Shown here: one piece after another, positions 1 through 64,000 of the stretch
Numbering within the stretch: position 1 is the first letter of the stretch
How the letters are laid out: each line of letters opens with the position of its first letter
NCBI RefSeq assembly: GCF_023612095.1
Contig: NZ_CP086235.1
Coordinates: forward strand, 455,001-519,000
Source of the DNA: Cytobacillus firmus
GTDB taxonomy: Bacteria > Bacillota > Bacilli > Bacillales > Cytobacillaceae
DNA: 64,000 nucleotides
Reading direction: 5' to 3'
Notes under the pieces: model-generated
Seen by the model: the letters and a program-made list of their open reading frames with translations, nothing else
The model's database searches: none
What the model was told of the DNA's origin: nothing
Made by a program: the position numbers and the translations under genes

Positions 1-1478
1 CAGCGGATGAGGGCCTCGGCGCCAATCATTCTGCCGCTTTGAATATCCATTTTAGGCTGATAATGCAGAATGAATTCTTCTTTATTTAAAGCCTTCTGCA
101 GTCCGCTTTCAATTTCAAATACTCTTTTCGTTTTCTGATCATTATTTTTTGTATAAACTTGAATGCTGCGTCCACCGGCTTCCTTGCCCCGATGCAGAGC
201 GGCATGCGCATTTTTGATCAAATCAATATGGGTATCTCCATCTTCAGGGAACGTACTGATTCCAATGGAAGCCTGGAGTGGAATTTCGTACGAATCGATT
301 CGAAAAGGCTTGCTTAGTTTGCTTAGTATTTCTTCTGCACCTTGAAGGGATCCATCTTTTGAATGAATCGGATAAATGATCATGAATTCATCACCGGCAA
401 TTCGGGAAACAAAGCAGCCTTTTTCCTGAAAGTACCTAAACCGGATTGCCACTTGGATGAGCACCTCATCCGCAAGTGTATGTCCGAGAATATCATTGAT
501 ATATTTAAAACGGTCAATACCTATATAAAAAATGGCGAATTTTTCGCTTTTCAATAAAAGTCTTTGGATTTCCTTCTCTGCCAGCCTTCTCAGCGGAAGG
601 TTCGTCAGTGAATCGTGATAGCTTATATGCTGAACCTTGTGCAGCAAAATTTTATGATCGTTAATATCCGTAATAATTCCATTAAGGCGGATTAAATTCT
701 GATGCTCATCCAGTGTTGGAATTGTTTGATCACTCACCCACTTCAGAGAGCCATCTGGAAGGGTAATGCGGTATTCATGCCGTATCTGTTTTCCTTCTGA
801 AAGCAGTGACTGGCTCAATTCATATTTTTCAAGGTCCTGTTTGAATACAAGGTCTTTCCAAGTCACTTTACCTGTCAGGAAGTCGGCATTTTCTCTGCCT
901 GTTATTTTCCGGATGCCTTCAGAACAAACTGTAAATCTTTGCGCGCCTATATCGAAAGCCCATATTCCCGCGTCAATGCTTTCTAGGATCTTCTTTTTTC
1001 GCTCTTTAAGCTCTGACAATTCACGCTGGAGTTCATCATTATGAAATTCTAATAAGGCTGTCTGCTGTTCAGGAACATGAAGAGTCAGATAGGCTCCTGA
1101 AATATTACTTCCATTGAAGGCGGGGGTGAAGGTGGCCTGAATATCTGCAATTTGACCTGCTTGAATGCCAAAAAAGCTGCCCCGCTGTGCTTTTCCTTCC
1201 ATAATGGTTCGCTGGAAACACATTTTAATTGAATCCCTGTCACTATGAATGAAGTAGTTGGTAAATGGCTCTTTTCTATCTTCCATATATCCGAACAAAA
1301 TCTGAGAAGCTTCATTGCCATAGATTATTTTTCCCTCTTTCTCTATTAAAAAAGCGGCGTCGGAATAATCATTGTAGATGGCTTTAAAGGAATCTATGTT
1401 CTCTTGCTGAGTATTGCCGTGATTTTTTGAAGGAACGATAGAAAAGAGACCTGAACTTTTCCTCTTCCTGATTTTCAT
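1..1478 (-). CDS. PAS-GGDEF-EAL protein (N-terminal part; continues beyond window)
   Basis: Predicted cyclic-di-GMP turnover protein. Reading the minus strand from the ATG at 1478 gives an uninterrupted frame with a PAS-like sensor region, a second PAS/PAC segment, then a GGDEF domain with the signature SRIAGDEF (AGDEF instead of GGDEF) near 410, and the start of an EAL domain whose AEALIR motif lies at the window edge. No N-terminal membrane segment is visible, so it is probably cytosolic. The start is supported by AAGGAGA eight bases upstream. The rest of the EAL domain lies outside the window, so I cannot judge which activity (cyclase or phosphodiesterase) is intact. A c-di-GMP riboswitch occurs at 41.1 kb, so this second messenger is used in the organism. 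Confidence 0.88.
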   Translation of the reverse strand, partial: MKIRKRKSSGLFSIVPSKNHGNTQQENIDSFKAIYNDYSDAAFLIEKEGKIIYGNEASQILFGYMEDRKEPFTNYFIHSDRDSIKMCFQRTIMEGKAQRGSFFGIQAGQIADIQATFTPAFNGSNISGAYLTLHVPEQQTALLEFHNDELQRELSELKERKKKILESIDAGIWAFDIGAQRFTVCSEGIRKITGRENADFLTGKVTWKDLVFKQDLEKYELSQSLLSEGKQIRHEYRITLPDGSLKWVSDQTIPTLDEHQNLIRLNGIITDINDHKILLHKVQHISYHDSLTNLPLRRLAEKEIQRLLLKSEKFAIFYIGIDRFKYINDILGHTLADEVLIQVAIRFRYFQEKGCFVSRIAGDEFMIIYPIHSKDGSLQGAEEILSKLSKPFRIDSYEIPLQASIGISTFPEDGDTHIDLIKNAHAALHRGKEAGGRSIQVYTKNNDQKTKRVFEIESGLQKALNKEEFILHYQPKMDIQSGRMIGAEALIR

Positions 1479-1672
1479 ATATCTTCTCCTTTTTTTCGGA
1501 GTTCGTAATATTCTTAGTGAAAGGGTACTATGATTACCCAATATTTACAATTATAACAACAAAAGTTTATTTATTGAGATTTGTCTGAAAAATATTTCTA
1601 GTCCAAAAAGAGTGGTAATACTCTCTTTTGAAGGTCTTATTCCTCATTATGATACATGATTATTTTCTCATT

Positions 1673-1763
1673 TTTACCTATTTACTCAATTTTTACAAAT
1701 ATCAGATTGTACGCTAAAAAGAAGAGTGATTTACTAGAGTGGTAGTGTGTGTAAACGCTTTAA
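1673..1763 (+). promoter_or_regulatory. Candidate PhoP-like repeats and cre-like site before the nuclease gene
   Basis: TTTACC (1673), TTTACT (1681) and TTTACA (1692) are direct repeats, the last two 11 bp apart as in Bacillus Pho boxes (TTWACA repeats). Further down, TGTAAACGCTTTAA (1750-1763) resembles half of a CcpA cre site. Phosphate or carbon control would suit a secreted nuclease, but both assignments are weak motif matches. Confidence 0.3.
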
Positions 1764-1787
1764 AATATGGATATAGGAGAGGATTAC

Positions 1788-4568
1788 ATGATAGAGAAGC
1801 AGCGCATAAAGTTCATTAGCTTTATGAGTATTTTTGCATTTATTCTTAGTCTATTCAGTCCCTTTGCCGTGGCAAGTGCACAAGAAGTAAAGTCTGTGGC
1901 AGAAGCGATTGCGGATAATAATGGAACAGCAACGGTTGAAGGATATATTGTGGGAACGACCGCAAATGGGCCGAAATATACCCATACCGGCCCATTTGAC
2001 GTATATACAAATTTAGCCATTGCCGATTCCCCAAGTGAAACAGACCCCAGTAAAATACTGCCGGTTCAATTGCCTAATAATTCTATCAGGACAGAACTGA
2101 ATTTAAAGGACAACCCGGATCACCTCGGGAAAAAGGTCCAAATTACAGGCTCTCTTGAAGCGTACTTTACAGTGCCGGGTTTAAAAAGCCCAACAGCATA
2201 CACATTTGTAGAAGATACTGGCACACCACAGGTTTCAGCGGTTATAGCTTCCCCTGAGGCGGGTCCTGTTAAAGCTGGAACAGCAGTTGAACTATCGACC
2301 TCCACTGATGGTGCAGTAATCCATTATACAGTTGATGGATCAGAACCGACTGCTGAAAGCACAGTATATTCCGATCCGATCATTATTAATGAAGAGACAA
2401 CGATTAAAGCGATAGCTGTCAAAGATGGCTTAACAGGCAGCAAATTGTCTGTATTTCAGTACATGATTGGACTGGAAGATAAGCGCATTCATGATATTCA
2501 AGGTGCAGGACACTATTCCCAATATGCGAACCAGCAGGTTTCAAATGTTGAAGGAATTGTCACTAAGGTAGTGGACAGCAGCAATTTCTACATGCAGGAT
2601 CAGCAGCCTGACAATGATGAAAATACATCTGAAGGTATCCTCGTTTATAAAAAGGGCCACGGTCTATCTGCAGGGGATGTGGTATCCGTTTCAGGCCAGG
2701 TGAAAGAGTGGGTGCTTGATGGCTATTCAGACAAGCTGAAAACAGATCTTCCAGTAACAGAAATCAATGCAGCATCGATTGAGATCATTGCTTCCGGTCA
2801 GGAACTTCCTTCTCCGGTCGTTATTAACAAAGAAAATCTTCCGACTGAAATTATTGATAATGATGAACTCAAAGAATTTGATCCAGAGCAGGATGGGATC
2901 GATTTTTACGAAAGCCTGGAAGGCATGCTGGTTCAAGTGGACAACGCTAAAGTAGTTGCCCCGCAAAAATACGGTGAGCTTGTAGTTATTCCTGGAGATG
3001 TGGATACAAACACAGCGGCAGGCGGACTGCGGATTTCAGAAAACGATTTTAACCCGGAGCGAATCACGCTTGATATTAACGATGAAGATTTTGTTGCCAA
3101 AATGGGTGACAGCTTCAAAGGCAGCATCCAGGGTGTTGTCAGCTACGGCTTCAGTAACTATAAAGTGTTGAGTGATGCAGACGCATTGCCTGAATTCGTT
3201 GAAGGCTCTGCAGTAAGAGAAGAAACCAGCATTACATCAGAAGAAGACAAATTAACCATAGCCTCCTATAATGTTGAAAACTTCTCAACCAAAACGGATG
3301 CGGAAAAGGTTACGAGATTAGCAGAAGCGATCACAGATAAAATGAAACAGCCGGATATCATTGGCCTGACAGAAGTTCAGGATAACGACGGACCAACTGA
3401 TAGCGGCACCACAGCAGCAGATCAAAGTGCAGCATTGTTAATTGAAAAAATTAAAGAGCTTGGCGGACCGGCCTACACCTACACAGATATCGCACCGGAA
3501 GATAAACAGGATGGCGGCCAGCCGGGAGGAAATATCCGTGTCGGCTTCCTTTACAACGCTGAACGGGTAACTTTAACTCAAGGTGAAAAAGGCTCTGCGA
3601 CAGATGCAGTTGATTTTGAAAACGGCAAACTGACGCTAAACCCAGGGCGTATTGATCCAACAAACGAAGCCTTTGAAGATAGCCGCAAAGCATTGGCAGC
3701 CCAGTTCGAATTCCAGGGCGAAAGCGTTATTGTTGTAGCGAACCATTTTAACTCGAAAGGCGGAGATCTTCCATTATTCGGAAAAGAGCAGCCGCCAGTC
3801 TTAAGCAGTGAAATCCAGCGCATGAAAATCGCTAACGTTGTGAACGGATTTGTAAAGGATATCAAAGCGGAAGACCCTGATGCCAACATCGTCCTGCTTG
3901 GCGACTTTAACGATTTTGAGTTCTCCAATCCTTTACAGGCACTAAAGGGCGAAGAACTGACTAATATGATTGAAAAAGTTCCGGCAGAAGAGCGATACAC
4001 CTATACGTACCAGGGAAATGCTCAGGTGCTCGATCATATTTTAGTATCCAATAATCTGGCAAAGAAAACAGAAGTTGATATTCTTCACATCAACTCAGGC
4101 TTCATGGAAGAGCACGGCCGCGCAAGTGACCATGACCCTGTCCTGATTCAGACAAGCTTAAAACCGGCAGTAAAACCGGAAGAGCCTAAATATGATCATG
4201 TTTTCAATCTGGTAAACTACCATGCGAAGAAATTCGTAGTAGGGCCACATAATGCATTAGTTGTGATGGATGGCACCTCCAGCCTTTCGCAAGGATTATG
4301 GCTGAAGAAATCAGCGACAGTTAAAGGCGAAGGCCTGAAAAAAACAAGAGTGGTCATCAGCTCCGCCAACAAAGGGGCAGTTGTGGATCTAACAGGATCA
4401 GAAATTAAAGAAGTGATGATCGAAAGTGACAAAGTCGTGGAAATCCGCGGCGCTGAAAATGTGCAGAAATGGACACTTGGGAAAAAGGCTGATCCATCTC
4501 ATATTATTTTCAAAGATTCTGATGGGGAAGTAATGGACCCTCCTTATGAGGAAGAAGGAGCGGCATAA
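1788..4568 (+). CDS. Secreted endonuclease/exonuclease/phosphatase-family nuclease, multidomain
   Basis: Probable extracellular DNA/RNA-degrading enzyme of 926 residues. A signal peptide ends near VASAQE (about residue 32). It is followed by an OB-like (DUF6359-type) region, a chitobiase C-terminal-like module (YTVDGSEPT), a second OB-like segment, and an EEP catalytic domain from about residue 480 with ASYNVENF, a LTEVQD glutamate, NHFNSKGGD, LLGDFND and the closing SDHDPV motif, all expected active-site elements. The last 90 residues form a domain also found at the end of the next gene. I chose ATG 1788 because GGAGAGG lies 8 bases upstream; an in-frame ATG at 1767 has no such site. A terminator separates it from the 5'-nucleotidase, its likely functional partner. 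B. subtilis YhcR combines related domains in one protein. Confidence 0.9.
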   Translation: MIEKQRIKFISFMSIFAFILSLFSPFAVASAQEVKSVAEAIADNNGTATVEGYIVGTTANGPKYTHTGPFDVYTNLAIADSPSETDPSKILPVQLPNNSIRTELNLKDNPDHLGKKVQITGSLEAYFTVPGLKSPTAYTFVEDTGTPQVSAVIASPEAGPVKAGTAVELSTSTDGAVIHYTVDGSEPTAESTVYSDPIIINEETTIKAIAVKDGLTGSKLSVFQYMIGLEDKRIHDIQGAGHYSQYANQQVSNVEGIVTKVVDSSNFYMQDQQPDNDENTSEGILVYKKGHGLSAGDVVSVSGQVKEWVLDGYSDKLKTDLPVTEINAASIEIIASGQELPSPVVINKENLPTEIIDNDELKEFDPEQDGIDFYESLEGMLVQVDNAKVVAPQKYGELVVIPGDVDTNTAAGGLRISENDFNPERITLDINDEDFVAKMGDSFKGSIQGVVSYGFSNYKVLSDADALPEFVEGSAVREETSITSEEDKLTIASYNVENFSTKTDAEKVTRLAEAITDKMKQPDIIGLTEVQDNDGPTDSGTTAADQSAALLIEKIKELGGPAYTYTDIAPEDKQDGGQPGGNIRVGFLYNAERVTLTQGEKGSATDAVDFENGKLTLNPGRIDPTNEAFEDSRKALAAQFEFQGESVIVVANHFNSKGGDLPLFGKEQPPVLSSEIQRMKIANVVNGFVKDIKAEDPDANIVLLGDFNDFEFSNPLQALKGEELTNMIEKVPAEERYTYTYQGNAQVLDHILVSNNLAKKTEVDILHINSGFMEEHGRASDHDPVLIQTSLKPAVKPEEPKYDHVFNLVNYHAKKFVVGPHNALVVMDGTSSLSQGLWLKKSATVKGEGLKKTRVVISSANKGAVVDLTGSEIKEVMIESDKVVEIRGAENVQKWTLGKKADPSHIIFKDSDGEVMDPPYEEEGAA

Positions 4569-4573
4569 CAATT

Positions 4574-4604
4574 GAAGCCGGAGTGCAGCAGCTCCGGCTT
4601 TCAA
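4574..4604 (+). terminator. Rho-independent terminator after the nuclease gene
   Basis: The perfect stem AAGCCGGAG/CTCCGGCTT sits 6 bp after the stop codon and is followed by a T-rich stretch. Confidence 0.75.
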
Positions 4605-4638
4605 TCTCTTTGAACAACAATTGAAAGGAGCATTTTTT

Positions 4639-6619
4639 ATGAAATTACCTATTAAAGTATTATCTACAGTAGCCTTAACAGCAGCATTAACCATCTCGGC
4701 AGCCGCTCCGGCAGGCCTGGTTTCAGCAAATGAGACTTCAGCTTCAGATTTCACGCTTTCGTTAATGCATACCAATGACACACATGCCAATATGGACAGC
4801 GCCGCAAAGAAAGTGACGGCGGTAAAGGAAGTAAGAGAAGCAAAGCCGGATGCCCTGCTGGTGGATGCAGGAGATGTTTTTTCCGGAACTTTATATTTTA
4901 ATAAATTCCTTGGACAGGCTGACCTTGAATTTATGAATCTCATGGGCTATGACATTATGACCTTCGGAAATCATGAGTTCGATTTGGGTTCAAGTGCGGA
5001 AGGACATAAAGCACTGGCTGACTTTGTAAAAGGTGCACAATTCTCATTCGTCAGTTCAAACGTAAAACTTTTCTGAGGATGCAAACCTGCAGGGATTGTT
5101 CAGTGATCTTATATCGAGTGAACCTGCTGATGGAAAAATATATAACGGCATCATCAAAGAAATTAACGGTGAAAAGGTAGGATTCTTTGGATTAACTACA
5201 GCTGAAACAGCCAGCATTTCCAGTCCGGGTAAGGTAACATTCGAGGATTATCTTGAAGAAGCAGAAAAAGCAGTAAAAACTTTCGAGGGCATGGGTATTA
5301 ATAAAATCGTGGCTGTAACACATATTGGCTATGATGATAACCCGAATGTGGATAATGACTTAAACCTGGCTGCTCAAGTAGATGGAATTGATGTGATTGT
5401 GGGCGGACACAGCCATACGCAATTAAATGCCCCGGTGGTTGTGGCAGCAGACGAAACAGGAGCGGCAAAGGATCCTACGGTTATAGTACAAGCCGGCCAG
5501 TACAATAATTATCTCGGAACGCTGGATGTACAATTTGACGAGACAGGAAAAGTAACTGGGCATGCAGGCCAGCTTATTAAAGTAGCGGATAAAGCAGAGG
5601 ATCCTGAGGCTGCAGCGCTGCTTGAAAAGTACTCCTCCCAGATAGAGGAACTAAAGAACACGGAAATCGGAGCAGAAACGCTGGCTGCCCTTGAGAATCC
5701 GCGTATAAGCGGAGACAGCACAGAGCCAAGTGTACGGAAAAATGAAACAGCTCTAGGAAACCTGATTACAGACGGCATGCTCGCAAAAGCAAAGCAGTAT
5801 GACAGCAATGTCATCATGGCACTCCAAAATGGAGGCGGCATTCGTGCAGGTATTGACGCAGGGCCAATCACTGTTGGCGAAGTAATCACGGTTCTTCCAT
5901 TTGGCAATACATTAGCCACTATGGAGGTAACGGGAGCTGAATTAAAAGAGGCCTTTGAAATCAGCGTAGGACTATATCCTGCAGAAAATGGCGGCTTCCT
6001 GCACGTGTCAGGTGCAAAAGTAAAATTCGATTCGACTAAACCTGCCGGTGAGCGGATTGTTTCGATTGAATATAAAAATGAACAGGGCACTTACACTGAA
6101 ATCCAGGACAATCAAACCTACACAATCGCTACAAATGCTTTTACAGCTAAAGGCGGAGATGGATATACAGTCTTCGCAAAAGCTTACCAGGAGGGCAGAG
6201 TAACAGATCTTGGACTTTCCGATTGGGAAAACTTCGCGGATCACCTATCCAGCCTGGGCACCATCAAACCGGCGGTGGAAGGCCGTATCATAGACGTTGA
6301 CAGCCTTCCTCCAGTAACAGAGCTTGATTTTGAAAAGAAATATAATCTTACTGATGATAAAAAGAAGAAATTGGTAGTGAACAAAGTTTCCTTTATTAAT
6401 GTAGAAAAATCCGCAGAAATCAAAAATGGCATCTGGCTCAAAAATTCTGCTGTATTGCAGGGGGATGGCCTTAAGAATGTGAGTGTTCGTGTAACACCAA
6501 AGAAAGAGCCAATCATCGTAGACTTTAGCGGTGCAGAAGTGAAAGAAGTCATTATTGAGAAAAGTGATTTAGTGGAGCTTCGAGGAGCAGAGAATATTAA
6601 AAAGCTTACTATTAAATAA
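4639..6619 (+). pseudogene. Secreted 5'-nucleotidase, interrupted by a one-base frameshift
   Basis: Two reading frames together encode a 5'-nucleotidase/2',3'-cyclic phosphodiesterase family protein of about 660 residues. The first frame (4639-5076) has a signal peptide and the metal-binding motifs MHTNDTHAN and FGNHEFD. The second frame (from about 5068) continues with VTHIGYDD and GGHSHTQL and the C-terminal nucleotidase domain (NLITDGM, NGGGIR, ATNAFTAKGGDGY). The break is at 5064-5067, where AAAA would need to be AAA to read NVNFSEDANLQG across the junction. The ATG at 4639 has GAAAGGAG upstream. The last 62 residues match the C-terminal domain of the upstream nuclease. Its role would be releasing phosphate and nucleosides outside the cell. 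The shift may be real or a homopolymer sequencing error. Confidence 0.88.
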
Positions 6620-6643
6620 GCAGTAATTTGAAAGTTTATTAGA

Positions 6644-6670
6644 CGCCGGCCCTTTGTGGCCGGTATTTTA
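6644..6670 (+). terminator. Rho-independent terminator after the 5'-nucleotidase
   Basis: CCGGCC and GGCCGG form a six-pair GC stem around a CTTTGT loop, followed by TATTTTA. Confidence 0.8.
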
Positions 6671-6742
6671 CTGTTGTATTGGGGTTCAATACTCTGTTAA
6701 ACCAAGTGGGAAAGGTAATAAATAAAAAGCGTAAATTTCATA

Positions 6743-6790
6743 TTGACAGTCATTTTCGAAAAGTCTATTATTATGTTAACGCTAACATAA
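6743..6790 (+). promoter_or_regulatory. SigA-type promoter overlapped by LacI-type operator 1
   Basis: TTGACA (6743-6748), a 17-bp spacer and TATTAT (6766-6771) make a near-consensus promoter. The inverted repeat TTATGTTA-ACGC-TAACATAA (6771-6790) overlaps the -10 and start region, where a bound LacI-family repressor would block transcription. It serves the whole operon up to 13968, because the later gaps are short. Confidence 0.8.
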
Positions 6791-6820
6791 TATTTCATTC
6801 AAAAGTATTTTTTTTAACAC

Positions 6821-6844
6821 AAAAATGTTAACGTTAACATTTTT
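6821..6844 (+). promoter_or_regulatory. LacI-type operator 2 (perfect palindrome)
   Basis: The 24-bp segment is a perfect palindrome centred on TTAACGTTAA, with the same ATGTTA/TAACAT arms as operator 1, lying about 50 bp downstream and just before the regulator gene. This suggests autoregulation by cooperative binding or looping. Confidence 0.75.
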
Positions 6845-6869
6845 GAAAAGAGTAAGAAGGATGATGCTG

Positions 6870-7886
6870 GTGACTCGAAGTTCAAATTTAATAGAAGTCG
6901 CAAAAGCTGCCGGAGTCTCTAACATGACCGTATCCAGAGTCATCAATAATAGCGGAAGTGTTTCAGAGAAAACCAGGCAGAAAGTATTAAAGGCAATAAA
7001 AGAGCTTAATTATCAGCCCAATTTAATTGCCAGAAGTCTTGCAAGGAAAAAAACGAACATCCTTGGGCTTGTCGTATACACCGAAAAAGGTGTCCACCCG
7101 GCTTTTTACAATGAAATTATTAACGGTGTTCAGAAGGGTGCATCTGAATTAGGGTATGATCTGCTGGTTTTTGCAAATCGTGAAGATCAATCCTACAGTG
7201 ACCGGATTACTCATTCGAGCTTTGTTGACGGTGTGATATTCATGGGGGTAAAGATTAATCAGCATGATATCAGGAATGTACATGAAAAAGGGTTTCCTTA
7301 TGTCTTTATTGGAAAGAGGGAGATTGAAGGAATCCAGCCTTATTTCATATCGCCTGATTATGTGAAAGGTACAAGGATGGCAACTGAACACTTAATAGAG
7401 CTGGGTCATACGAAAATCGGATTCATAGGACAATCAAGAATCATTGAACCTGACTATGATAAATTGCTCGGATACCAGGAAGCTCTGTATAAGCACCATG
7501 TTGTCTATAATCCTCAGCTTGTGTTTGAAGAAAGCCAGACACAACTGGATGGCTATAACGCCATGAAAGAATTACTGAAGCAAAAGCCCACAGCTGTGAT
7601 AATTAACAACACGTATGCAACGATTGGGGCAACAACTGCCATTAAGGAAGCAGGCCTTCAGATTCCGGAAGATATCTCTGTTATTGGATTTGATGATAAC
7701 CAGGAGCTGAATGAACAGTTTAATGACTTTATTGGGCTGGAGCTTTCCACTATCCGAATCCCTAAGGTAGAGCTGGGAAAAGAGGCAGCTAAGATGGCCA
7801 TTTCTTTACTGGAAGGAAATGAAACGCCTAAGGCCAATTTTATCGATCTTCACTTTATGAAAAATAGTTCTTGTAAAAAATTATAA
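6870..7886 (+). CDS. LacI-family transcriptional regulator of the alpha-glucoside operon
   Basis: First gene of the operon. The N-terminal helix-turn-helix reads LIEVAKAAGVSNMTVSRVIN, followed by the hinge helix NLIARSLARKKTN and a periplasmic-binding-protein-like sugar-sensing domain (GYDLLVFANRED, GHTKIGFIG, VIGFDDN). About 338 residues is usual for the family. The start is uncertain: AGAAGG at 6855-6860 is 9 bases before GTG 6870, while ATG 6861 and 6864 are too close to it, and ATG 6825 lies inside the operator palindrome. Two operators upstream point to repression of its own operon, relieved by a sugar ligand that is probably an oligoglucoside, given the transporter and glucosidase downstream. 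Confidence 0.9.
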   Translation: MTRSSNLIEVAKAAGVSNMTVSRVINNSGSVSEKTRQKVLKAIKELNYQPNLIARSLARKKTNILGLVVYTEKGVHPAFYNEIINGVQKGASELGYDLLVFANREDQSYSDRITHSSFVDGVIFMGVKINQHDIRNVHEKGFPYVFIGKREIEGIQPYFISPDYVKGTRMATEHLIELGHTKIGFIGQSRIIEPDYDKLLGYQEALYKHHVVYNPQLVFEESQTQLDGYNAMKELLKQKPTAVIINNTYATIGATTAIKEAGLQIPEDISVIGFDDNQELNEQFNDFIGLELSTIRIPKVELGKEAAKMAISLLEGNETPKANFIDLHFMKNSSCKKL

Positions 7887-7912
7887 ATTCATATTTTTTG
7901 AGGAGGATTAAG

Positions 7913-9181
7913 ATGTTAAGAAAAAGTAAAATGTCTTTGTTGTTCGCATTCGTCCTTATTTTATCCCTGTTTGTAAGCGCTTGCGGTGGATCTGAGACCG
8001 GGGGCGGTGAAGATGGAAAAGTCGAACTCCGCTTCATCCTTAATAATGACAGCCCGACTCTTGTAGAACAAATTAAGGAATTTGAAAAAGAAAATCCCGA
8101 CATTAAAGTAAATGTTGAAAAGATACCTTTAGATCAATTCTTTGAAAAAATCGAAACAATGATTGCTGGAGGCAGAACACCTGACTTATTATACACTCCA
8201 GTACTTGCAACTCAGCGATATGCCAATATGGATCTGCTTCTGGATGTTTCAGGCGATCTTAAGGATGAGAAGGATGATTTTCTCCCTTCTGCTCTTGTAA
8301 GTGTAAAGAATGGAGATAAAGTAGTGGGGGTTCCTCATTTTACAGACAGCATTGCCGTTTTCTATAATAAAGATCTTTTTGAAAAAGCTGGCGTGAAAGT
8401 ACCTGAATCTATTGAAACGACATGGAACTGGGAAGAATTCGCTGCAGCTGCGGAAAAAGTAAAAAGTGCCAACAACTTAAAATATGGTGTCAGCACAGGA
8501 AGTGATGTATCACAATTCCTGCCATTCCTTTATCAAAATAAGGGAACTGTCTTAAGTGAAGACCAAAAATCTGCCGGAATCAATTCTGATTCCTCCATTG
8601 AGTCCATCGAATTTTTCAAATCATTATTTGATAAAGGTCTGGCTTCCAAAGAGTCCTTTATCGGGTCAGAAAAATCAGATGAGCTATTCAAGCAGGGACA
8701 GCTTCCAATGGTTATCACTTTCTCTGGACTGATCAATTCATTTGAAAAAGATATTCAAGGGTTTGAATATGGCGTGACATACCTGCCGAAAAAAGAAGTA
8801 ACAGCTACGAAGCTGGGCGGGGCAAATATTGTTTCCTTTAATGAGACAAAGCATCCAAAAGAAGCAGTCAAACTGATGAAATATTTAACTAGCGAAGAGA
8901 AAATGGCTGAGTTTGCTGCAAAAGAAGGAGTCGTTCCTACCCGGACGAGTGCACAGGAATCTGTGGATTATGGAGCTATTGACGAAGGGATGCAAACCAT
9001 TATTAACGAGATTAATAGTGTTCCTGAATTTGCAGTCAAAGATTTTTCAATTCCTGAATACTTAGGCTATAAATCCATTCTGACGAGCGAAATGCAATCG
9101 GTGATCTTAGGCGAAAAGTCTCCGCAAGAAGCTGCTGAATCTATGGAAAAGCAAATAAACAATTCGGTGCTAAAAAAATAA
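7913..9181 (+). CDS. Sugar ABC transporter substrate-binding lipoprotein
   Basis: Extracytoplasmic binding protein (family 1, MalE-like) anchored as a lipoprotein. The signal peptide ends in the lipobox LFVSAC, with the cysteine at about residue 24, followed by a Gly/Ser-rich linker and the mature domain (VELRFILNNDSPTLVEQI, GGRTPDLLY, VVGVPHFTDSIAVFYNKDLF). The start at ATG 7913 has AGGAGG seven bases upstream. It follows the regulator by 26 bp, so it is in the same operon. The ligand cannot be read from the sequence; an alpha-1,6-linked oligosaccharide is inferred from the GH13 enzyme at the end of the operon. Confidence 0.93.
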   Translation: MLRKSKMSLLFAFVLILSLFVSACGGSETGGGEDGKVELRFILNNDSPTLVEQIKEFEKENPDIKVNVEKIPLDQFFEKIETMIAGGRTPDLLYTPVLATQRYANMDLLLDVSGDLKDEKDDFLPSALVSVKNGDKVVGVPHFTDSIAVFYNKDLFEKAGVKVPESIETTWNWEEFAAAAEKVKSANNLKYGVSTGSDVSQFLPFLYQNKGTVLSEDQKSAGINSDSSIESIEFFKSLFDKGLASKESFIGSEKSDELFKQGQLPMVITFSGLINSFEKDIQGFEYGVTYLPKKEVTATKLGGANIVSFNETKHPKEAVKLMKYLTSEEKMAEFAAKEGVVPTRTSAQESVDYGAIDEGMQTIINEINSVPEFAVKDFSIPEYLGYKSILTSEMQSVILGEKSPQEAAESMEKQINNSVLKK

Positions 9182-9189
9182 TGAAGGAT

Positions 9190-9213
9190 GGAGGGGCAGC
9201 ATCCCCTCCTTTC
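9190..9213 (+). terminator. Intra-operon hairpin after the binding-protein gene
   Basis: GGAGGGG-CAGCAT-CCCCTCC followed by TTTC. Such hairpins after binding-protein genes commonly protect the upstream message or partly terminate transcription, which keeps the binding protein in excess over the permeases. Confidence 0.6.
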
Positions 9214-9234
9214 TAATTCCAGGGGTGATATTAC

Positions 9235-10158
9235 ATGGATTTGGTCAAGTCAATAGAAGTGAAAGAGGGACGCAATCATCTGGCGGCAAAACGATATAAA
9301 TGGAAACAAAAATTAACTCCGATTGGATTTATGTCACCTGTTCTTCTTATTTTCTCCCTATTTTTATTCTTCCCGGTTTTATTTGCTTTCTTTATGAGCT
9401 TCCACCAATGGGGAATGATTGGAACGCCCGAATTTGTAGGCGTTGAAAACTATGTGCGTCTATTCAAAGATCCGCTTTTCTGGATTTCGATTAAGAACAC
9501 TCTAATCTTCTCTCTTTCTGTTCCTTTAAAGGTGGCCATTGCTTTATTTATTGCGGTGCTTTTGAATCAGAAGATAAGGGGTTTAGGATTTTACCGGGCT
9601 GCCTTTTTCTTCCCGGTCGTTCTTTCCATGGTTGTCGTCGGATTGGTGTGGCAATGGATGTTCAGTCCAAGCTACGGATTTATCAACTATGTATTAGAAA
9701 AGCTTGGCTTGCCTCTTCAGAACATGTTGATTGATTCAGATCAGGCCATGATTGTCCTGATTATCGTAAGTATCTGGAAAGGACTGGGGAGCAACCTGCT
9801 GTTATTTCTTGCCGGTTTACAGGCCATTCCGAGCAGTGTATATGAAGCTGCCGAGATCGATGGCGCTAATTCCTGGCAGAAGTTTTGGCATATTACCGTA
9901 CAGCTCCTGAAGCCTACAACACTATTTGTACTCATCATTACGTTAATCGGTTCATTTAAAATATTTGATCTGGCGTATGTCATAACAGGCGGCGGACCTG
10001 GCACGAGCACAATGGTTCTTGTTCATTATATTTATCAGGAGGCATTCCAGCGATTTGATATGGGGTATGCATCTGCGGCAGCATATGTATTCTTTATCAT
10101 TCTATTTATTTTAACGCTGGTTCAAATGAGAGTGTTTAAATCCGACAGTGAATTCTAG
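9235..10158 (+). CDS. Sugar ABC transporter permease (MalF/UgpA type)
   Basis: Integral membrane permease of 307 residues with six predicted membrane segments, the first at about residues 32-54. The EAA loop that docks the ATPase reads EAAEIDGANSWQKFWHITVQLL near residue 203. It follows the binding protein and precedes a MalG-type permease by 12 bp. No ATPase gene occurs in the operon, so a shared MsmX-like ATPase encoded elsewhere is the expected energy source (known for Bacillus oligosaccharide importers; inference here). Confidence 0.93.
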   Translation: MDLVKSIEVKEGRNHLAAKRYKWKQKLTPIGFMSPVLLIFSLFLFFPVLFAFFMSFHQWGMIGTPEFVGVENYVRLFKDPLFWISIKNTLIFSLSVPLKVAIALFIAVLLNQKIRGLGFYRAAFFFPVVLSMVVVGLVWQWMFSPSYGFINYVLEKLGLPLQNMLIDSDQAMIVLIIVSIWKGLGSNLLLFLAGLQAIPSSVYEAAEIDGANSWQKFWHITVQLLKPTTLFVLIITLIGSFKIFDLAYVITGGGPGTSTMVLVHYIYQEAFQRFDMGYASAAAYVFFIILFILTLVQMRVFKSDSEF

Positions 10159-10170
10159 GAGGGACCTTCT

Positions 10171-11004
10171 ATGAGCAATAAAAGCAGAGAAATGTTAAAG
10201 CGAATACCTTTATATGCATTTTTGATATTAGGTTCAATTGGGATGCTTGTTCCATTTGTCTGGATGATTTCAAGTGCTTTGAAGCCCAATAATGAAATCT
10301 TTACAAGTCCTCCTACATTCCTGCCCAAGGATGCAAATTGGGGGAATTTTATAGCAGCATGGAACTCGGGAGACTTCACTCAATATTTTATTAACACGTC
10401 GATTATATCGGTATTAACAACAGTCATTACCTTATTTATCTGTTCTTTGGCGGGCTACACGTTTGCGAAATTTAACTTTATGGGAAAGAAACTGCTCTTT
10501 CTGTTATTCCTGGGAACGATGATGATTCCCATGCAAGTCATTATGATTCCGATCTTTCTGATGATGTCAAAAATCGGTTTATTAAATTCTTATTGGTCTG
10601 TTATCCTGCCACTGGTGGCAAACGCTTATGGGGTTTTCCTGATGAGGCAGTTTATGAGCACCATTCCAACTGAGCTGATGGAAGCAGCCCGAATTGACGG
10701 ATGCTCGGAATTCCGGATTTTCTGGCAGATTATTTTGCCTTTAACAAAACCGGCACTGGTCACCTTGGGAATCTTAACGTTTCTTGGAGCCTGGAATGAA
10801 TTTTTATGGCCATTAATTATGCTGGATTCACCGGATATGATGACGCTTCAAGTCGCCTTAACTCAGTTCCAGGGACAGTATGAGGTGAAATGGAATCTTT
10901 TAATGGCGGCATCTGCCTTATCCATGATTCCGATTGCTTTAATCTTTATTGTTTTTCAGCGTTATTTAGTAGAAGGAATCGCATCATCAGGGGTAAAGGG
11001 ATAG
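10171..11004 (+). CDS. Sugar ABC transporter permease (MalG/UgpE type)
   Basis: Second permease of the importer, 277 residues with six predicted membrane segments. The EAA motif reads EAARIDGCSEFRIFWQIILP, followed by the usual C-terminal transmembrane hairpin ending near GIASSGVKG. The start is preceded by GGAGGGA. It is 12 bp after its partner permease, and the next gene follows after a similar gap, so co-translation is likely. Confidence 0.93.
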   Translation: MSNKSREMLKRIPLYAFLILGSIGMLVPFVWMISSALKPNNEIFTSPPTFLPKDANWGNFIAAWNSGDFTQYFINTSIISVLTTVITLFICSLAGYTFAKFNFMGKKLLFLLFLGTMMIPMQVIMIPIFLMMSKIGLLNSYWSVILPLVANAYGVFLMRQFMSTIPTELMEAARIDGCSEFRIFWQIILPLTKPALVTLGILTFLGAWNEFLWPLIMLDSPDMMTLQVALTQFQGQYEVKWNLLMAASALSMIPIALIFIVFQRYLVEGIASSGVKG

Positions 11005-11016
11005 GAGGAATTGGAG

Positions 11017-12285
11017 ATGGAAATGTATACTCAGGTAAAAAATATAGAGATTTCAAAACAGGCAGATGTGATTGTAGCTGGCGGCGGCCCTGCCGGGATT
11101 GCGGCTGCCATTGCATCAGCAAGGCAGGGAGCAGATACCATCCTGCTTGAACGCAACGGGTTTTTAGGAGGAATGGGCTCCGCTGCACTTGTAAATCCGT
11201 TTATGAGTTTTTCTTCAGGGAAAACCCAGCTGGTGAAAGGCATCTTTCAGGAAATGATTGATCGTCTGAAGGAGGCGGGAGCATTTGGAGGAGGAGGGCA
11301 TGCCTGGTCCTTTGATCCTGAAGTTTATAAATATGTACTGAATGAAATGGCTCTCGAAAGCGGGGTCCGGCTTCAATTCCATTCTTTTGTGGTGGATGCG
11401 GTGACAGAGGGGACTCTGATTTCAGGGTTAATTATTGAAAGCAAATCAGGACGCCAGCTGTTAAAAGCAAAAACATTCATTGATTGTACAGGGGATGGTG
11501 ACCTGGCAGCGAGAGCAGGAGCGGAATTCAAGATTGGACGTGAGTCTGATGGCCAGTGTCAGCCTGCAAGCATTATGTTCAAAATGGGCGGAGTCACAAA
11601 CCGGAAAAAAGCTTGTGAGTATGCAGTTGAAGATGAAAGGCTTCCACAGGGAAGGGTATTATTTTTTAAGATGCCCCGTGAAGGAGAGGTCATGATTAAT
11701 ATGACCCGCATCGTCAACGTGGATGCCCTGGATGTGGATGATTTAACGAGAGCTGAAATCGAAGGCAGAAAGCAAGTCAAAGAGATTGTTGAATATATGC
11801 AGGAAAACGTGGAAGGGTTTGAAAACTCTTACCTGGTTACGACAGGTCCGCAAATTGGCATTCGCGAATCACGCCGGATTATGGGTGAATATGTTTTAAC
11901 TGCTGAGGACGTACTGGAATGCCGAAAGTTTGATGATGCTATTGCTTCCTGCTCCTATATGATTGATATTCATAATCCAACAGGGGCCGGGACTGAGAAG
12001 GTGATTCTGCCGAAGGGTCAATGGTATGACATTCCTTACCGCTGCCTGCTTCCAAAGGATTTCGATAACCTTCTGGTAGCGGGGAGATGCATTTCTTCTA
12101 CACATGAAGCACATTCCTCCCTCCGTATTCAGCCGACATGCTATGCAATGGGCCAGGCAGCAGGCATGGCCGCAGCACTGTCTGTCGAGAAGGGCATCCA
12201 TCCTAAAGCACTTAATGCGGATGAGTTAAGAAGAAATCTATTAAAAGAGAATTGTTTTATCCGGGAAAGAATTTCATCAAACTGA
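11017..12285 (+). CDS. FAD-dependent oxidoreductase (FAD_oxidored type)
   Basis: Flavoprotein of 422 residues. An N-terminal Rossmann motif for ADP binding reads VIVAGGGPAGIAAAIAS, followed by LLERNGFLGG. A second nucleotide-binding element, FIDCTGDGDLAARAG, and a C-terminal FAD contact, NLLVAGRCISSTHEAH, are present. The family (PF12831-like) includes oxidases and dehydrogenases of unknown substrate. It lies inside a sugar-uptake operon between permease and glucosidase, so it may oxidise the imported sugar or aglycone; that is inference. I chose ATG 11017 because AGGAGG precedes it at 11003-11008. Confidence 0.85.
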   Translation: MEMYTQVKNIEISKQADVIVAGGGPAGIAAAIASARQGADTILLERNGFLGGMGSAALVNPFMSFSSGKTQLVKGIFQEMIDRLKEAGAFGGGGHAWSFDPEVYKYVLNEMALESGVRLQFHSFVVDAVTEGTLISGLIIESKSGRQLLKAKTFIDCTGDGDLAARAGAEFKIGRESDGQCQPASIMFKMGGVTNRKKACEYAVEDERLPQGRVLFFKMPREGEVMINMTRIVNVDALDVDDLTRAEIEGRKQVKEIVEYMQENVEGFENSYLVTTGPQIGIRESRRIMGEYVLTAEDVLECRKFDDAIASCSYMIDIHNPTGAGTEKVILPKGQWYDIPYRCLLPKDFDNLLVAGRCISSTHEAHSSLRIQPTCYAMGQAAGMAAALSVEKGIHPKALNADELRRNLLKENCFIRERISSN

Positions 12286-12321
12286 CTTATTTGTCAGGAT
12301 GTGTGAAGGCGGGAAAAAGTC

Positions 12322-13968
12322 ATGAAAAAAACATGGTGGAAAGAAACGGTGGTCTATCAGGTGTATTGGAGAAGTTTCTACGACTCCAATGGAGACGGGA
12401 TCGGCGATCTGGAAGGCCTTCTGTTAAAGCTGCATTACATTAAAGATCTTGGGGCAGACGTCATCTGGCTGAATCCTATGTATCAATCTCCTGACAAAGA
12501 TAATGGGTATGATATTTCGGATTATTATGGGGTAATGGAAAAGGCAGGGGATATGCAAACTGTCGAGCGGCTAATCACAGAAGTTCATAACCTTGGTATG
12601 AAAATAATAATGGACTTAGTCGTTAATCATACGTCTGATCAGCATCCATGGTTTCTGGAGTCCAGGTCTTCGAAGGATAACCCAAAAAGAGACTGGTATA
12701 TCTGGAAAGATGCTAAAGATGGAAAAGAGCCAAACAATTGGCGCTCCTACTTTGCCCCCTCACCCTGGACATGGGATAAGAAAACGGGTCAATATTACTT
12801 CCATTCTTTTGCTGCAGAACAGCCTGACCTGAACTGGGAAAATCGCAAAGTGCGCGAAGAAATCTACAGAATCATGCGTTTTTGGCTTGATAAAGGAATA
12901 GACGGATTCCGTATGGATGTTATTAATCTGCTGGCAAAACAGAAAGACTATAGAGATGCGGCTAACCCGTATGACCTCTCCTACTTAGGTAATAATCCGG
13001 GCATACATGAATACCTGCAGGAAATGAACCGTGAAGTCCTTAAGCATTATGACATTATGACTGTGGGGGAAATCCCATTTGTCACCCCTGAAGATGGCTT
13101 ATTATACGTTGGGGAAGATCGAAATGAACTTCATACCTTATTCCATTTTCAGGTGGCTGATGATATGCCATCCTGGGATATGCTTCGATACAAGGAAATT
13201 CAGAAGCAGTGGTATGAGGGCTTAAAGGGGAAAGGCTGGAACTCGCAGTTTTTAAATAACCACGATCATACCCGGCAGGTGACCAGATATGGAAATGATG
13301 GTGAATACCGGGCAGAATCGGCTAAATTACTCGGTACGCTAGTTCATACCATGCCGGGAACTCCCTATATTTTTCAAGGAGAAGAAATAGGAATGACCGG
13401 TGTATGTTTCGAAGATATCTCAGACTACCGCGATATCGCTATGAAAAATAAGTACAATGAGCTGGTTGGACGGGGAGAAGATCCTGTTCAGGTCCTTAAA
13501 GATCTGCAGCCTCTAAGCAGAGACAACTCACGAACACCTGTACAGTGGGATGACAGCGAAAACGCCGGTTTCACAAGCGGTATGCCATGGATAAAAGTAA
13601 ACCCGAATTACAAAGAGATCAATGTAAAAAGGGAGCTTGAAACTCAGGATTCTGTCTTCCATTATTATAAAAAGCTGATTGCATTGCGGAAAGAAAATGA
13701 AGTCATGGTTTACGGTGATTATGCAGATCTCTCTGATGGCCAGGAAGAATTGTATATCTATACCCGGTCTTTAGGGGAAGTTACATGGCTGATAGTCCTT
13801 AATCATAGTGATAGAACAAATGAGGTCAAATTACCGGATATTGCACAGGGTACCGGGAAAGAACTTCTGCTTGGGAATTATGCTGAAATTCCAGAAGGAG
13901 ATTCTGCAGAGTTGCTAGTTATGCGGCCTTATGAAGCAAGGATTTATAGAATTTTGAACAAGCGGTGA
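12322..13968 (+). CDS. GH13 alpha-glucosidase (probable oligo-1,6-glucosidase)
   Basis: Intracellular glycoside hydrolase of 548 residues, the normal length for oligo-1,6-glucosidases. It has the four GH13 regions: DLVVNHTS (about residues 98-105), GFRMDVINL with nucleophile D199, TVGEIPF with acid/base E250, and NNHDHTRQ with H314-D315. The residue after the nucleophile is Val200; in this subfamily Val there goes with alpha-1,6 specificity and Thr with alpha-1,4 (known from the family). It is the last gene of the operon and would split the imported oligosaccharide into glucose. There is no signal peptide. Confidence 0.92.
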   Translation: MKKTWWKETVVYQVYWRSFYDSNGDGIGDLEGLLLKLHYIKDLGADVIWLNPMYQSPDKDNGYDISDYYGVMEKAGDMQTVERLITEVHNLGMKIIMDLVVNHTSDQHPWFLESRSSKDNPKRDWYIWKDAKDGKEPNNWRSYFAPSPWTWDKKTGQYYFHSFAAEQPDLNWENRKVREEIYRIMRFWLDKGIDGFRMDVINLLAKQKDYRDAANPYDLSYLGNNPGIHEYLQEMNREVLKHYDIMTVGEIPFVTPEDGLLYVGEDRNELHTLFHFQVADDMPSWDMLRYKEIQKQWYEGLKGKGWNSQFLNNHDHTRQVTRYGNDGEYRAESAKLLGTLVHTMPGTPYIFQGEEIGMTGVCFEDISDYRDIAMKNKYNELVGRGEDPVQVLKDLQPLSRDNSRTPVQWDDSENAGFTSGMPWIKVNPNYKEINVKRELETQDSVFHYYKKLIALRKENEVMVYGDYADLSDGQEELYIYTRSLGEVTWLIVLNHSDRTNEVKLPDIAQGTGKELLLGNYAEIPEGDSAELLVMRPYEARIYRILNKR

Positions 13969-14027
13969 AATGATGAATGAACCTCTTGCATAGTATAAGT
14001 TATTCTTCCTAGTAAGCTGGAAAGCAT

Positions 14028-14050
14028 GAGGACGGTTAAACCGTCCCCAT
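14028..14050. repeat. GGACGG...CCGTCCCCATG hairpin element
   Basis: A perfect GGACGGTT/AACCGTCC inverted repeat followed by CCATG. It resembles the ACCTGTCCCCATG elements at 15.7 and 33.1 kb and lies after the glucosidase operon, where it could act as a weak transcription end. Confidence 0.45.
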
Positions 14051-14118
14051 GTTCACCTGAAATTGTCACATTTATCTTAGGAAATTTGTTATATACTATA
14101 AAAGAGGAGGTGTGAACA

Positions 14119-14439
14119 ATGAACGAAGCCAAAATGGAAAGTATGCTTGCCCAATTAATAAAAATGGTTGGCAGTCTTCAATCTGATATGCAGGAAATGA
14201 AAAAAGAACAGCAGGAAATGAAAAAAGAACAGCAAGAGATGAAAATAGAACAACTAGAAATGAAAATAGAACAGCAAGAGATGAAAAAAGATCTGCAGAA
14301 GCTGGAAACTAAAAGTGATCAGCGCCATAAAGAGATCTTAGAGCACTTTAAAATCCTTGAAAGAGACCAGGATTTTATATGGGAGAAAACCGCAAGAAAT
14401 GAAAGAGATATTGGCAATATTAAAAGACAGCTCCTTTAA
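14119..14439 (+). CDS. Small coiled-coil protein with EQQEMKK heptads
   Basis: A 106-residue protein with no recognised domain. Residues 25-57 are five consecutive heptads of the form E-Q-Q-E-M-K-K, which should form a long coiled coil; the rest is also charged and helical. GAGGAGG lies 8 bases before the ATG. It stands alone, followed by a strong terminator. It may be an oligomerising or scaffolding protein, but no function can be read. Repeat-number variation would be expected here because the DNA repeat is 21 bp. Confidence 0.75.
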   Translation: MNEAKMESMLAQLIKMVGSLQSDMQEMKKEQQEMKKEQQEMKIEQLEMKIEQQEMKKDLQKLETKSDQRHKEILEHFKILERDQDFIWEKTARNERDIGNIKRQLL

Positions 14440-14566
14440 AATAAAAATTCAAAATGTAATTAAAAGATTAGTTACACACCAAAGTCTATATTTTCCCCTT
14501 TTTCTCTTCTTTGGTTATTGCTCTCTTGCTAAACACCCCACTAAAAATTTCAAACATAAGGTAAAG

Positions 14567-14598
14567 CACTGTAGATGCCAGCATCTAGAGTGTTTTTC
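14567..14598 (+). terminator. Rho-independent terminator
   Basis: CACTGTAGATG-CCAG-CATCTAGAGTG forms a long stem followed by TTTTTCTTTG. It ends the transcript of the coiled-coil gene. Apart from this hairpin I see nothing in 14440-14871; short open frames there lack ribosome binding sites. Confidence 0.8.
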
Positions 14599-14871
14599 TT
14601 TGTTTAAAAAATATTTAAAATGACTGCCGGAAGAGAGCCATGCCCCTAGTTCTCGGAGTTACTCCTGAATTTTCTTTGCAAAGCCTTGCTCCGAATTTTA
14701 TAACATTTAAGGGGAACGTATATATAGTGGGTTGCGTATTCGTATGTTACATTATATTTATAGATTTACAGCAAATGTGGAAATTAGACTCAGCAGATAT
14801 GCTCTTTATTAAATTTTGCTAAGACAATGCCATAGTGAATGCAGCTTTTATGAAATATGGGAGGAACAAAG

Positions 14872-15369
14872 ATGTCTGCTATAAGGTCATTAAATCTCGA
14901 TGGAGAAGAAATATATGTGTTTAACAGTGCCATCTATATTTTTGAATCGTCATCCGGAAATACGCTGGAAGTAGACATGATTGTTAGCGAAGTTACTCTA
15001 AGAAAATATCAGGACAGGGACAGTCTGATCACAGAAGTTGAATTGGAGGACGGCAGGCAGATAAGCTCCTTTATGTTTCTAAAGGCTGTGCCAGGGAAGC
15101 TGCCCCGGCTGAGCTTATTTTGCGAAATAGATCCAGAAGAGTCATATGAAGGGGTCTTAAGAATTAGAGAGGATGCTCCGGATTTTCCCGATATTGAAGC
15201 TGGCATTACCCTGGAAGATATCCGAAAAGTAGAGATGCCGAATGAAAAAATCACACTTAAATTAAACCTGCCCATTAACCAGGTGGAATGGCTGAAGGAG
15301 CAGAAAAATAAGGAATTGAATGAGGTTTTTAGACAGCTGTTGAAGGAATATATGGAAAAAGCGGAATAA
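14872..15369 (+). CDS. Hypothetical protein, 165 aa
   Basis: No family recognised. It is a soluble acidic protein without signal or membrane segment. A predicted beta-rich N-terminal part (SLNLDGEEIYVFNSAIYIF) is followed by a helical C-terminal tail rich in Glu and Lys (EQKNKELNEVFRQLLKEYME). I chose ATG 14872 because GGGAGG precedes it by seven bases; the in-frame ATG at 14857 overlaps that site. It converges with the lipase gene and a repeat array lies between them. Confidence 0.7.
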   Translation: MSAIRSLNLDGEEIYVFNSAIYIFESSSGNTLEVDMIVSEVTLRKYQDRDSLITEVELEDGRQISSFMFLKAVPGKLPRLSLFCEIDPEESYEGVLRIREDAPDFPDIEAGITLEDIRKVEMPNEKITLKLNLPINQVEWLKEQKNKELNEVFRQLLKEYMEKAE

Positions 15370-15441
15370 TTCAATCCAGGTTTCTGTATGGGACACGGAA
15401 CAGCGTCTGCTTAAAAGCAGGCTTTTGGCGGTTTGGTGAAT

Positions 15442-15638
15442 TTGCAAATAGAATTATTGAATCTGCAAATAAACAATTAAATTTGCAAATAGGGGCCGGA
15501 AACCTGCAAATAGAGTAATTGAAATTGCAAATAGCCACTGGAAACCTGCAAATAAACAATGCGGTTGCAAATAGAAGCCGGAAACTTGCAAATAGATTAA
15601 TCATATTTACAAATAGACTATGAAATATCGCAAATTGA
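15442..15638 (+). repeat. TGCAAATAG array A (about 9 units, 21-bp spacing)
   Basis: The nonamer TGCAAATAG recurs at 15443, 15464, 15484, 15505, 15526, 15547, 15566 and 15587 plus a TACAAATAG variant at 15608, i.e. every 19-21 bp, with unrelated AT-rich or GCCGGAAAC-type spacers. The same nonamer forms arrays at 32.3, 36.4, 38.6 and 40.8 kb. It is intergenic and non-coding in my reading. Confidence 0.85.
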
Positions 15639-15651
15639 TCCCTATATAAAA

Positions 15652-15690
15652 GGAAAACCGAACTGCCACTCAGCTCGGTTTTGTTATTTC
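15652..15690. terminator. Bidirectional terminator between convergent genes
   Basis: AAAACCGAACTG ... CAGCTCGGTTTT forms a stem with A-run and T-run on either side, so it can end transcription from both strands. A similar sequence occurs at 22369-22395. Confidence 0.7.
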
Positions 15691-15693
15691 TAA

Positions 15694-15727
15694 TTGTGGG
15701 ACAAGGAACCTGTCCCCATGTCCCGGG
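15694..15727. repeat. ACCTGTCCCCATGTCCC element
   Basis: GGGACAAGGAACCTGTCCCCATGTCCCGGGG contains overlapping inverted repeats (GGGACA/TGTCCC). Related copies lie at 33.1 kb and, more distantly, at 14.03 kb. It is probably a short interspersed palindromic repeat. Confidence 0.5.
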
Positions 15728-15728
15728 G

Positions 15729-17837
15729 TTAATTTATCGTCCCGCGGTCCACCTGTTCATACAGTATCCCCATATTACCCTTCACTTTTTTCGAAACCTC
15801 GCACAATGCCTCAATCGATTCAGCTTTATGATGTCCCAACTGATACACCACATCATCAAACAGCATTTCCATTTCTCTTAAAATAGCAATGGATGCAAGG
15901 TTATAGAGGTGGACATTATAGTAACCGCTGTTATTGAATATGGCTGTCTCGACATAAGGCCTGAAATTCTCCAATAGAGTAGGGTACTCCGCCATTAATC
16001 GGTCTAATCCTTTTCGGATGCCTTCAATCGTGCCGGCAAATTCGTCCAAAGGCGCCAGCGCGTTGTTGACGCTGTTTCGGATTTTATCGTCAAAGTCCGA
16101 AAACAGGCCGAATAACTTGCCGGGGATGGTGTAGTCCAAGGCGAATTTGGTTGCGCCTTTGATAGTGCTCGACAGGAGTTCAAGTGCATTTTCAATGTTC
16201 AGGGTAATCACCCAGCCCTTATGCAATATAGGCATGAGAAGTGCCTGGGTTGATGCAGTGAAAGCAGAATAAGACGTATCCATCTGGAATTCCTTAATCT
16301 TCATCCTAAGCTCCATATAAGGGGAATCTTCCAGCTTATACGTGTTCGTTCCCTGAACGGATATAGAATTAGAATGGGTGGATTTGCTTCTAATCGACTG
16401 TCCCAGGGAAAAGTCCCGGTCATGAAAATTAGCAGCAGTATCCTGAACTTGTTTCTGGTATTCACTAATATGAGAAAGCAGTCTATCCCTGTTATTGTTC
16501 ACGATCCCATAATGGGCTTTTAACTCACTGACTACAGCATCATACCAGAGTTCTTTTCCGCCCTCAAAAAGCTCCGGAATTTTGTTGGAGATGATCCGGA
16601 TAAGGCTTTTGGAAAGATCCTGAACATCTGCTTTCAAATCATACAAAAAACCGCGGATTTCGTTAAAGATGCCTTCCACACTGACGTTCGTGCGGAAAAT
16701 ATGTTCAAGCAGCTCAGCAGGCGGGGAATTCAGTATATAGTTCAGTGATTTAGCATGACTTTCCGCCACATTTAACAAAGAAACCAAATGATCAATTTCG
16801 GCCGTTAATCGATTGCTGATCGAAGTAATCCCCATAAACAGCGGCTCGCTGATCAGATTTTCAAACATATCCTCGAAAATCTTTTGCAGGCGGCTGAGCC
16901 GTTCATAATAACGGCTGGCTTCATCGTCTACTATGGCAACCGAATTGCCGAGGTACTCATGAGCAAGATTCAATCTTTCCATCACATGGTTTTGCAGGGA
17001 GGAGGCCAGAAGATCCAGGTTCTCCTTGTTAATCTCGATGCGGTCGGAGTGCCCGCCATACAGCGGTACTCCTGTCCAGATGCTGGATACGATATGGGCA
17101 TCTGCATCTACATAGATTTTGCCGTAGCCTGGCTTGCCGACTTCTCCGATAACATAATATTGGCGGCCATCTTCTTCTCTCAGATAACCTGTGTGGTTTG
17201 TACCAATCTTTGATAATCCCGGAATCCCATTAAAGATCTCATACTGTTTGCCTGGAATCCTGCCATGCAGATCCAATGCAATCAAAGTCTGAGTGAGCAC
17301 ATCGTAGCTGCTGAAGTAGTTTGTGATGTTGTCATACGTTTTATCAGGGTCCATCATTCCATCAGGAAGGAGGGCAGGGTTAAGTGTAACGGCTTTAACC
17401 TCTGGATTTTCAATGGCGACAGCACCGACCAGACCGCCTCCAAGTGAATTTCCTGCAATCGATTGGACGCCGCCAACCTCTTTATATTCATTGTTCATTT
17501 CGTAATAGTAGTTTCTGGCTGCTGCCAGCTGAGCTGGAGTCAGGTCACTTAAAAGCTGTGCATCTGTTAGAATATCCATTTTTCCATATTTACCGCTTGC
17601 ATCCGTTCCTACATAGATGATGGATATTTCTTCTGTATCCATATTCATAATTGTCATTGCATCAAGCCCTGTTGGATCTTTATAGTTTTCGTGGCGAACC
17701 TGATAATCTATTCCATTTACTGTTAGAATATCCCCCCTTTGGGGATAGGTATAGGCATGGTAGCCAGCTAGCTCAACCAAATCTTTATCATTGTTTATGG
17801 ATATATTCTTATTTGGTGAACCATTAAGTGTATTCAT
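15729..17837 (-). CDS. Lipase-like protein with long helical C-terminus (TslA-like candidate type VII effector)
   Basis: A 702-residue protein without signal peptide. The N-terminal 250 residues look like an alpha/beta-hydrolase: a lipase-type core (IIYVGTDASGKYGKMDIL) and the nucleophile elbow AGNSLGGGLVGA (GxSxG) near residue 130. Residues from about 270 on are nearly all alpha-helical with coiled-coil-like stretches. N-terminal lipase plus C-terminal helical domain is the reverse architecture described for the Staphylococcus aureus type VII secreted phospholipase TslA, whose immunity lipoprotein TilA is, as I recall, of the DUF1672 family. Here a DUF1672 gene ends only 13 bp upstream. The small helical partners and secretion machinery are not in the window, so secretion is inference. 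The start has AGGTGA upstream. Confidence 0.78.
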   Translation of the reverse strand: MNTLNGSPNKNISINNDKDLVELAGYHAYTYPQRGDILTVNGIDYQVRHENYKDPTGLDAMTIMNMDTEEISIIYVGTDASGKYGKMDILTDAQLLSDLTPAQLAAARNYYYEMNNEYKEVGGVQSIAGNSLGGGLVGAVAIENPEVKAVTLNPALLPDGMMDPDKTYDNITNYFSSYDVLTQTLIALDLHGRIPGKQYEIFNGIPGLSKIGTNHTGYLREEDGRQYYVIGEVGKPGYGKIYVDADAHIVSSIWTGVPLYGGHSDRIEINKENLDLLASSLQNHVMERLNLAHEYLGNSVAIVDDEASRYYERLSRLQKIFEDMFENLISEPLFMGITSISNRLTAEIDHLVSLLNVAESHAKSLNYILNSPPAELLEHIFRTNVSVEGIFNEIRGFLYDLKADVQDLSKSLIRIISNKIPELFEGGKELWYDAVVSELKAHYGIVNNNRDRLLSHISEYQKQVQDTAANFHDRDFSLGQSIRSKSTHSNSISVQGTNTYKLEDSPYMELRMKIKEFQMDTSYSAFTASTQALLMPILHKGWVITLNIENALELLSSTIKGATKFALDYTIPGKLFGLFSDFDDKIRNSVNNALAPLDEFAGTIEGIRKGLDRLMAEYPTLLENFRPYVETAIFNNSGYYNVHLYNLASIAILREMEMLFDDVVYQLGHHKAESIEALCEVSKKVKGNMGILYEQVDRGTIN

Positions 17838-17850
17838 TTATTCACCTGCT

Positions 17851-18786
17851 TTATTCTTTGATAATATCTTTCAGTAAGTCCAGTGAATTATCTCCCATTC
17901 CGCTGGAGCTTTGCTTATCAATAAAATTATCATTTAAGACAAAACTATAAGAACCTCTAGGAATTGAAGTCATTTCTTCAAGGTCTTTTATGATTTTATC
18001 AAATAACTTTTTATCTGGATTTGCATTTTTATCTGCCATAAATAATTGAATATTAATGAAAAGGTATTTGGCCGAGAATGAATTTTCTTCAAAAGCCTTC
18101 CTGAGGTTTTCCGTACTTTCATCAGGATTTTTCATGAAAAGGTCATATACAGGTTGGATAGCTGCCTCTTTGCTTCTCATTGAAATAAAATAATAAGGAG
18201 TTGAGAAACCATGTCCACCAACATTTTGAATGGATTCCTTCGTTCTGCCAGTTATTTTACCTTCTGCTGCAAGTGAATCAAAGTAGTTATCGAGTTGATT
18301 GAATTCTTCTTTGAAGATCATGTTATACAAACCGCCTTTAATGGCATTCTTCACCTGGAATTCGTCCGCCCATATCTTTTCCGTCATTACTTTCTTTTCC
18401 AGTTCATCTATTGGTACTACAGCATAGGTATAGAAATGCGGTTCACCTTTTGATTCTACAAACACAGTGGCTCCATCCTTAGCACCCACCACATTATGCA
18501 CTGTTACGTCTGTCTTATAATTTTCTTTGAAGAAGCTGATGGCAGCTTCCTCGATCTGAGCAAGATTTTTTTCAGCAATTTCATCTGTCACTCTTCCGTA
18601 TGGTAAGGCATAGCCTTCACCTGTATAATCCTGAACGCTAATCTTAGTTTCTTCAGAAGGGGCAGCCTGTGTTTCTTTCGTTTTTTCAGTGTCTTGATTG
18701 TTATTCGTACTATTCATACCAGAACATCCTCCAAGCATTAATGATATTCCAACACTGCAGAGTAAGATTTTTGTTTTATTGTGCAT
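17851..18786 (-). CDS. DUF1672 lipoprotein, copy 1 (TilA-like candidate immunity protein)
   Basis: A 311-residue lipoprotein; lipobox LMLGGC puts the lipidated cysteine near residue 21, followed by an Asn/Thr/Glu linker. The conserved core begins ISVQDYTGEGYALPYG and contains VHNVVGAKDGATVFVESKGE and HFYTYAVVPID, shared with five neighbouring paralogues. It is the gene directly before the lipase and almost certainly cotranscribed with it, the arrangement expected for an immunity protein protecting the cell surface. GGGAGGA supports the start. DUF1672 proteins have no known enzymatic role; immunity is inferred from context and from TilA. Confidence 0.88.
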   Translation of the reverse strand: MHNKTKILLCSVGISLMLGGCSGMNSTNNNQDTEKTKETQAAPSEETKISVQDYTGEGYALPYGRVTDEIAEKNLAQIEEAAISFFKENYKTDVTVHNVVGAKDGATVFVESKGEPHFYTYAVVPIDELEKKVMTEKIWADEFQVKNAIKGGLYNMIFKEEFNQLDNYFDSLAAEGKITGRTKESIQNVGGHGFSTPYYFISMRSKEAAIQPVYDLFMKNPDESTENLRKAFEENSFSAKYLFINIQLFMADKNANPDKKLFDKIIKDLEEMTSIPRGSYSFVLNDNFIDKQSSSGMGDNSLDLLKDIIKE

Positions 18787-18840
18787 TATTTACATGTCCT
18801 CCCTAAAGGAATGTGCTTTCAAAGTTATATCCCCTATTTT

Positions 18841-18895
18841 AGCGGATAGAGTTATAATTTTACAGTTTAAACGTGGAAAATTACACTTTTTAGGT
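18841..18895 (-). promoter_or_regulatory. Conserved promoter-like box upstream of DUF1672 copy 1
   Basis: Read on the minus strand, TAAACTGTAAAATTATAACT followed by CTATCCGCT is almost identical to boxes upstream of copies 4 and 6. TATAAC could be the -10 element. Conservation at three of six genes suggests shared control and marks three transcription units. Confidence 0.6.
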
Positions 18896-19001
18896 AAAAA
18901 TAGGGAGAAAGTCAGGTTGGTGTAAGTGAGAAAATAGATAAATAGTTGCAGTCCCATGCCCGCTATAGATAATGGGGGAGCCTGGAGAATATTGACCTGC
19001 T

Positions 19002-19943
19002 TTATTCCTTAATTATGTAATCCGGGAATCCACGTTTTAAAGAATTATCTTTCGCACCTTCTGCACTCTGCTTATCAATGAAATTATCATTGAGAGAGAA
19101 GCTGTAAGTGCCTTTGGGTATTGAGTTCAGATCTTCCAGCTCTGCCGTAACATGATTAAAAATTTCTTCACTTGGTTTTGCCTGCTTGTCAGCCATGAAT
19201 AACTGAATGTTAATTTTGATGTTTTCAGGATTAAATGATTCCTCATCATAGACCTTCCTTAAATTCTCTGTATTTTCATCAGGGTGATTTATATAAAGGT
19301 CATAAACTGGTTTAATAGCCTCTTCTTTACTTGTTAACGCAATAAAATAATAAGGAGTCATATATCCATGCCCGCCCACATTCTGGAGGGCTTCCTTTGT
19401 TTTTCCGGTCACTTGGCCATCTGCTACCAGAGCCTCAAGATAGTCATCCAGCCGCTTAAACTCTTCACTAAAAATCATATGATATAATCCGCCTTTAATG
19501 GCATTCTCCACCTGGAATTCATCGGCCCAAATCTGATCTGTCATCACTTTCTTTTCTTTTACATCAATCGGGACAACAGCATACGTGTAGAAATGCGGTT
19601 CGCCCTTGGATTCTACAAACACTGTAGCCCCGTCCTTGGCCCCAACCACATTATGGACTGTTACATCTGTCTTGTATGTCTCCTTAAAATACTTGATTGT
19701 GGCATCGTTTATCCCATCAAGATTTTCATTCGCAATTTTATCTGTCACTTTTCCGAAGGGCAGCCCATAGCCTTCACCAGTATAATCTTGAACGCTAATT
19801 AGAGAATTATCGGAAGGGGCAGCCTGTGTTTCTTTTGCTTGCTCATTTTTCTGGTCGTTATTTGAGTTCATCATATTGGAGCATCCTCCAAGCATGAAAG
19901 TGATTCCCATACTGCAGAGTAGAATTTTTGTTTTCTTGTACAT
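19002..19943 (-). CDS. DUF1672 lipoprotein, copy 2
   Basis: Lipoprotein of 313 residues with lipobox FMLGGC and the DUF1672 core (ISVQDYTGEGYGLPFG, HNVVGAKDGATVFVESKGE, WADEFQVENAIKGGLYHM). I chose the ATG at 19943 because GGGAGGA lies 7 bases upstream; the longer frame to 19979 has no such site. It ends the transcription unit that starts with copy 4 at 21871, together with broken copy 3. Its C-terminal end, DYIIKE, differs from copy 1, so the copies fall into at least two sub-types, perhaps matching different lipases. Confidence 0.87.
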   Translation of the reverse strand: MYKKTKILLCSMGITFMLGGCSNMMNSNNDQKNEQAKETQAAPSDNSLISVQDYTGEGYGLPFGKVTDKIANENLDGINDATIKYFKETYKTDVTVHNVVGAKDGATVFVESKGEPHFYTYAVVPIDVKEKKVMTDQIWADEFQVENAIKGGLYHMIFSEEFKRLDDYLEALVADGQVTGKTKEALQNVGGHGYMTPYYFIALTSKEEAIKPVYDLYINHPDENTENLRKVYDEESFNPENIKINIQLFMADKQAKPSEEIFNHVTAELEDLNSIPKGTYSFSLNDNFIDKQSAEGAKDNSLKRGFPDYIIKE

Positions 19944-20014
19944 GGGACAGTCCTCCCTAATGACATTAAAATAATACATTTACAAATATAACAGGGGAGT
20001 GGAAGAGAATTTTC

Positions 20015-20946
20015 TTACTCCTTCACAATAGAGTCAGGGTAATCTCTTTCTAATGAATTTTCTTTAAATCCCTCAGAAGTTTCCCGATGGATTAGGTTAT
20101 CATTAAGGACTATCCCATAAGAGCCTCTTGGAATACCTTTCATTTCCTCCAGATCTTTTACAACTTGATTGAAGATCTTTTCACTTGGCTTAGCTTCCTT
20201 ATCTTTCATAAATAGCTGAATCCCGATTGTTAAATTTTCTGCTGAAAATTTACTTTCATTGAATACGGCTTTTAATTTTTCAGCACTTTCCTTTGGATTA
20301 CTAAGATATAAGTTATATACAGGAATAATTGACTCATCGTTCTTGGATGTTGATATTAGGTAGTAAGGTGTCATAAAGCCAAACCCGCCAACATTTTGAA
20401 GGGCTTCTTTTGTTTTTCCTGTAATTTCGCCTTCAGCAGCGAGAGAATCGAAATACTGATCAAGCTGCTGGAACTTTTCATTGAAAATCATATGATAGAG
20501 TCCGCCTTTGATGGCATTCTGTACCTGATAATCATCAGCCCAAATTTTTTCTAGATTTACTTTATTTTCTTTTTCAATTATCGGTACTACAGCATAAGTA
20601 TAGAAATGCGGTTCTCCAACAGATTCAACAAATACAGTTGCACCGTCCTTGCCACCAACCACATTATGGACCTTGACTTCGGTTTTATAGTGTTCTTTGA
20701 AAAACTTTTTAACATCTACTTCAATCTGATTTCTGTTTGCTTCAGCGATCCTATCTATTTCTTTTCCATTGGCAAGAAAATAACCTTCGCCAGTATAATC
20801 CTGTACACTTATAAAGTATCACCAGAAGGCGAGGCTTTTATTTCTTTTGCATTTCCACTGTCATGGCTGGTGCTAATACCAGAACATCCTCCAAGCAGGA
20901 GGGTTATGCCAGCACTAAAGAGTATCATTTTTGTTTTTCTGTGCAT
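20015..20946 (-). pseudogene. DUF1672 lipoprotein, copy 3, frameshifted
   Basis: The true start is ATG 20946 (GGAGGA upstream), giving signal peptide and lipobox LLLGGC and then a stop at GATACTTTATAA near 20811. Shifting one base restores ISVQDYTGEGYFLANGKEI and the full DUF1672 core through to 20015. One base therefore appears missing at about 20808-20817, exactly where the signal/linker region meets the conserved core. This copy belongs to the sub-type with GKEIDRI in place of GRVTDEI and with the ending IHRETSEGFKENS. Either a decayed paralogue or a sequencing error. Confidence 0.85.
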
Positions 20947-20980
20947 TAGTTACATATCCTCCTAAAGCTTTAAACTAATA

Positions 20981-21871
20981 TTATTCTTTTATAATATCAT
21001 TCACTAAATCGAGTGAATGATCTCCCATACCGCTGGAGCTCTGCTTATCAATAAAATGATCATTAAGGACAAAGCTATACGAACCTCTTGGAATTGAGTT
21101 CATTTCTTCAAGGTTTTTTATAATACGGTCATATAATTTTTTATCCGGCTTGGCGTTAGGATCGGCCATAAATAATTGGATATTAATGAAAAGGGCTTCG
21201 GCCGAGAATGCATTGTCTTTAAAGGCCTTCCTGAGGTTATCTGTACTTTCATCAGGACTTTTCATAAAAAGGTCGTATACAGGCTGGATAGCTGTCTCAT
21301 CGGCTAGCGATATAAAATAATAAGGGGTTGAGAAGCCATGACCACCAACATTTTGAATGGATTCCACAGTTCTTCCAGTTATTTGACCTTCTGCTGCAAG
21401 TGAATCAAAGTAGTTATCGAGTTGTTTGAATTCCTCTTTGAAGATCATGCTATACAACCCGCCTTTAATGGCATTCTCCACCTGGAATTCGTCCGCCCAT
21501 ATCTTTTCCGTCCATACTTTCTTTGCCAGTTCATCTATTGGCACTACAGCATAGGTGTAAAAATGTGGTTCACCCTTTGACTCTACAAACACAGTGGCCC
21601 CATCCTTAGCACCAACTACATTATGCACAGTTACATCTGTCTTATATTTCTCTTTGAAAAACTTGATTGTGGCATCCCTTATCCCATCAAGGTTCTTTTC
21701 AGCAATTTCATCTGTCACTCTTCCATATGGCAGTGCATAGCCTTCACCAGTATAATCCTGAACGCTAATCTGGGAAGATTGTGTTTCTATTTTACTTTCC
21801 TGACCAAAACACCCTCCAAGCAGGAGTGGTATGCTAACACTGAAGAGTAAGATTCCTAGGTTATTTTGCAT
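20981..21871 (-). CDS. DUF1672 lipoprotein, copy 4
   Basis: A 296-residue lipoprotein with lipobox LLLGGC and a short linker. The core is very close to copy 1, including GRVTDEIAEKNL and the end FIDKQSSSGMGDHSLDL, so copies 1 and 4 are recent duplicates. It is the first gene of a unit containing broken copy 3 and copy 2, and the conserved promoter box lies 45-75 bp upstream of its start. Confidence 0.88.
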   Translation of the reverse strand: MQNNLGILLFSVSIPLLLGGCFGQESKIETQSSQISVQDYTGEGYALPYGRVTDEIAEKNLDGIRDATIKFFKEKYKTDVTVHNVVGAKDGATVFVESKGEPHFYTYAVVPIDELAKKVWTEKIWADEFQVENAIKGGLYSMIFKEEFKQLDNYFDSLAAEGQITGRTVESIQNVGGHGFSTPYYFISLADETAIQPVYDLFMKSPDESTDNLRKAFKDNAFSAEALFINIQLFMADPNAKPDKKLYDRIIKNLEEMNSIPRGSYSFVLNDHFIDKQSSSGMGDHSLDLVNDIIKE

Positions 21872-21916
21872 TCGTTCATAATCTCCCTTAAGGCTTACTT
21901 GAAGTCTATCTTATTT

Positions 21917-21960
21917 TAGCGGATAGAGTTATAATTTTACAGTTTATTTTGTGTAATATT
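21917..21960 (-). promoter_or_regulatory. Conserved promoter-like box upstream of DUF1672 copy 4
   Basis: Minus-strand TAAACTGTAAAATTATAACT then CTATCCGCTAAAATA, identical in its core to the box before copy 1. ATTACA about 18 bp upstream of TATAAC may be the -35 element. Confidence 0.6.
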
Positions 21961-22040
21961 ACTCCTTTTGGTGAAGAATAGATAAATAGTCAGAGAGAGG
22001 TTTGGGGATTTAGATACATAAACGGGAAATCCGGTAGTTA

Positions 22041-22255
22041 AAATCAGAACCTGGGTTTTTGACACAAAAAGCAAAAATTCGTGGGTTAGTGTCAGAACCT
22101 GGGTCAGCTTCTGACACAAAAAGTTAAAATTCGTGGGTTAGCGTCAGAACTAGGGTCAGCTTCTGACACAAAAAGCAAAAATTCGTGGGTTAGTGTCAGA
22201 ACTTGGGTTAACTTCTGACACAAAAAGCAAAAATCCAGTAGTTAGAGTCCGAACC
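22041..22255. repeat. Tandem repeat of about 52 bp, each unit a GTGTCAGAA/TTCTGACAC hairpin
   Basis: About four units, each with GTGTCAGAA, CTGGGTCAGC, TTCTGACAC, then AAAAAG and AAAATTCGTGGGTTA. The nine-base arms are perfectly complementary, so every unit can form a hairpin. The array lies between two DUF1672 transcription units and contains no plausible gene. Confidence 0.8.
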
Positions 22256-22368
22256 GGGCAGTTATATTAAATAATATTAATTAAGTAAGAAGGAGGGGGT
22301 GGAGTGAGATAAAATTAATCAAACATTTGATTGAATTTGAATAGAAGACAGTGCCCTCGAAAAATAGG

Positions 22369-22395
22369 AAACTGAGCTGCCGCTCAGCTCAGTTT
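22369..22395. terminator. Bidirectional terminator-like hairpin
   Basis: AAACTGAGCTG-CCGCT-CAGCTCAGTTT is a perfect 11-bp stem after the stop of copy 5 (minus strand); it resembles the hairpin after the lipase gene at 15.65 kb. Confidence 0.7.
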
Positions 22396-22436
22396 ATAAG
22401 TTCCAATTAGAAACCTGTCTGGAAATCTTCCAATCG

Positions 22437-23378
22437 TTAATCCTTTATAATATAGTCAGGGAAGGACTGTTCCAGAGAGTTATCCTTAGTCCCATCCGCA
22501 CTCTTTTTATCAATGAAATTATCATTAAGGAAAACACTGTAAGAACCTTTAGGAATTGAAGTCATCTCTTCAAGGTCTTTCACGATTCTATTAAATATTT
22601 CTTTGTTTGGTTCTGATTCTTCGTCAGACATGAAATATTGTATATTAATAAAGAAATTCTCAGGATTAAATTGTGTATTATCATAAGCATTCCGTAAGTT
22701 TTTTACACTTTCATCAGGATTATTTATAAAAAGGTCATAGACTGGCTTTATAGCCAACTCTTCATCTGTCATGGAAATAAAATAATATGGTGCCATAAAA
22801 CCTTGTCCGCCAGCATTTTGGAGGGATTCTTTTGTTTTACCTGTTACTTGCCCGTCAGCCGCAACTGATTCTAGGTAGTTATCGAGCTTCTTGAACTCTT
22901 CATTAAAAATCATGTGATACAATCCGCCTTTAATGGCATTCTCCACCTGGAATTCATCCGCCCATATCTTTTCTGTCATCACTTTCTTTGCCAGTTCATC
23001 TATTGGCACTACAGCATACGTGTAGAAATGCGGTTCACCTTTGGATTCTACAAACACTGTAGCCCCGTCCTTGGCCCCAACCACATTATGGACTGTTACA
23101 TCTGTCTTGTATGTCTCTTTAAAAAACTTTATCGCAGCATTCTTTATCTCATCAAGGTTTTCATCAGCAATTTTATCCGTCACTTTTCCGTAGGGAAGTG
23201 CATAGCCTTCACCCGTATAATCCTGAACGCTAATAAGAGAACCTTCAGAAGGGGCAGCCTGTGTTTCTTTTGTTTGCTCATTTTTCTGGTTGTTATTCGC
23301 GTTGATCATGCCGGAGCATCCTCCAAGCATGAATGAAATTCCTGCACTGCAGAGTAAAATGGTTATTTTCTTTTGCAC
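22437..23378 (-). CDS. DUF1672 lipoprotein, copy 5
   Basis: A 313-residue lipoprotein starting at GTG 23378 (AGGAGGA upstream) with lipobox FMLGGC. The core is closest to copy 2 (GKVTDKIADENLDEI, FIDKKSADGTKDNSLE, ending DYIIKD). It lies 73 bp downstream of copy 6 in the first transcription unit of the cluster and is followed by a strong hairpin. Confidence 0.88.
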   Translation of the reverse strand: MQKKITILLCSAGISFMLGGCSGMINANNNQKNEQTKETQAAPSEGSLISVQDYTGEGYALPYGKVTDKIADENLDEIKNAAIKFFKETYKTDVTVHNVVGAKDGATVFVESKGEPHFYTYAVVPIDELAKKVMTEKIWADEFQVENAIKGGLYHMIFNEEFKKLDNYLESVAADGQVTGKTKESLQNAGGQGFMAPYYFISMTDEELAIKPVYDLFINNPDESVKNLRNAYDNTQFNPENFFINIQYFMSDEESEPNKEIFNRIVKDLEEMTSIPKGSYSVFLNDNFIDKKSADGTKDNSLEQSFPDYIIKD

Positions 23379-23451
23379 TAGTCACATATCCTCCTAAACA
23401 TCAAATAAACAGCAGCATCATGGGCTCCCTGCTTGCTGGGCCTGCAATTAT

Positions 23452-24386
23452 TTAATCTTTAATAATATAATCCGGAAAGCCTCTCCGGAGCGAGTTCTCT
23501 TTAATTCCTTTGGCGGTTTCTCTATGAATTAGGTTGTCATTAAGGTAAAAGCCGTAAGAACCTTTCGGAATATTACTCATTTCCTCAAGTTCCTTTGTTA
23601 TCCGGTCAAACAGTTCTTCATCTGGTTCTGCTTTATTATCCTTCATAAACAATTGAATGCTGATCGTTAAATTGTCAGCTGAAAATTTACTTGCATCATA
23701 AGCGTTTCTTAAACTGTTGATGCTTTCGTTATGATTTTTAAGGTATAGGTCATAAACAGGGTTAATGGCTTCCTCATTTTTAGATACGATGACAAAGTAA
23801 TAGGGAGTCATATATCCATTACCTCCTGTTTTTTGCAGTGCTTCTTTTGTTTTTCCTGTCACTTGTCCTTCTGCTGTAAGTGATTCCAGGTAATGATCAA
23901 GCACCTGGAATTCTTCGCTAAAAATCATTTGATAGAGACCGCCTTTAATGGCATTTTGCACTTCATTCTCATCTGCCCATATCTGATCTGCCAATACTTT
24001 CTTTTTCTTTCCTTCAATCGGGACAACGGCATATGTATAAAAATGGGGTTCTCCTGCAGATTCGAGAAAAACTGTCACGCTATCCCGTCCGCCTGCAAGG
24101 TTATGTACGTTTACTTTTGTCTGATACTTTTCCTGAAAAAACTTTTGAGCGGCTTTCTTAATCTGGTCCCTATTTTGTTTAGCGATTTTATCGGTTTCCT
24201 TACCGTTAGAAAGGAAGTAACCTTCCCAGAATATTCCTGAACACTGATGAACGTATCTCTAGAGGCGGAGGATTCTTCTGCTTTTTTCCTTTCCGGATTG
24301 TTATCTGCAGTATTCGCACCGGAGCATCCTCCAAGCAAGACTAATATAGCAACACTGCAGAGTGAAATCTTTATTATCTTGTGCAT
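23452..24386 (-). pseudogene. DUF1672 lipoprotein, copy 6, frameshifted
   Basis: It starts at ATG 24386 with lipobox LLGGC; the frame runs to FISVQEYSG and then goes wrong (KVTSFLTV). A one-base shift near 24224-24228, in a GGG run, restores YSGEGYFLSNGKETDKI and the rest of the core to 23452. The break is within a few residues of the equivalent break in copy 3. Sequence features (IHRETAKGIKENS) place it in the same sub-type as copy 3. The remaining frame is otherwise intact. Confidence 0.85.
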
Positions 24387-24440
24387 TGGTTACATCTCCT
24401 CCTTAAAGGATTCGGCTGTTAAAAAAGATACCCTTATTCT

Positions 24441-24490
24441 AAAGGATAGAGTTATATTTTTACAGTTTAATCATGTAATTTTACACTTAT
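24441..24490 (-). promoter_or_regulatory. Conserved promoter-like box upstream of DUF1672 copy 6
   Basis: Minus-strand ATTACA, 17 bp, TATAAC, with TAAACTGTAAAA just before the -10-like element, as at the other two units. Confidence 0.6.
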
Positions 24491-24565
24491 TAGGTATATT
24501 AGCATGAGGGAGTTAGCAGAATAAAGCGTGATGATTATAAATAGTTTAGAATTTTATAAAAATGG

Positions 24566-24623
24566 TTGTAATCGTTTTCAGCATGTTGTATAGTCAAGTT
24601 AAAGAAAAACCGAAACGTTTTGG
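24566..24623 (+). promoter_or_regulatory. Promoter and operator of the second LacI-type regulator
   Basis: TTGTAA (24566-24571), 17 bp, TATAGT (24589-24594), then CCGAAACGTTTTGG (24610-24623), a near-palindrome repeated twice before the next gene. Autorepression is likely. Confidence 0.8.
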
Positions 24624-24634
24624 GAGTTGTCTGA

Positions 24635-25651
24635 GTGACTACAATTAAGGATATTGCAAAAAAGGCAGGAGTATCTGTTACGACTGTTTCAAGGGCGTTA
24701 AATGGATACTCCGATGTTAGTGAAATTACCCGAAAAAAGATAACTCAAGTTGCGAAGGATCTGAATTACAGCCCTAATTCGCTTGCCAGAAGTTTAGTAA
24801 TGAAAAAGTCGCAAACTATTGGATTGCTGGTATCAGGTTTTACGAAGGAAAGCGTTAAGGATAATTTCATGGTAGAGGTTCTTGCGGGCGTTAATGAGTA
24901 TGTTTCGGGATCCAATTATGATCTTATCTTATTTAATACCAATTCTTCCAAACAGCGGGAAAAGACGTATACTCAGCTGTGCCGTGAGCGAAGAGTGGAT
25001 GGTGTTATTATTCAGGGAATCCGCACCGATGATCCTTATTTAAAGGAAGTGGTAGAAAGCGATATTCCTTGTGTATTAATTGATATTCCGCTTGAATCAG
25101 ATCATGTCAGCCATGTCACTACAGATAATGTGCTGGGGGCGGAGAAAGCGGTAAAACATCTCACTCATCTCGGCCATGAAAAAATTGGAATGATTAATGG
25201 ACATGAATTTGCTTTTGTCAGCCGTGAAAGATTGCAGGGGTATCAAAAAGCTCTCGATAAAGCAGGCCTTGCCTTCCATCCGGAATACATTGCCGATGGT
25301 GAATTTACAGAAGAAAAAGGGAAGGAAGCGGCTTTTCAAATGCTGCGCAATCATCCTGAAATCACGGCGTTATTTTGTGCAAGTGACTTAATGGCAATTG
25401 GAGCCATGTCCGCTGCGAAAGAGCTTAATCGTCAGGTTCCTGAGGAGCTATCCATAATAGGATACGATGATATTTTATTAGCCTCATATGTTAGTCCGAA
25501 GCTGACAACGATTGCACAGAATAAGTTCGGTCTGGGATATGAAGCAGCAAGATTACTGATTGGACTGCTTCAAAACGAGACAGACACACACCGTCTTGTT
25601 ATGAAAACAGAGCTAATGGAACGAGAGAGTACAGCAGAAGTGAAAAAATAA
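24635..25651 (+). CDS. LacI-family transcriptional regulator of the debranching-enzyme operon
   Basis: A 338-residue regulator beginning at GTG 24635. The helix-turn-helix TTIKDIAKKAGVSVTTVSRA and hinge PNSLARSLVMKKSQT are textbook for the family; the effector domain follows (YDLILFNTNSS, GHEKIGMINGHE, IIGYDDILLASYVSP). Operators with the CCGAAACG half-site lie before this gene and before the glucosidase operon. It most likely represses the downstream hydrolase and importer until an oligosaccharide is present. Confidence 0.92.
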   Translation: MTTIKDIAKKAGVSVTTVSRALNGYSDVSEITRKKITQVAKDLNYSPNSLARSLVMKKSQTIGLLVSGFTKESVKDNFMVEVLAGVNEYVSGSNYDLILFNTNSSKQREKTYTQLCRERRVDGVIIQGIRTDDPYLKEVVESDIPCVLIDIPLESDHVSHVTTDNVLGAEKAVKHLTHLGHEKIGMINGHEFAFVSRERLQGYQKALDKAGLAFHPEYIADGEFTEEKGKEAAFQMLRNHPEITALFCASDLMAIGAMSAAKELNRQVPEELSIIGYDDILLASYVSPKLTTIAQNKFGLGYEAARLLIGLLQNETDTHRLVMKTELMERESTAEVKK

Positions 25652-25712
25652 ATGTTGGCGGACCCGGGCTGGATAGACAGCAAGGATAGCCAGCTTTTAC
25701 TTTAGTATTAAT

Positions 25713-25761
25713 CCGAAACGTTTTGGTAATATTTTTTTACTAAAAAACCGAAACGTTTCGG
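25713..25761 (+). promoter_or_regulatory. Two LacI-type operators before the debranching-enzyme operon
   Basis: CCGAAACGTTTTGG (25713-25726) and the perfect palindrome CCGAAACGTTTCGG (25748-25761), 35 bp centre to centre, match the operator in front of the regulator gene. Confidence 0.8.
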
Positions 25762-25803
25762 AAAGCGAACAGCTATGAAAACCGGAAGTGCAGGAGGGGC
25801 AAA

Positions 25804-27921
25804 ATGAACTACAGAGTGATAAAAGAGAACAATCTATTTCTATTAACAGATGAACAGGGGGATATCACTGCCAATCACAGCTACGGCTTAGGCTTATACA
25901 AGAACGATACTCGTTTCCTCAGTAAATTTAATGTACGAATCAACAATGAAAAGCCGATTCTTCTTCACTCCGATGGATCTGAAAACTATATGTCTTCCAT
26001 TCTCTCAACAAATCCGCACCAGGAAAAGGATGGGGAATTAATTCTTTGGAGAGAATCCGTTGAGATTGAAAGAAAGCGATTTATCTATGATGACGTGTTA
26101 TATGAAACGGTTACGGCGAAGAACTACTTTCCGAAACCGGTGACGTTTGATTTAAATGTAGAAGCCGATGCGGATTTTCATGATATGTTTATCGTCCGCG
26201 GTTTTCAGACAGGTGATGTAGGAAAAAGAACAGGTCAGACAGCTGATAAAAATGCTCTAACATTCCATTATGATGGTGCAGATGATATTAAAAGAGCAAC
26301 GCGTATTCAATGGGATACTTCTCTTATCCCTAAAGAAGTAAAAGAAGACGGCAAAATTACATTTACTCTAACTCTTCGGCACCAGGAATCTAAATCTGTA
26401 ACCTTTATGGTTATTCCGCTTGAAAATGCAGAAACGAGAACAGATCTTTTACCTGTAAATGAAGCTCTTCAAAAGCTCAAATCTTCATACCGGAGCTGGT
26501 CTTCAGAGCTGGCTTCAGTTGAAACAGATTATCTGCCGCTGCAAAGGCTTGTTGATCGGGGATTATCGGACTTGTGGGTGCTATTGACAGACATGGGCTA
26601 CGGCAATTTCCCGGTGGCAGGACTGCCGTGGTTCGGCGTTCCGTTTGGCAGGGACAGTCTGATTGCGGCACTTCAGATGATTGCCTTCCAGCCGGATGTG
26701 GCCAAAGGAACTTTGTTTACAATGGCAAGTCAGCAAGGGACCAAAGTCGACCCGTGGAGAGATGAGCAGCCGGGGAAAATAATGCATGAAATCCGTTACG
26801 GGGAGCTTGCGAATACTAACCAGATTCCATTCACTCCTTACTATGGAACGATTGATGCGACACCGTTATTCCTTGTTCTATTAACAGAGTATGTGAAGTG
26901 GACCGGAGATTTGGAGACATTCCGGCAGCTCGAAGAAAACGTCAAGCGTGCGTTAGAGTGGATTGACCAGTATGGAGATCGGGATGGCGATTTGTTTGTG
27001 GAATACCATCAGGAATCAGCAAAGGGAATAGCGAATCAGGGCTGGAAAGATTCCGGAGATTCAATTGTTCATCGAAATGGTGATTATGCTGAAACACCAA
27101 TAGCACTTTCCGAGGTACAGGGATATGTCTATCAGGCAAAGCAGGGGATTGCCTCCATTTATAACAGGCTTGGAAACGAAGAGGGTGCTGCAAAGCTGAA
27201 GGCAGAGGCTCAAAAACTTCAAGAAGCATTTGAAAACGAGTTCTGGATGACGGATCAGGAGTTTTATGCCATCGCTCTTGATGGCCGAAAAAGACAGGTT
27301 GGAACCATTACATCCAACCCGGGGCATGTTCTGTATTCGGAAATGCTCGCAGCAGACCGTGCACAGAAAGTAAGCAGCATGCTGACGAGCGGGAAAATGT
27401 TTTCAGGATTTGGGATTCGCACAATGGGTGAAGGAGAAGCAGGATATAATCCGATGAGCTACCATGATGGCAGTATCTGGCCACATGATAACAGCATGAT
27501 TTTACTGGGAATGAGCAAGCTTGGTTTTTCTGCAGATGCTAAAAAAGTAATGACTGGCCTAATACAGGCTTCCCGGTATTTTGAGTACGATCGTCTCCCT
27601 GAACTGTTCTGCGGCTATGGTGCCGAAATCGGGAAGGCTGTTAAATACCCGGTTGCGTGTTCACCGCAGGCCTGGGCAGCGGGTACTCCGCTTGTATTGG
27701 TCCAATCACTGCTGGGCCTTTTCCCGGACAGCCTGAAAAAGGAAATTCAGCTGAGCCCGATGCTGCTTGATGAAATGAATACATTGACGGTTAGTAACAT
27801 CAAAATTGGTGAAGGAACCCTTTCCGTTTCTGTCAGCAGACAGGGTGAAGAAATACAGACAGCCATTTTAGAAAATACAACAGGCTTTGAAATCGTCAAA
27901 CATGTGAAGGTAACTCAATAA
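25804..27921 (+). CDS. Amylo-alpha-1,6-glucosidase-like (glycogen-debranching N-terminal domain) hydrolase
   Basis: A 705-residue intracellular enzyme. The N-terminal 200 residues are a GDE_N_bis-type beta domain (GLGLYKNDTRFLSKFNVRIN). An (alpha/alpha)6-barrel glucosidase domain follows, with GLPWFGVPFGRDSLIA, IMHEIRYGELA, GWKDSGDSI and YNPMSYHDGSIWPHDN; the acidic residues in GWKDSGD and the YHDGSIWPHD loop are candidate catalytic or sugar-binding sites. The start has AGGAGGGG upstream. It is the first gene of an operon with a sugar importer, so it probably acts on imported branched glucans or related oligosaccharides. Confidence 0.88.
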   Translation: MNYRVIKENNLFLLTDEQGDITANHSYGLGLYKNDTRFLSKFNVRINNEKPILLHSDGSENYMSSILSTNPHQEKDGELILWRESVEIERKRFIYDDVLYETVTAKNYFPKPVTFDLNVEADADFHDMFIVRGFQTGDVGKRTGQTADKNALTFHYDGADDIKRATRIQWDTSLIPKEVKEDGKITFTLTLRHQESKSVTFMVIPLENAETRTDLLPVNEALQKLKSSYRSWSSELASVETDYLPLQRLVDRGLSDLWVLLTDMGYGNFPVAGLPWFGVPFGRDSLIAALQMIAFQPDVAKGTLFTMASQQGTKVDPWRDEQPGKIMHEIRYGELANTNQIPFTPYYGTIDATPLFLVLLTEYVKWTGDLETFRQLEENVKRALEWIDQYGDRDGDLFVEYHQESAKGIANQGWKDSGDSIVHRNGDYAETPIALSEVQGYVYQAKQGIASIYNRLGNEEGAAKLKAEAQKLQEAFENEFWMTDQEFYAIALDGRKRQVGTITSNPGHVLYSEMLAADRAQKVSSMLTSGKMFSGFGIRTMGEGEAGYNPMSYHDGSIWPHDNSMILLGMSKLGFSADAKKVMTGLIQASRYFEYDRLPELFCGYGAEIGKAVKYPVACSPQAWAAGTPLVLVQSLLGLFPDSLKKEIQLSPMLLDEMNTLTVSNIKIGEGTLSVSVSRQGEEIQTAILENTTGFEIVKHVKVTQ

Positions 27922-27966
27922 TTTTTTAACATAAAAATTCAATGGAAATGAGAGGGGTTACGAAGG

Positions 27967-29220
27967 ATGAAGAAGAAATGGTTGGCTGGTTTAGGTATGA
28001 CGACAATGTTAATGGGGTCCCTGCTTGCCGGTTGCAGCGGCTCAGATGAAACAAACTCGGAAGGCTCTGGAGGATCTGAAGGAGAGAAGGTTGAAGTAAC
28101 GCTTGCAGGATGGGGCGGCAACCCATCTGAGCAAAAGCTGCTGAAACAGACCATTGCCGACTTCGAAGAGAAATTTCCCGACATTGATGTTAAGCATGAA
28201 GTGATTTCAGAGCAGTATATGGATGTCCTAAAAACACGCTTGATTGGCGGAGAAGGTCCCGATGTGTTCTATTTGGATGCACTTGAAGCGCCGGCATTGA
28301 TTGAAACGGGTGTCGTCGAGCCTTTAGACGAGTATGTTACAGAGGACTTTGATACTGAAGATTTTGAGAAGCCGATGCTTGAAGCATTTCAGGTGGATGG
28401 AAAGACATACGGCTTTCCAAAAGATTACTCTACTCTAGCTCTTTTTTATAATAAAAAAATGTTTGAAGAAGCAGGTGTAGAAGTCCCAAAAACATGGGAT
28501 GAGCTGCGCGAAGTGTCCAAAGCCCTTACCAAGGAAGGTGTATACGGATTTGGTGTAGCACCTGAACTTGCCAGGTTATATCATATTGCCCAGGCTTCCG
28601 GCGGCGATGTGGTGAAGGATGATAAGGCGAATTTCGCTTCTCCGGAGGTAGTGGAAGCACTAAAGCCAATCGTTGATCAGCATCTTGAAGACAAAACTTC
28701 TGCCCAGGCATCAGAAGTTGGCGCAAACTGGGGCGGAGAAATGTTCGGCCAGCAGAAAGCGGCAATGGTCATTGAAGGGAATTGGGCGATTCCATTCTTA
28801 GAGGATACTTTCCCTGATGTGGAGTACGGAACTGCTGAACTTCCTGCTGTTAATGGCGAAAAAGGGACCATGGCTTATACGGTTGGTTATGTCATGAATT
28901 CAGCATCCGAGAAGAAGGAAGCTTCATGGAAGCTGATTTCCTACCTGACTGGCAAAGAGGGAATGGAAACATGGACTTCTAAAGGTTTCGCCCTTCCTAC
29001 ACGCAAATCAGTCGCGGAAAAATTAGGCTATAATGAAGATCCATTAAGAGGTGCACTAGTAGCAGGAGCTTCCTATGCCACTGTATGGCAGGAAGGTGCG
29101 AACCTCCCGATTATCATGAATAACTTTAATAACCAATTCATTGCTGCATTCCTTGGGGATCGTCCGCTATCTGACGCATTGAAGGAAGCACAGGAGCAAG
29201 CCAATAGTGAAATTCAATAA
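27967..29220 (+). CDS. Sugar ABC transporter substrate-binding lipoprotein
   Basis: A 417-residue extracellular binding protein with lipobox SLLAGC (cysteine about residue 23) and a Ser/Gly/Glu linker. The mature part has the family-1 fold signatures VTLAGWGGNPSEQKLL, GGEGPDVFYLDAL and FPKDYSTLALFYNKKMFEEAG. It is in the debranching-enzyme operon, 45 bp after the hydrolase. The ligand is inferred to be a malto- or isomalto-oligosaccharide. Confidence 0.92.
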   Translation: MKKKWLAGLGMTTMLMGSLLAGCSGSDETNSEGSGGSEGEKVEVTLAGWGGNPSEQKLLKQTIADFEEKFPDIDVKHEVISEQYMDVLKTRLIGGEGPDVFYLDALEAPALIETGVVEPLDEYVTEDFDTEDFEKPMLEAFQVDGKTYGFPKDYSTLALFYNKKMFEEAGVEVPKTWDELREVSKALTKEGVYGFGVAPELARLYHIAQASGGDVVKDDKANFASPEVVEALKPIVDQHLEDKTSAQASEVGANWGGEMFGQQKAAMVIEGNWAIPFLEDTFPDVEYGTAELPAVNGEKGTMAYTVGYVMNSASEKKEASWKLISYLTGKEGMETWTSKGFALPTRKSVAEKLGYNEDPLRGALVAGASYATVWQEGANLPIIMNNFNNQFIAAFLGDRPLSDALKEAQEQANSEIQ

Positions 29221-29226
29221 GGCAGA

Positions 29227-29257
29227 TGTACCTGGCACATTTATGGTGTCAGGTACA
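29227..29257 (+). terminator. Hairpin after the binding-protein gene (GTGTCAGGTAC element)
   Basis: TGTACCTGGCAC-ATTTAT-GGTGTCAGGTACA is a long inverted repeat without a clear T-run. It lies where the other importer operon also has a hairpin, and it resembles the GGTGCCTGTCAC repeats at 38.7, 55.6 and 58.8 kb. Confidence 0.5.
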
Positions 29258-29352
29258 TTCATAATCTGATGCTGCAGTCTTTCTTTTGAGGTTTGAGTCG
29301 TACCGGCCATTAAGGAAAGTATTATCCAAACAGATAGAAGGTAGGAATACTC

Positions 29353-30252
29353 ATGAACAAACGATCTTCTAAGAAAAAATTAAAAGATGCCGGGCAGGGG
29401 TATTTGTTTATGTCTCCAACACTATTAGTGTTAGCCCTATTTATCATTGGGCCTATTCTTTATGCTATTTTCCTTTCATTTAATAAAGTTCAGCTTCTTG
29501 GCGAAACGAGTTTTGAATTTGTGGCGTTTGAAAATTTCGCCAGAATTATGGAAGACAACAGAGCCCTTATCGCGTTAAAGAATACGGCGAAATATGTGCT
29601 GATTGTGGTGCCCTGCCAGACGGCTTTAGCTCTGATATTGGCAGCAACGTTAAATGCCGGTTTAAAGGGAGAAAAGTTCTTTCGCATTGTTTACTTTTTG
29701 CCGACGTTAACTTCCTCTGCCGTTTTAACGTTAATTTTCATGTGGATGTATAACAAAGAAGGGCTGATCAACAACCTTCTGGAAATGATCGGACTTCCCG
29801 GGTATAACTTTCTAGGCGATCCTGATATCGCATTAAATGCAATCATGCTGATGAATATTTGGGCGACGGCGCCATTTTTTATGGTGATTTATCTCGCAGC
29901 TCTTCAGGATATTCCCGATTCCTTATATGAAGCAGCAGAGCTTGATGGGGCCAATGCTCTTCAGAAATTCTTTTATGTAACGGTTCCGTTCCTGCGTCCG
30001 GTTACCTCTTTTGTTGTCATCATGGGGCTAATTGGAACATTCCAGCTGTTTGATCAATCGTATATCTTCTCCGGCGGATCCGGGGGACCAAACAATTCAA
30101 CCCTGACAGTCGTTCTATTAATCTATCAATATGCATTCAAGTCACTCGGAACAATGGGATATGCGGCTGCACTGGCATTTGCACTGGCTATAATTATTTT
30201 AGTTGCAACACTGATCCAGCGTAAATTTTCGAAGGAAGAATCACTTTATTAA
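29353..30252 (+). CDS. Sugar ABC transporter permease (MalF type)
   Basis: A 299-residue membrane permease with six predicted membrane spans; the EAA loop reads EAAELDGANALQKFFYVTVP. It starts with AAGGTAGGA upstream and is followed after 12 bp by its MalG-type partner. Again no ATPase gene lies nearby. Confidence 0.92.
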   Translation: MNKRSSKKKLKDAGQGYLFMSPTLLVLALFIIGPILYAIFLSFNKVQLLGETSFEFVAFENFARIMEDNRALIALKNTAKYVLIVVPCQTALALILAATLNAGLKGEKFFRIVYFLPTLTSSAVLTLIFMWMYNKEGLINNLLEMIGLPGYNFLGDPDIALNAIMLMNIWATAPFFMVIYLAALQDIPDSLYEAAELDGANALQKFFYVTVPFLRPVTSFVVIMGLIGTFQLFDQSYIFSGGSGGPNNSTLTVVLLIYQYAFKSLGTMGYAAALAFALAIIILVATLIQRKFSKEESLY

Positions 30253-30264
30253 GGGGGAACGGAC

Positions 30265-31095
30265 ATGAATTCCAGGAAAAAATCATTCAGCAAGCGTCTT
30301 CTATACGTCATTCTTGTTCTATACGCTGTCACCACACTTGTTCCGTTCTTATGGGCCCTGTCATCCTCCTTTAAGACATTAGAAGAAATTATTAGCGGAA
30401 CCATGAACTTTATTCCGAAAAACTTCACTTTGGCAAACTACCAGCAAATTTTTGTGGAACAGGAGCTGTTTCCCAGATGGCTATTAAATTCCCTTATCAT
30501 CGCGGTAATCGGGACGCTGCTAAATATCATTTTTAACTCAATGGCAGGCTATGCCCTTGCAAGACTTGCGTTTCCCGGTAAAAAGACCTTGTTTATCATT
30601 ATTCTCGCTGTGTTAATGATACCGGCGCAAGTGACCATGATTCCAAACTATTTAATCCTGAAAGAACTGGGCTGGCTGAACTCTTATCAGGGAATGATTG
30701 TACCTTCGATGGTCAATGCGACCTTCATCTTCATGATGAGACAATTTTTTATCAATTTTCCGAAAGAATTGGAGGAAGCTGCACAGCTTGATGGGCTCAG
30801 CCGCCTGGGAATCTTCTTCAAGGTAGTGCTGCCTCTTGCCAAACCGGCTCTGGCTGCCCAGGCAATCTTTGTCTTCATGGGTTTCTGGAATGACTTCATG
30901 AGACCGCTGATTGTTATGACAGATACAGAAATGTACACTCTCCCATTAGGGCTGAATACGTTTAAAGGCCAATTTGTCAGCTACTGGAACTATATTATGG
31001 CAGCGTCCATGGTCTTTACGCTTCCGGTCCTGCTGCTGTATGCATTCTTTAATCGCTACTTTATTAAAGGAATTTCGTTTACGGGCGGGAAGTAA
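30265..31095 (+). CDS. Sugar ABC transporter permease (MalG type)
   Basis: A 276-residue permease with six predicted membrane spans and the EAA loop EAAQLDGLSRLGIFFKVVLP. The terminal segment RYFIKGISFTGGK is typical for the family. It is the last gene of the operon, whose terminator lies at 31.2 kb. Confidence 0.92.
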   Translation: MNSRKKSFSKRLLYVILVLYAVTTLVPFLWALSSSFKTLEEIISGTMNFIPKNFTLANYQQIFVEQELFPRWLLNSLIIAVIGTLLNIIFNSMAGYALARLAFPGKKTLFIIILAVLMIPAQVTMIPNYLILKELGWLNSYQGMIVPSMVNATFIFMMRQFFINFPKELEEAAQLDGLSRLGIFFKVVLPLAKPALAAQAIFVFMGFWNDFMRPLIVMTDTEMYTLPLGLNTFKGQFVSYWNYIMAASMVFTLPVLLLYAFFNRYFIKGISFTGGK

Positions 31096-31190
31096 TGATG
31101 GAAGCAGGGACTCTCTCTCGAAGTGCTGAGGGCCTTGCAATATTGGTGAAAGAGCTAATGGCCTAGTCAGGTGATACAAGATTTAAATGT

Positions 31191-31225
31191 AAACCGCTGA
31201 TTAATTATATCGGCGGTTCTTTCGT
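31191..31225 (+). terminator. Rho-independent terminator of the second importer operon
   Basis: AACCGCTGAT-TAATT-ATATCGGCGGTT followed by CTTTCGTTCTT, about 95 bp after the last permease. The rest of 31096-31371 holds no gene I can see. Confidence 0.7.
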
Positions 31226-31371
31226 TCTTCCTTACAGCTCTTAATAAAAATCCTAATTTCCCGAAAATTCGACTTTTATATTAGTTAGTTAACGTGCAAA
31301 TGTGATATAGTTAAATTAAATTAGTAACAGGTCATAATAGTTAGCTATATAATAGCGATGGAGGTCTACAC

Positions 31372-32262
31372 TTGTTAACAAATCATCTCGATTTTCGTCT
31401 GGAGCCGAAGGTAAGGGAATTGTATGAGGAGCATAAAAAGCGTGCTGAAAAAATAGATTGGGGCTATCACGAATTTCTTCCATGGGATAAAGCACAGGAT
31501 TTCCGGCGTGTACCATGGGATGAAAGCCAGGTGACGCTACCGGAGCCTGTCATTACCGCTGTGGAGACAGCTCTTTTGACAGAAGTCAATCTCCCATGGT
31601 TCACCTCTTATTTGGACCAGACATTTAAAGGGTCATTGAATGTTATTAAGGAATTTGTGCATACCTGGACTGCGGAAGAGGATCAGCACTCCAACCTACT
31701 TGAAACCTATCTGTTAATCACGCGGAATGTCCATCCGGGCAGGCTTCACCAGCTGCATAAGCAGACAGTCGAAAATGGCTGGAATCCCGATTTCCATACG
31801 CCATTTGAAACAATGGTTTATACCTCCATGCAGGAGCTGGCCACCATGGTGTTCTACTATAATGTGGCGAAGGTAGCGGGTCCTCATGATAAGGATTTGT
31901 CCACCCTGCTGAGGCGTTTGGCCAAGGATGAGACCCTGCATTATACTTTTTACAGAGACGTTATAAAACATCACCTGCAATTAGAACCTAACTATTGCTA
32001 CTACCTCGCGAACGTCATCATGAACTTTAAAATGCCGGGTGCTGTCATGCCCGATTTTGAAAACCGCATGGCTATCATCGCAAAAGAAGCCAACTACGGC
32101 CCGCTCGAGTATTTTGATCAGGTTCTCGATGTCATTATTGACTATTGGGAAGTGGAAAAGCTGCGGCCAATCGCACCTGAAGCAGAGAAAGCAAGACTTG
32201 ATATCCTAAACTATCATGCCCGCCTCAAAAAGGTCCGGGATCGATTTTATAGCAAGAAATAA
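31372..32262 (+). CDS. Acyl-[ACP] desaturase (soluble di-iron type)
   Basis: A 296-residue soluble desaturase that would introduce a double bond into acyl-ACP. The two di-iron ligand motifs are visible: EEDQH at residues 102-106 and DETLH at 186-190 (family consensus EExxH and DExxH). There is no membrane segment. It starts at TTG 31372, with GGAGG seven bases before it. The gene is monocistronic, with its own terminator. This family is better known from plants and Actinobacteria; most bacilli use a membrane-bound Des enzyme instead, so it is a notable accessory route to membrane fluidity. The electron donor is not in the window. Confidence 0.88.
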   Translation: MLTNHLDFRLEPKVRELYEEHKKRAEKIDWGYHEFLPWDKAQDFRRVPWDESQVTLPEPVITAVETALLTEVNLPWFTSYLDQTFKGSLNVIKEFVHTWTAEEDQHSNLLETYLLITRNVHPGRLHQLHKQTVENGWNPDFHTPFETMVYTSMQELATMVFYYNVAKVAGPHDKDLSTLLRRLAKDETLHYTFYRDVIKHHLQLEPNYCYYLANVIMNFKMPGAVMPDFENRMAIIAKEANYGPLEYFDQVLDVIIDYWEVEKLRPIAPEAEKARLDILNYHARLKKVRDRFYSKK

Positions 32263-32265
32263 TTT

Positions 32266-32297
32266 ATAGAACCGGCGCGTTGGCTGGTTCTATTTTT
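32266..32297 (+). terminator. Rho-independent terminator after the desaturase
   Basis: AGAACCGGC-GCGT-TGGCTGGTTCT followed by ATTTTTG. Confidence 0.85.
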
Positions 32298-32324
32298 GTT
32301 GGAAAAGAACCGAATTGTGAATAG

Positions 32325-32458
32325 TGCAAATAGAATCTGGATTTCTGCAAATAGAATTGTGAACGCTGCAAATAGAATCTGAATTCTTGCAAATAGAATT
32401 GTGAACTTGCAAATAGGGTTTTTGATTCTGCAAATAGTAGCCCTAAACCTGCAAATAG
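32325..32458 (+). repeat. TGCAAATAG array B (7 units)
   Basis: TGCAAATAG begins at 32325, 32346, 32367, 32388, 32408, 32429 and 32450, a strict 20-21-bp step, with variable spacers such as AATCTGGATTTC and AATTGTGAACGC. Confidence 0.9.
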
Positions 32459-32554
32459 CACACACCATTTTCCAATAAAAAACGTACCACTCCTAGTTTC
32501 GCAGCCCCCATAATCGGGAAATTACCTCAATAAAACCACTTGGAGGTAATCAGT

Positions 32555-32911
32555 ATGCTTCAATTTATAGAATCCCGCTCACCCTCTACCATCGCTCTCG
32601 CATTCAATGGCAATGCAACAAAGGAAGATGCCGAAAAGCTGGATCAATACGTGAGAGAAAATTATAAAGATGATCAGAAATTCAATATCCTGGCCATCAT
32701 GACGGATGTAGACGGAACAACTTTCCAGGGTGCCACGGAAGGAATGGAATTTGATATAAAAAGGTGGAAGCAGTTTAATAAATTCGCTGTTGTCAGTGAC
32801 CAAGACTGGATTGGCACTGTTTCAAAGGTCACAAACTACTTACCAGGGATCACGGTTGAATACTTTGAAGGCCATCAGCTTGAGGAAGCCTGGTCGTGGA
32901 TATTGAAATAG
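32555..32911 (+). CDS. STAS/SpoIIAA-like protein
   Basis: A 118-residue protein resembling the SpoIIAA-like (STAS_like, DUF3478) family: a small alpha/beta protein with the pattern FNILAIMTDVDGTTFQG, FAVVSDQDWIGTVSKV and YFEGHQLEEAWSWI. The last tryptophan-containing helix is typical. The function of the family is unknown; some members bind lipophilic ligands. ATG 32555 is chosen because GGAGGTAA precedes it. Confidence 0.8.
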   Translation: MLQFIESRSPSTIALAFNGNATKEDAEKLDQYVRENYKDDQKFNILAIMTDVDGTTFQGATEGMEFDIKRWKQFNKFAVVSDQDWIGTVSKVTNYLPGITVEYFEGHQLEEAWSWILK

Positions 32912-33090
32912 CCGTTTGATTGCAGGATATCGGGCAAGAGTAAAAGAACTGCTCGAAGCAGGGCTAAATGTAAGCTTCGGCCATGAAGACATCTTCGATC
33001 CATGGTATCCGCTTGGCACAGGCAATATGCTGCAAGTGCTCCATATGGGCATCCATGTGTCACAGCTGATGGGGCATGAGCAGATTGTAA
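32910..33090 (+). pseudogene. Cytosine deaminase (CodA-like) fragment
   Basis: About 58 codons starting at LIAGYRARVKELLEAG encode NVSFGHEDIFDPWYPLG and NMLQVLHMGIHVSQLMG, a well-conserved internal stretch of CodA-type cytosine deaminases (H..D..FDPWYPLG). There is no start, no N-terminal metal site and no C-terminus; the match stops at a short interspersed repeat. It is clearly a relic of a deleted gene. Confidence 0.8.
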
Positions 33091-33156
33091 GGGACAAGGG
33101 GACAGGTTCTTTGTCCCAACTAACATTGGGGACAGCTAACCTGTCCCCATGTCCTG
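33090..33156. repeat. GGGGACAGGTT / ACCTGTCCCCATG double element
   Basis: Contains GGGACAAGGGGACAGGTTCTT, TTGTCCC and GGGGACAGCTAACCTGTCCCCATGTCC, i.e. nested inverted repeats of the same type as the element at 15.7 kb. It truncates the codA relic. Confidence 0.6.
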
Positions 33157-33166
33157 AAAACAACCG

Positions 33167-33204
33167 CAGAGACACTTGCCATAAAAGGCAGGTGTCTCTT
33201 TTTT
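33167..33204 (+). terminator. Rho-independent terminator
   Basis: AGAGACACTTGCC-ATAAAA-GGCAGGTGTCTCT followed by TTTTTTAT. Confidence 0.9.
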
Positions 33205-33305
33205 ATATACATAGACCTATATATTTAAAAAAGAGTGAAAAAGGTCACAAAATTTCCTGTTTTCTGTCGATATAATAAAGGAGTATATAGGAGATGGGGA
33301 GATCA

Positions 33306-34262
33306 ATGATGTTCGGAAAAGGAAAGTTGAAGCAGCTGGAAGATGAAAAGCGGGAACTGGAGGCAAAACTCCAGTTTGCTGAAGAAGAGTTTCAGCGCAA
33401 GGAAAATTTTTATCAGACACTGATTCAATCATTTAATGAGGATTTGACAACTACAGTAAGCCAGCATGAAATGGTCAATGGTCAGCATTATATGCTGGGG
33501 GACCTGGTTCTGAAAATAAAAGACGGTTTTGAAAATGTTAAAAAACATAGCGAAGCTACTTTTTCAAACAGCCTCACTCTATCGGATAAAGGGGAAAATC
33601 TGATTCAATCTGCAAAAGAGATGGTCAAAAGCTCGGAGGAAGGCCGCGGATCCGTCAGCAAGTCTGAGCAGCTGATTAAGCAGCTTGGAGAGCAGCTGGA
33701 AGTGAATTCACAGAAAATGGAGGCGCTGAGCAAACGGTCCAAAGAAATTGAGATGATTGTTCAGGTCATTAAAGATATTGCAGAGCAAACGAATCTTCTT
33801 GCATTGAATGCATCCATCGAAGCGGCCCGCGCAGGCGAGCAGGGTAAGGGATTTGCTGTTGTGGCAGATGAGGTCCGGAAACTGGCCGAAAGCACAGCGA
33901 CAAGCACGGCGAATATCAGCTCCCTGACGAAAAATATTCAGGATGATATTGAAGCGACACTGAACTCAACAGTTGCAAGCACCGAATTAATTAAAAATGG
34001 CATGTCCCTAAGCGGCCAAACGACCAGCAAGATTGATTCGATCACGAACCTGATCCATACAGTTGAATCCGAAGTGGGTGAAGTGATAGAAATGATCAAC
34101 ATTCAGAAGGGGTATTCACAAGAGGTAGCTGGTGAGATTGCGGATACAAAGTCTGTTTTTGATCAAGTGAAGGAACTGATTCAGAGGCATATTGACGATG
34201 CCAGAGTTGTTGACGAGAAACTTGAAGGCGCCATCTCGCAGGTTAAGGCTGTAAATTACTAA
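33306..34262 (+). CDS. Soluble methyl-accepting chemotaxis-type signalling protein
   Basis: A 318-residue cytoplasmic protein without membrane segment. An N-terminal coiled coil ([18 protein letters not shown]) precedes an MCP signalling domain with the hairpin tip [20 protein letters not shown] and [14 protein letters not shown], the sites that bind CheA and CheW. There is no recognisable sensor module, so input may come from a partner. The ATG at 33306 (or 33309) fits the GGGGAG site; ATG 33294 overlaps it. It is 10 bp upstream of a membrane chemoreceptor, so the two are probably coexpressed. Confidence 0.88.
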
Positions 34263-34272
34263 AAGGGGTCAC

Positions 34273-36273
34273 ATGATGAAAAAGAAAAAACAGAAACAAA
34301 AAGGGTCGCTGTTTTCATTTACAATTAGAAAGAAATTATTACTTTCATTTATTATTATTCTATTAATTCCTTCTCTTTCAATCGGCTACATATCCTATCA
34401 GAAGGCACATGATGAGATAAAGAACCAGATTGAGATGAGTGCAAATGAGAATGTTAAAATTCTTGATCAATTTATTATGAACTTTATTAAACCTAAGATG
34501 GAGGATACAAATTATTTTTCCAAGCGGATCAAAAAAGGTTTCTATACAGAGGAAGAATTAGATAAAACAACAAATGCTTTTAGCCAGTATAAAGAGCTCC
34601 ATCCGGAGGCAGTCGCTATTTATGCAGGCTCTGAAAATGGCGATTTAGTTATCTACCCGCGTGCAGATCTGCCGGCTGACTTTGATGCCACCACCCGCCC
34701 CTGGTATAAGGGAGCCATGGAGGCCAAGGGAAAAGCCTTCATCACAGAGCCATATGTTGACGCTGTCAGCGGAAACATCTTAATTACTGTAGCACAAAAG
34801 CTAGGCGACAGCTCAGGTGTTATTGGAATTGACTTAAGTCTCTCTGCTCTTGGTGAGCTATCCAATAATATTAAAATTGGAAAAGAGGGCTATCCTGCCA
34901 TTTTAAGTGCGGAGGGAAGCTTTTTAGTACACCCTCAGGAGAAGCCGGGCACACAGGCAGAAGGCAGCTGGCTGCCGGAAGTCCTGGAAAAGGACAAAGG
35001 TCAAGTGGTATATACGCTTGATGGAGTGAAAAAAGAGATGCACTACACCACCAATGGACTGACAGGCATGAAGGTTCTTGGCACAATGAACCTGGGCGAA
35101 GTAACGGCATCTGTTCAGCCTATCCTGGTGTCGACAATCATATTTATAGCCATCTTCGTCCTTGTAGGTGCACTTGTTTCTTATATTATTGTCCGTTCGA
35201 TAACACGCCCGCTCAATCAGCTCATCGCGGCAACCGATAAAGTCAGCGAAGGGGATCTGACCCAGAAGTTTGAGGTGAAAAATAACGATGAGATCAGCAA
35301 GCTGGGCATCAGCTTCAATAAGATGGTCGCCTCGCTGCAGCAGCTGATCAACCAGGTGAGCGAAAAAGCGGTCCACCTGGCATCCTCATCAGAACAGCTG
35401 ACAGCAAGCTCAGAGCAGAACAACATGGCAACAGAGCAGGTGGCCAACTCCATCCAGGAAGTAGCTTCTGCAACTGAGCAGCAGACAGAAAAAGTGAAAG
35501 AAAGCACCACTGTCGTCACAGAAATGTCGGGCCGCATTCAGCAAATTATGCGTAACACAAATGTCGTGGCCAAAACGGCCAATGAGACAAATGAAGTCGT
35601 GGTAAAAGGAAATGAAGCCATCGACCTTTCAACAAACCAGATGAAAAATATTAATGTAACAGTCTCAGAACTGGGTTCCATTGTTCATACATTAGGGAAG
35701 CGTTCGGAGGAAATTGGCCAGATTGTTAATGTGATCTCTGCCATTGCCGACCAGACGAACCTGCTCGCACTCAACGCAGCTATTGAAGCCGCAAGAGCAG
35801 GCGAGCACGGAAGAGGCTTCGCCGTTGTGGCTGATGAGGTCCGCAAGCTGGCAGAACAATCATCCAAATCAACCGAAAGCATCCGTGAACTGATCTCAAC
35901 GATCCAGACGGATACAAGCAAAGCCATCTCTTCCATGGAAAAGGGAACAGCTGAAGTGGAAAAAGGAATCGACATGGTGAACAATGCCGGAGATGCCTTC
36001 AGCCACATCCAGCAATTTGCTGATACCGTTTCGGGCCAGATCGCAGAAGTCTCCTCATCCATCAGGGACATGGCCGAAGGAGCCGATCAGGTGGTAGAAC
36101 TTGTCAGCGCCATCGAAGAAATTGCCGCTGTCACAACAGCCGAAAGCCAGGACGTATCCGCCGCTACAGAAGAGCAGCTGGCGTCCATGGAAGAAATCGC
36201 GGCATCTGCTGCCTCACTTTCGGGTATGGCGGAGGAGCTGTTGGATTCTATTAAGAGATTTAAAGTGGAATAA
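34273..36273 (+). CDS. Methyl-accepting chemotaxis protein (dCache type)
   Basis: A 666-residue membrane chemoreceptor like the Bacillus McpA/TlpA group. Predicted membrane span 1 is at residues 18-40, an extracytoplasmic dCache sensor at about 41-280 ([22 protein letters not shown]), span 2 at about 281-305, HAMP ([20 protein letters not shown]), and a C-terminal signalling domain with the tip [20 protein letters not shown]. Glutamine/glutamate pairs in the flanking helices are candidate methylation sites. The ligand is unknown; dCache domains often bind amino acids or carboxylates. Confidence 0.92.
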
Positions 36274-36281
36274 ATAGGGAG

Positions 36282-36308
36282 GGCCCGCCAGGATTGGCGG
36301 GTCTATTT
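36282..36308 (+). terminator. Rho-independent terminator after the chemoreceptor
   Basis: GGCCCGCCA-GGA-TTGGCGGGTC followed by TATTTGTG. Confidence 0.8.
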
Positions 36309-36351
36309 GTGTGTGCTGATTCTTTGGCGGGTGGGTTCAGAATGTGAACGC

Positions 36352-36868
36352 TGCAAATAGAGAGCGGAAACTTGCAAATAGAACGGGGAAAGCTGCAAAT
36401 AGCTAGCTGGATTCTGCAAATAGAAGAACTGCATACTGAACAGGAAACGGCTCACATAGTAGAGTTGCAAATAGAACCGGAGAATCTGCAAATAGAACGG
36501 ACGGAGCTGCAAATAGAAGGCAGGATCCTGCAAATAGCAGGCTGGATCCTGCAAATAGCAGGCTGGATCCTGCAAATAGCAGGCTGGATCCTGCAAAAAG
36601 ACGAACTGGATACTGAACAGGAACCGGCACACATAGTAGATTTGCAAATAGAACCGGGGAATCTGCAAATAGAACGGAGTAAGCTGCAAATAGCAGCCTT
36701 CATTCTGCAAATAGAACTTTAAAATTGCAAATAGCAAGCTGATTCCTGCAAATAGAGGAGCAGCATGAGATACGGAAATAGTATTCGATAATCAACTTGC
36801 AAATAGAATCATTGATTTTGCAAATGGAACCGGGAAATTGCAAATAGATGCAGGCTTGCCGCAAATAG
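36352..36868 (+). repeat. TGCAAATAG array C (about 20 units, with internal duplication)
   Basis: The largest array in the window. TGCAAATAG recurs mostly every 21 bp. Three adjacent units are the identical CAGGCTGGATCC type. Two 51-bp units containing TACTGAACAGGAA and CACATAGTAGA, each followed by the same series (AACCGG.GAATC, AACGGA..), show that a block of roughly 190 bp was duplicated. Because 21 bp is seven codons and only one of six frames meets TAG, long but meaningless open frames appear here on both strands. Confidence 0.92.
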
Positions 36869-36929
36869 CCAAACTCCTCACCAAATAAAAAAGCCGCAAA
36901 AGCGCATCCAAACGCTTTCGCAGCTCCGT

Positions 36930-37205
36930 TTAAGGAAAATAGATATCAAGACGATTCTTATCTCTCCGCATAATATAGTAATTCTGAAAATCCTCGCCTA
37001 TCATTATGTCACGATACTTCTTCGAGTTGAGGGTTACAATCCGTTTTTTATTTTTAATAAAGTAAATCGTCCCATGATGGACATAAATTTCATTAAAGCT
37101 AATCCCATCCCGATCGATAAGTTCGTCTTCATAATAGTAATTTAAAATAACATGCCTGTTCTTGTAATCACACAAAATAGTCAGATCTCTCACTTGTTTT
37201 TCCAT
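36930..37205 (-). CDS. Hypothetical protein, 91 aa
   Basis: Not recognised. A small, basic, probably beta-rich cytosolic protein (VRDLTILCDYKNRHVILNYY, IYFIKNKKRIVTLNSKKYRD). I place the start at ATG 37205, giving a 16-bp overlap with the gene upstream, so the two are translationally coupled; a longer start at 37235 is possible. The pair lies between array C and the NERD gene. Confidence 0.6.
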   Translation of the reverse strand: MEKQVRDLTILCDYKNRHVILNYYYEDELIDRDGISFNEIYVHHGTIYFIKNKKRIVTLNSKKYRDIMIGEDFQNYYIMRRDKNRLDIYFP

Positions 37206-37450
37206 ACCCTCAAAACATACCCCCCGCATCCGCATTGATCGATGAATTGAGTGTCCACTTTATTTCCGAAGTATATGAGCAGTGCTTCAGTTAGGTAGTT
37301 ATCGGGATTTCCTAATTCAGCTGGTGTAACTATATTGACATAATTCCCTTTAGCTGTCTGGCTGACTGCCGCCATCGCATCGTTGATCAGAAGCTCCACA
37401 TCACTAGCATAATTACCATGCTCAAGTGAAATAGACCAGTTCTTTTCCAT
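37190..37450 (-). CDS. Hypothetical protein, 86 aa
   Basis: Not recognised. It begins with a clear GAGGTG site 5-6 bases before ATG 37450. It is acidic, with a C-terminal CGCGG cluster (FIDQCGCGGYVLRVWK) that could bind metal or form a disulfide. It overlaps the following small gene. The overlapping two-gene layout recalls toxin-antitoxin pairs, but neither protein resembles a known family. Confidence 0.65.
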   Translation of the reverse strand: MEKNWSISLEHGNYASDVELLINDAMAAVSQTAKGNYVNIVTPAELGNPDNYLTEALLIYFGNKVDTQFIDQCGCGGYVLRVWKNK

Positions 37451-37513
37451 ATTAGCACCTCAATTCAGCCTAATTATAAATTATTTCAATGGAAAAATTT
37501 GTGAGTTGTATCA

Positions 37514-38479
37514 CTATTCGGGGGATTTTTCATAAATACGGTGTCTTTTATTTCTTTTAAAAGAAAGGTTCATTCTGGAGAGTAATCTTGATGCTGCATA
37601 CGGGGAGGGGATATGGGTGAATGAGCGGAATTCCGAGTTGGTAATTGACGGCTTAATAAGCCGAAAGTAGTCTTGGACTGCGGCCTCATGGGCTAAGGGA
37701 GAGGAAAATAAACACATTGGACAGTGCCATTTCCCCCAATGGAAAATCATCGGAAGGGATGTGCATTTAGGACAGCTGACACCAGTTAGAATTTCTTCAG
37801 CTGAGACATCGAATTGCTCGAGAATCTCGGATTGTGCAGGAGTATGTTTTTTTAACAAAGTCCGGCACAGCTTCCGAATCTCCTTAGAGTCAGTTTTTTC
37901 ATGAGGGAACTTATTTTCAATGCCATTCATTTTGGATAAAAGGTGATGAGAGTGTAAGACTTTCTTAGATATTTGCAGCGGATCTGTCTCTGCCTTAATT
38001 ATGGTGGAAGGATGGCTGATTACAACTAAAAAATCAAGAGGAATGCGAGGGAATCCATTAAGATCAAGCCAGTTTCTAAACTGGTTCGTCTGATGCCGGG
38101 CTTGTGAAATGGGGTCTGGAAATCCTTCTTCTTTGTCGTTTTGGATGCGGATGACCTGCTGGAAATGAGGGTTGAAAAACAAGGTGCCTGTCCAATTTTT
38201 AACTTCTAATATGAGTCCGAAGTTTGCAGTGAGCAGCAAGGCATCGATTTGGAAGAATTGCGATCCGTTTGATAACCGCAAATCATGAAAAATCCAATAC
38301 TTTTTAGGTTCAAGAAAGCTTAAGTAATAGGATAATCTTTCTTCTCCCTTATATCCTGCGCTTCTCTTTTTATATTCGGAGATCACTTTCTCACGTGCGG
38401 GGTGCTGTTCAGGGATTCGTCTTACCAACGCTTCAAGCTGGAGGTTTATTTCGGGGACTTTCAGGCTTTTACTAATCAA
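37514..38479 (-). CDS. NERD-domain protein with C-terminal zinc ribbon
   Basis: A 322-residue protein. Residues 35-180 form a nuclease-related NERD domain (LSYYLSFLEPKKYWIFHDL, QIDALLLTANFGLILEVKNW, with the D...EVK catalytic-type residues of the PD-(D/E)XK fold). The C-terminus has a zinc-ribbon pattern: CPKC, 15 residues, CPMC. The start is TTG 38479 with AAAGGAGAG upstream; the frame stays open to 38635 only because it runs through repeat array D, whose translation (LQIE units) is spurious. NERD proteins are thought to process DNA; a defence or repair role is possible but unproven. Confidence 0.82.
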   Translation of the reverse strand: MISKSLKVPEINLQLEALVRRIPEQHPAREKVISEYKKRSAGYKGEERLSYYLSFLEPKKYWIFHDLRLSNGSQFFQIDALLLTANFGLILEVKNWTGTLFFNPHFQQVIRIQNDKEEGFPDPISQARHQTNQFRNWLDLNGFPRIPLDFLVVISHPSTIIKAETDPLQISKKVLHSHHLLSKMNGIENKFPHEKTDSKEIRKLCRTLLKKHTPAQSEILEQFDVSAEEILTGVSCPKCTSLPMIFHWGKWHCPMCLFSSPLAHEAAVQDYFRLIKPSITNSEFRSFTHIPSPYAASRLLSRMNLSFKRNKRHRIYEKSPE

Positions 38480-38553
38480 GTATAGCTCTCCTTTCTGTGT
38501 TTCCTTAGTTATTTTCGATATAAATGGTCTATATCCCTCTTTTAGACGGGATT

Positions 38554-38645
38554 CTATTTGCAGATTTTCATGCTCTATTTGCACAAAATCCCATTCTATT
38601 TGCAAAATCCCCGATCTATTTGCAGCCTTCCCCACTCAATTTGCA
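38554..38645 (-). repeat. TGCAAATAG array D (5 units, minus orientation)
   Basis: CTATTTGCA at 38554, 38575, 38596 and 38616, plus CAATTTGCA at 38637: a 20-21-bp step in inverted orientation, just upstream of the NERD gene. It has the same orientation relative to that gene as the other arrays have to their upstream neighbours' strand. Confidence 0.88.
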
Positions 38646-38733
38646 AAGTTCACATTCGACAAAATTCGGGTGGTGCCTGTCACTAGGAAATTTCTCCAAT
38701 TAAATGATAATATAGTATCAGGGAGGGTGATGT

Positions 38734-40740
38734 ATGAGAAAAGTTTTGTTTTTTGTTTTTGCAGCCCTGGTTTTGGCCGCTTTGAGCGGGTGCAATAAGG
38801 AGATTAAGCCGCAGGATCGCTTTTCGCAGTATGTGGAGCACTGGAATAAGCAGGAGTTTGAGAAGATGTATGAATTTCTGTCGAAGGATGCGAAGCAGTC
38901 AATCAGCAAAAAGGATTTTGCAGCACGTTATGAAAAGGTTTATAAGGATTTAGAGATAGATAATCTGAAGGTAACATACAAGCCGGATATGGAAAAGGAA
39001 TACAAAAAAGAAGAGAAGGCGAGTTTTCCTTTTTCAGCAAGCATGGACAGTGCTGCCGGCAAGATTGAGTTTACCCATGATGCCAAGCTTGTAAAGGAAA
39101 AAGCGAAAGAGGAAGACAATTGGTTTGTTGCCTGGGATACGACTTATATTTTCCCGGAGCTGGGGCCAGAGGATAAAATCAGCTATTCCACTGTTCCGGC
39201 GCAGCGCGGAGATATTGTGGACCGGACAGGTGATCCGCTTGCTTTAAATGGCACCCTTTATGAAATCGGTGTCGTGCCTGAACAGATGGGTGACCAGAAG
39301 GAACAGACCATCAAAGGTTTGTCTGCAGCATTGGGAATGTCTGAAGAGCAGGTTAATAAAAGCTTGAACGCGAGCTGGGTACAGCCTGGCTATTTTGTTC
39401 CTATTAAAAAGGTGTCCCCGGATGATCAGGAAACGCTCAGCAAGGTGTTCACACTAAAAGGCGTCCTGAAGCAGGATATCAAAGGCAGAGTCTATCCAAT
39501 GGGTGAGTCAGCAGCCCATCTTATCGGATATGTTGGAACAATTACAGCAGATGAAATGAAGGAGCGTAAAGGTTATTCGAGCAACGATATCATTGGAAAA
39601 AGAGGGCTTGAACAGGTCCTTGAAGAACGATTAAAAGGGTCGAACGGAATCAAAATCGGCATCCAAAAGAAAGATGGTTCTGAAGCAGTTCTCGCTGAAA
39701 AGCCGGTAGAGAACGGTGAAACAATTCAGCTTACCATCGATATGAACCTGCAGAGAGATCTTTACACCGAGCTGGGAGGAAAACCGGGAACAGCAGCAGC
39801 GATTGATCCGGTGACCGGAAATACACTGGCGCTCGTCAGCAGCCCGAGCTTTGACCCGAACCAGGCGTCACTCGGCTTTACCGCGGATGAGTGGAACGCG
39901 ATTGAAGCGAATAAGGACATGCCTCTTCTGACACGCTTCAAGCAAACCTATGCGCCAGGTTCCGTGATGAAGCCGCTGACAGCAGCAATCGGACTGACAG
40001 AGGGGACATTAACACTTGATGAAACAATTAATGTCAAAGGTCTCCAATGGCAGAAGGACAGTTCCTGGGGCGGCTATAAAGTCACACGTGTCAAAGATCC
40101 AGGCGGACCGGTTAACTTTGAAAAAGCAATGATGTATTCGGATAATATCTATTTTGCCCAGCAGGCTCTTGAACTGGGAAAAGAAAAATTCTCAGCCGGA
40201 CTCAAGAAATTCGCGTTTGAGGAGGAAATTCCATACGCGTTCCCGCTGGAACAATCCAAGATTGGCGGCCTTGACACTGAAATCCTGCTCGCTGATTCGG
40301 GCTACGGCCAGGGTCAGGTGGAAATGAGCATTGTCCATCTTGCAGCATCCTACACACCTTTCATCAACAAAGGCTCCATGATTAAACCTGTTCTCCTGGA
40401 TGAAGAGGAAAAGGGACAGGTGCTGAAGGAAGCTATCATGAGTGAAGAAACAGCCGGCACGGTGGCAGCCGCAATGGCTAAAGTCATCCAGGACCCAAGC
40501 GGAACAGGCCGTGCGGCTTATATGAAAGATTACCCGCTGGCCGGGAAAACCGGAACAGCCGAGCTGAAGAAAAGTGCGGATGAAAAAGGCCAGGAAAATG
40601 GTCTGTTTGTTGCCTACAACCCACAATCTCCTAAGCTGCTCATCGCGATGATGATAGAGGGTGTTGAAAAAAGCGGCGGGTCAAAAGTGGTCGTGGAGAA
40701 AGTAAAGAAGGTATTTGAGGAGCATAAAGGGCGGTTTTAA
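38734..40740 (+). CDS. pbpC: Class B penicillin-binding protein with MecA N-terminal domain (PBP3/PbpC-like)
   Basis: A 668-residue transpeptidase that cross-links peptidoglycan outside the membrane. The N-terminus is a lipoprotein signal (AALSGC, cysteine 20), followed by an NTF2-like MecA_N domain (residues 25-140), a PBP dimerisation domain (from about 155, RGDIVDRTG) and the transpeptidase with SVMK (S410-K413), SDN (469-471) and KTGT (605-608). This order is that of B. subtilis PbpC and staphylococcal PBP2a; such proteins often have low beta-lactam affinity, which the sequence alone cannot show. A strong terminator follows. A decayed copy of its N-terminal domain lies at 42.8 kb. Confidence 0.92.
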   Translation: MRKVLFFVFAALVLAALSGCNKEIKPQDRFSQYVEHWNKQEFEKMYEFLSKDAKQSISKKDFAARYEKVYKDLEIDNLKVTYKPDMEKEYKKEEKASFPFSASMDSAAGKIEFTHDAKLVKEKAKEEDNWFVAWDTTYIFPELGPEDKISYSTVPAQRGDIVDRTGDPLALNGTLYEIGVVPEQMGDQKEQTIKGLSAALGMSEEQVNKSLNASWVQPGYFVPIKKVSPDDQETLSKVFTLKGVLKQDIKGRVYPMGESAAHLIGYVGTITADEMKERKGYSSNDIIGKRGLEQVLEERLKGSNGIKIGIQKKDGSEAVLAEKPVENGETIQLTIDMNLQRDLYTELGGKPGTAAAIDPVTGNTLALVSSPSFDPNQASLGFTADEWNAIEANKDMPLLTRFKQTYAPGSVMKPLTAAIGLTEGTLTLDETINVKGLQWQKDSSWGGYKVTRVKDPGGPVNFEKAMMYSDNIYFAQQALELGKEKFSAGLKKFAFEEEIPYAFPLEQSKIGGLDTEILLADSGYGQGQVEMSIVHLAASYTPFINKGSMIKPVLLDEEEKGQVLKEAIMSEETAGTVAAAMAKVIQDPSGTGRAAYMKDYPLAGKTGTAELKKSADEKGQENGLFVAYNPQSPKLLIAMMIEGVEKSGGSKVVVEKVKKVFEEHKGRF

Positions 40741-40745
40741 GAATA

Positions 40746-40777
40746 GGGTCTGCATCCATAGGGTGCAGGCCTTTTTA
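40746..40777 (+). terminator. Rho-independent terminator after pbpC
   Basis: GGTCTGCATCC-ATAG-GGTGCAGGCC followed by TTTTTAT. Confidence 0.85.
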
Positions 40778-40822
40778 TGCCCGGCGAAATAGTATAGGCC
40801 TGCTGCGAACCTTGTACTGTCC

Positions 40823-40998
40823 TGCAAATAGATTGCCTGATACTGCAAATAGCCAGTATGATCTTGCAATTAGATATCTAATCTAGCAAATAGAATTCTA
40901 AATTTGGCAAATAGAAGAGAAAAACTTGCAAATAGAAGAGAAAAACTTGCAAATAGAAGAGAAAAACTTGCAAATAGAAGAGAAAACTTGCAAATAGA
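40823..40998 (+). repeat. TGCAAATAG array E (about 9 units)
   Basis: Units start at 40823, 40844, 40865 (TGCAATTAG variant), then degenerate AGCAAATAG and GGCAAATAG, then four nearly identical AAGAGAAAAACT units at 40927, 40948, 40969 and 40989. The homogeneous end suggests recent tandem growth. The array lies 110 bp upstream of the riboswitch. Confidence 0.9.
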
Positions 40999-41110
40999 GG
41001 AAGTTTCGTATCCGCTGGGCATATATATTTATCAAAAGTATAAATATTTTAAGATTTTATCGAAAATTATTGAAATGAATAGTCGAAAAGTCTTATTATA
41101 AAAGTATCGA

Positions 41111-41196
41111 AAAACAAATAGTCGGCAAACTTATTGAAAAATAAGGACGCAAAGCCACGAGTCTAAGGTCATGAACTATGATAGTCGGGTTGCAGG
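41111..41196 (+). ncRNA. Cyclic-di-GMP-I riboswitch (GEMM)
   Basis: GGCAAAC, then TTATTGAAAAATAAGGACGC (GAAA-type loop on P2 followed by the conserved GGACGCAAAGCC), AGTCTAAGG, and GATAGTCGGGTTGC match the GEMM-I consensus of Firmicutes, including the tetraloop/receptor arrangement. A terminator-like hairpin follows at 41246 and a 76-codon gene at 41352, so transcription of that gene should respond to c-di-GMP. Whether the switch is on or off with ligand cannot be read reliably without folding. Confidence 0.92.
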
Positions 41197-41245
41197 TGTA
41201 ATTGGGGTCGAAAAATTGACTCCAAATTCACTGTAACCGGAAATC

Positions 41246-41275
41246 AGGTCTGCCTTATAGCAGGCCTCTTTGCTG
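41246..41275 (+). terminator. Terminator-like expression platform of the riboswitch
   Basis: AGGTCTGC-CTTATA-GCAGGCCT followed by CTTTGCTGTTT, placed between aptamer and coding region. Confidence 0.6.
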
Positions 41276-41351
41276 TTTGAAGGTTTGCTGATAATAAGAT
41301 AGGGAAACGGATAAATGACTGAAAAATCTAATAATAGGAGGCGGTAGATTA

Positions 41352-41582
41352 ATGGATGTAATATTTGGAACTGTAGAGTACTTTGAAAAAGAGATAAAAG
41401 CTTATCTGGCAAATAATCGCGTAAAGGAATCTAAACGTGAAAGGTTGAAAGCGATTACATCCAAGCTTGAAAATGAACTGCTGTATGACTTCTCCTGCCA
41501 TGAGAGATTAAGACAGGAATGCTTGAAAAACCTTTCTAAAGCATATGGAAAAATGAGACAGGGAAAGGCGGTTGCAATGTAA
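41352..41582 (+). CDS. Hypothetical 76-aa protein under c-di-GMP riboswitch control
   Basis: Not recognised. It is soluble, helical and highly charged, with a basic middle (NNRVKESKRERLKAITSKLE) and C-terminal part (HERLRQECLKNLSKAYGKMR). AGGAGG lies before the ATG. A dedicated c-di-GMP sensor in front of a single small gene suggests a regulator or adaptor in the motility-to-biofilm switch, but this is inference. The gene is followed by a short gap and a bidirectional terminator. Confidence 0.75.
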   Translation: MDVIFGTVEYFEKEIKAYLANNRVKESKRERLKAITSKLENELLYDFSCHERLRQECLKNLSKAYGKMRQGKAVAM

Positions 41583-41660
41583 TCAGGTTTTCTTCTAACG
41601 CTCCAGGTTGATCTTCTCGAAAGCTTCTGCAGAACAGTCCCTCCCTGCATGTTTTCATAT

Positions 41661-41700
41661 AAAAACAGTGCATTCCCCCATCAGGAATGCACTGTTTTTA
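41661..41700. terminator. Strong bidirectional terminator
   Basis: AAAACAGTGCATTCC-CCCATCA-GGAATGCACTGTTTTT, a perfect 15-bp stem with A- and T-runs, serves the 76-aa gene and the convergent LCP gene. Confidence 0.9.
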
Positions 41701-41702
41701 AG

Positions 41703-42623
41703 TTATAACCCTAAATGTCCCTTCAGCTCACCCTGCACCCGCTGCTTTTCTTCATCAGGCACAATCAAATACCAAATGTCTCCGATATACTGGCCATCGC
41801 CTTCTATGGTCAGCTGCTGAATGTTATTTCTTGTGTCTTTATAATTCTTTTGAATATCCATCATTTCTTTAAAGGTAATATCTGTTTTGACGTTTTTGCC
41901 GAGCGCTGCAAAGATGTCATCAAAACGAGTCAGGGAGCTGAAGCTCGCCCCTTTGTTAATAACACCCTGGATGACCTGCCGCTGCCTTTGCTGGCGGCCA
42001 AAATCCCCATTCGGGTCATTCTTTCTCATTCGCACATAGGATAATGCTTCGCTTCCGTTAAGGTGGATGCTTCCCTCGTTAAAATGGAATTTCCCCATGT
42101 TAAAGTCTGTTTCGTTGGTTACATCTATCCCGTTGACAGCATCCACAATATCCTTAAACCCGTCCATATTCATTTTTATATAGTAATCGATCGGGATATC
42201 CAGGAAATCTTCTACCGTATTGATGGCCATCTCAACATCACCAAAAGCGTAGGCATGATTGATTTTATCTTCCGTTCCGTGACCAATGATGTCAGTCCTC
42301 GTATCTCTGGGGATGCTCAGCATTTTTACAGATTTCAAATCCGGATTTACAGTCAGCACAATCATCGTGTCCGATCGGCCCTTGTCTCCCTTACGCTCGT
42401 CCACTCCAAGCATAAGAACCGAAAACGGCTCTCTTTCTTTTAAGGTGATCGTTTCTTCACGCTTCTTCGATTTTTCCCGCTGAATCGGCTCCTGCATCGT
42501 ATCGACAGCAGAAGTCAATGAATTATATACATAAAAAGCATAAGCACCTGCACCTAATAACAATGTGATAAAAAACAGCACGATAACAATCGTCCACTTT
42601 TTCCGTCCCTTTTTGCCAGCCAA
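41703..42623 (-). CDS. LytR-CpsA-Psr family glycopolymer ligase (TagU-like)
   Basis: A 306-residue membrane-anchored enzyme that attaches wall teichoic acid or another glycopolymer to peptidoglycan. A short cytosolic basic tail precedes one membrane span (about residues 10-31). The LCP domain shows VLMLGVDERKGDKGRSDTMI, SIPRDTRTDI, INHAYAFG and ALSYVRMRKNDPNGDFGRQQRQ, with the conserved Asp/Arg residues that bind the polyprenyl pyrophosphate. It starts at TTG 42623 with GAGGTGA upstream. Monocistronic. Confidence 0.92.
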   Translation of the reverse strand: MAGKKGRKKWTIVIVLFFITLLLGAGAYAFYVYNSLTSAVDTMQEPIQREKSKKREETITLKEREPFSVLMLGVDERKGDKGRSDTMIVLTVNPDLKSVKMLSIPRDTRTDIIGHGTEDKINHAYAFGDVEMAINTVEDFLDIPIDYYIKMNMDGFKDIVDAVNGIDVTNETDFNMGKFHFNEGSIHLNGSEALSYVRMRKNDPNGDFGRQQRQRQVIQGVINKGASFSSLTRFDDIFAALGKNVKTDITFKEMMDIQKNYKDTRNNIQQLTIEGDGQYIGDIWYLIVPDEEKQRVQGELKGHLGL

Positions 42624-42744
42624 ATGATTTCACCTCAAATAGAAAATCTAAATCGATAATACCACAATTAGAAGGAGAGATAGCTAAGAGGATAGGTTTT
42701 AAATTTAGTTTTGGCTGACCATGTTCAGAGCGGTTCTTGCAGTA

Positions 42745-42985
42745 GGTGAATATTTTTTAGCGGATAGAGGATTTCCTGTCGAGGAATGCTTCACAGAACA
42801 TCACCGAAAAAGGTTTTACAATCTGTAGGATAAGATTTAGAGATAGATAATCTGAAAGAATATACAATTTGGGGAGTTAATAGATTTCAATGGATCGTGT
42901 ACAAAGCAAAGAGTCTACCCGTGATTCCGAGCTTATAAAGGAAAAAATTGTTATTACGAGGGATACGATTTCAATAGAGGCAGGC
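42745..42985 (+). pseudogene. Decayed copy of the pbpC N-terminal (MecA_N) region
   Basis: The stretch GATTTAGAGATAGATAATCT at 42836 onward is identical to pbpC near 38945, and flanking parts (TTTCCTGTCGAGGAATGC; GATTCCGAGCTTATAAAGGA) align in order with pbpC 38873-39105, with many substitutions and stops. No open frame remains. It indicates a former second pbpC-like gene or a partial duplication. Confidence 0.7.
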
Positions 42986-43018
42986 ACTTATTATTTAAAA
43001 CAGGTTATTTAGTGCCTG
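42979..43018 (-). terminator. Hairpin, likely terminator of the 34-aa gene
   Basis: AGGCAC ... GTGCCT arms enclosing TTATT/AATAA-type pairs (AGGCACTTATT ... GGTTATTTAGTGCCT). It sits just downstream of the minus-strand small gene. Confidence 0.5.
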
Positions 43019-43031
43019 CATTCATGTCATA

Positions 43032-43136
43032 TTATCCATGCTTCCTCGCTCGGGATTGAAAGAAACTGACCGCTTCTAAAATAAACAATTTCTCCTGCAT
43101 GCTTAACATCTTCCAGTTGCCAGCTTTAATTTTCAT
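43032..43136 (-). CDS. Possible small protein, 34 aa
   Basis: ATG 43136 has an excellent AAGGAGGG site at the right distance. The product, MKIKAGNWKMLSMQEKLF followed by a helix and RARKHG, is basic and amphipathic. It resembles no family I know. A hairpin follows. The remaining sequence of 43137-43368 shows only the promoter region of the next gene. Confidence 0.45.
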   Translation of the reverse strand: MKIKAGNWKMLSMQEKLFILEAVSFFQSRARKHG

Positions 43137-43368
43137 GAATAAGCCCTCCTTAATTTTAAACATTTAAGACAAGGACAAAGTTGTTAAATTCTTACTTATT
43201 TATACCGCTATTCAGAAAAAATGAAACAACAAAAATTAATGCAAATTACGACAAGGATAGATAGACAAACTATAAACATATATCTCCATATATCTACCTA
43301 TTTCCCAATATTTTGATTTTGCGGTAAGATAGTATAATAAAAAGATGAATTTTTTTGGAGGATTTTTA

Positions 43369-44031
43369 ATGGGGTATAGGGTACCGCTACTGAGAGGAAT
43401 AAAAGAGCCTTATTTGATATCACATCAATTAAGAAAAGAAGAAGAGCTGGAAGGACTATGGAAGCAGGCTGTCCGGTTGCTTTTGCTTACTATACTAGTA
43501 TATGGACTAAGTGCCTATTTTGGGATAGGAAGTGAATTGACAGCAAGAAGGATTACCGAAATATCCGGCAGCGAATATGAAATATATAAGCTTTTCTTTG
43601 GGATTGGCCAAGTTACATGGGGATTGTTATATACTCTTTTTATCATTTTTGTACCAGCTTTGTTTTTATGGACTCTATTGGACAGTGAATATCATAAATT
43701 AATCTCCATTCAATATATGGTTGTGTTGATACTGCTGGTCGAGAAGCTGGTGAATATTCCTTTATATATTTATATGGGGCTGAATAATGAATCTTCGTTA
43801 TTTTCTTTTGGTATAATGGCTCAGGCCATAACCTCGAAAGAACTGCTAATATACTTTTTCTCTTCAATTACACTTTTTAAGATTTGGACTTTTATTCTGC
43901 AATATAAATATTTAAAGGTTATTTCAGAAAAGAGCCCCCGCTTTATTATTTTAATATTGCTTGGAATGCATTTGTTTTTTGTAATTGTGTCTGCATTGCT
44001 TTCGACTATTCATTTGGAAAAGCTGATTTAA
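43369..44031 (+). CDS. Multi-span membrane protein, Yip1/YknW-like
   Basis: A 220-residue protein with about five predicted membrane spans and a cytosolic N-terminus (MGYRVPLLRGIKEPYLI). Its size, topology and position directly before a YknX-like adaptor match B. subtilis YknW, a Yip1-family protein needed for assembly of the YknXYZ exporter that protects against the SDP killing peptide (known). ATG 43369 is preceded by TTGGAGGA. The assignment rests on context more than on conserved residues. Confidence 0.65.
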   Translation: MGYRVPLLRGIKEPYLISHQLRKEEELEGLWKQAVRLLLLTILVYGLSAYFGIGSELTARRITEISGSEYEIYKLFFGIGQVTWGLLYTLFIIFVPALFLWTLLDSEYHKLISIQYMVVLILLVEKLVNIPLYIYMGLNNESSLFSFGIMAQAITSKELLIYFFSSITLFKIWTFILQYKYLKVISEKSPRFIILILLGMHLFFVIVSALLSTIHLEKLI

Positions 44032-44046
44032 GTGGAGGACCTTTTT

Positions 44047-45258
44047 ATGATTTGGAAAATGAGATTACTGGGACTGGGTGTTCTGCTGTTTCTCGCTTGC
44101 AATGTAGTCTTGGTTTTCAGCAGCGATAAGATTGGCAGGACTTATTATGTGGATGATTGGACTGCTGTGAAGAAACAGGATTTGCTGGAAACGATGCCGG
44201 CAGAAGGAGTGCTGGCCCCAAAAGAGGAACAGCACGTATATTACGATAGTGCCACCGGAAAGTTTAATGGCTTTAAAGTGGAAAAGGGTGACAAAGTCCA
44301 GCCGGGAGATGCAATTTATGAATTTTCCCCTGAGGATATTACATCTGCTAAAGAGGCTTATCAAATAGAAAAAGAAAAGCTGGAAAACGAATTAGTAAGT
44401 ATTGAAAAGAATATAAATGACCTTGAAATCATGAGAAGAAGCCTTGCGGCTGTTCCATCCGAAGAGAATGATCAGAACTCGGACAAGTATATGGCCCAGC
44501 TGATTCAAAAGGATATACTGGAAAAAGAAATGCAAAAAGACACGCTCGAAAGTGAAATTGGCAAGTATGAGGATTTAATAGGTGCAGCAGAAGAAAGCCT
44601 TTTGAACCTTGAGGCTGTTAGTGAAATAGCCGGGACGGTTAAAAGCATTAATCACGATCTGTCCAACCCAGTAGCAACCATTGTTTCAAATGAGCATATT
44701 GCCGAAGGCGTTTTTTCCGAAGAGGAAGTAAAAAAAGCTTCAGAAGGTATGCGGGTGTTGATTACGAATGTTAATACCGGTAAAAAGGTTAGCGGTACAA
44801 TAGAAAAAGTGCTGACATATCCTGAATCAAAACCATCCCCCAAGAAAGAAAGCCGATATGCATTTAGGGCTGTACTGGATGGGGAACCTGAGAATCAAAG
44901 CATCCATGGAGAACATGTTGCTATGAAAATAATCTTGAATGAAATTAAAGGCACTCTGACCGTTCCGTCTAAAGCGGTGCGAAAATCCAATAAGGGTTCC
45001 TTTAGCTATATGATTAGGCAGGACGGAAATCTTGAAAAAAGAAAAGTTAAATCAGGAATTACAATTGCCAAAACACAGGAAATCAAGGATGGAGCATCAG
45101 CAGGAGAACTTGTACTATTGGAGCGGCCCCCATTCCTTAAATCGGGATATCCATTCATAACGCCGATAGAAATCAGCAGGATAAACAAGAAGGATTTTAA
45201 ATCAGCCGGGAAGAAGAATATGCTGAAAATATCGGTAAGAGGAATAGTAGCGAACTAG
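44047..45258 (+). CDS. Membrane-fusion/adaptor protein (YknX-like efflux subunit)
   Basis: A 403-residue protein with one N-terminal membrane anchor (about residues 7-25), a short lipoyl-like half (GKFNGFKVEKGDKVQPGDAIYEF), a long coiled-coil hairpin (about 100-185, SAKEAYQIEKEKLENELVSI and EKEMQKDTLESEIGKYEDLI), the second lipoyl half (SEIAGTVKSI) and a beta-barrel/membrane-proximal domain (TVPSKAVRKSNKG). It would bridge an ABC exporter to the cell surface. It follows the membrane protein by 15 bp. No ABC ATPase or MacB-type permease follows: a terminator comes directly after the stop. Confidence 0.82.
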   Translation: MIWKMRLLGLGVLLFLACNVVLVFSSDKIGRTYYVDDWTAVKKQDLLETMPAEGVLAPKEEQHVYYDSATGKFNGFKVEKGDKVQPGDAIYEFSPEDITSAKEAYQIEKEKLENELVSIEKNINDLEIMRRSLAAVPSEENDQNSDKYMAQLIQKDILEKEMQKDTLESEIGKYEDLIGAAEESLLNLEAVSEIAGTVKSINHDLSNPVATIVSNEHIAEGVFSEEEVKKASEGMRVLITNVNTGKKVSGTIEKVLTYPESKPSPKKESRYAFRAVLDGEPENQSIHGEHVAMKIILNEIKGTLTVPSKAVRKSNKGSFSYMIRQDGNLEKRKVKSGITIAKTQEIKDGASAGELVLLERPPFLKSGYPFITPIEISRINKKDFKSAGKKNMLKISVRGIVAN

Positions 45259-45259
45259 C

Positions 45260-45293
45260 CAAAAACCAGCCACTGCGGCTGGTTTTTATTTTT
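45260..45293 (+). terminator. Rho-independent terminator after the adaptor gene
   Basis: AAAAACCAGCC-ACTGC-GGCTGGTTTTT followed by ATTTTT. Confidence 0.9.
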
Positions 45294-45456
45294 GGCTCTG
45301 CTATAAATTAATTAAAACGAACGATTGTATAAATGGAATGAAGAGTTGGAGAAGGATGATAGGCAAGAGACTGTTGATGTTCGCCTTTAAACGCACTGCT
45401 TCAAATATATCGTTTGAAGTTAAAAGTAAACAAGGATTAAATAAATTGAAATTTGC

Positions 45457-45714
45457 TTACCTGATTCCTTCAGTTTTTAGCTCATCAATGACTTTCCTCA
45501 GAAATCTTCTGGTTTGGTCTATATCCGCAATGGTGTTGTTATCAAAATGGCTATCAGCCCAGGATGTCTTCCCGGTAGAGCGTATGAGTAACTTTCCACC
45601 CTTAATTAAGTAGTGATTGGTTTGCTTAAAATTTCTATCGGTGAAATCAGTTGTTTTCGAAAATCCCTCATTTATATCTAAGAGTTTTTGTATTACATCC
45701 TTCGTTAATCTCAT
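45457..45714 (-). CDS. Hypothetical protein, 85 aa
   Basis: Not recognised. It has a perfect GAGGAGGG site before ATG 45714. It is a charged, mixed alpha/beta protein with HYLIKGGKLLIRSTGKTSWA in the middle and a C-terminal helix (QTRRFLRKVIDELKTEG). No partner is evident. The gap 45715-45956 holds nothing I can identify. Confidence 0.65.
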   Translation of the reverse strand: MRLTKDVIQKLLDINEGFSKTTDFTDRNFKQTNHYLIKGGKLLIRSTGKTSWADSHFDNNTIADIDQTRRFLRKVIDELKTEGIR

Positions 45715-45956
45715 GGTATAACCCTCCTCAAATTCCGATTTATAATACTCTTTTAAATAATATGCATAACCTGCTCATTCCTTTCTTGATTTCTTAATGA
45801 ACTAATAAGAAAATCAGCATTCAGACTTTTTAAATTGGCTCTTTTCATATAAAATGTTGTTTTTGACCTACCAATGTTGCCCGTTGGTTTCCGCTAAAGG
45901 ATGCTCACTTTCTGCTCCAATCAGGTCAGTAAATAATTCCTTGCGAAAGCAGCCTT

Positions 45957-46250
45957 TCAATTAAACTGATCCTCCTTACCGGAGCCAAATCTAAATAGAA
46001 TGCCGAAGAAAAGAGCAGCAGCGGTAACAAGCCAGACGATTAAAAAAACGGTGCTTAGTTTTATAAAATCAGTTTTCAACGAGGAAAGTTGGTTAACATA
46101 GACGATAAAGATCAGGGGAGCAGCATTGCAAAGAAAGAAGAATAATAAGATAAATAATTTAAGAGGAGACTGATTATGAATCCTGGTGTAAATTAACAAT
46201 AGGCTCATGAGCAATAAGGCTAAAGATAAAAAGGCAATTAGGTACACCAT
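45957..46250 (-). CDS. Small integral membrane protein, 97 aa
   Basis: Three predicted membrane spans (about residues 2-21, 31-51 and 66-86) with short loops and a charged C-terminus (SGKEDQFN). GGAGG precedes ATG 46250. No family recognised; possibly an accessory or immunity-type membrane protein, but nothing in the context decides this. Confidence 0.65.
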   Translation of the reverse strand: MVYLIAFLSLALLLMSLLLIYTRIHNQSPLKLFILLFFFLCNAAPLIFIVYVNQLSSLKTDFIKLSTVFLIVWLVTAAALFFGILFRFGSGKEDQFN

Positions 46251-46322
46251 ATATTGAATCCTCCATTATTAAAATGTAACTATATCATTCTTCAAATATA
46301 CGTAAATTCCCTTCATATGTAT

Positions 46323-46350
46323 GAAAAAAAGACACCCGAGAAGGTGTCTT
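46323..46350 (-). terminator. Rho-independent terminator of the cell-wall hydrolase gene
   Basis: On the minus strand AAGACACC-TTCTCG-GGTGTC is followed by TTTTTTTC; it begins at the stop codon. Confidence 0.9.
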
Positions 46351-47365
46351 AATAAAATCGCTTAAACCCATCAAAATGTTTTTTGTAGTAAGAGTTATTC
46401 AGATTGGTAATTTCAATGCCATTTGATGAAGCATGGATAAATTGGTTATCTCCTAAATAAAATCCCATATGAGAGATTCCCTGCTTATATGTATTCTCGA
46501 AAAATACTAAATCCCCAGGCTGCGGCTTGTCTATATAAAAGGAACGGCTGTAATAGCCTTCAGCCGAATACCTCCCCAGCTTTGAACCTGACTTATTCAA
46601 AACATAGTAGATAAACCCGCTGCAATCGAAACCTTCCGGAGTGCTTCCGCCCCATTTATAGGGAACCCCTATATGCTTCTTGGCTTCGGCCAGCAGTGAC
46701 GATGCTGCTGATTGACTCTCTTTTACTTCTCCTGTTTGACTTCCATTTGTGTTTGCTCCCAGACGCAGCTTCTGTCCAATAAAAATTAAGTCGGAATTCA
46801 AATTATTCCATGTCTTGATCTGCTGGACAGTTACCTTATTTCTGGATGCAATTCCGCTTAAGGTATCACCTTTTGTTACTGCATAAAGGCTTTCTGCAGT
46901 TTGTGCCGGAGTAGGATTGGATGATGCAGTATCCTTCTGGTCAGCTGGAGAACTTACCGCATTTGAAGTTAACTTAAAGACTTGGCCAGGGTAAATCAGA
47001 TGGTTTGTTAAATTATTCAGCTTCATTAAGTCATTTAAGGAAATATTATGCTGTGCAGCGATCTTCGACAGCGTATCTCCTGATTGGACAGTATATGTAT
47101 TGACTGTTTCTTTTGCCGGGGCAGCTGGTGTGCTGCTTTCGGATTTAACTACCTTGCCTGGCAGCTGAAGCTTTTGGTTAATAAAAATATTGTCTGATTT
47201 TAATCCATTCAGCTTCTTAATTTCAGGGACAGAAGTGCTGTACTTTAAGGACAATTGATATAGTGTGTCCCCCTTCTTCACCACATATGCTTCAGCAGAA
47301 GCCTGTGCAGCAAACCCGGAAGATAATATGGCTGCAGCGGCAATGGATGCCATTTGTTTTTTCAC
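46349..47365 (-). CDS. LysM-NlpC/P60 peptidoglycan DL-endopeptidase (LytE/CwlS type)
   Basis: A 338-residue secreted autolysin. A signal peptide (to about QASAEA, residue 25) is followed by three LysM wall-binding domains (YVVKKGDTLYQLS, YTVQSGDTLSKIA, YAVTKGDTLSGIA) joined by Ser/Pro/Ala-rich linkers, and a C-terminal NlpC/P60 domain with catalytic Cys in FDCSGFIYYVL, His in GISHMGFYLGD and the third residue in FIHASS. It cuts the D-Glu-meso-DAP bond of stem peptides during growth or cell separation. The start is GTG 47365 with AAAGGAGTG upstream. Confidence 0.94.
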   Translation of the reverse strand: MKKQMASIAAAAILSSGFAAQASAEAYVVKKGDTLYQLSLKYSTSVPEIKKLNGLKSDNIFINQKLQLPGKVVKSESSTPAAPAKETVNTYTVQSGDTLSKIAAQHNISLNDLMKLNNLTNHLIYPGQVFKLTSNAVSSPADQKDTASSNPTPAQTAESLYAVTKGDTLSGIASRNKVTVQQIKTWNNLNSDLIFIGQKLRLGANTNGSQTGEVKESQSAASSLLAEAKKHIGVPYKWGGSTPEGFDCSGFIYYVLNKSGSKLGRYSAEGYYSRSFYIDKPQPGDLVFFENTYKQGISHMGFYLGDNQFIHASSNGIEITNLNNSYYKKHFDGFKRFY

Positions 47366-47499
47366 GAATTAAATCACTCCTTTATGGACACTTTTGTAAG
47401 CTAATACTATCACATATATCGTCCAAAAAGAGTATGGATTTACAAACTTATACAAAAAAACGCTGAAAATTGCATGTTTGTCGAATAGTGCTTTAATCC

Positions 47500-48390
47500 T
47501 TATGGGGAAGTATGGCAGATGCTGTCGAACCTTGAAATTTTCTCCCCAATGAAAGAGTTATAATTGGCGTTTTTTTGAATATGAAATACATTCAGAGCCT
47601 GAGACATATATTTTCTGGCCAAAAAAAATTGTTCCTGAAGTTCATGGTTGTAGCCAATATGATAATGAAGTTCTCCTAATAAAAAGAGAAGGTCTTTCTC
47701 GATACAGGAGCGAATAGCTTCTTCACATAATAGAATGGATTGCTGATAGTTTCCAATCTTTGTATAGGCTTTGGCTAAATTATAAAGGAGTCTGCTGTGG
47801 ATGGTATCATCCTGTAAAAAAATAAGTTCTTCTAAATCCTTCTTAGCCTGAAGATAAGTATCCATTGCTTCCTGATATTTGCCTTCCTCATAAAAGAAGA
47901 TCCCTTTGCTCATGCGTATTTCAATTTCTCTTTCTGACCAGACTTTATCATATGTCAGCGCGATAGCCTGATCGGCCAGAACGTGGGCTTGTTCAGATTC
48001 ATGATGAACATGATAGGAATAGATGGCTTTGTGCCAGAGCAGAAGCTGAAGGTTTTTTCGGTTAGTGCTGAAAAGCGGGTTTCTTTCTTCGCTCTCAACG
48101 ATTTCTTTTATCATCATATAGTCGAGCTTTCTTCTGGCCAGTTTTAGCTGGGCAGCGACTTCTTGCACATAATCGAGCCTGGGTGTTGTACCGAGATCGA
48201 AGAAATAGTTTATATCCACTCCAAGACGCTTGGAAATGGAATATAATGTTGAAGCCAAAGGCAGGACATCCCCGCTTTCAATTTTGCTGATTTGCGCCTG
48301 AGTGCAAATATCCTTAGCAAGCTCCTTCTGAGATAAGCCAATAGATTTTCTGAGCTCTTTAATTTTCTTTCCAATAGCAGAAATATCCAA
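47500..48390 (-). CDS. PlcR-like XRE-TPR regulator (RRNPP type), paralogue 1
   Basis: A 296-residue regulator. The N-terminal helix-turn-helix (IGKKIKELRKSIGLSQKELA, ICTQAQISKIESGDVLP) is followed by five TPR-like helical pairs (for example IRMSKGIFFYEEGKYQEAMD, LLYNLAKAYTKIGNYQQSIL) that in this family bind a re-imported peptide. The length matches PlcR (285 residues). The start is TTG 48390 with AGAGGTGA upstream; the longer open frame has no such site. Its own peptide gene is not visible, but a paralogue with a peptide gene lies divergently next to it, so crosstalk with that peptide is possible. Confidence 0.88.
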   Translation of the reverse strand: MDISAIGKKIKELRKSIGLSQKELAKDICTQAQISKIESGDVLPLASTLYSISKRLGVDINYFFDLGTTPRLDYVQEVAAQLKLARRKLDYMMIKEIVESEERNPLFSTNRKNLQLLLWHKAIYSYHVHHESEQAHVLADQAIALTYDKVWSEREIEIRMSKGIFFYEEGKYQEAMDTYLQAKKDLEELIFLQDDTIHSRLLYNLAKAYTKIGNYQQSILLCEEAIRSCIEKDLLFLLGELHYHIGYNHELQEQFFLARKYMSQALNVFHIQKNANYNSFIGEKISRFDSICHTSP

Positions 48391-48647
48391 ATGATCACCT
48401 CTATAAAATATTCTTAAAGTTATACTATGGGAAGAAAAACTTCGTTTACAAGAGTAATAAGGGTCATAGAGCGGGAAAATGGGATTAATTCCATAATCCA
48501 GGATTTCAGCAAACATGTTTTAATAATCTTATCGAGCAGTATGTTGCTTATCCGCATCAGACTAAGGAACATAGTGTCGAATGCAGATTCATGTGCATAC
48601 TATTGAGGATAAACCTATGGTTTTTTTATTATCCTTTATAATCTCCA

Positions 48648-48686
48648 ATTTTGCCGCCCTTTTTTTGGGGTGGCCTTTTTTATGTG
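48648..48686 (+). terminator. GC-rich hairpin with T-run in the divergent intergenic region
   Basis: GCCGCCC-TTTTTTT-GGGGTGGC followed by CTTTTTTAT looks like a terminator, but I find no convincing gene upstream on the plus strand between 48391 and 48640. It may end an unannotated RNA or peptide gene. Confidence 0.5.
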
Positions 48687-48715
48687 AATTACATGCAAAT
48701 GAAAAGGAGAAATGG

Positions 48716-48747
48716 TCAAACATATCGAATATATGAATTATGTTTGA
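48716..48747. promoter_or_regulatory. Inverted repeat TCAAACATA...TATGTTTGA, candidate regulator site
   Basis: Two perfect nine-base arms separated by 14 bp, about 130 bp before the PlcR-like gene at 48880. It is not a PlcR box (TATGNAN4TNCATA), but its place between divergent RRNPP regulators makes it the best operator candidate. Confidence 0.45.
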
Positions 48748-48879
48748 ATTAGTGCCAGCTGCTCCTGTCAGGTAAGAAACAGCTTTACAGCCTGCCTAAA
48801 ATGCACTGTTAATTATGTACAGTATTATACTATCTTATAATAAAATAGAACTATTACTATATTAAGCGAGGGAATAACA

Positions 48880-49764
48880 ATGAATTTAAGTGAATATTTA
48901 ATTGGTGATAGTCTTAAATCGTTCCGTCAATATAAAAATATAAGTGTAAAGGAACTGGCAGACGGAATCTGTTCAGAGGATGAGCTGCTTTCATATGAAC
49001 GTGAAAAGTCATACCCAAGCCTGGAAACATTAAACCAATTAGCCAATAAATTAAATATTGATCTTACCTATTTTTTTAATATCGCGTCAAAGTCATCCAT
49101 TAATTATTCTACTGCTGTCATGCAAATCATAAATAAATATAAGCGGAAGTGGAATTATCAGGCCATATATGAAATTGTTCAAAAAGAATTAAATAACCCA
49201 ATCTTTCAGCCTGCCATGCTAAAGCAATTCCTTGTCTGGCATCAGGGCATAAGTGTATTTTATCTGGAAAAGGATTTTGAAAAAGCGATAAATATTCTCC
49301 ATGGCGCATTGGATCTAACCAATGAAAAAAGAGAGAACCTCACAGAGAGGGAAGTCGAGATTCTGACCAGTATTGCTATCTTATATAAAGATACCGGGCG
49401 ATATGAAGAAGCGATTAATCTATTTAAAAAAGCGCTTGGCGATATGGAGAAGTTGCCTCATATTCTGGAATCAAGAGGGAAGGTAAGGGTTTTATTTGGG
49501 TTATCACAAGCATTAACAGAGATGGGCGATTTTGAGGAATCCTTGTACTACTGTGAAAAGGGAATAGAAATCTGCATTCATGAAGAAATAATGTACTTAT
49601 TCGCAAACCTGCATTATCAATCGGGCGAAAACCTCATTAAATTAGGACAAAAAGAAAAAGGGCAGGAATATATATTAAAGTCTATCTATATTCTCCGATT
49701 GCAGCAGAATGAAAATTTTATTCAAATCGTGGAGAAAGAGATGGAAAAATTATTAAATACATGA
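48880..49764 (+). CDS. PlcR-like XRE-TPR regulator (RRNPP type), paralogue 2
   Basis: A 294-residue protein with an N-terminal XRE helix-turn-helix (LKSFRQYKNISVKELADGI) and TPR-like repeats (SIAILYKDTGRYEEAINLFK, LFGLSQALTEMGDFEESLYY, LANLHYQSGENLIKLGQKEK misreading aside: the last is FANLHYQSGENLIKLGQ). It aligns along its length with paralogue 1 (WHQGISVFYLEKD against WHKAIYSYHVHHE). A peptide precursor gene follows after 43 bp, the layout of plcR-papR in the Bacillus cereus group and of other RRNPP pairs. It is expected to bind the mature peptide in the cytosol and switch target transcription. AT-rich TATAAT-like sequences lie at 48836. Confidence 0.9.
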   Translation: MNLSEYLIGDSLKSFRQYKNISVKELADGICSEDELLSYEREKSYPSLETLNQLANKLNIDLTYFFNIASKSSINYSTAVMQIINKYKRKWNYQAIYEIVQKELNNPIFQPAMLKQFLVWHQGISVFYLEKDFEKAINILHGALDLTNEKRENLTEREVEILTSIAILYKDTGRYEEAINLFKKALGDMEKLPHILESRGKVRVLFGLSQALTEMGDFEESLYYCEKGIEICIHEEIMYLFANLHYQSGENLIKLGQKEKGQEYILKSIYILRLQQNENFIQIVEKEMEKLLNT

Positions 49765-49807
49765 TAAAATTTACAATAAATATAGGTTCCGGGAGGGATT
49801 AATTGTA

Positions 49808-49987
49808 ATGAAAAAATTACTTTTAGCTAGTGTGTTAGCCTTAGGGGTGGCTGCAGCAGGTTCATCTTTTAATGCAGAGGCTGGAATTCCATCAGAACAT
49901 AGCCCGGCGAAAAGCGTAGAGTTAGCAGGAATTCCTTCTGAACACAGTCCTTCATTCTCTGTCATGGGGATTCCTTCAGAACATTAA
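49808..49987 (+). CDS. PapR-like secreted peptide precursor with three GIPSEH repeats
   Basis: A 59-residue product too short for routine ORF calling. It begins MKKLLLASVLALGVAAAG, a signal peptide very like that of PapR, with a likely cleavage after FNAEA. The remaining 34 residues are three copies of GIPSEH: GIPSEHSPAKSVELA, GIPSEHSPSFSVM, and a final GIPSEH at the C-terminus. The first repeat starts exactly at the predicted cleavage site and the last ends at the stop codon. GGGAGGG precedes the ATG. Directly after a PlcR-like regulator, this is most simply a multi-copy quorum-sensing pheromone precursor. I do not recognise GIPSEH as a described pheromone. Oligopeptide permease import would be needed and is not encoded here. 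Confidence 0.85.
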   Translation: MKKLLLASVLALGVAAAGSSFNAEAGIPSEHSPAKSVELAGIPSEHSPSFSVMGIPSEH

Positions 49988-50008
49988 TTAGAAGAGAAAT
50001 ATCAGGGA

Positions 50009-50034
50009 GGCGGGGTAATTCCCGCTTTTTTTTA
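50009..50034 (+). terminator. Terminator of the regulator-peptide operon
   Basis: GCGGGGTAATTCCCGC followed by TTTTTTTTATTT, about 20 bp after the peptide gene. Confidence 0.85.
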
Positions 50035-50045
50035 TTTAATAGAGA

Positions 50046-50094
50046 AAAAGCGCTGAACTGCAGTTGATCAGATAACTGCAGTTCAGCGCTTTTT
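50046..50094. terminator. Long perfect hairpin, bidirectional terminator
   Basis: AAAAAGCGCTGAACTGCAGTT and its reverse complement around GATCAGAT, a stem of about 20 bp with flanking A/T runs. It isolates the quorum-sensing operon from the S-layer gene. Confidence 0.85.
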
Positions 50095-50521
50095 ACATTT
50101 TCAGGATGATAGCAAGACTTTTGTACTGAGTTTAATTTACTGATTAAAAACGACTATAAAAAGGATAGTTTAACCATTATTTTGTATCCTTTATATGGAG
50201 ATTTTTATAATAAAGTTGCATTTGAACTATGAATTGGAAACAATTACTAGGTTTATTAGTGAAAAAATTGTAAAAACGGCCTAGAATTTAGTAGAATTAT
50301 GTATTATTATAGGATTACAAGAATGATTTGGTAATTTATCCATATCATTCTCCATTTGTTTATATTGAACTATATATTTGCATTAATTGCTAATGGAGTT
50401 TATTATTTACAGATGGAACTAGTATAATAGTTGTTAAGATTGTTAGTCATTGGAAAATGTTTAAAAATACATAGATCCTTCCAATGAACTACTTTTAATA
50501 ATGAAAGGGGAACTAGCGAAA
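50095..50521 (+). promoter_or_regulatory. Long AT-rich leader and promoter region of the S-layer gene
   Basis: No gene is visible. TATAAT occurs at 50423-50428 and TATTAT at 50302-50307, with TTGTAA at 50268; none has an ideal -35 partner. The message would have a leader of about 90-200 nt, as is common for S-layer genes. GAAAGGGG precedes the start codon at 50522. Confidence 0.4.
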
Positions 50522-53500
50522 ATGAGTAAAAAGAAAGCAATTAAGATTGCTGCAGCTTCAGCAATCGCAGCTTCATCATTCGCAGCCATCGCACCAGCAC
50601 AAGCTGATGCAGCTTCTCGAAACGGAAGTGAAAAAAGCTGTCGAGTATGCAAAATATAAAATGTGGCTTCCGTACAAAGAATTCTCTAAAACAGGAGAAA
50701 ACCCTGGGAAAGAGCCGGTATGGGCAGGCACAGTTCAAAAGCTAATTGACGAAGCACATGCTGAAAAAGCGAAAGCGCAAAAGCTTCTTGATGGTTACAA
50801 AGGAAGCGATAAAGCAAAGCTTCAAGCTACCCTTAATGAAAATGCGAAATTCGTCCAAAATGCTCAAGAATACATCTACGCTAGATGGTTCGGAGATGAC
50901 CTTCTTGGCAAGCATGACTGGGATGGCGCTGTAAAAGACGCTCTTGCTGGAAACCTTGAAGATATTACGGATCAAGGTAAAAAAGGCGAAGATTACACTT
51001 CTATTGAAGATTTAAATAACCTATACTTCGATTTCGACAAGGAAATCAATGCGGCAAGAAAGCAAATCGACAAAGTATGGGGAGCAGACAACCGCTCGGT
51101 ACTTAAGGGCTACTTCACTGCACCAGCTTACAAGCAACATGCTGTAAAGCTTAAAGATGCTGCCTGGGCTGTTCATTTCACAGAAAAAGCTGAATGGTGG
51201 TTAGACAACTCTGAGGAGTCTGAAAACTTCTTGGCAAATGCTAAAAACCACTTAGAAACAGCTCAAAAGCACCTTGATAAAGTAGAAGATTCAGAGCTTA
51301 AAGATCTTGTTGTAGCATACTTCGATGAAATCACTGAAAGAGTTGCAGAACTTGAAGTTCCTGCTGTTAAAGAAGTAAGTGCAATTGAAGATATCAAGAT
51401 AACTGAAGGCGAAAAAGTAGAACTTCCAGAAAAAGTTGAAGTCACTTACGAAGATGATACTACTGAAGAAGTGGCTGTAACTTGGAATGCTGATGAGTTC
51501 GACTTCTCTAAGCCAGGAACTTATGAACTAACTGGTACAATTGAAGGAACAGAACTTACTGCTTCTGTAAAGGTTGTTGTTGAGGCAGCTCTTCCTGAAG
51601 TTGTTGAGGTAAGTGCGATTACTAAAACAGATGTAACTGTTACATTAGGAGCTGCTCCAGCTGCTGAATTAACAAATGCTGATGCTTCTAAATTTGAAGT
51701 TAAAGTTGGCTCTGAGGCTGTTTCAGTTACAGGAGTTGCTAAAGTTGCTACTGACCTAACTGGCAAAACATACAAATTGACTGTTGCTCTTGACAAAAAA
51801 GAAGGCAAAGTTGCAGTTAATGGTAAAGAATCAGCAACGTTTGACTTCAAAGGACCAGAAGTTGCTACTGTAACTCCACTTTCTGATCGTATCCTAGAGG
51901 TTAAATTCTCAGAAGATGTTAACCAAGGTTTAGCACAACTTCAAGCTAACTATGCAATTGTTGAATCTGGTACAGCTAACCTAACAGGTGTGAGCGGTAT
52001 TCAGGTAATCGATGCTAAAACTGTACGCGTTACAACAAGTGCTGCGTTAACTGACGGAAAGAGCTACACATTAACAGTTAATAACCAACAAGACGTTTCA
52101 GCTAATAAAAACACAAATGTTTCATCTTCCAAAGCATTTACAGCTGCAAAAGATACAGTTAAACCAACAATCGTATCTGCAGTAGCTAAAGATGCTAACA
52201 AAATTGAAGTGACTTTAAGCGAAGAGTTAAAGTCAACTGCAATTACAGCAGTCGTTAAGCCTTATAACACTGATGGTACTCTTGGTACTCAATATGCAGT
52301 TGATTCTGTTGAAATAAGTGGCAAAGTAGCAACAATCACTTTAGATACAGCATCTCTAGAGAATAACAAGCAGTACAATGTTGCTCTAACTGGTGGAGCA
52401 GATTTATCTGATAATGCTATTGCAGATAATCAAAATACCAATTTCACTGGAGTAAGAGATGATATCGCTCCTCTTGTTACTGGACAAGAATTTAAAGATG
52501 GTAAATTAACAATCAACTTTAGTGAGGCAGTAAATAACTTGGGTACAGAAGGTAACTTCTATGTGTTCAGATCTGCAACAGGTCTTCCTGTATTAGTAAA
52601 TACTGCTACACCAAGTGAAGATAATAAATCCGTTACTTTGGAATTCACTACTCCATTAGTTTCTGCAACAACTTATTCAGTAACATTAACTGGAAACACT
52701 ACTACTGGAATCTACGATAAAGCAATTACACCAAATGCTTTAAGAGATAATTCAGTAATCCAATTTACTACACCAGCTGCTGCACCAACAAAAGTTCAAT
52801 TATCAGGAGCTGCTCAGCCTGCTGAAGCTGCGATTGATGGTAAGACAGTTGTACTTTCTTTCAATACAGAATTGGTGAAAGCTGAAGCTGAAAATGTGAG
52901 CAATTACTCAATCGCTTCAGTTGCTGATGCTTCTAAAACTCTTGCAGTTACTAAAGCTGTTTATAATGCAGATGCAAGAACAGTAACTTTGACTACTGCA
53001 GCACAAGAAGAAGGTACAAATAACTATGAAGTAGTTGTAGCAGGTTTATCAAACCTTGACGCAGCATATACAAAAGCTAGATTTAGCGGTGAAGATAAAG
53101 TTGCTCCAACTTTAACTGGTGTTAATGCGCTAAATGAAAAAACTGTAGACCTTGAATTTGATCAAGTTATTGATGGAGACCAATCTGGTGCTACGATTGC
53201 AATCGTTGAAAAAGGAACTGCAAATGTAATTACTAAAGATTCAGTAGAAGAGTTTGAAAAGAAGGTTCGCCTAGGCTTTGACGCTGGAAAATTAGTAAAT
53301 GGAAAAACTTACACAATTACTGTAACAGGTGTTGTGGATGCAAACGGTAATACTTCTGCAGCAAAAACTTATGACTTCACTGTACGTGAAGACAAAACTG
53401 CTGCACAACTTACTGGCGTAACAGTTGTTAATGAAGGAAAAGTTGTTCTTCAGTTCAATGAAGAATTGAAAGCTGCTGGTACAATCGGTAACTATGCAAT

Positions 53501-55355
53501 TAAACAAGGTACTACTGATGTAAGTCTTACTGACTTAGAAGCGTCCCTGAACCCGCAAGATAAAACACAAGTTGTTATCGAAGGTGCTGATGGTGCTGTA
53601 GCATTCTTAGAAAATGGTAAATCATATACTGTAACTGTAACAGGTGGCGTTAAAGATCTTAACGATAATGTTATAGGTACTGCGAGCTATACATTCACAG
53701 GGGTTAAAGATGTTGTAAAACCTCAATTAGTCAGTGCTACTGCTACCGAAGATAATAAGGTAGAATTAACTTTCAGTGAAGAACTTGCTGCATTCGGTGA
53801 TGAAACTGATTACCTAATCACAGATGTAAACACTGGATTACCACTAGCTATTGATTCTGTAGGACCGGTTGAGGATAATGCTAAGAAAGTTCTAATCACT
53901 TTAGATGGTGCTAAAACAGAACTTGGTAAGCAGTATCGAGTATACATTAAAGATGAGGCAGCTATTTCTGACAAAGCAGTGGTAGCAAATCACCTTGACA
54001 CAACTAAACGTGCAGCAGTATTTAATGGTGTAGATACTACTAAAGTGACAGTAACTGGTGCAACTTTATTGGATGCAAGCACTCTAAAAGTGACATTCAG
54101 TGAAAAAGTTAATGCTGGAACAGTATCTGCTTCAGACTTCGTAGTTAACGGTGGAGATGTTTCTTCCGTAACAGTTTCCGAAAATGGTGAATCTGCTACA
54201 TTGAAACTAGCTACTAAATTGACTTCGACCTCTGTTGATGGTATCACTTTCGATTTGAAAACTGGTGAATCAATTGCTGACCCATCTGGTAACAAGTTAG
54301 AAAAAGGTGAAGATCCACTTAGCGAAGGGTTAGTAATCGCTGACGAGGCTGCACCAACATTAGTATCTTACAAAATTACTGATACTGATAAAATTACTTT
54401 AACTTTCTCTGAATCTGCAAAAGCAATTGATGCAGTGACAGCTGGAAATACAATTGCTTCAATTGCTCAGGTTTATGGTAGCGTTATTGAGTCTATTGAT
54501 GATGTCGATGGTAAAGTTGTTATCACAACAACAGCGGCTATTTCTGGAACTCCTACTATTGAGCTTAAAGCTGGTCAAACTGTAATTACTGATGCAGCTG
54601 GTAACAAGTATGCTGGAAATGACATTAAGGTATTAGTTGTTGACCAACAATCTGTTGACCAAGCTGAAGCAGTACGTGCATTTAACGCAGAAGTAGAACG
54701 CGTTGCAGGATTAAATCTAGTTGAAGCAGACTATACAGTAGCTAGCTGGACTGAATTAGAAACTGCCATAACTTTTGATGTAACAGGTAAAACTACAGCA
54801 CAAATTAATGAGGCTACAGCAGCAATCACTTCCGCACAGGAAGCATTAGTAACAAAATACTCTGTAGCTGTGGAAGCATTTAACGCAGAAGTAGAACGCG
54901 TTGCAGGATTAAATCTAGTTGAAGCAGACTATACAGTAGCTAGCTGGACTGAATTAGAAACTGCCTTAGCTTTTGATGTAACAGGTAAAACTGTAACAGA
55001 AGTTGAAGAAGCTACAACGGCAATCACATTAGCACATGCAGGTTTAGTTACTAACTTATCAGTAGTAGAAGAACAAGCTGATCTAGTGACAGATTTAGTT
55101 ATTTCTAGTCCAGCCCAAGTTGAATTGCCAACTGCTGCTAATGATGTAGTGGTAACATTCGATGCTGCTAATGGTACAGTCGCAGCTATTGCTGATAATG
55201 GTGCTGTAACACCTGCAGCTGCTGGACAAACAGAAACTCTTACTTTAAATGTTAACTTTACATTAGGTACTGCTGAAGTAACAAAATCATTTGATGTAAC
55301 AATTGATGAGAATGGTGCAGTTTCTGTAGAACCAACAGCTACACCGGTTGTATAA
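50522..55355 (+). pseudogene. SbsC-type S-layer protein, frameshifted just after the signal peptide
   Basis: Large surface-layer protein of about 1,610 residues. The ATG at 50522 opens a frame encoding MSKKKAIKIAAASAIAASSF and AAIAPAQADAAS, a signal peptide strikingly like that of Geobacillus SbsC, then runs into a stop. The mature protein continues in another frame from about 50618 (ETEVKKAVEYAKYKMW). One extra base at about 50611-50618 (TCTCGAA for TCTGAA) explains it. Residues 35-290 are helical, like the SbsC domain that binds secondary cell-wall polymer. About ten Ig-like (Big) repeats follow, rich in Thr, Val and Ala (for example TVTLSDRILEVKFSEDV-type units), then two FIVAR-like repeats. 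There is no SLH motif or sortase signal. The intact 4.7-kb remainder argues for a recent lesion or a sequencing error. Confidence 0.85.
54678..55065 (+). repeat. Two near-identical 198-bp repeats inside the S-layer gene
   Basis: AFNAEVERVAGLNLVEADYT and the next 13 residues recur 66 codons later with about 90 identical bases (54679-54767 and 54877-54965); the second halves diverge (TTAQINEAT against VTEVEEAT). These are FIVAR-like helical modules created by recent duplication. Confidence 0.9.
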
Positions 55356-55383
55356 TCTCCCGTTAAGGTGCATTTCATTCTTG

Positions 55384-55551
55384 GAAAGCCTGTGGAGAGA
55401 AATCTCTGCGGAGCTTTTCTTATAAAAAAATTTTCATATTAAAGCACTTACACCCTATAATTGAACGTTAATGCATTGATCTCCCTTAATGCATAATTAT
55501 AGGGTGTGAAAAGAAAACAGAGAGTTATATAGCTCTCTGTTTTTCTATTTC
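55384..55551 (+). repeat. Hairpin/terminator element, copy 1
   Basis: Three modules in order: AAGCCTGTGGAGAGAAATCTC hairpin; the large inverted repeat ACACCCTATAATT ... AATTATAGGGTGT with inner ATGCAT arms; and the terminator ACAGAGAG-TTATATAG-CTCTCTGTTTTT. It follows the S-layer gene and would end its message. Confidence 0.85.
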
Positions 55552-55586
55552 AGGTTTAGGTGCCTGTCACTCCCCGAATATTGTCG

Positions 55587-55745
55587 AAAAGCTCTATGGA
55601 GAGAAATCTCTGCAGAGCTTTTCCTATAAAACCATAAAACAGAAACTACTTACACCCTATAGTTGGACGTTAATGCATTGACTCCCTTCATGCATAATTA
55701 TAGGGTGTAAAAGGAAACAGAGAGTCTTCTTCAGCTCTCTGTTTT
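55587..55745 (+). repeat. Hairpin/terminator element, copy 2, interrupted by the group II intron
   Basis: Same three modules as copy 1 with about 85 percent similarity by eye. Its terminator ACAGAGAG-TCTTCTTCAG-CTCTCTGTTTT stops exactly at the intron boundary; the missing tail TCTATTTC reappears at 57807, after the intron. Confidence 0.88.
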
Positions 55746-57806
55746 GTGCGCTTGGCAGCGCTTTTCTCTAACGGGTGGAAGTCCCGAACACGCCGATGTG
55801 GCGGAAGTGTATAGCTGACAGACAGTGCGGGTACTGTGAAGTTCCGTGCGGAGGGTTTGAAGGCAAATCCCAGAACAGGTGGCATATACCATGTTGGCTG
55901 GTAGGATTGGGGGACCTTGCAAAAGATGGGAAATCCCAATTTCCACAATAATATCCTATTAGTTATGAGGGCTGGATTTGGGAGAAAGAGAATTGTCGTG
56001 ACCCAAGGAGATCTCATCTTCTCCGGCTTACCGTCGGTAAGCATTATTCAAAACCCGGATGGACTAGAATGGTGTTATGGAGGGTGAGAAGTCAGAGCAG
56101 GGGATAGTAGTGATTAAGCTTGCCGGAAAAGCCACAAAGGCAAGTGACTTATCATTTTTATTGATAAGGCAAACATTGCCCAAAAGGCAGTGATTTGGTG
56201 CGAAGCCCGTCTGTCCATGGAAGATAAGTGTTAAGCGAAATTAGACTCAGCGTGTACTAAACAGAAAATCGATGAGGTGGATAGCCGAAGAATCGAGACC
56301 GAAAAGAAAGTAGGTTGTTTAGGGCGGAGTACTACCTTAAGGGCCATCCAGTGTGCAATGCCTATTCAGATGGTCTGAGAGAATAGGAATGATACGATAG
56401 CATGAGTGAATCTAAAGGAAAGCAAGACTTGCGTGCAGGTGGAGAGTCGACTAAGAAAAGAAAATGGTATAGTCTCATGGATAAAATCTGGTCTCTTCCT
56501 AACCTTGAACAAGCATTTAAGGAAGTAAAGAAAAACCGAGGTTCGCATGGTGTGGACAAAGTAACCATAAAGGACTTCGAAAGCAAGCTGGAACACAACT
56601 TAAGAGTGCTTCAGCAATCTTTAAAGGACCGAACTTATCGGTCCAGACCAGTCCGAAGAGTCTATATACCAAAAGCAGATGGAACACAAAGACCGTTAGG
56701 TATTCCTACCGTGCAAGACAGAATTGTCCAATCTGCTGTAAAGCAAAAACTGGAACCCATCTTTGAAAGGAAGTTTCTGGAGTGCAGTTATGGGTTTCGT
56801 CCAGACAAGAGTGCCCACATGGCGATTGAAAATATCCGAGAAGATTTAATGGACGGCTACACGTACGTGATTGACGCAGACATTAAGTCTTACTTTGACA
56901 CTATTTCTCATGAGAGGCTTATCCAATTAATCAGAGAAGAAATGGTCGATGGCAGTGTACTAGCGTTACTAAAACAATTTCTTACTTCGGGAATAATGGA
57001 AGGTGGAATTGTTCATGAAAGCAAACATGGAAGCCCTCAGGGTGGAGTGATTAGTCCCCTTCTGGCTAATATTTACCTTCATCCACTGGATGAACTGATG
57101 ATAACTAGAGGGCATCGTCTAACTAGGTATGCAGATGACTTTGTCATATGCTGCAAATCCCGAAAAGGTGCAGAGAGAGTTTTGAATTCCGTTAGAAAGC
57201 TTTTGGAAGACGAACTTGGGCTAATTATGCATCCTGATAAAACAAAGATTGTCGATAACCTAAAAGAGCCATTCACATTCCTTGGTTACACGTTCTATGG
57301 AGGGTATGTGCATAAACCTTCCGATAAAGCCGTAAAGAAATTCAAGGGGGAAGTGAAAAAGATAACAAGGAGAAACCTTACGGTAAATATGGAGGAATTC
57401 ATCAAACATAAGGTAAACCCTGTTATCCGAGGCTGGGGAAGATACTTTGGAATAGGGTTTTCAGCATCGCTTTTTAGAGAATTGGATAAGTGGATCAGAA
57501 GAAGACTGAGGATGATTCAGCTGAGAAGCTGGAAGAAAATCGCTAAGCTGCACAAAGAATTGAGAAGAAAGAAATGGAAGGGTGAACTTCCGGGGCTAAG
57601 GATGACTAGGTGGCGTAGTTCTTTAACAAAACCTATTCATACTGTAATGCCTAACGAGTGGTTCAGAGAAAGGAAATTAGTCTTTCTTACAGATATCTAT
57701 AAGAACCTGCATCCCCAACGGGGATAATCATGGAGGAGCCGTATGCGATGACCCGCACGTACGGATCTGTGAGAGGCGCATGAAATTCTTCATGCGCCTA
57801 CTCTAT
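55746..57806 (+). mobile_element. Group II intron, class IIC-like, with maturase ORF
   Basis: Starts GTGCGCTTGG (5' boundary type GTGYG) and ends CTACTCTAT. Domain V is visible at 57736-57769 (GAGCCGTATGCG, ACCCGCACGTACGG) and a domain VI hairpin follows (GGCGCATGAA/TTCATGCGCC). Boundaries are fixed by comparison with copy 1 of the host repeat: joining the flanks restores CTCTCTGTTTT plus TCTATTTC. Insertion right after a rho-independent terminator stem and a maturase without an endonuclease domain are hallmarks of class IIC introns. Confidence 0.92.
56402..57727 (+). CDS. ltrA: Group II intron-encoded reverse transcriptase/maturase
   Basis: A 441-residue protein with reverse transcriptase motifs from RPLGIPTVQDRIVQ and FLECSYGFRPDKSAHMA through YVIDADIKSYFDTI, HGSPQGGVISPLLANIYL and the catalytic RYADDFVICC, then maturase domain X (about residues 310-400, GWGRYFGIGFSASLFRELD). 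There is no HNH endonuclease domain: the protein ends at NLHPQRG. Intact frame, so the intron is potentially mobile. The ATG at 56402 has only a weak ribosome site, as is usual inside introns. Confidence 0.95.
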   Translation: MSESKGKQDLRAGGESTKKRKWYSLMDKIWSLPNLEQAFKEVKKNRGSHGVDKVTIKDFESKLEHNLRVLQQSLKDRTYRSRPVRRVYIPKADGTQRPLGIPTVQDRIVQSAVKQKLEPIFERKFLECSYGFRPDKSAHMAIENIREDLMDGYTYVIDADIKSYFDTISHERLIQLIREEMVDGSVLALLKQFLTSGIMEGGIVHESKHGSPQGGVISPLLANIYLHPLDELMITRGHRLTRYADDFVICCKSRKGAERVLNSVRKLLEDELGLIMHPDKTKIVDNLKEPFTFLGYTFYGGYVHKPSDKAVKKFKGEVKKITRRNLTVNMEEFIKHKVNPVIRGWGRYFGIGFSASLFRELDKWIRRRLRMIQLRSWKKIAKLHKELRRKKWKGELPGLRMTRWRSSLTKPIHTVMPNEWFRERKLVFLTDIYKNLHPQRG

Positions 57807-57930
57807 TCTATTTCAATCGAGTTTAATATAAATTTACGATATGATTTTGTTTTCTATTAAACAGCACAATTTTTTCGCCGATACAAAATGTACAGGGTAA
57901 ATAAACGGTTCGGCAGAGGGGTAAATAAAA

Positions 57931-58761
57931 TTGAAATTTATAACGAATCTGTTTATCAAGAAGACTAAGCCGCAAGAAATTAGCAAACCGAAGGAAAGTC
58001 AAAAACATAAAAAAAATGAAGAAGTTGCGGTAAGAAAAGGTGTTCTTGGTGAATACAAAATAGATATTCAGTTATCCCAACTTCCTAAGAGCTATCGGTA
58101 CATAAACGATTTATTCATAAAGAATCCGAAATCCATAACAGGTTATTCCCAAATAGACCATGTGTTAATTACGCCTTATACCATCTTCGTTATAGAAACA
58201 AAGAACTATCAAGGCACCATTTACGGCCAAAAGGGACAAAAAAATTGGCTTATTAATGGCAAGTTCAAAATGATAAGCCCATTGGTGCAGAATTATGGTC
58301 ATATAGAGTGTTTAAAATCTATTCTAAATAAGAAATATCACGAATCATTTATATCGTTAGTGTCTTTTACCAAGAGATGTACACTTAAAATTGATACTGA
58401 GCTAAGACATATTTCTTCGAATGAATTAGTTATTTATGACGTAGAACTGTCTGAGTACATAAATAGAAAGATGGCTGTACTAAAATTAATACAGACTGAA
58501 CCGTTATTGACTGATACTGATATTGCCACGATATATCATAGTCTTTTGAAAGAAAACATAGAGGATATTGCAGAACGTCAAAAACATAACAACATTCTTT
58601 CTCAGTTGAAGGATAGAGTAAACGAGAAGGAAAGTGAGCACAGCAAGTGTTGTATTTGCAACAAGGTAGTATCCCAGAAGGTAAAAAACTTCTGCTTATC
58701 AAATCAAAAATTCAAAGGGGAAATCTATTGTTACGACCATCAGAAGCATAGTATTAGCTAA
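57931..58761 (+). CDS. NERD-domain protein with C-terminal cysteine cluster
   Basis: A 276-residue protein starting at TTG 57931 (AGAGGGG upstream). A lysine-rich N-terminus precedes the NERD nuclease-like domain (VLGEYKIDIQLSQL, GYSQIDHVLITPYTIFVIET, KNYQGTIYG) with the conserved D and E.K residues. The C-terminus carries CCICNKV and later CYDHQKH, a possible zinc site. It is a different sub-type from the NERD protein at 37.5 kb. It sits between the intron and the mobile-element-like region, so it may be part of horizontally acquired DNA. Confidence 0.85.
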   Translation: MKFITNLFIKKTKPQEISKPKESQKHKKNEEVAVRKGVLGEYKIDIQLSQLPKSYRYINDLFIKNPKSITGYSQIDHVLITPYTIFVIETKNYQGTIYGQKGQKNWLINGKFKMISPLVQNYGHIECLKSILNKKYHESFISLVSFTKRCTLKIDTELRHISSNELVIYDVELSEYINRKMAVLKLIQTEPLLTDTDIATIYHSLLKENIEDIAERQKHNNILSQLKDRVNEKESEHSKCCICNKVVSQKVKNFCLSNQKFKGEIYCYDHQKHSIS

Positions 58762-58846
58762 GCGTTCTCACTGGAAATATAAAAAGGATGGCGCTCATAC
58801 TAGCATTAAACATATTCATTATCAATTCTCTTCGCGGAAATATTGG

Positions 58847-58947
58847 TGTCAGGCACCATCAAAATTTTGCATTGATCTCCCTTCATGCAGCATAATTATG
58901 GGGTGTAAAAGAAAACTGAGAGTGTATAATTTCTCTGTTTTTCTCCA
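58847..58947 (+). repeat. GGTGTCAGGCACC repeat and hairpin/terminator element, partial copy 3
   Basis: GGTGTCAGGCACC is palindromic. It is followed by a half-copy of the element at 55.4 kb: GCATTGATCTCCCTTCATG, ATAATTATGGGGTGTAAAAG and the terminator-like AACTGAGAG ... TTTCTCTGTTTTT. Confidence 0.75.
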
Positions 58948-59001
58948 TTTATAAAAATCTACTACTTGATTTGTTTTGATATAATATATTATAATGAAAC
59001 A

Positions 59002-59166
59002 ATATCCATTATCAGCAACTGAGCCAGCGGACGACCTCTTATTTAGTGAGGATAACCGAAAGGCAGTACGAAGTTATTTGCAAAGAATCCTATTGGGTTC
59101 GGATAATAACGCTGATTACAAAAGGATCTCAAGACTGAGGTGTTTTTGTAATGAGCGTTTTTTTGT
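59002..59166 (+). ncRNA. Candidate small RNA or leader with its own promoter and terminator
   Basis: TTGATT (58966), 18 bp, TATAAT (58990-58995) form a promoter. About 110 nt later comes a long terminator, AACGCTGATTACAAAA ... TTTTTGTAATGAGCGTTTTTTT (59106-59166). The RNA also contains GTTATT/AATAAC arms. An overlapping 60-codon frame starts before the expected transcript start and has no ribosome site, so I treat it as non-coding. It may attenuate the gene at 59200 or be an independent RNA. No known RNA family recognised. Confidence 0.5.
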
Positions 59167-59199
59167 TTGTCTTTAAAAATTAAAAAGGAGTTGGCAGGA

Positions 59200-59619
59200 T
59201 TGCATTACAATATAACTGAGATGAAAGAAATATTAAATATCGCTAATGAAAGAAGTCTTGTAGTAGATATAAGAACTACCTTTGTCGACTTTCGTTTTAC
59301 GGAAAAGCAGAGGGTGGTATGTGAAACATTCCTGTTTGGACCGACTAAGAACAATGCCATTCAAGCACTCGTGTGTACACCTAAATCATGGATTTTGGTT
59401 AAAAACTATCTGAAAAGGGATAGAGAGATGGAACAACAAGTGATATCCCATATCAGTAACCTTATCGAGACAGGAAAGTTAAAAGGGTGGTATATGAGAT
59501 CGCTGGCGGTAAATGGGTATTTGAAGGGATACCAAGCGAAACTATTGGCCTTTGGGCAATCTAATAAGCTGGAAAGATATATTAAACAGTTTGAAATGGA
59601 AAGTAAACTGAAGAAGTAA
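59200..59619 (+). CDS. Hypothetical protein, 139 aa
   Basis: Not recognised. A soluble, basic protein (NIANERSLVVDIRTTFVDFRF, LVKNYLKRDREMEQQVISHI). TTG 59200 is chosen because AAAAGGAG lies 10 bases upstream; other in-frame starts lack one. It is the first gene of a set (RadC-like, several orphans, recombinase) that looks like part of a plasmid or integrative element. Confidence 0.65.
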   Translation: MHYNITEMKEILNIANERSLVVDIRTTFVDFRFTEKQRVVCETFLFGPTKNNAIQALVCTPKSWILVKNYLKRDREMEQQVISHISNLIETGKLKGWYMRSLAVNGYLKGYQAKLLAFGQSNKLERYIKQFEMESKLKK

Positions 59620-59680
59620 CGCTGTAAAAAGGAAATAATTGAAAAAATAATTAGATATTATAATGTGATTAATAAATAAT

Positions 59681-59716
59681 AAGCCTTAATTCCTTTCGGG
59701 GAGTTAAGGCTTTTTC
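59681..59716 (+). terminator. Strong terminator just before the RadC-like gene
   Basis: AGCCTTAATTCC-TTTC-GGGGAGTTAAGGCT followed by TTTTTCTATTT. It lies 20 bp before a start codon, so it either ends the preceding gene or attenuates the next operon. Confidence 0.85.
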
Positions 59717-59735
59717 TATTTAAGGAGGAAAAAAT

Positions 59736-60248
59736 ATGGGTTATAACAATTCTTCTACGTCAAAGCAATTGGAACTACTAGAAGGAGGAGTAGAATTGAA
59801 GAAACAGTCTGCAAAGCGAATAAACATTGTTAGTTTGAAATTAGTGAAAGAATCAAGCCTATTGTACAGGGAAAGAAGCATCGGGTCGCCTGAAGACGGA
59901 TATAAATTGATGAAGCATTTCCTTGGTGACTTGGATCGTGAGGCATTTATAGTCATCAGCCTGGATACAAAAAACCAGCCAGTGTCGATAAACATATGCC
60001 ATGTCGGCAGTCTAAATGCTAGCATTGTTCATCCAAGGGAGGTGATGAAGTCTGCGATCCTGTCGAATGCTGCATCAATCATGGTAGGGCACAATCATCC
60101 AAGTGGTCACAGTGCTCCATCCAGAGAAGACATAGAGGTGACGAAGCGATTGGTCGAAGCTGGAAGGATAGTGGGCATAGACCTTCTTGATCACATCATA
60201 GTTGGCGATGACAACTTCGTCTCATTAAAGGAAAAAGGATACATATGA
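59736..60248 (+). CDS. RadC/JAB-domain protein
   Basis: A 170-residue member of the RadC family with a JAB1/MPN metal-binding motif HNHPSGHSAPSRED (H-x-H-P-S-G ... D). RadC-like proteins are frequent on plasmids and integrative elements; their biochemical role is unsettled. Two good starts exist: ATG 59736 after AAGGAGGA and TTG 59796 after GAAGGAGGAG. The second begins LKKQSAKRINIVSLKLV, where many family members start, so the first 20 residues may be an extension. The stop overlaps the next start by 4 bp. Confidence 0.9.
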   Translation: MGYNNSSTSKQLELLEGGVELKKQSAKRINIVSLKLVKESSLLYRERSIGSPEDGYKLMKHFLGDLDREAFIVISLDTKNQPVSINICHVGSLNASIVHPREVMKSAILSNAASIMVGHNHPSGHSAPSREDIEVTKRLVEAGRIVGIDLLDHIIVGDDNFVSLKEKGYI

Positions 60249-60580
60249 AGGGAAGTGGAAAGGTGGGAGAGCTTGATTGGTTCGTAGAAACGCTACAATG
60301 CAATTATAAGGTTAAAGTTGATAGTGAACAGATAAGCTACGAAGGCAATGAACTGTACCTCGATGAAATCGATGAATCCCTAATCCCATCGGAAATGCTT
60401 AATGATCTACCTCAATCACTCCTATTTGAAACGATGCTGTACGAAGATGCATCGGGGACTGAGTGGCTAGGAGTAATTGCCTTGCATCCCCGAACTAATG
60501 AAGGGTGCCTGCAGGTAATTTTAAAAGATGGGGAACCAGTGCTTAGAAAAAGGAAAGAAAGGCAGAAAGATAATGACTAG
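60245..60580 (+). CDS. Hypothetical protein, 111 aa
   Basis: Not recognised. Acidic, soluble, with WFVETLQCNYKVKVDSEQI at the start and a basic tail (EPVLRKRKERQKDND). It overlaps the RadC-like gene by 4 bp (ATGA), so it is translationally coupled to it, and the following interrupted frame overlaps it by 8 bp, which defines one operon. Confidence 0.65.
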   Translation: MKGSGKVGELDWFVETLQCNYKVKVDSEQISYEGNELYLDEIDESLIPSEMLNDLPQSLLFETMLYEDASGTEWLGVIALHPRTNEGCLQVILKDGEPVLRKRKERQKDND

Positions 60581-60833
60581 ATACCACAAAATTATTATGG
60601 ATGGAGAATAGAAATACAGGGGCTACAATGAAGCGACTGGTTATTACGAGGATGAGACTTTGACCGAGGAGGAGCTAATTGAACAGTTGCTGGACGAAGT
60701 GGTGGATGAGGTGATAGAAATCGATAGGGGCAAGGTGGAAAGGGCCATATCTTGTATACCAGTCGATTATCAAAGAGACCTGGTGCGAACTTACCTGGAT
60801 TACCTCGAACGAATTGCGGAGTGTTTAGATTAA
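60573..60833 (+). pseudogene. Small ORF interrupted by an in-frame amber codon
   Basis: From ATG 60573 the frame reads MTRYHKIIMDGE, then TAG (60609-60611), then KYRGYNEATGYYEDETLTEE and a further 50 residues (ERAISCIPVDYQRDLVRTYL) to TAA 60831. With the TAG read through, it is one acidic, helical 86-residue protein. Nothing else is shifted. Either a nonsense mutation or a sequencing error; the long tail is clearly coding-like. Confidence 0.6.
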
Positions 60834-61003
60834 ACTCACGACATTTCTTCATGAAATCTCACGCCAAAACTAAAATCAATCTAGAACAAACCAGGCAAGC
60901 CTATTCTTACCATGTAATCTGGCTAGTTTTATAGACTAAAAACTCACGTCATAATTATATTACTGTCGGGAGTGAACTAGTCTCTTGAAAGGGGGTGAAA
61001 ATA

Positions 61004-61078
61004 ATGTTGGAGAAAATCATTGTACCTGTAATCGTTTCAGTTGCCACAGAAGTTGTCAAAGAACTAACTAAAAAGTAA
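61004..61078 (+). CDS. Tiny hydrophobic peptide, 24 aa
   Basis: MLEKIIVPVIVSVATEVVKE followed by LTKK, behind the very strong site AAAGGGGGTG. The sequence can form an amphipathic or membrane-active helix with a charged C-terminus, like type I toxin or phenol-soluble-modulin-type peptides, though I see no homology to a named one. A second tiny gene follows after 34 bp. Confidence 0.55.
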   Translation: MLEKIIVPVIVSVATEVVKELTKK

Positions 61079-61112
61079 AGTTTCAGATTTTAAAACAGAG
61101 GGGTGAAAGCTT

Positions 61113-61196
61113 GTGAAAGTATTTCCATGTTCATGTTGTCAGCAGATATGTACCAGTTTCACCGTGAAAAAGATCATATCCATCATCAAGAAATAA
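61113..61196 (+). CDS. Tiny cysteine-rich peptide, 27 aa
   Basis: GTG 61113 after GAGGGGTG opens MKVFPCSCCQQICTSFTVKK followed by IISIIKK. Four cysteines in the first half and a basic amphipathic tail are unusual for random DNA. It is followed at once by a strong terminator, so the two peptides probably form one short transcript. Function unknown. Confidence 0.45.
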   Translation: MKVFPCSCCQQICTSFTVKKIISIIKK

Positions 61197-61236
61197 GAGT
61201 CATGAATGCCAAAAAAGCGTTCATGGCTCTTTTTCG
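61196..61236 (+). terminator. Rho-independent terminator after the peptide genes
   Basis: AGAGTCATGAATGCC-AAAAAA-GCGTTCATGGCTCT followed by TTTTCG. Confidence 0.85.
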
Positions 61237-61251
61237 TTAGGAGCGATACAC

Positions 61252-62130
61252 ATGAATGACCTTGTACAAGCTTTTCAACAATGGCTCAATGAAGAAGGAC
61301 GAGCACCGAAAACAATTGAATCCTACATAGGTGACGTAAAGAGCTACCAACAGTTTCTATATGAGAAGGCGGTTGATGATGCCCAGCCGCTTTCTCGCTT
61401 TTCTTTTGTCCGTTATAAGCAATACCTTTTGGAGAGGCTATTGGCGGTGTCTACGATCAATAAAAAGATTAATAGCTTGAAAGTCTATAACGATTTTCTG
61501 CTAAAGAAAGCCATCATCCATGAAAGCTTGATTCAATTGAAACGAGATCGGGTCCAAATTGCCTCAGGTAGTGAACATGTGGTCACCGCTTTGTCGGAAG
61601 AAGAAGTAGAACGTCTTCTCTTTTACCTTGAGGATCACACAAAAGTTAGGATCCGTAATAAGCTCATGGTTTATATTTTGCTCTACACTGGTGTGAGAGT
61701 TTCAGAGTTAGTCAATATTAAACTTGCAGATATAGATATATTGACCGCAATACTGACTGTAAGAGGAAAAGGTGGAAAGGTTCGAGAGATTAGCATGCGT
61801 CAAGATGTTCTGCAATTGATAAAACAGTATCAACAAGGTGAACGTATTGATTCCCGTTTCTATGGAAGTGAATATCTGCTTGTTAGCCAACGATCCGAAA
61901 AGATGCATCGGGACTCGGTTCGGGATTGGTTAGCTAAAATATCGAATGAAATAGGTATCAAACTCCATCCCCATCTGTTTAGACATACTTTTGCAACAAG
62001 GCTGCTTCGAAAGGGAGTGGATCTTACCACCGTTAGTAAGCTAACAGGACATTCCACCATCAACATGACTGCCAAGTTCTTTATTCAAACAACACGACAA
62101 GAAAAGCAGAATGCGGTTGATAAATTGTAA
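61252..62130 (+). CDS. Tyrosine recombinase/integrase family protein with Phe at the catalytic Tyr position
   Basis: A 292-residue XerC/D-type recombinase. The N-terminal SAM-like core-binding domain (QWLNEEGRAPKTIESYIGDV) precedes the catalytic domain with Arg I (LLYTGVRVSELVNI), the beta-hairpin Lys (VRGKGGKVREI), HPHLFRHTFATRLL (H-x-x-R) and TGHSTINMT. Aligned to XerD (GHSDLSTTQIYTH), the nucleophilic tyrosine should be where AKFFIQTT has Phe276. Either the tyrosine is lost, or this sub-family uses another residue. GGAGCG precedes the ATG. Such genes are typical of plasmids and integrative elements. Confidence 0.88.
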   Translation: MNDLVQAFQQWLNEEGRAPKTIESYIGDVKSYQQFLYEKAVDDAQPLSRFSFVRYKQYLLERLLAVSTINKKINSLKVYNDFLLKKAIIHESLIQLKRDRVQIASGSEHVVTALSEEEVERLLFYLEDHTKVRIRNKLMVYILLYTGVRVSELVNIKLADIDILTAILTVRGKGGKVREISMRQDVLQLIKQYQQGERIDSRFYGSEYLLVSQRSEKMHRDSVRDWLAKISNEIGIKLHPHLFRHTFATRLLRKGVDLTTVSKLTGHSTINMTAKFFIQTTRQEKQNAVDKL

Positions 62131-62177
62131 ATGTCCAAAAAGGCAGAGAGGAATTCGATTTGGTGTAGCGACAGAGT

Positions 62178-62333
62178 ATGATGCAAAGACGGAAACTGGA
62201 ATCGGCAGTCGTCGCCCCCTGTTCCAGCAACAACTTCTCCCAAATCGCGTGGTTTGAGAAAGGTGAAGGCATGAGGTCTCAGGCGGAAAATGGACGTCGA
62301 TTTTCCTTTGATTCTGTCCGATTGGGAAGATGA
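62178..62333 (+). CDS. Possible small protein, 51 aa
   Basis: An open frame MMQRRKLESAVVAPCSSNNF continuing to RFSFDSVRLGR, between recombinase and the next gene. There is no clear ribosome binding site (GCGACAGAGT upstream), so it is weakly supported; otherwise 62131-62365 would be empty. Confidence 0.25.
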   Translation: MMQRRKLESAVVAPCSSNNFSQIAWFEKGEGMRSQAENGRRFSFDSVRLGR

Positions 62334-62365
62334 ATCAGAAAGAAAAGAAGAAAGGGTGAAAACGA

Positions 62366-62723
62366 ATGAAAATGATTCAATGTATAGCGGATATTGAAGA
62401 ATTAAAAGCAAGAAATACCATCCCTCTCCCCTACCTCCAAATGATCGAATCAGAATTTCTTAATTGGTATGAGGCAGAAGGATTTGATGAATCGCTCATT
62501 TCATTTCGATTGGGAAACCATTCTTGCATCTATCATTTAGAAAATAAAGAGGATACGAGTTTCATAAATAATAAGATCCACCAAATTGAATATATTGAAA
62601 ATGGAGCAAGCAGCAGATTTTCGTTACTTTAGAATTGGCATGATGAACGATCACCAAATGAATGTAATCTACTTTTTGCAAGGTACACTCGAATCATCGT
62701 ATGAAGAATGGCTAAAAAATTAG
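62366..62723 (+). pseudogene. Hypothetical protein, about 118 aa, frameshifted
   Basis: ATG 62366 (AGGGTGAAAACG upstream) encodes MKMIQCIADIEELKARNTIP through QIEYIE; the frame then ends at 62632. Removing one A from GAAAATGG at about 62604 continues with MEQAADFRYFRIGMMNDHQM and YFLQGTLESSYEEWLKN up to TAG 62721, 11 bp before the DUF960 gene. No family recognised. Confidence 0.65.
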
Positions 62724-62733
62724 GAGGTAAACC

Positions 62734-63042
62734 ATGTTTGAAGATCAAGGAAAAAGATATATGACTAGAAGCATAGCCGAGACCCTGCATATCGAAATAC
62801 AATTATTTTTATGGAGCCTCCTTGATGAAAAAGTATCTAAAGAGGAAGAATTAGATTACCTACAGGTGTTTGAATTGTCCGTGAAAAACGGTAAGCAATG
62901 CATCATCCATCGACAGGAACAACCACCAAATAAGCAACAATGGATCGTTGAGCTTCAACATACAAAGCCTTTAAATTGCACGATCTGGTGTATGGATAAT
63001 GGTAGTGAAGGGCAAATAATGCTCTACCCATCTGATTATTGA
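62734..63042 (+). CDS. DUF960 family protein
   Basis: A 102-residue protein with the DUF960 pattern KRYMTRSIAETLHIEIQLFL, then DYLQVFELS and a C-terminal beta region (WCMDNGSEGQIMLYPSDY). The family is found in staphylococci, bacilli and their mobile elements; function unknown. TAGGAGGTAA supports the start. It follows the frameshifted gene after 10 bp. Confidence 0.82.
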   Translation: MFEDQGKRYMTRSIAETLHIEIQLFLWSLLDEKVSKEEELDYLQVFELSVKNGKQCIIHRQEQPPNKQQWIVELQHTKPLNCTIWCMDNGSEGQIMLYPSDY

Positions 63043-63098
63043 TGAATCCTCCCTGCTAGGTTGCGGTTGAACATGCAATTAGGCAGGGATGGTTCATG
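63042..63098 (+). terminator. Hairpin after the DUF960 gene
   Basis: GAATCCTCCCTGC ... GCAGGGATGGTTC, a long imperfect stem followed by ATGTTTCC. The spacer up to 63233 also contains GTAGAATCTAC (63184-63194), a small palindrome near the next gene. Confidence 0.5.
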
Positions 63099-63233
63099 TT
63101 TCCTCAGCATAAATCCCCCTCATTTTTTTCAACTTAATCCTCATACAGATATAAAAACAATAAAATAATGTGTTTATGTAGCGGTAGAATCTACAGCTAT
63201 GTAGATGTAAAAGCGATATAGGGGGCTATGCCG

Positions 63234-63634
63234 ATGTATGGTGAAAGACGAAAAAGAAACTTGAATTTATTAAGAGATAATCAACCGACTAAATCACAAC
63301 GGTTATTGACAGATGAAGATGAATGGAATAAAGAGGGGAGTTAGAAGAAGGCTTTGAAGAGATTGAAGTTTACGAAGAAGGTGAAGATCAGGAAAGCGAA
63401 ATGGAAGGAACAAAGCCATCGGTATTTCTTATTGATGGAAAACCGTTTGCGGTAAAGCAACAAGCAAAGAAACCGACATTCCAAGAGTCACACACAAGGA
63501 TTACTACTTACCTGGAAAACAACCTCTATTCTATAGTGAAGATATTGCAGGAGCAAAACCAGATTGAATCGATTACCGCGTTCATTAACGAATCAATTAA
63601 ACACTATCTTATGAAGAGGTTTCAAGAGAATTAA
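63234..63634 (+). pseudogene. Hypothetical protein, about 133 aa, frameshifted
   Basis: ATG 63234 gives MYGERRKRNLNLLRDNQPTK up to TAG 63342. A shift in the run GAGGGGAG (63333-63340) continues with LEEGFEEIEVYEEGEDQESE and then VFLIDGKPFAVKQQAKKPTF to TAA 63632. The C-terminus (ITAFINESIKHYLMKRFQEN) resembles small ribbon-helix-helix or plasmid copy-control proteins only in size. GGGGGC lies upstream. Confidence 0.6.
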
Positions 63635-63692
63635 AATGAATATAGAAATAATCTAAATTACTATAAATTGATATTAAACTTAAGAAATGGTC

Positions 63693-63721
63693 GACCTATC
63701 TTTCATTTTGAGAGATAGGTC
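63693..63721. other. GACCTATCT/AGATAGGTC inverted repeat
   Basis: A nine-base perfect inverted repeat with an 11-base spacer followed by AAAAAAA. Not a canonical terminator on either strand. The remaining sequence to 64000 has only a 15-codon frame at 63833 (after AAAGGAGTGG) and frames that look degenerate. Confidence 0.4.
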
Positions 63722-64000
63722 AAAAAAATATTTTATTAAATTAAATTCCACTAATAAGAAGCAGAGAAAAAAGTGTAATGGGGAGCAAGTACTGCCGATT
63801 AGTAAAAAAATGAGAAAAAGGAGTGGATAAACATGTACCAATTAAGCGAAGTGAAGAAAGAAAGATGGTTGACAGTATAAAAATGGTAGTTTACTATACA
63901 GGTAACAACTAAATCCAGTCATTATTTTGATTGTCGCAAACAAGGAAGCCTCTGGTAGACATTTTGTCATCACCAAGCTAACTCAAGTCACTATTCAGGA

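Follow-up and report, generated by a model that had tools for sequence, protein, structure and literature searches.

The nearest described counterparts of the gene pair reported here are two quorum-sensing systems of the Bacillus cereus group. In PlcR-PapR, a receptor composed of an XRE-type HTH and a TPR domain is partnered by a small secreted-type precursor holding one copy of its pheromone; according to passages of PMC6568020, the mature peptide PapR7 is ADLPFEF and its Glu6 is contacted by PlcR Lys89, Gln237 and Tyr275. In PlcRa-PapRa of B. cereus, papRa lies upstream of plcRa, and passages of PMC3519770 give a single PapRa7 segment, CSIPYEY, internal to its precursor. Precursors with several pheromone copies are also on record. 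In excerpts of PMC9765709 they are reported with as many as six copies for the Rap, NprR, AimR and PlcR types, and among 15 PlcR-type precursors of unusual length 3 had repeats; excerpts of PMC11343458 extend the range to eight copies and demonstrate the production of several pheromones for two phage Rap-Phr systems. In its relevant passages, PMC5199041 relays the proposal that Rap-Phr pheromone duplication is a transient step towards new specificity, and also mentions fungal mating-pheromone precursors with repeated copies in one gene, a eukaryotic case that serves as an analogy only. Within RRNPP signalling, the question of why pheromone precursors carry repeats is still open.

The locus lies in a 64,000-nucleotide stretch of the Cytobacillus firmus genome (contig NZ_CP086235.1, positions 455,001 to 519,000; hereafter the window). 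Its two genes are both on the forward strand and separated by 43 bp: REG (48880..49764), a PlcR-like receptor/regulator of 294 residues, and PEP (49808..49987), a 59-residue putative pheromone precursor. These open reading frames agree with the sequence-only reading, which had proposed a PlcR-like XRE-TPR regulator followed by a secreted-type peptide. An RBS-like GGGAGGG precedes PEP (49791..49797, +), and the terminator scan placed an intrinsic terminator-like hairpin 3' of it (50004..50031, +), one of 5 terminator-like sites in the interval 48400-50600, where 1.4 are expected from shuffles. Shortly past this hairpin, a 20-pair inverted repeat at 50046-50093 scored as terminator-like on both strands. 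Divergent from REG lies a second PlcR-like XRE-TPR protein, regulator B (47500..about 48390, −; the frame is open to 48516 and the start is placed from relatives), which is the sole other match to RNPP_C in the genome.

The first 25 residues of PEP (49808..49882, +), comprising KK, a hydrophobic stretch and A-E-A, resemble a signal peptide, as judged from hydrophobicity and sequence. Directly after this signal-peptidase-like site comes the first of three GIPSEH copies (residues 26-31; 49883..49900, +), with the others in the middle of the protein (residues 41-46; 49928..49945, +) and at its exact C-terminus (residues 54-59; 49967..49984, +). That these are three exact copies had been noticed from the letters, and a degenerate DNA pattern for G-I-P-S-E-H bears it out, with exactly three matches in the 4.38-Mb single-contig genome, all inside PEP; a control DNA pattern gave 0 matches in the same genome.

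REG consists of an XRE HTH (residues 12-65) and a TPR domain matched by RNPP_C (PF18768, residues 86-290) at 73 bits, against a curated cut-off of 26.5. The nearest solved protein in both sequence and fold is PlcR, likewise an HTH plus a TPR domain, at 26-27% identity. One mark of RRNPP(A) receptors is a small neighbouring gene that encodes a Sec-type precursor; here a gene of this kind lies 43 bp downstream and is kept in relatives. In a profile alignment, all three PlcR residues that contact PapR Glu6 are replaced, Lys89 by W91, Gln237 by N243 and Tyr275 by F280. Because they are not kept, REG is described as PlcR-like and is not claimed as the ortholog of B. cereus PlcR. G207 of REG stands in place of PlcR Asn201, a residue with a role in PlcR.

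GIPSEH has the (L/I)-P-x-(E/Q) core of a PlcR-type pheromone, as do ADLPFEF and CSIPYEY, and given these two sequences (A)GIPSEH can be aligned with PapR7 and PapRa7 position by position. AGIPSEH and its relative ADLPSQH share with the C-terminal ADLPFEF of PapR the series D/G, L/I, P, x, E/Q and Phe or His, the difference being that His here replaces the last Phe. AGIPSEH shares the I-P-x-E core with PapRa7, and 41 of the 74 arrays described below share its internal placement, whereas the precursor gene lies downstream of the receptor gene here and upstream in the account of papRa in passages of PMC3519770. The pherotype of the window would be GIPSEH, and its predicted active form may be GIPSEH or AGIPSEH.

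In order to follow the gene pair through related bacteria, which the sequence-only reading had suggested as a check, we searched for homologs of REG: 134 of 193 family genomes and 289 of 397 genomes of the order, partly the same ones, gave a match, and a further scan of named genomes supplied 31 loci. The loci taken were the best matches plus a sample of weaker ones among the matches listed, and merging of identical regulators reduced 184 to 146. A single-copy call required the precursor to end exactly with the core, so that single copies elsewhere would escape; one locus masked by N (L037) was entered as having no precursor, and for three precursors that run into a contig end, which were retained, the copy numbers are lower bounds. 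Among these 146 distinct regulators (best matches and sample), 74 are followed by a multi-copy precursor, 14 by a single-copy one and 58 by none, and the core in the linked precursors is mostly of the type [D/G]-[L/I/Y]-P-x-[Q/E]-H.

The presence of the array follows identity to REG. Multi-copy, single-copy and no precursor were counted as 12/0/0 at 70% identity or more, 5/0/0 at 55-70%, 10/0/0 at 50-55%, 26/0/1 at 46-50% (the one being the masked L037), 19/2/2 at 42-46%, 1/6/6 at 38-42%, 1/6/14 at 34-38% and 0/0/35 below 34%; among the loci fetched, most regulators below 38% thus have no linked precursor. Homologs without any conserved linked peptide had been named beforehand as evidence that would tell against the pair. 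The counts do not bear this out: at 42% identity to REG or more there are 77 distinct regulators, of which 72 have a multi-copy and 2 a single-copy precursor, one is the N-masked locus and two have none. Applied to the 144 loci with enough flank, the same detector found 72 multi-copy and 14 single-copy precursors downstream of the regulator, one multi-copy and no single-copy precursor upstream, none of either kind on the reverse complement, and a mean of 0.05 multi-copy and 0.05 single-copy per shuffled set.

Among named species, multi-copy precursors are found in Cytobacillus, Neobacillus, Peribacillus, Lederbergia and other genera. A plasmid search returned 29 records, the best of which (H1, 51%) is the one examined: plasmid NZ_CP062791.1 (281 kb) of Cytobacillus oceanisediminis YPW-V2 encodes, next to a REG homolog of 51% identity, a 54-residue precursor with GYPTQH twice (L171:3905-4069), annotated as hypothetical only. 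A search for relatives in viral_contigs gave 111 pattern stretches, 0 of them confirmed, and phage records contained two weak hits at 25-28%. Elsewhere, the loci L069-L073 show tandem pairs of PlcR-like regulators, 33-40% identical to REG, beside which no linked peptide was detected, and two regulators near the multi-copy clade (L149 and L152) are followed by a short open reading frame that has a leader-like start and no core, a possible case of loss.

The 74 multi-copy precursors hold 2-16 copies each (median 4), 383 in total, with more than eight copies in 10 of them and a maximum of sixteen GLPTQH in one (L059). A copy stands at the exact C-terminus in 33; the other 41 lack one in the sequence read, ending in a tail or, in three of them, at a contig-end cut. 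Over the 383 copies, the commonest core residues are D/G/E, L/I/Y/M, P, S/T/V, Q/E and H, the preceding residue is Ala in 247 and the following residue is Ser in 245; the last copy has Ala before it in 29 of the 74 precursors. Precursor length exceeds 100 residues in 29 of the 74. The single-copy precursors measure 28-49 residues, and all 14 end with the core because the search demands it. In a maximum likelihood tree of 127 rows (quick method, SH-aLRT support), 72 multi-copy regulators and the masked L037 make up a core clade of 73 rows with support 98. A wider clade of 78 rows (support 84) adds two further multi-copy regulators (L155 and L120) and three peptide-less rows, and next to it stand three single-copy rows. 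The remaining 11 of the 14 single-copy rows lie outside, including those of Priestia flexa (GLPNQH) and Metabacillus litoralis (DLPDQH). The multi-copy state requires 3 parsimony changes, compared with 41 when labels are shuffled. The simplest reading is that the array was gained once and later expanded, with some branches long and the branch order unsure.

Codon differences within the arrays point to selection on the peptide. In the window, the three cores of PEP differ by 8 pairwise codon differences, all synonymous, with 0 amino-acid changes; the third-position differences listed in the sequence-only reading are correct, and GGA/GGG in copy 3 should be added to them. Its argument that selection acts on the peptide, as opposed to recent DNA duplication, also holds over all 74 precursors. 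Core codon columns that vary between copies number 291 with synonymous changes only and 10 with amino-acid changes, as against 88 and 200 for the six codons following the core (Fisher p 5e-72 against the core). As the search pattern wholly or partly fixes positions 2, 3 and 6, positions 1, 4 and 5 were counted alone, giving 148 and 8 (p 1e-43). Copies that have lost the search pattern go uncounted in these figures, and some last copies are visibly degenerate. The cores are identical in amino acids across all copies in 64 of the 74 precursors, and every one of the 64 shows one or more synonymous differences; the copies have therefore been kept by selection and are not the product of fresh duplication only.

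Receptor and pheromone co-vary, including at positions aligned to PlcR Gln237 and Lys89. Normalised mutual information was computed for 88 receptor-pheromone pairs over 266 variable receptor columns with no prior choice of columns. For pheromone position 5 (Q/E), REG 243 and REG 91 rank first and second of the 266 columns; they align to PlcR Gln237 and Lys89 respectively, and the chance of two such contact columns ranking top is 8.5e-5, assuming independent columns. On the tree, this Q/E signal is one event (16 tips), and in one locus (L021) the pheromone GIPSQH reverts at position 5 without reversion of the receptor. When the pairs were thinned to 46 representatives, column 243 was still first and column 91 dropped to rank 25. 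REG 280, the Tyr275 column, stands at rank 210 of 266 and does not follow the pheromone.

Pheromone position 1 is matched by charge in the receptor. REG 214 is Lys or Arg in 35 of the 46 pairs with an acidic residue (D/E) at position 1 and Asp or Glu in 33 of the 42 pairs without one, and REG 250 is Glu in 39 of these 42 and in 3 of the 46; the window's REG has E214 and E250. On the tree, position 1 switches six times between an acidic and a non-acidic residue, and on five of those branches the charge at REG 214 changes in compensation, which makes it the best of 178 columns for branch-sharing switches (the next best has 3); P is 1.9e-5 if changes fall evenly over branches and about 0.003 when corrected for 178 columns. 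REG 250 shows few switches on exactly the branch of the pheromone change.

Starting from the gene pair, its conserved linkage, the selection on the core, the PlcR-like fold and the covariation as computed here, we consider REG-PEP very probably to be a PlcR/PapR-like quorum-sensing pair with a cytoplasmic receptor, whose precursor is in this lineage an array of 2-16 copies. PEP would be exported by Sec, its leader would be cut at AEA, and extracellular proteases would release from the array several identical peptides containing GIPSEH. Building up with cell density, these would re-enter via an Opp-type oligopeptide permease and act on REG by binding in its TPR groove and switching the HTH. Import is possible, as the genome has 8 SBP_bac_5 matches, two of them within one open reading frame. 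With 2-16 copies in the array, each precursor should release several doses of one signal, presumably with a higher yield. In our estimation it is unlikely that one copy only, the C-terminal or the first, is the active pheromone and the others are by-products of slippage. The exact C-terminal copy in 33 of 74 precursors, as in PapR, would suit such an arrangement, but the cores are still intact in the 41 precursors without one (three of them contig-cut), and the synonymous differences found in all 64 precursors with identical cores indicate that copies are kept by selection. A precursor whose His-containing copies number as many as 16, apparently beyond the needs of signalling alone, might also be thought an exported effector under REG control, such as a metal-binding His repeat or an antimicrobial, and not the signal of REG. 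Against this stand the likeness of the core to PapR7 and PapRa7 as given in the cited excerpts, the sequence and fold that mark REG as a PlcR-type peptide receptor, the co-variation of core residues with receptor columns, among which two align to PlcR contacts, and the single-copy relatives, which at 28-49 residues and with a C-terminal core by search criterion are laid out like ordinary pheromone precursors; we regard an effector as very improbable.

A quorum-sensing role of the peptide leaves the choice of receptor, for which regulator B has to be weighed, either instead of REG or together with it. B is the only RNPP_C match in the genome besides REG, and no linked peptide was detected beside it. 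A B-type regulator lies divergent within 1.6 kb of REG in 12 of 12 genomes with a REG at least 79% identical (among the matches listed); three further genomes have it downstream of REG-PEP, with an internal stop in one case. However, B differs from REG at the groove positions compared, having Asn and Tyr as PlcR does where REG (positions 207 and 280) has neither, and most precursor-linked REG homologs show no B in the stretches covered, mostly 1-3 kb on each side. Those B copies that were placed on the tree fall within a clade of 23 rows, with no peptide detected in any row. That the peptide signals to B, alone or in addition to REG, seems improbable to us; B may respond to a different peptide or have none of its own.

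The region upstream of REG offers some indication of when the pair may be expressed. A motif resembling the sigma-H consensus, AAAGGA...CGAAT, points towards REG at 48703..48730 (+), the window copy fitting the loose form only. Such a motif stands 160-282 bp in front of REG in 10 of the 12 orthologs with 74% identity or more, nine of them having its strict form, and turns up about 0 times in shuffles of those 12; it is found before 2 of 59 regulators with a precursor at 44-74% identity and 1 of 74 below 44%, where 0.6 are expected in each set. This hints that REG may be switched on as growth ends in this genus. The PlcR box is exact in one locus (L011) and has one mismatch in another (L007), 326-330 bp upstream; the other loci of the 30 shown have at least two mismatches within 400 bp, and the operator may differ from that of PlcR. 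Scans for this box and for exact palindromes upstream of REG homologs found no motif conserved beyond close relatives.

The left flank (43345-47365) resembles that of one relative (L092), and partly that of another (L091), in the order and size of its open reading frames. It encodes a small membrane-like protein, an open reading frame of roughly 97 residues, a LysM-NlpC/P60 cell-wall hydrolase adjoining regulator B, and a further protein that is HlyD-like by eye, without a Pfam match. A scan of five left neighbours gave one LysM plus NlpC/P60 protein, one LytR_cpsA_psr protein and three without a match. To the right, 50501-50659 and 50547-55355 (+) encode a long protein with the bacterial Ig-like domains Big_5 and Big_4 and with SbsC_C below the cut-off; the gene looks frameshifted near its start, naturally or by sequencing error, because the signal-peptide-like start and the body are in different frames. 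The right flank, with its S-layer-like protein in the window, was not taken for an obligate target of the pair, as it differs in the two relatives compared.

The sequence-only reading had presented the system as new, with most known precursors carrying a single copy. The PlcR/PapR-like pair is supported, but the novelty of a multi-copy precursor is not, since PMC9765709 already reports such precursors for PlcR types. Relative to PapR, the differences are the 2-16 copies in place of one, the low identity of the receptor, the replaced contact residues and, in the loci shown, the finding of no conserved PlcR box upstream. With the multi-copy RRNPPA propeptides, as described in those excerpts, the present system shares several identical or near-identical pheromones in one exported-type precursor, and at least two copies per precursor under selection, as found here; it departs from them in that the array occurs in nearly all of one receptor clade, reaches 16 copies and is homogeneous in 64 of 74 cases. 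What is new is a receptor lineage in which the array is nearly fixed and homogeneous, with up to 16 copies, and in which receptor charge follows the pheromone. The passages on repeats in PMC10075063, PMC12700828 and PMC7425212 do not contain this lineage. Five core-motif strings, sought in 5.39 million papers, turned up in 23, of which the 20 listed deal with other subjects by their titles, and among the papers listed we found none that describes this lineage, although published supplementary tables may contain single precursors. One published detector, in the part of PMC10075063 that describes it, makes strict calls within a window of 10-100 residues; such systems may be under-counted, because 29 of the 74 precursors here are longer.

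Evenly balanced, in our judgement, is the broader proposal that this PlcR-like lineage of several Bacillaceae genera, with its homogeneous arrays of 2-16 copies that change together and a receptor charge that matches them, maintains the array as a selected trait, for dose or timed release, and uses REG 214 as a specificity switch for pheromone position 1. The near-fixed, homogeneous arrays and the single-copy precursors outside the clade provide a natural series for the study of dose, release timing and divergence, and the paired receptors and core variants constitute a specificity code open to tests with synthetic hexa- and heptapeptides.
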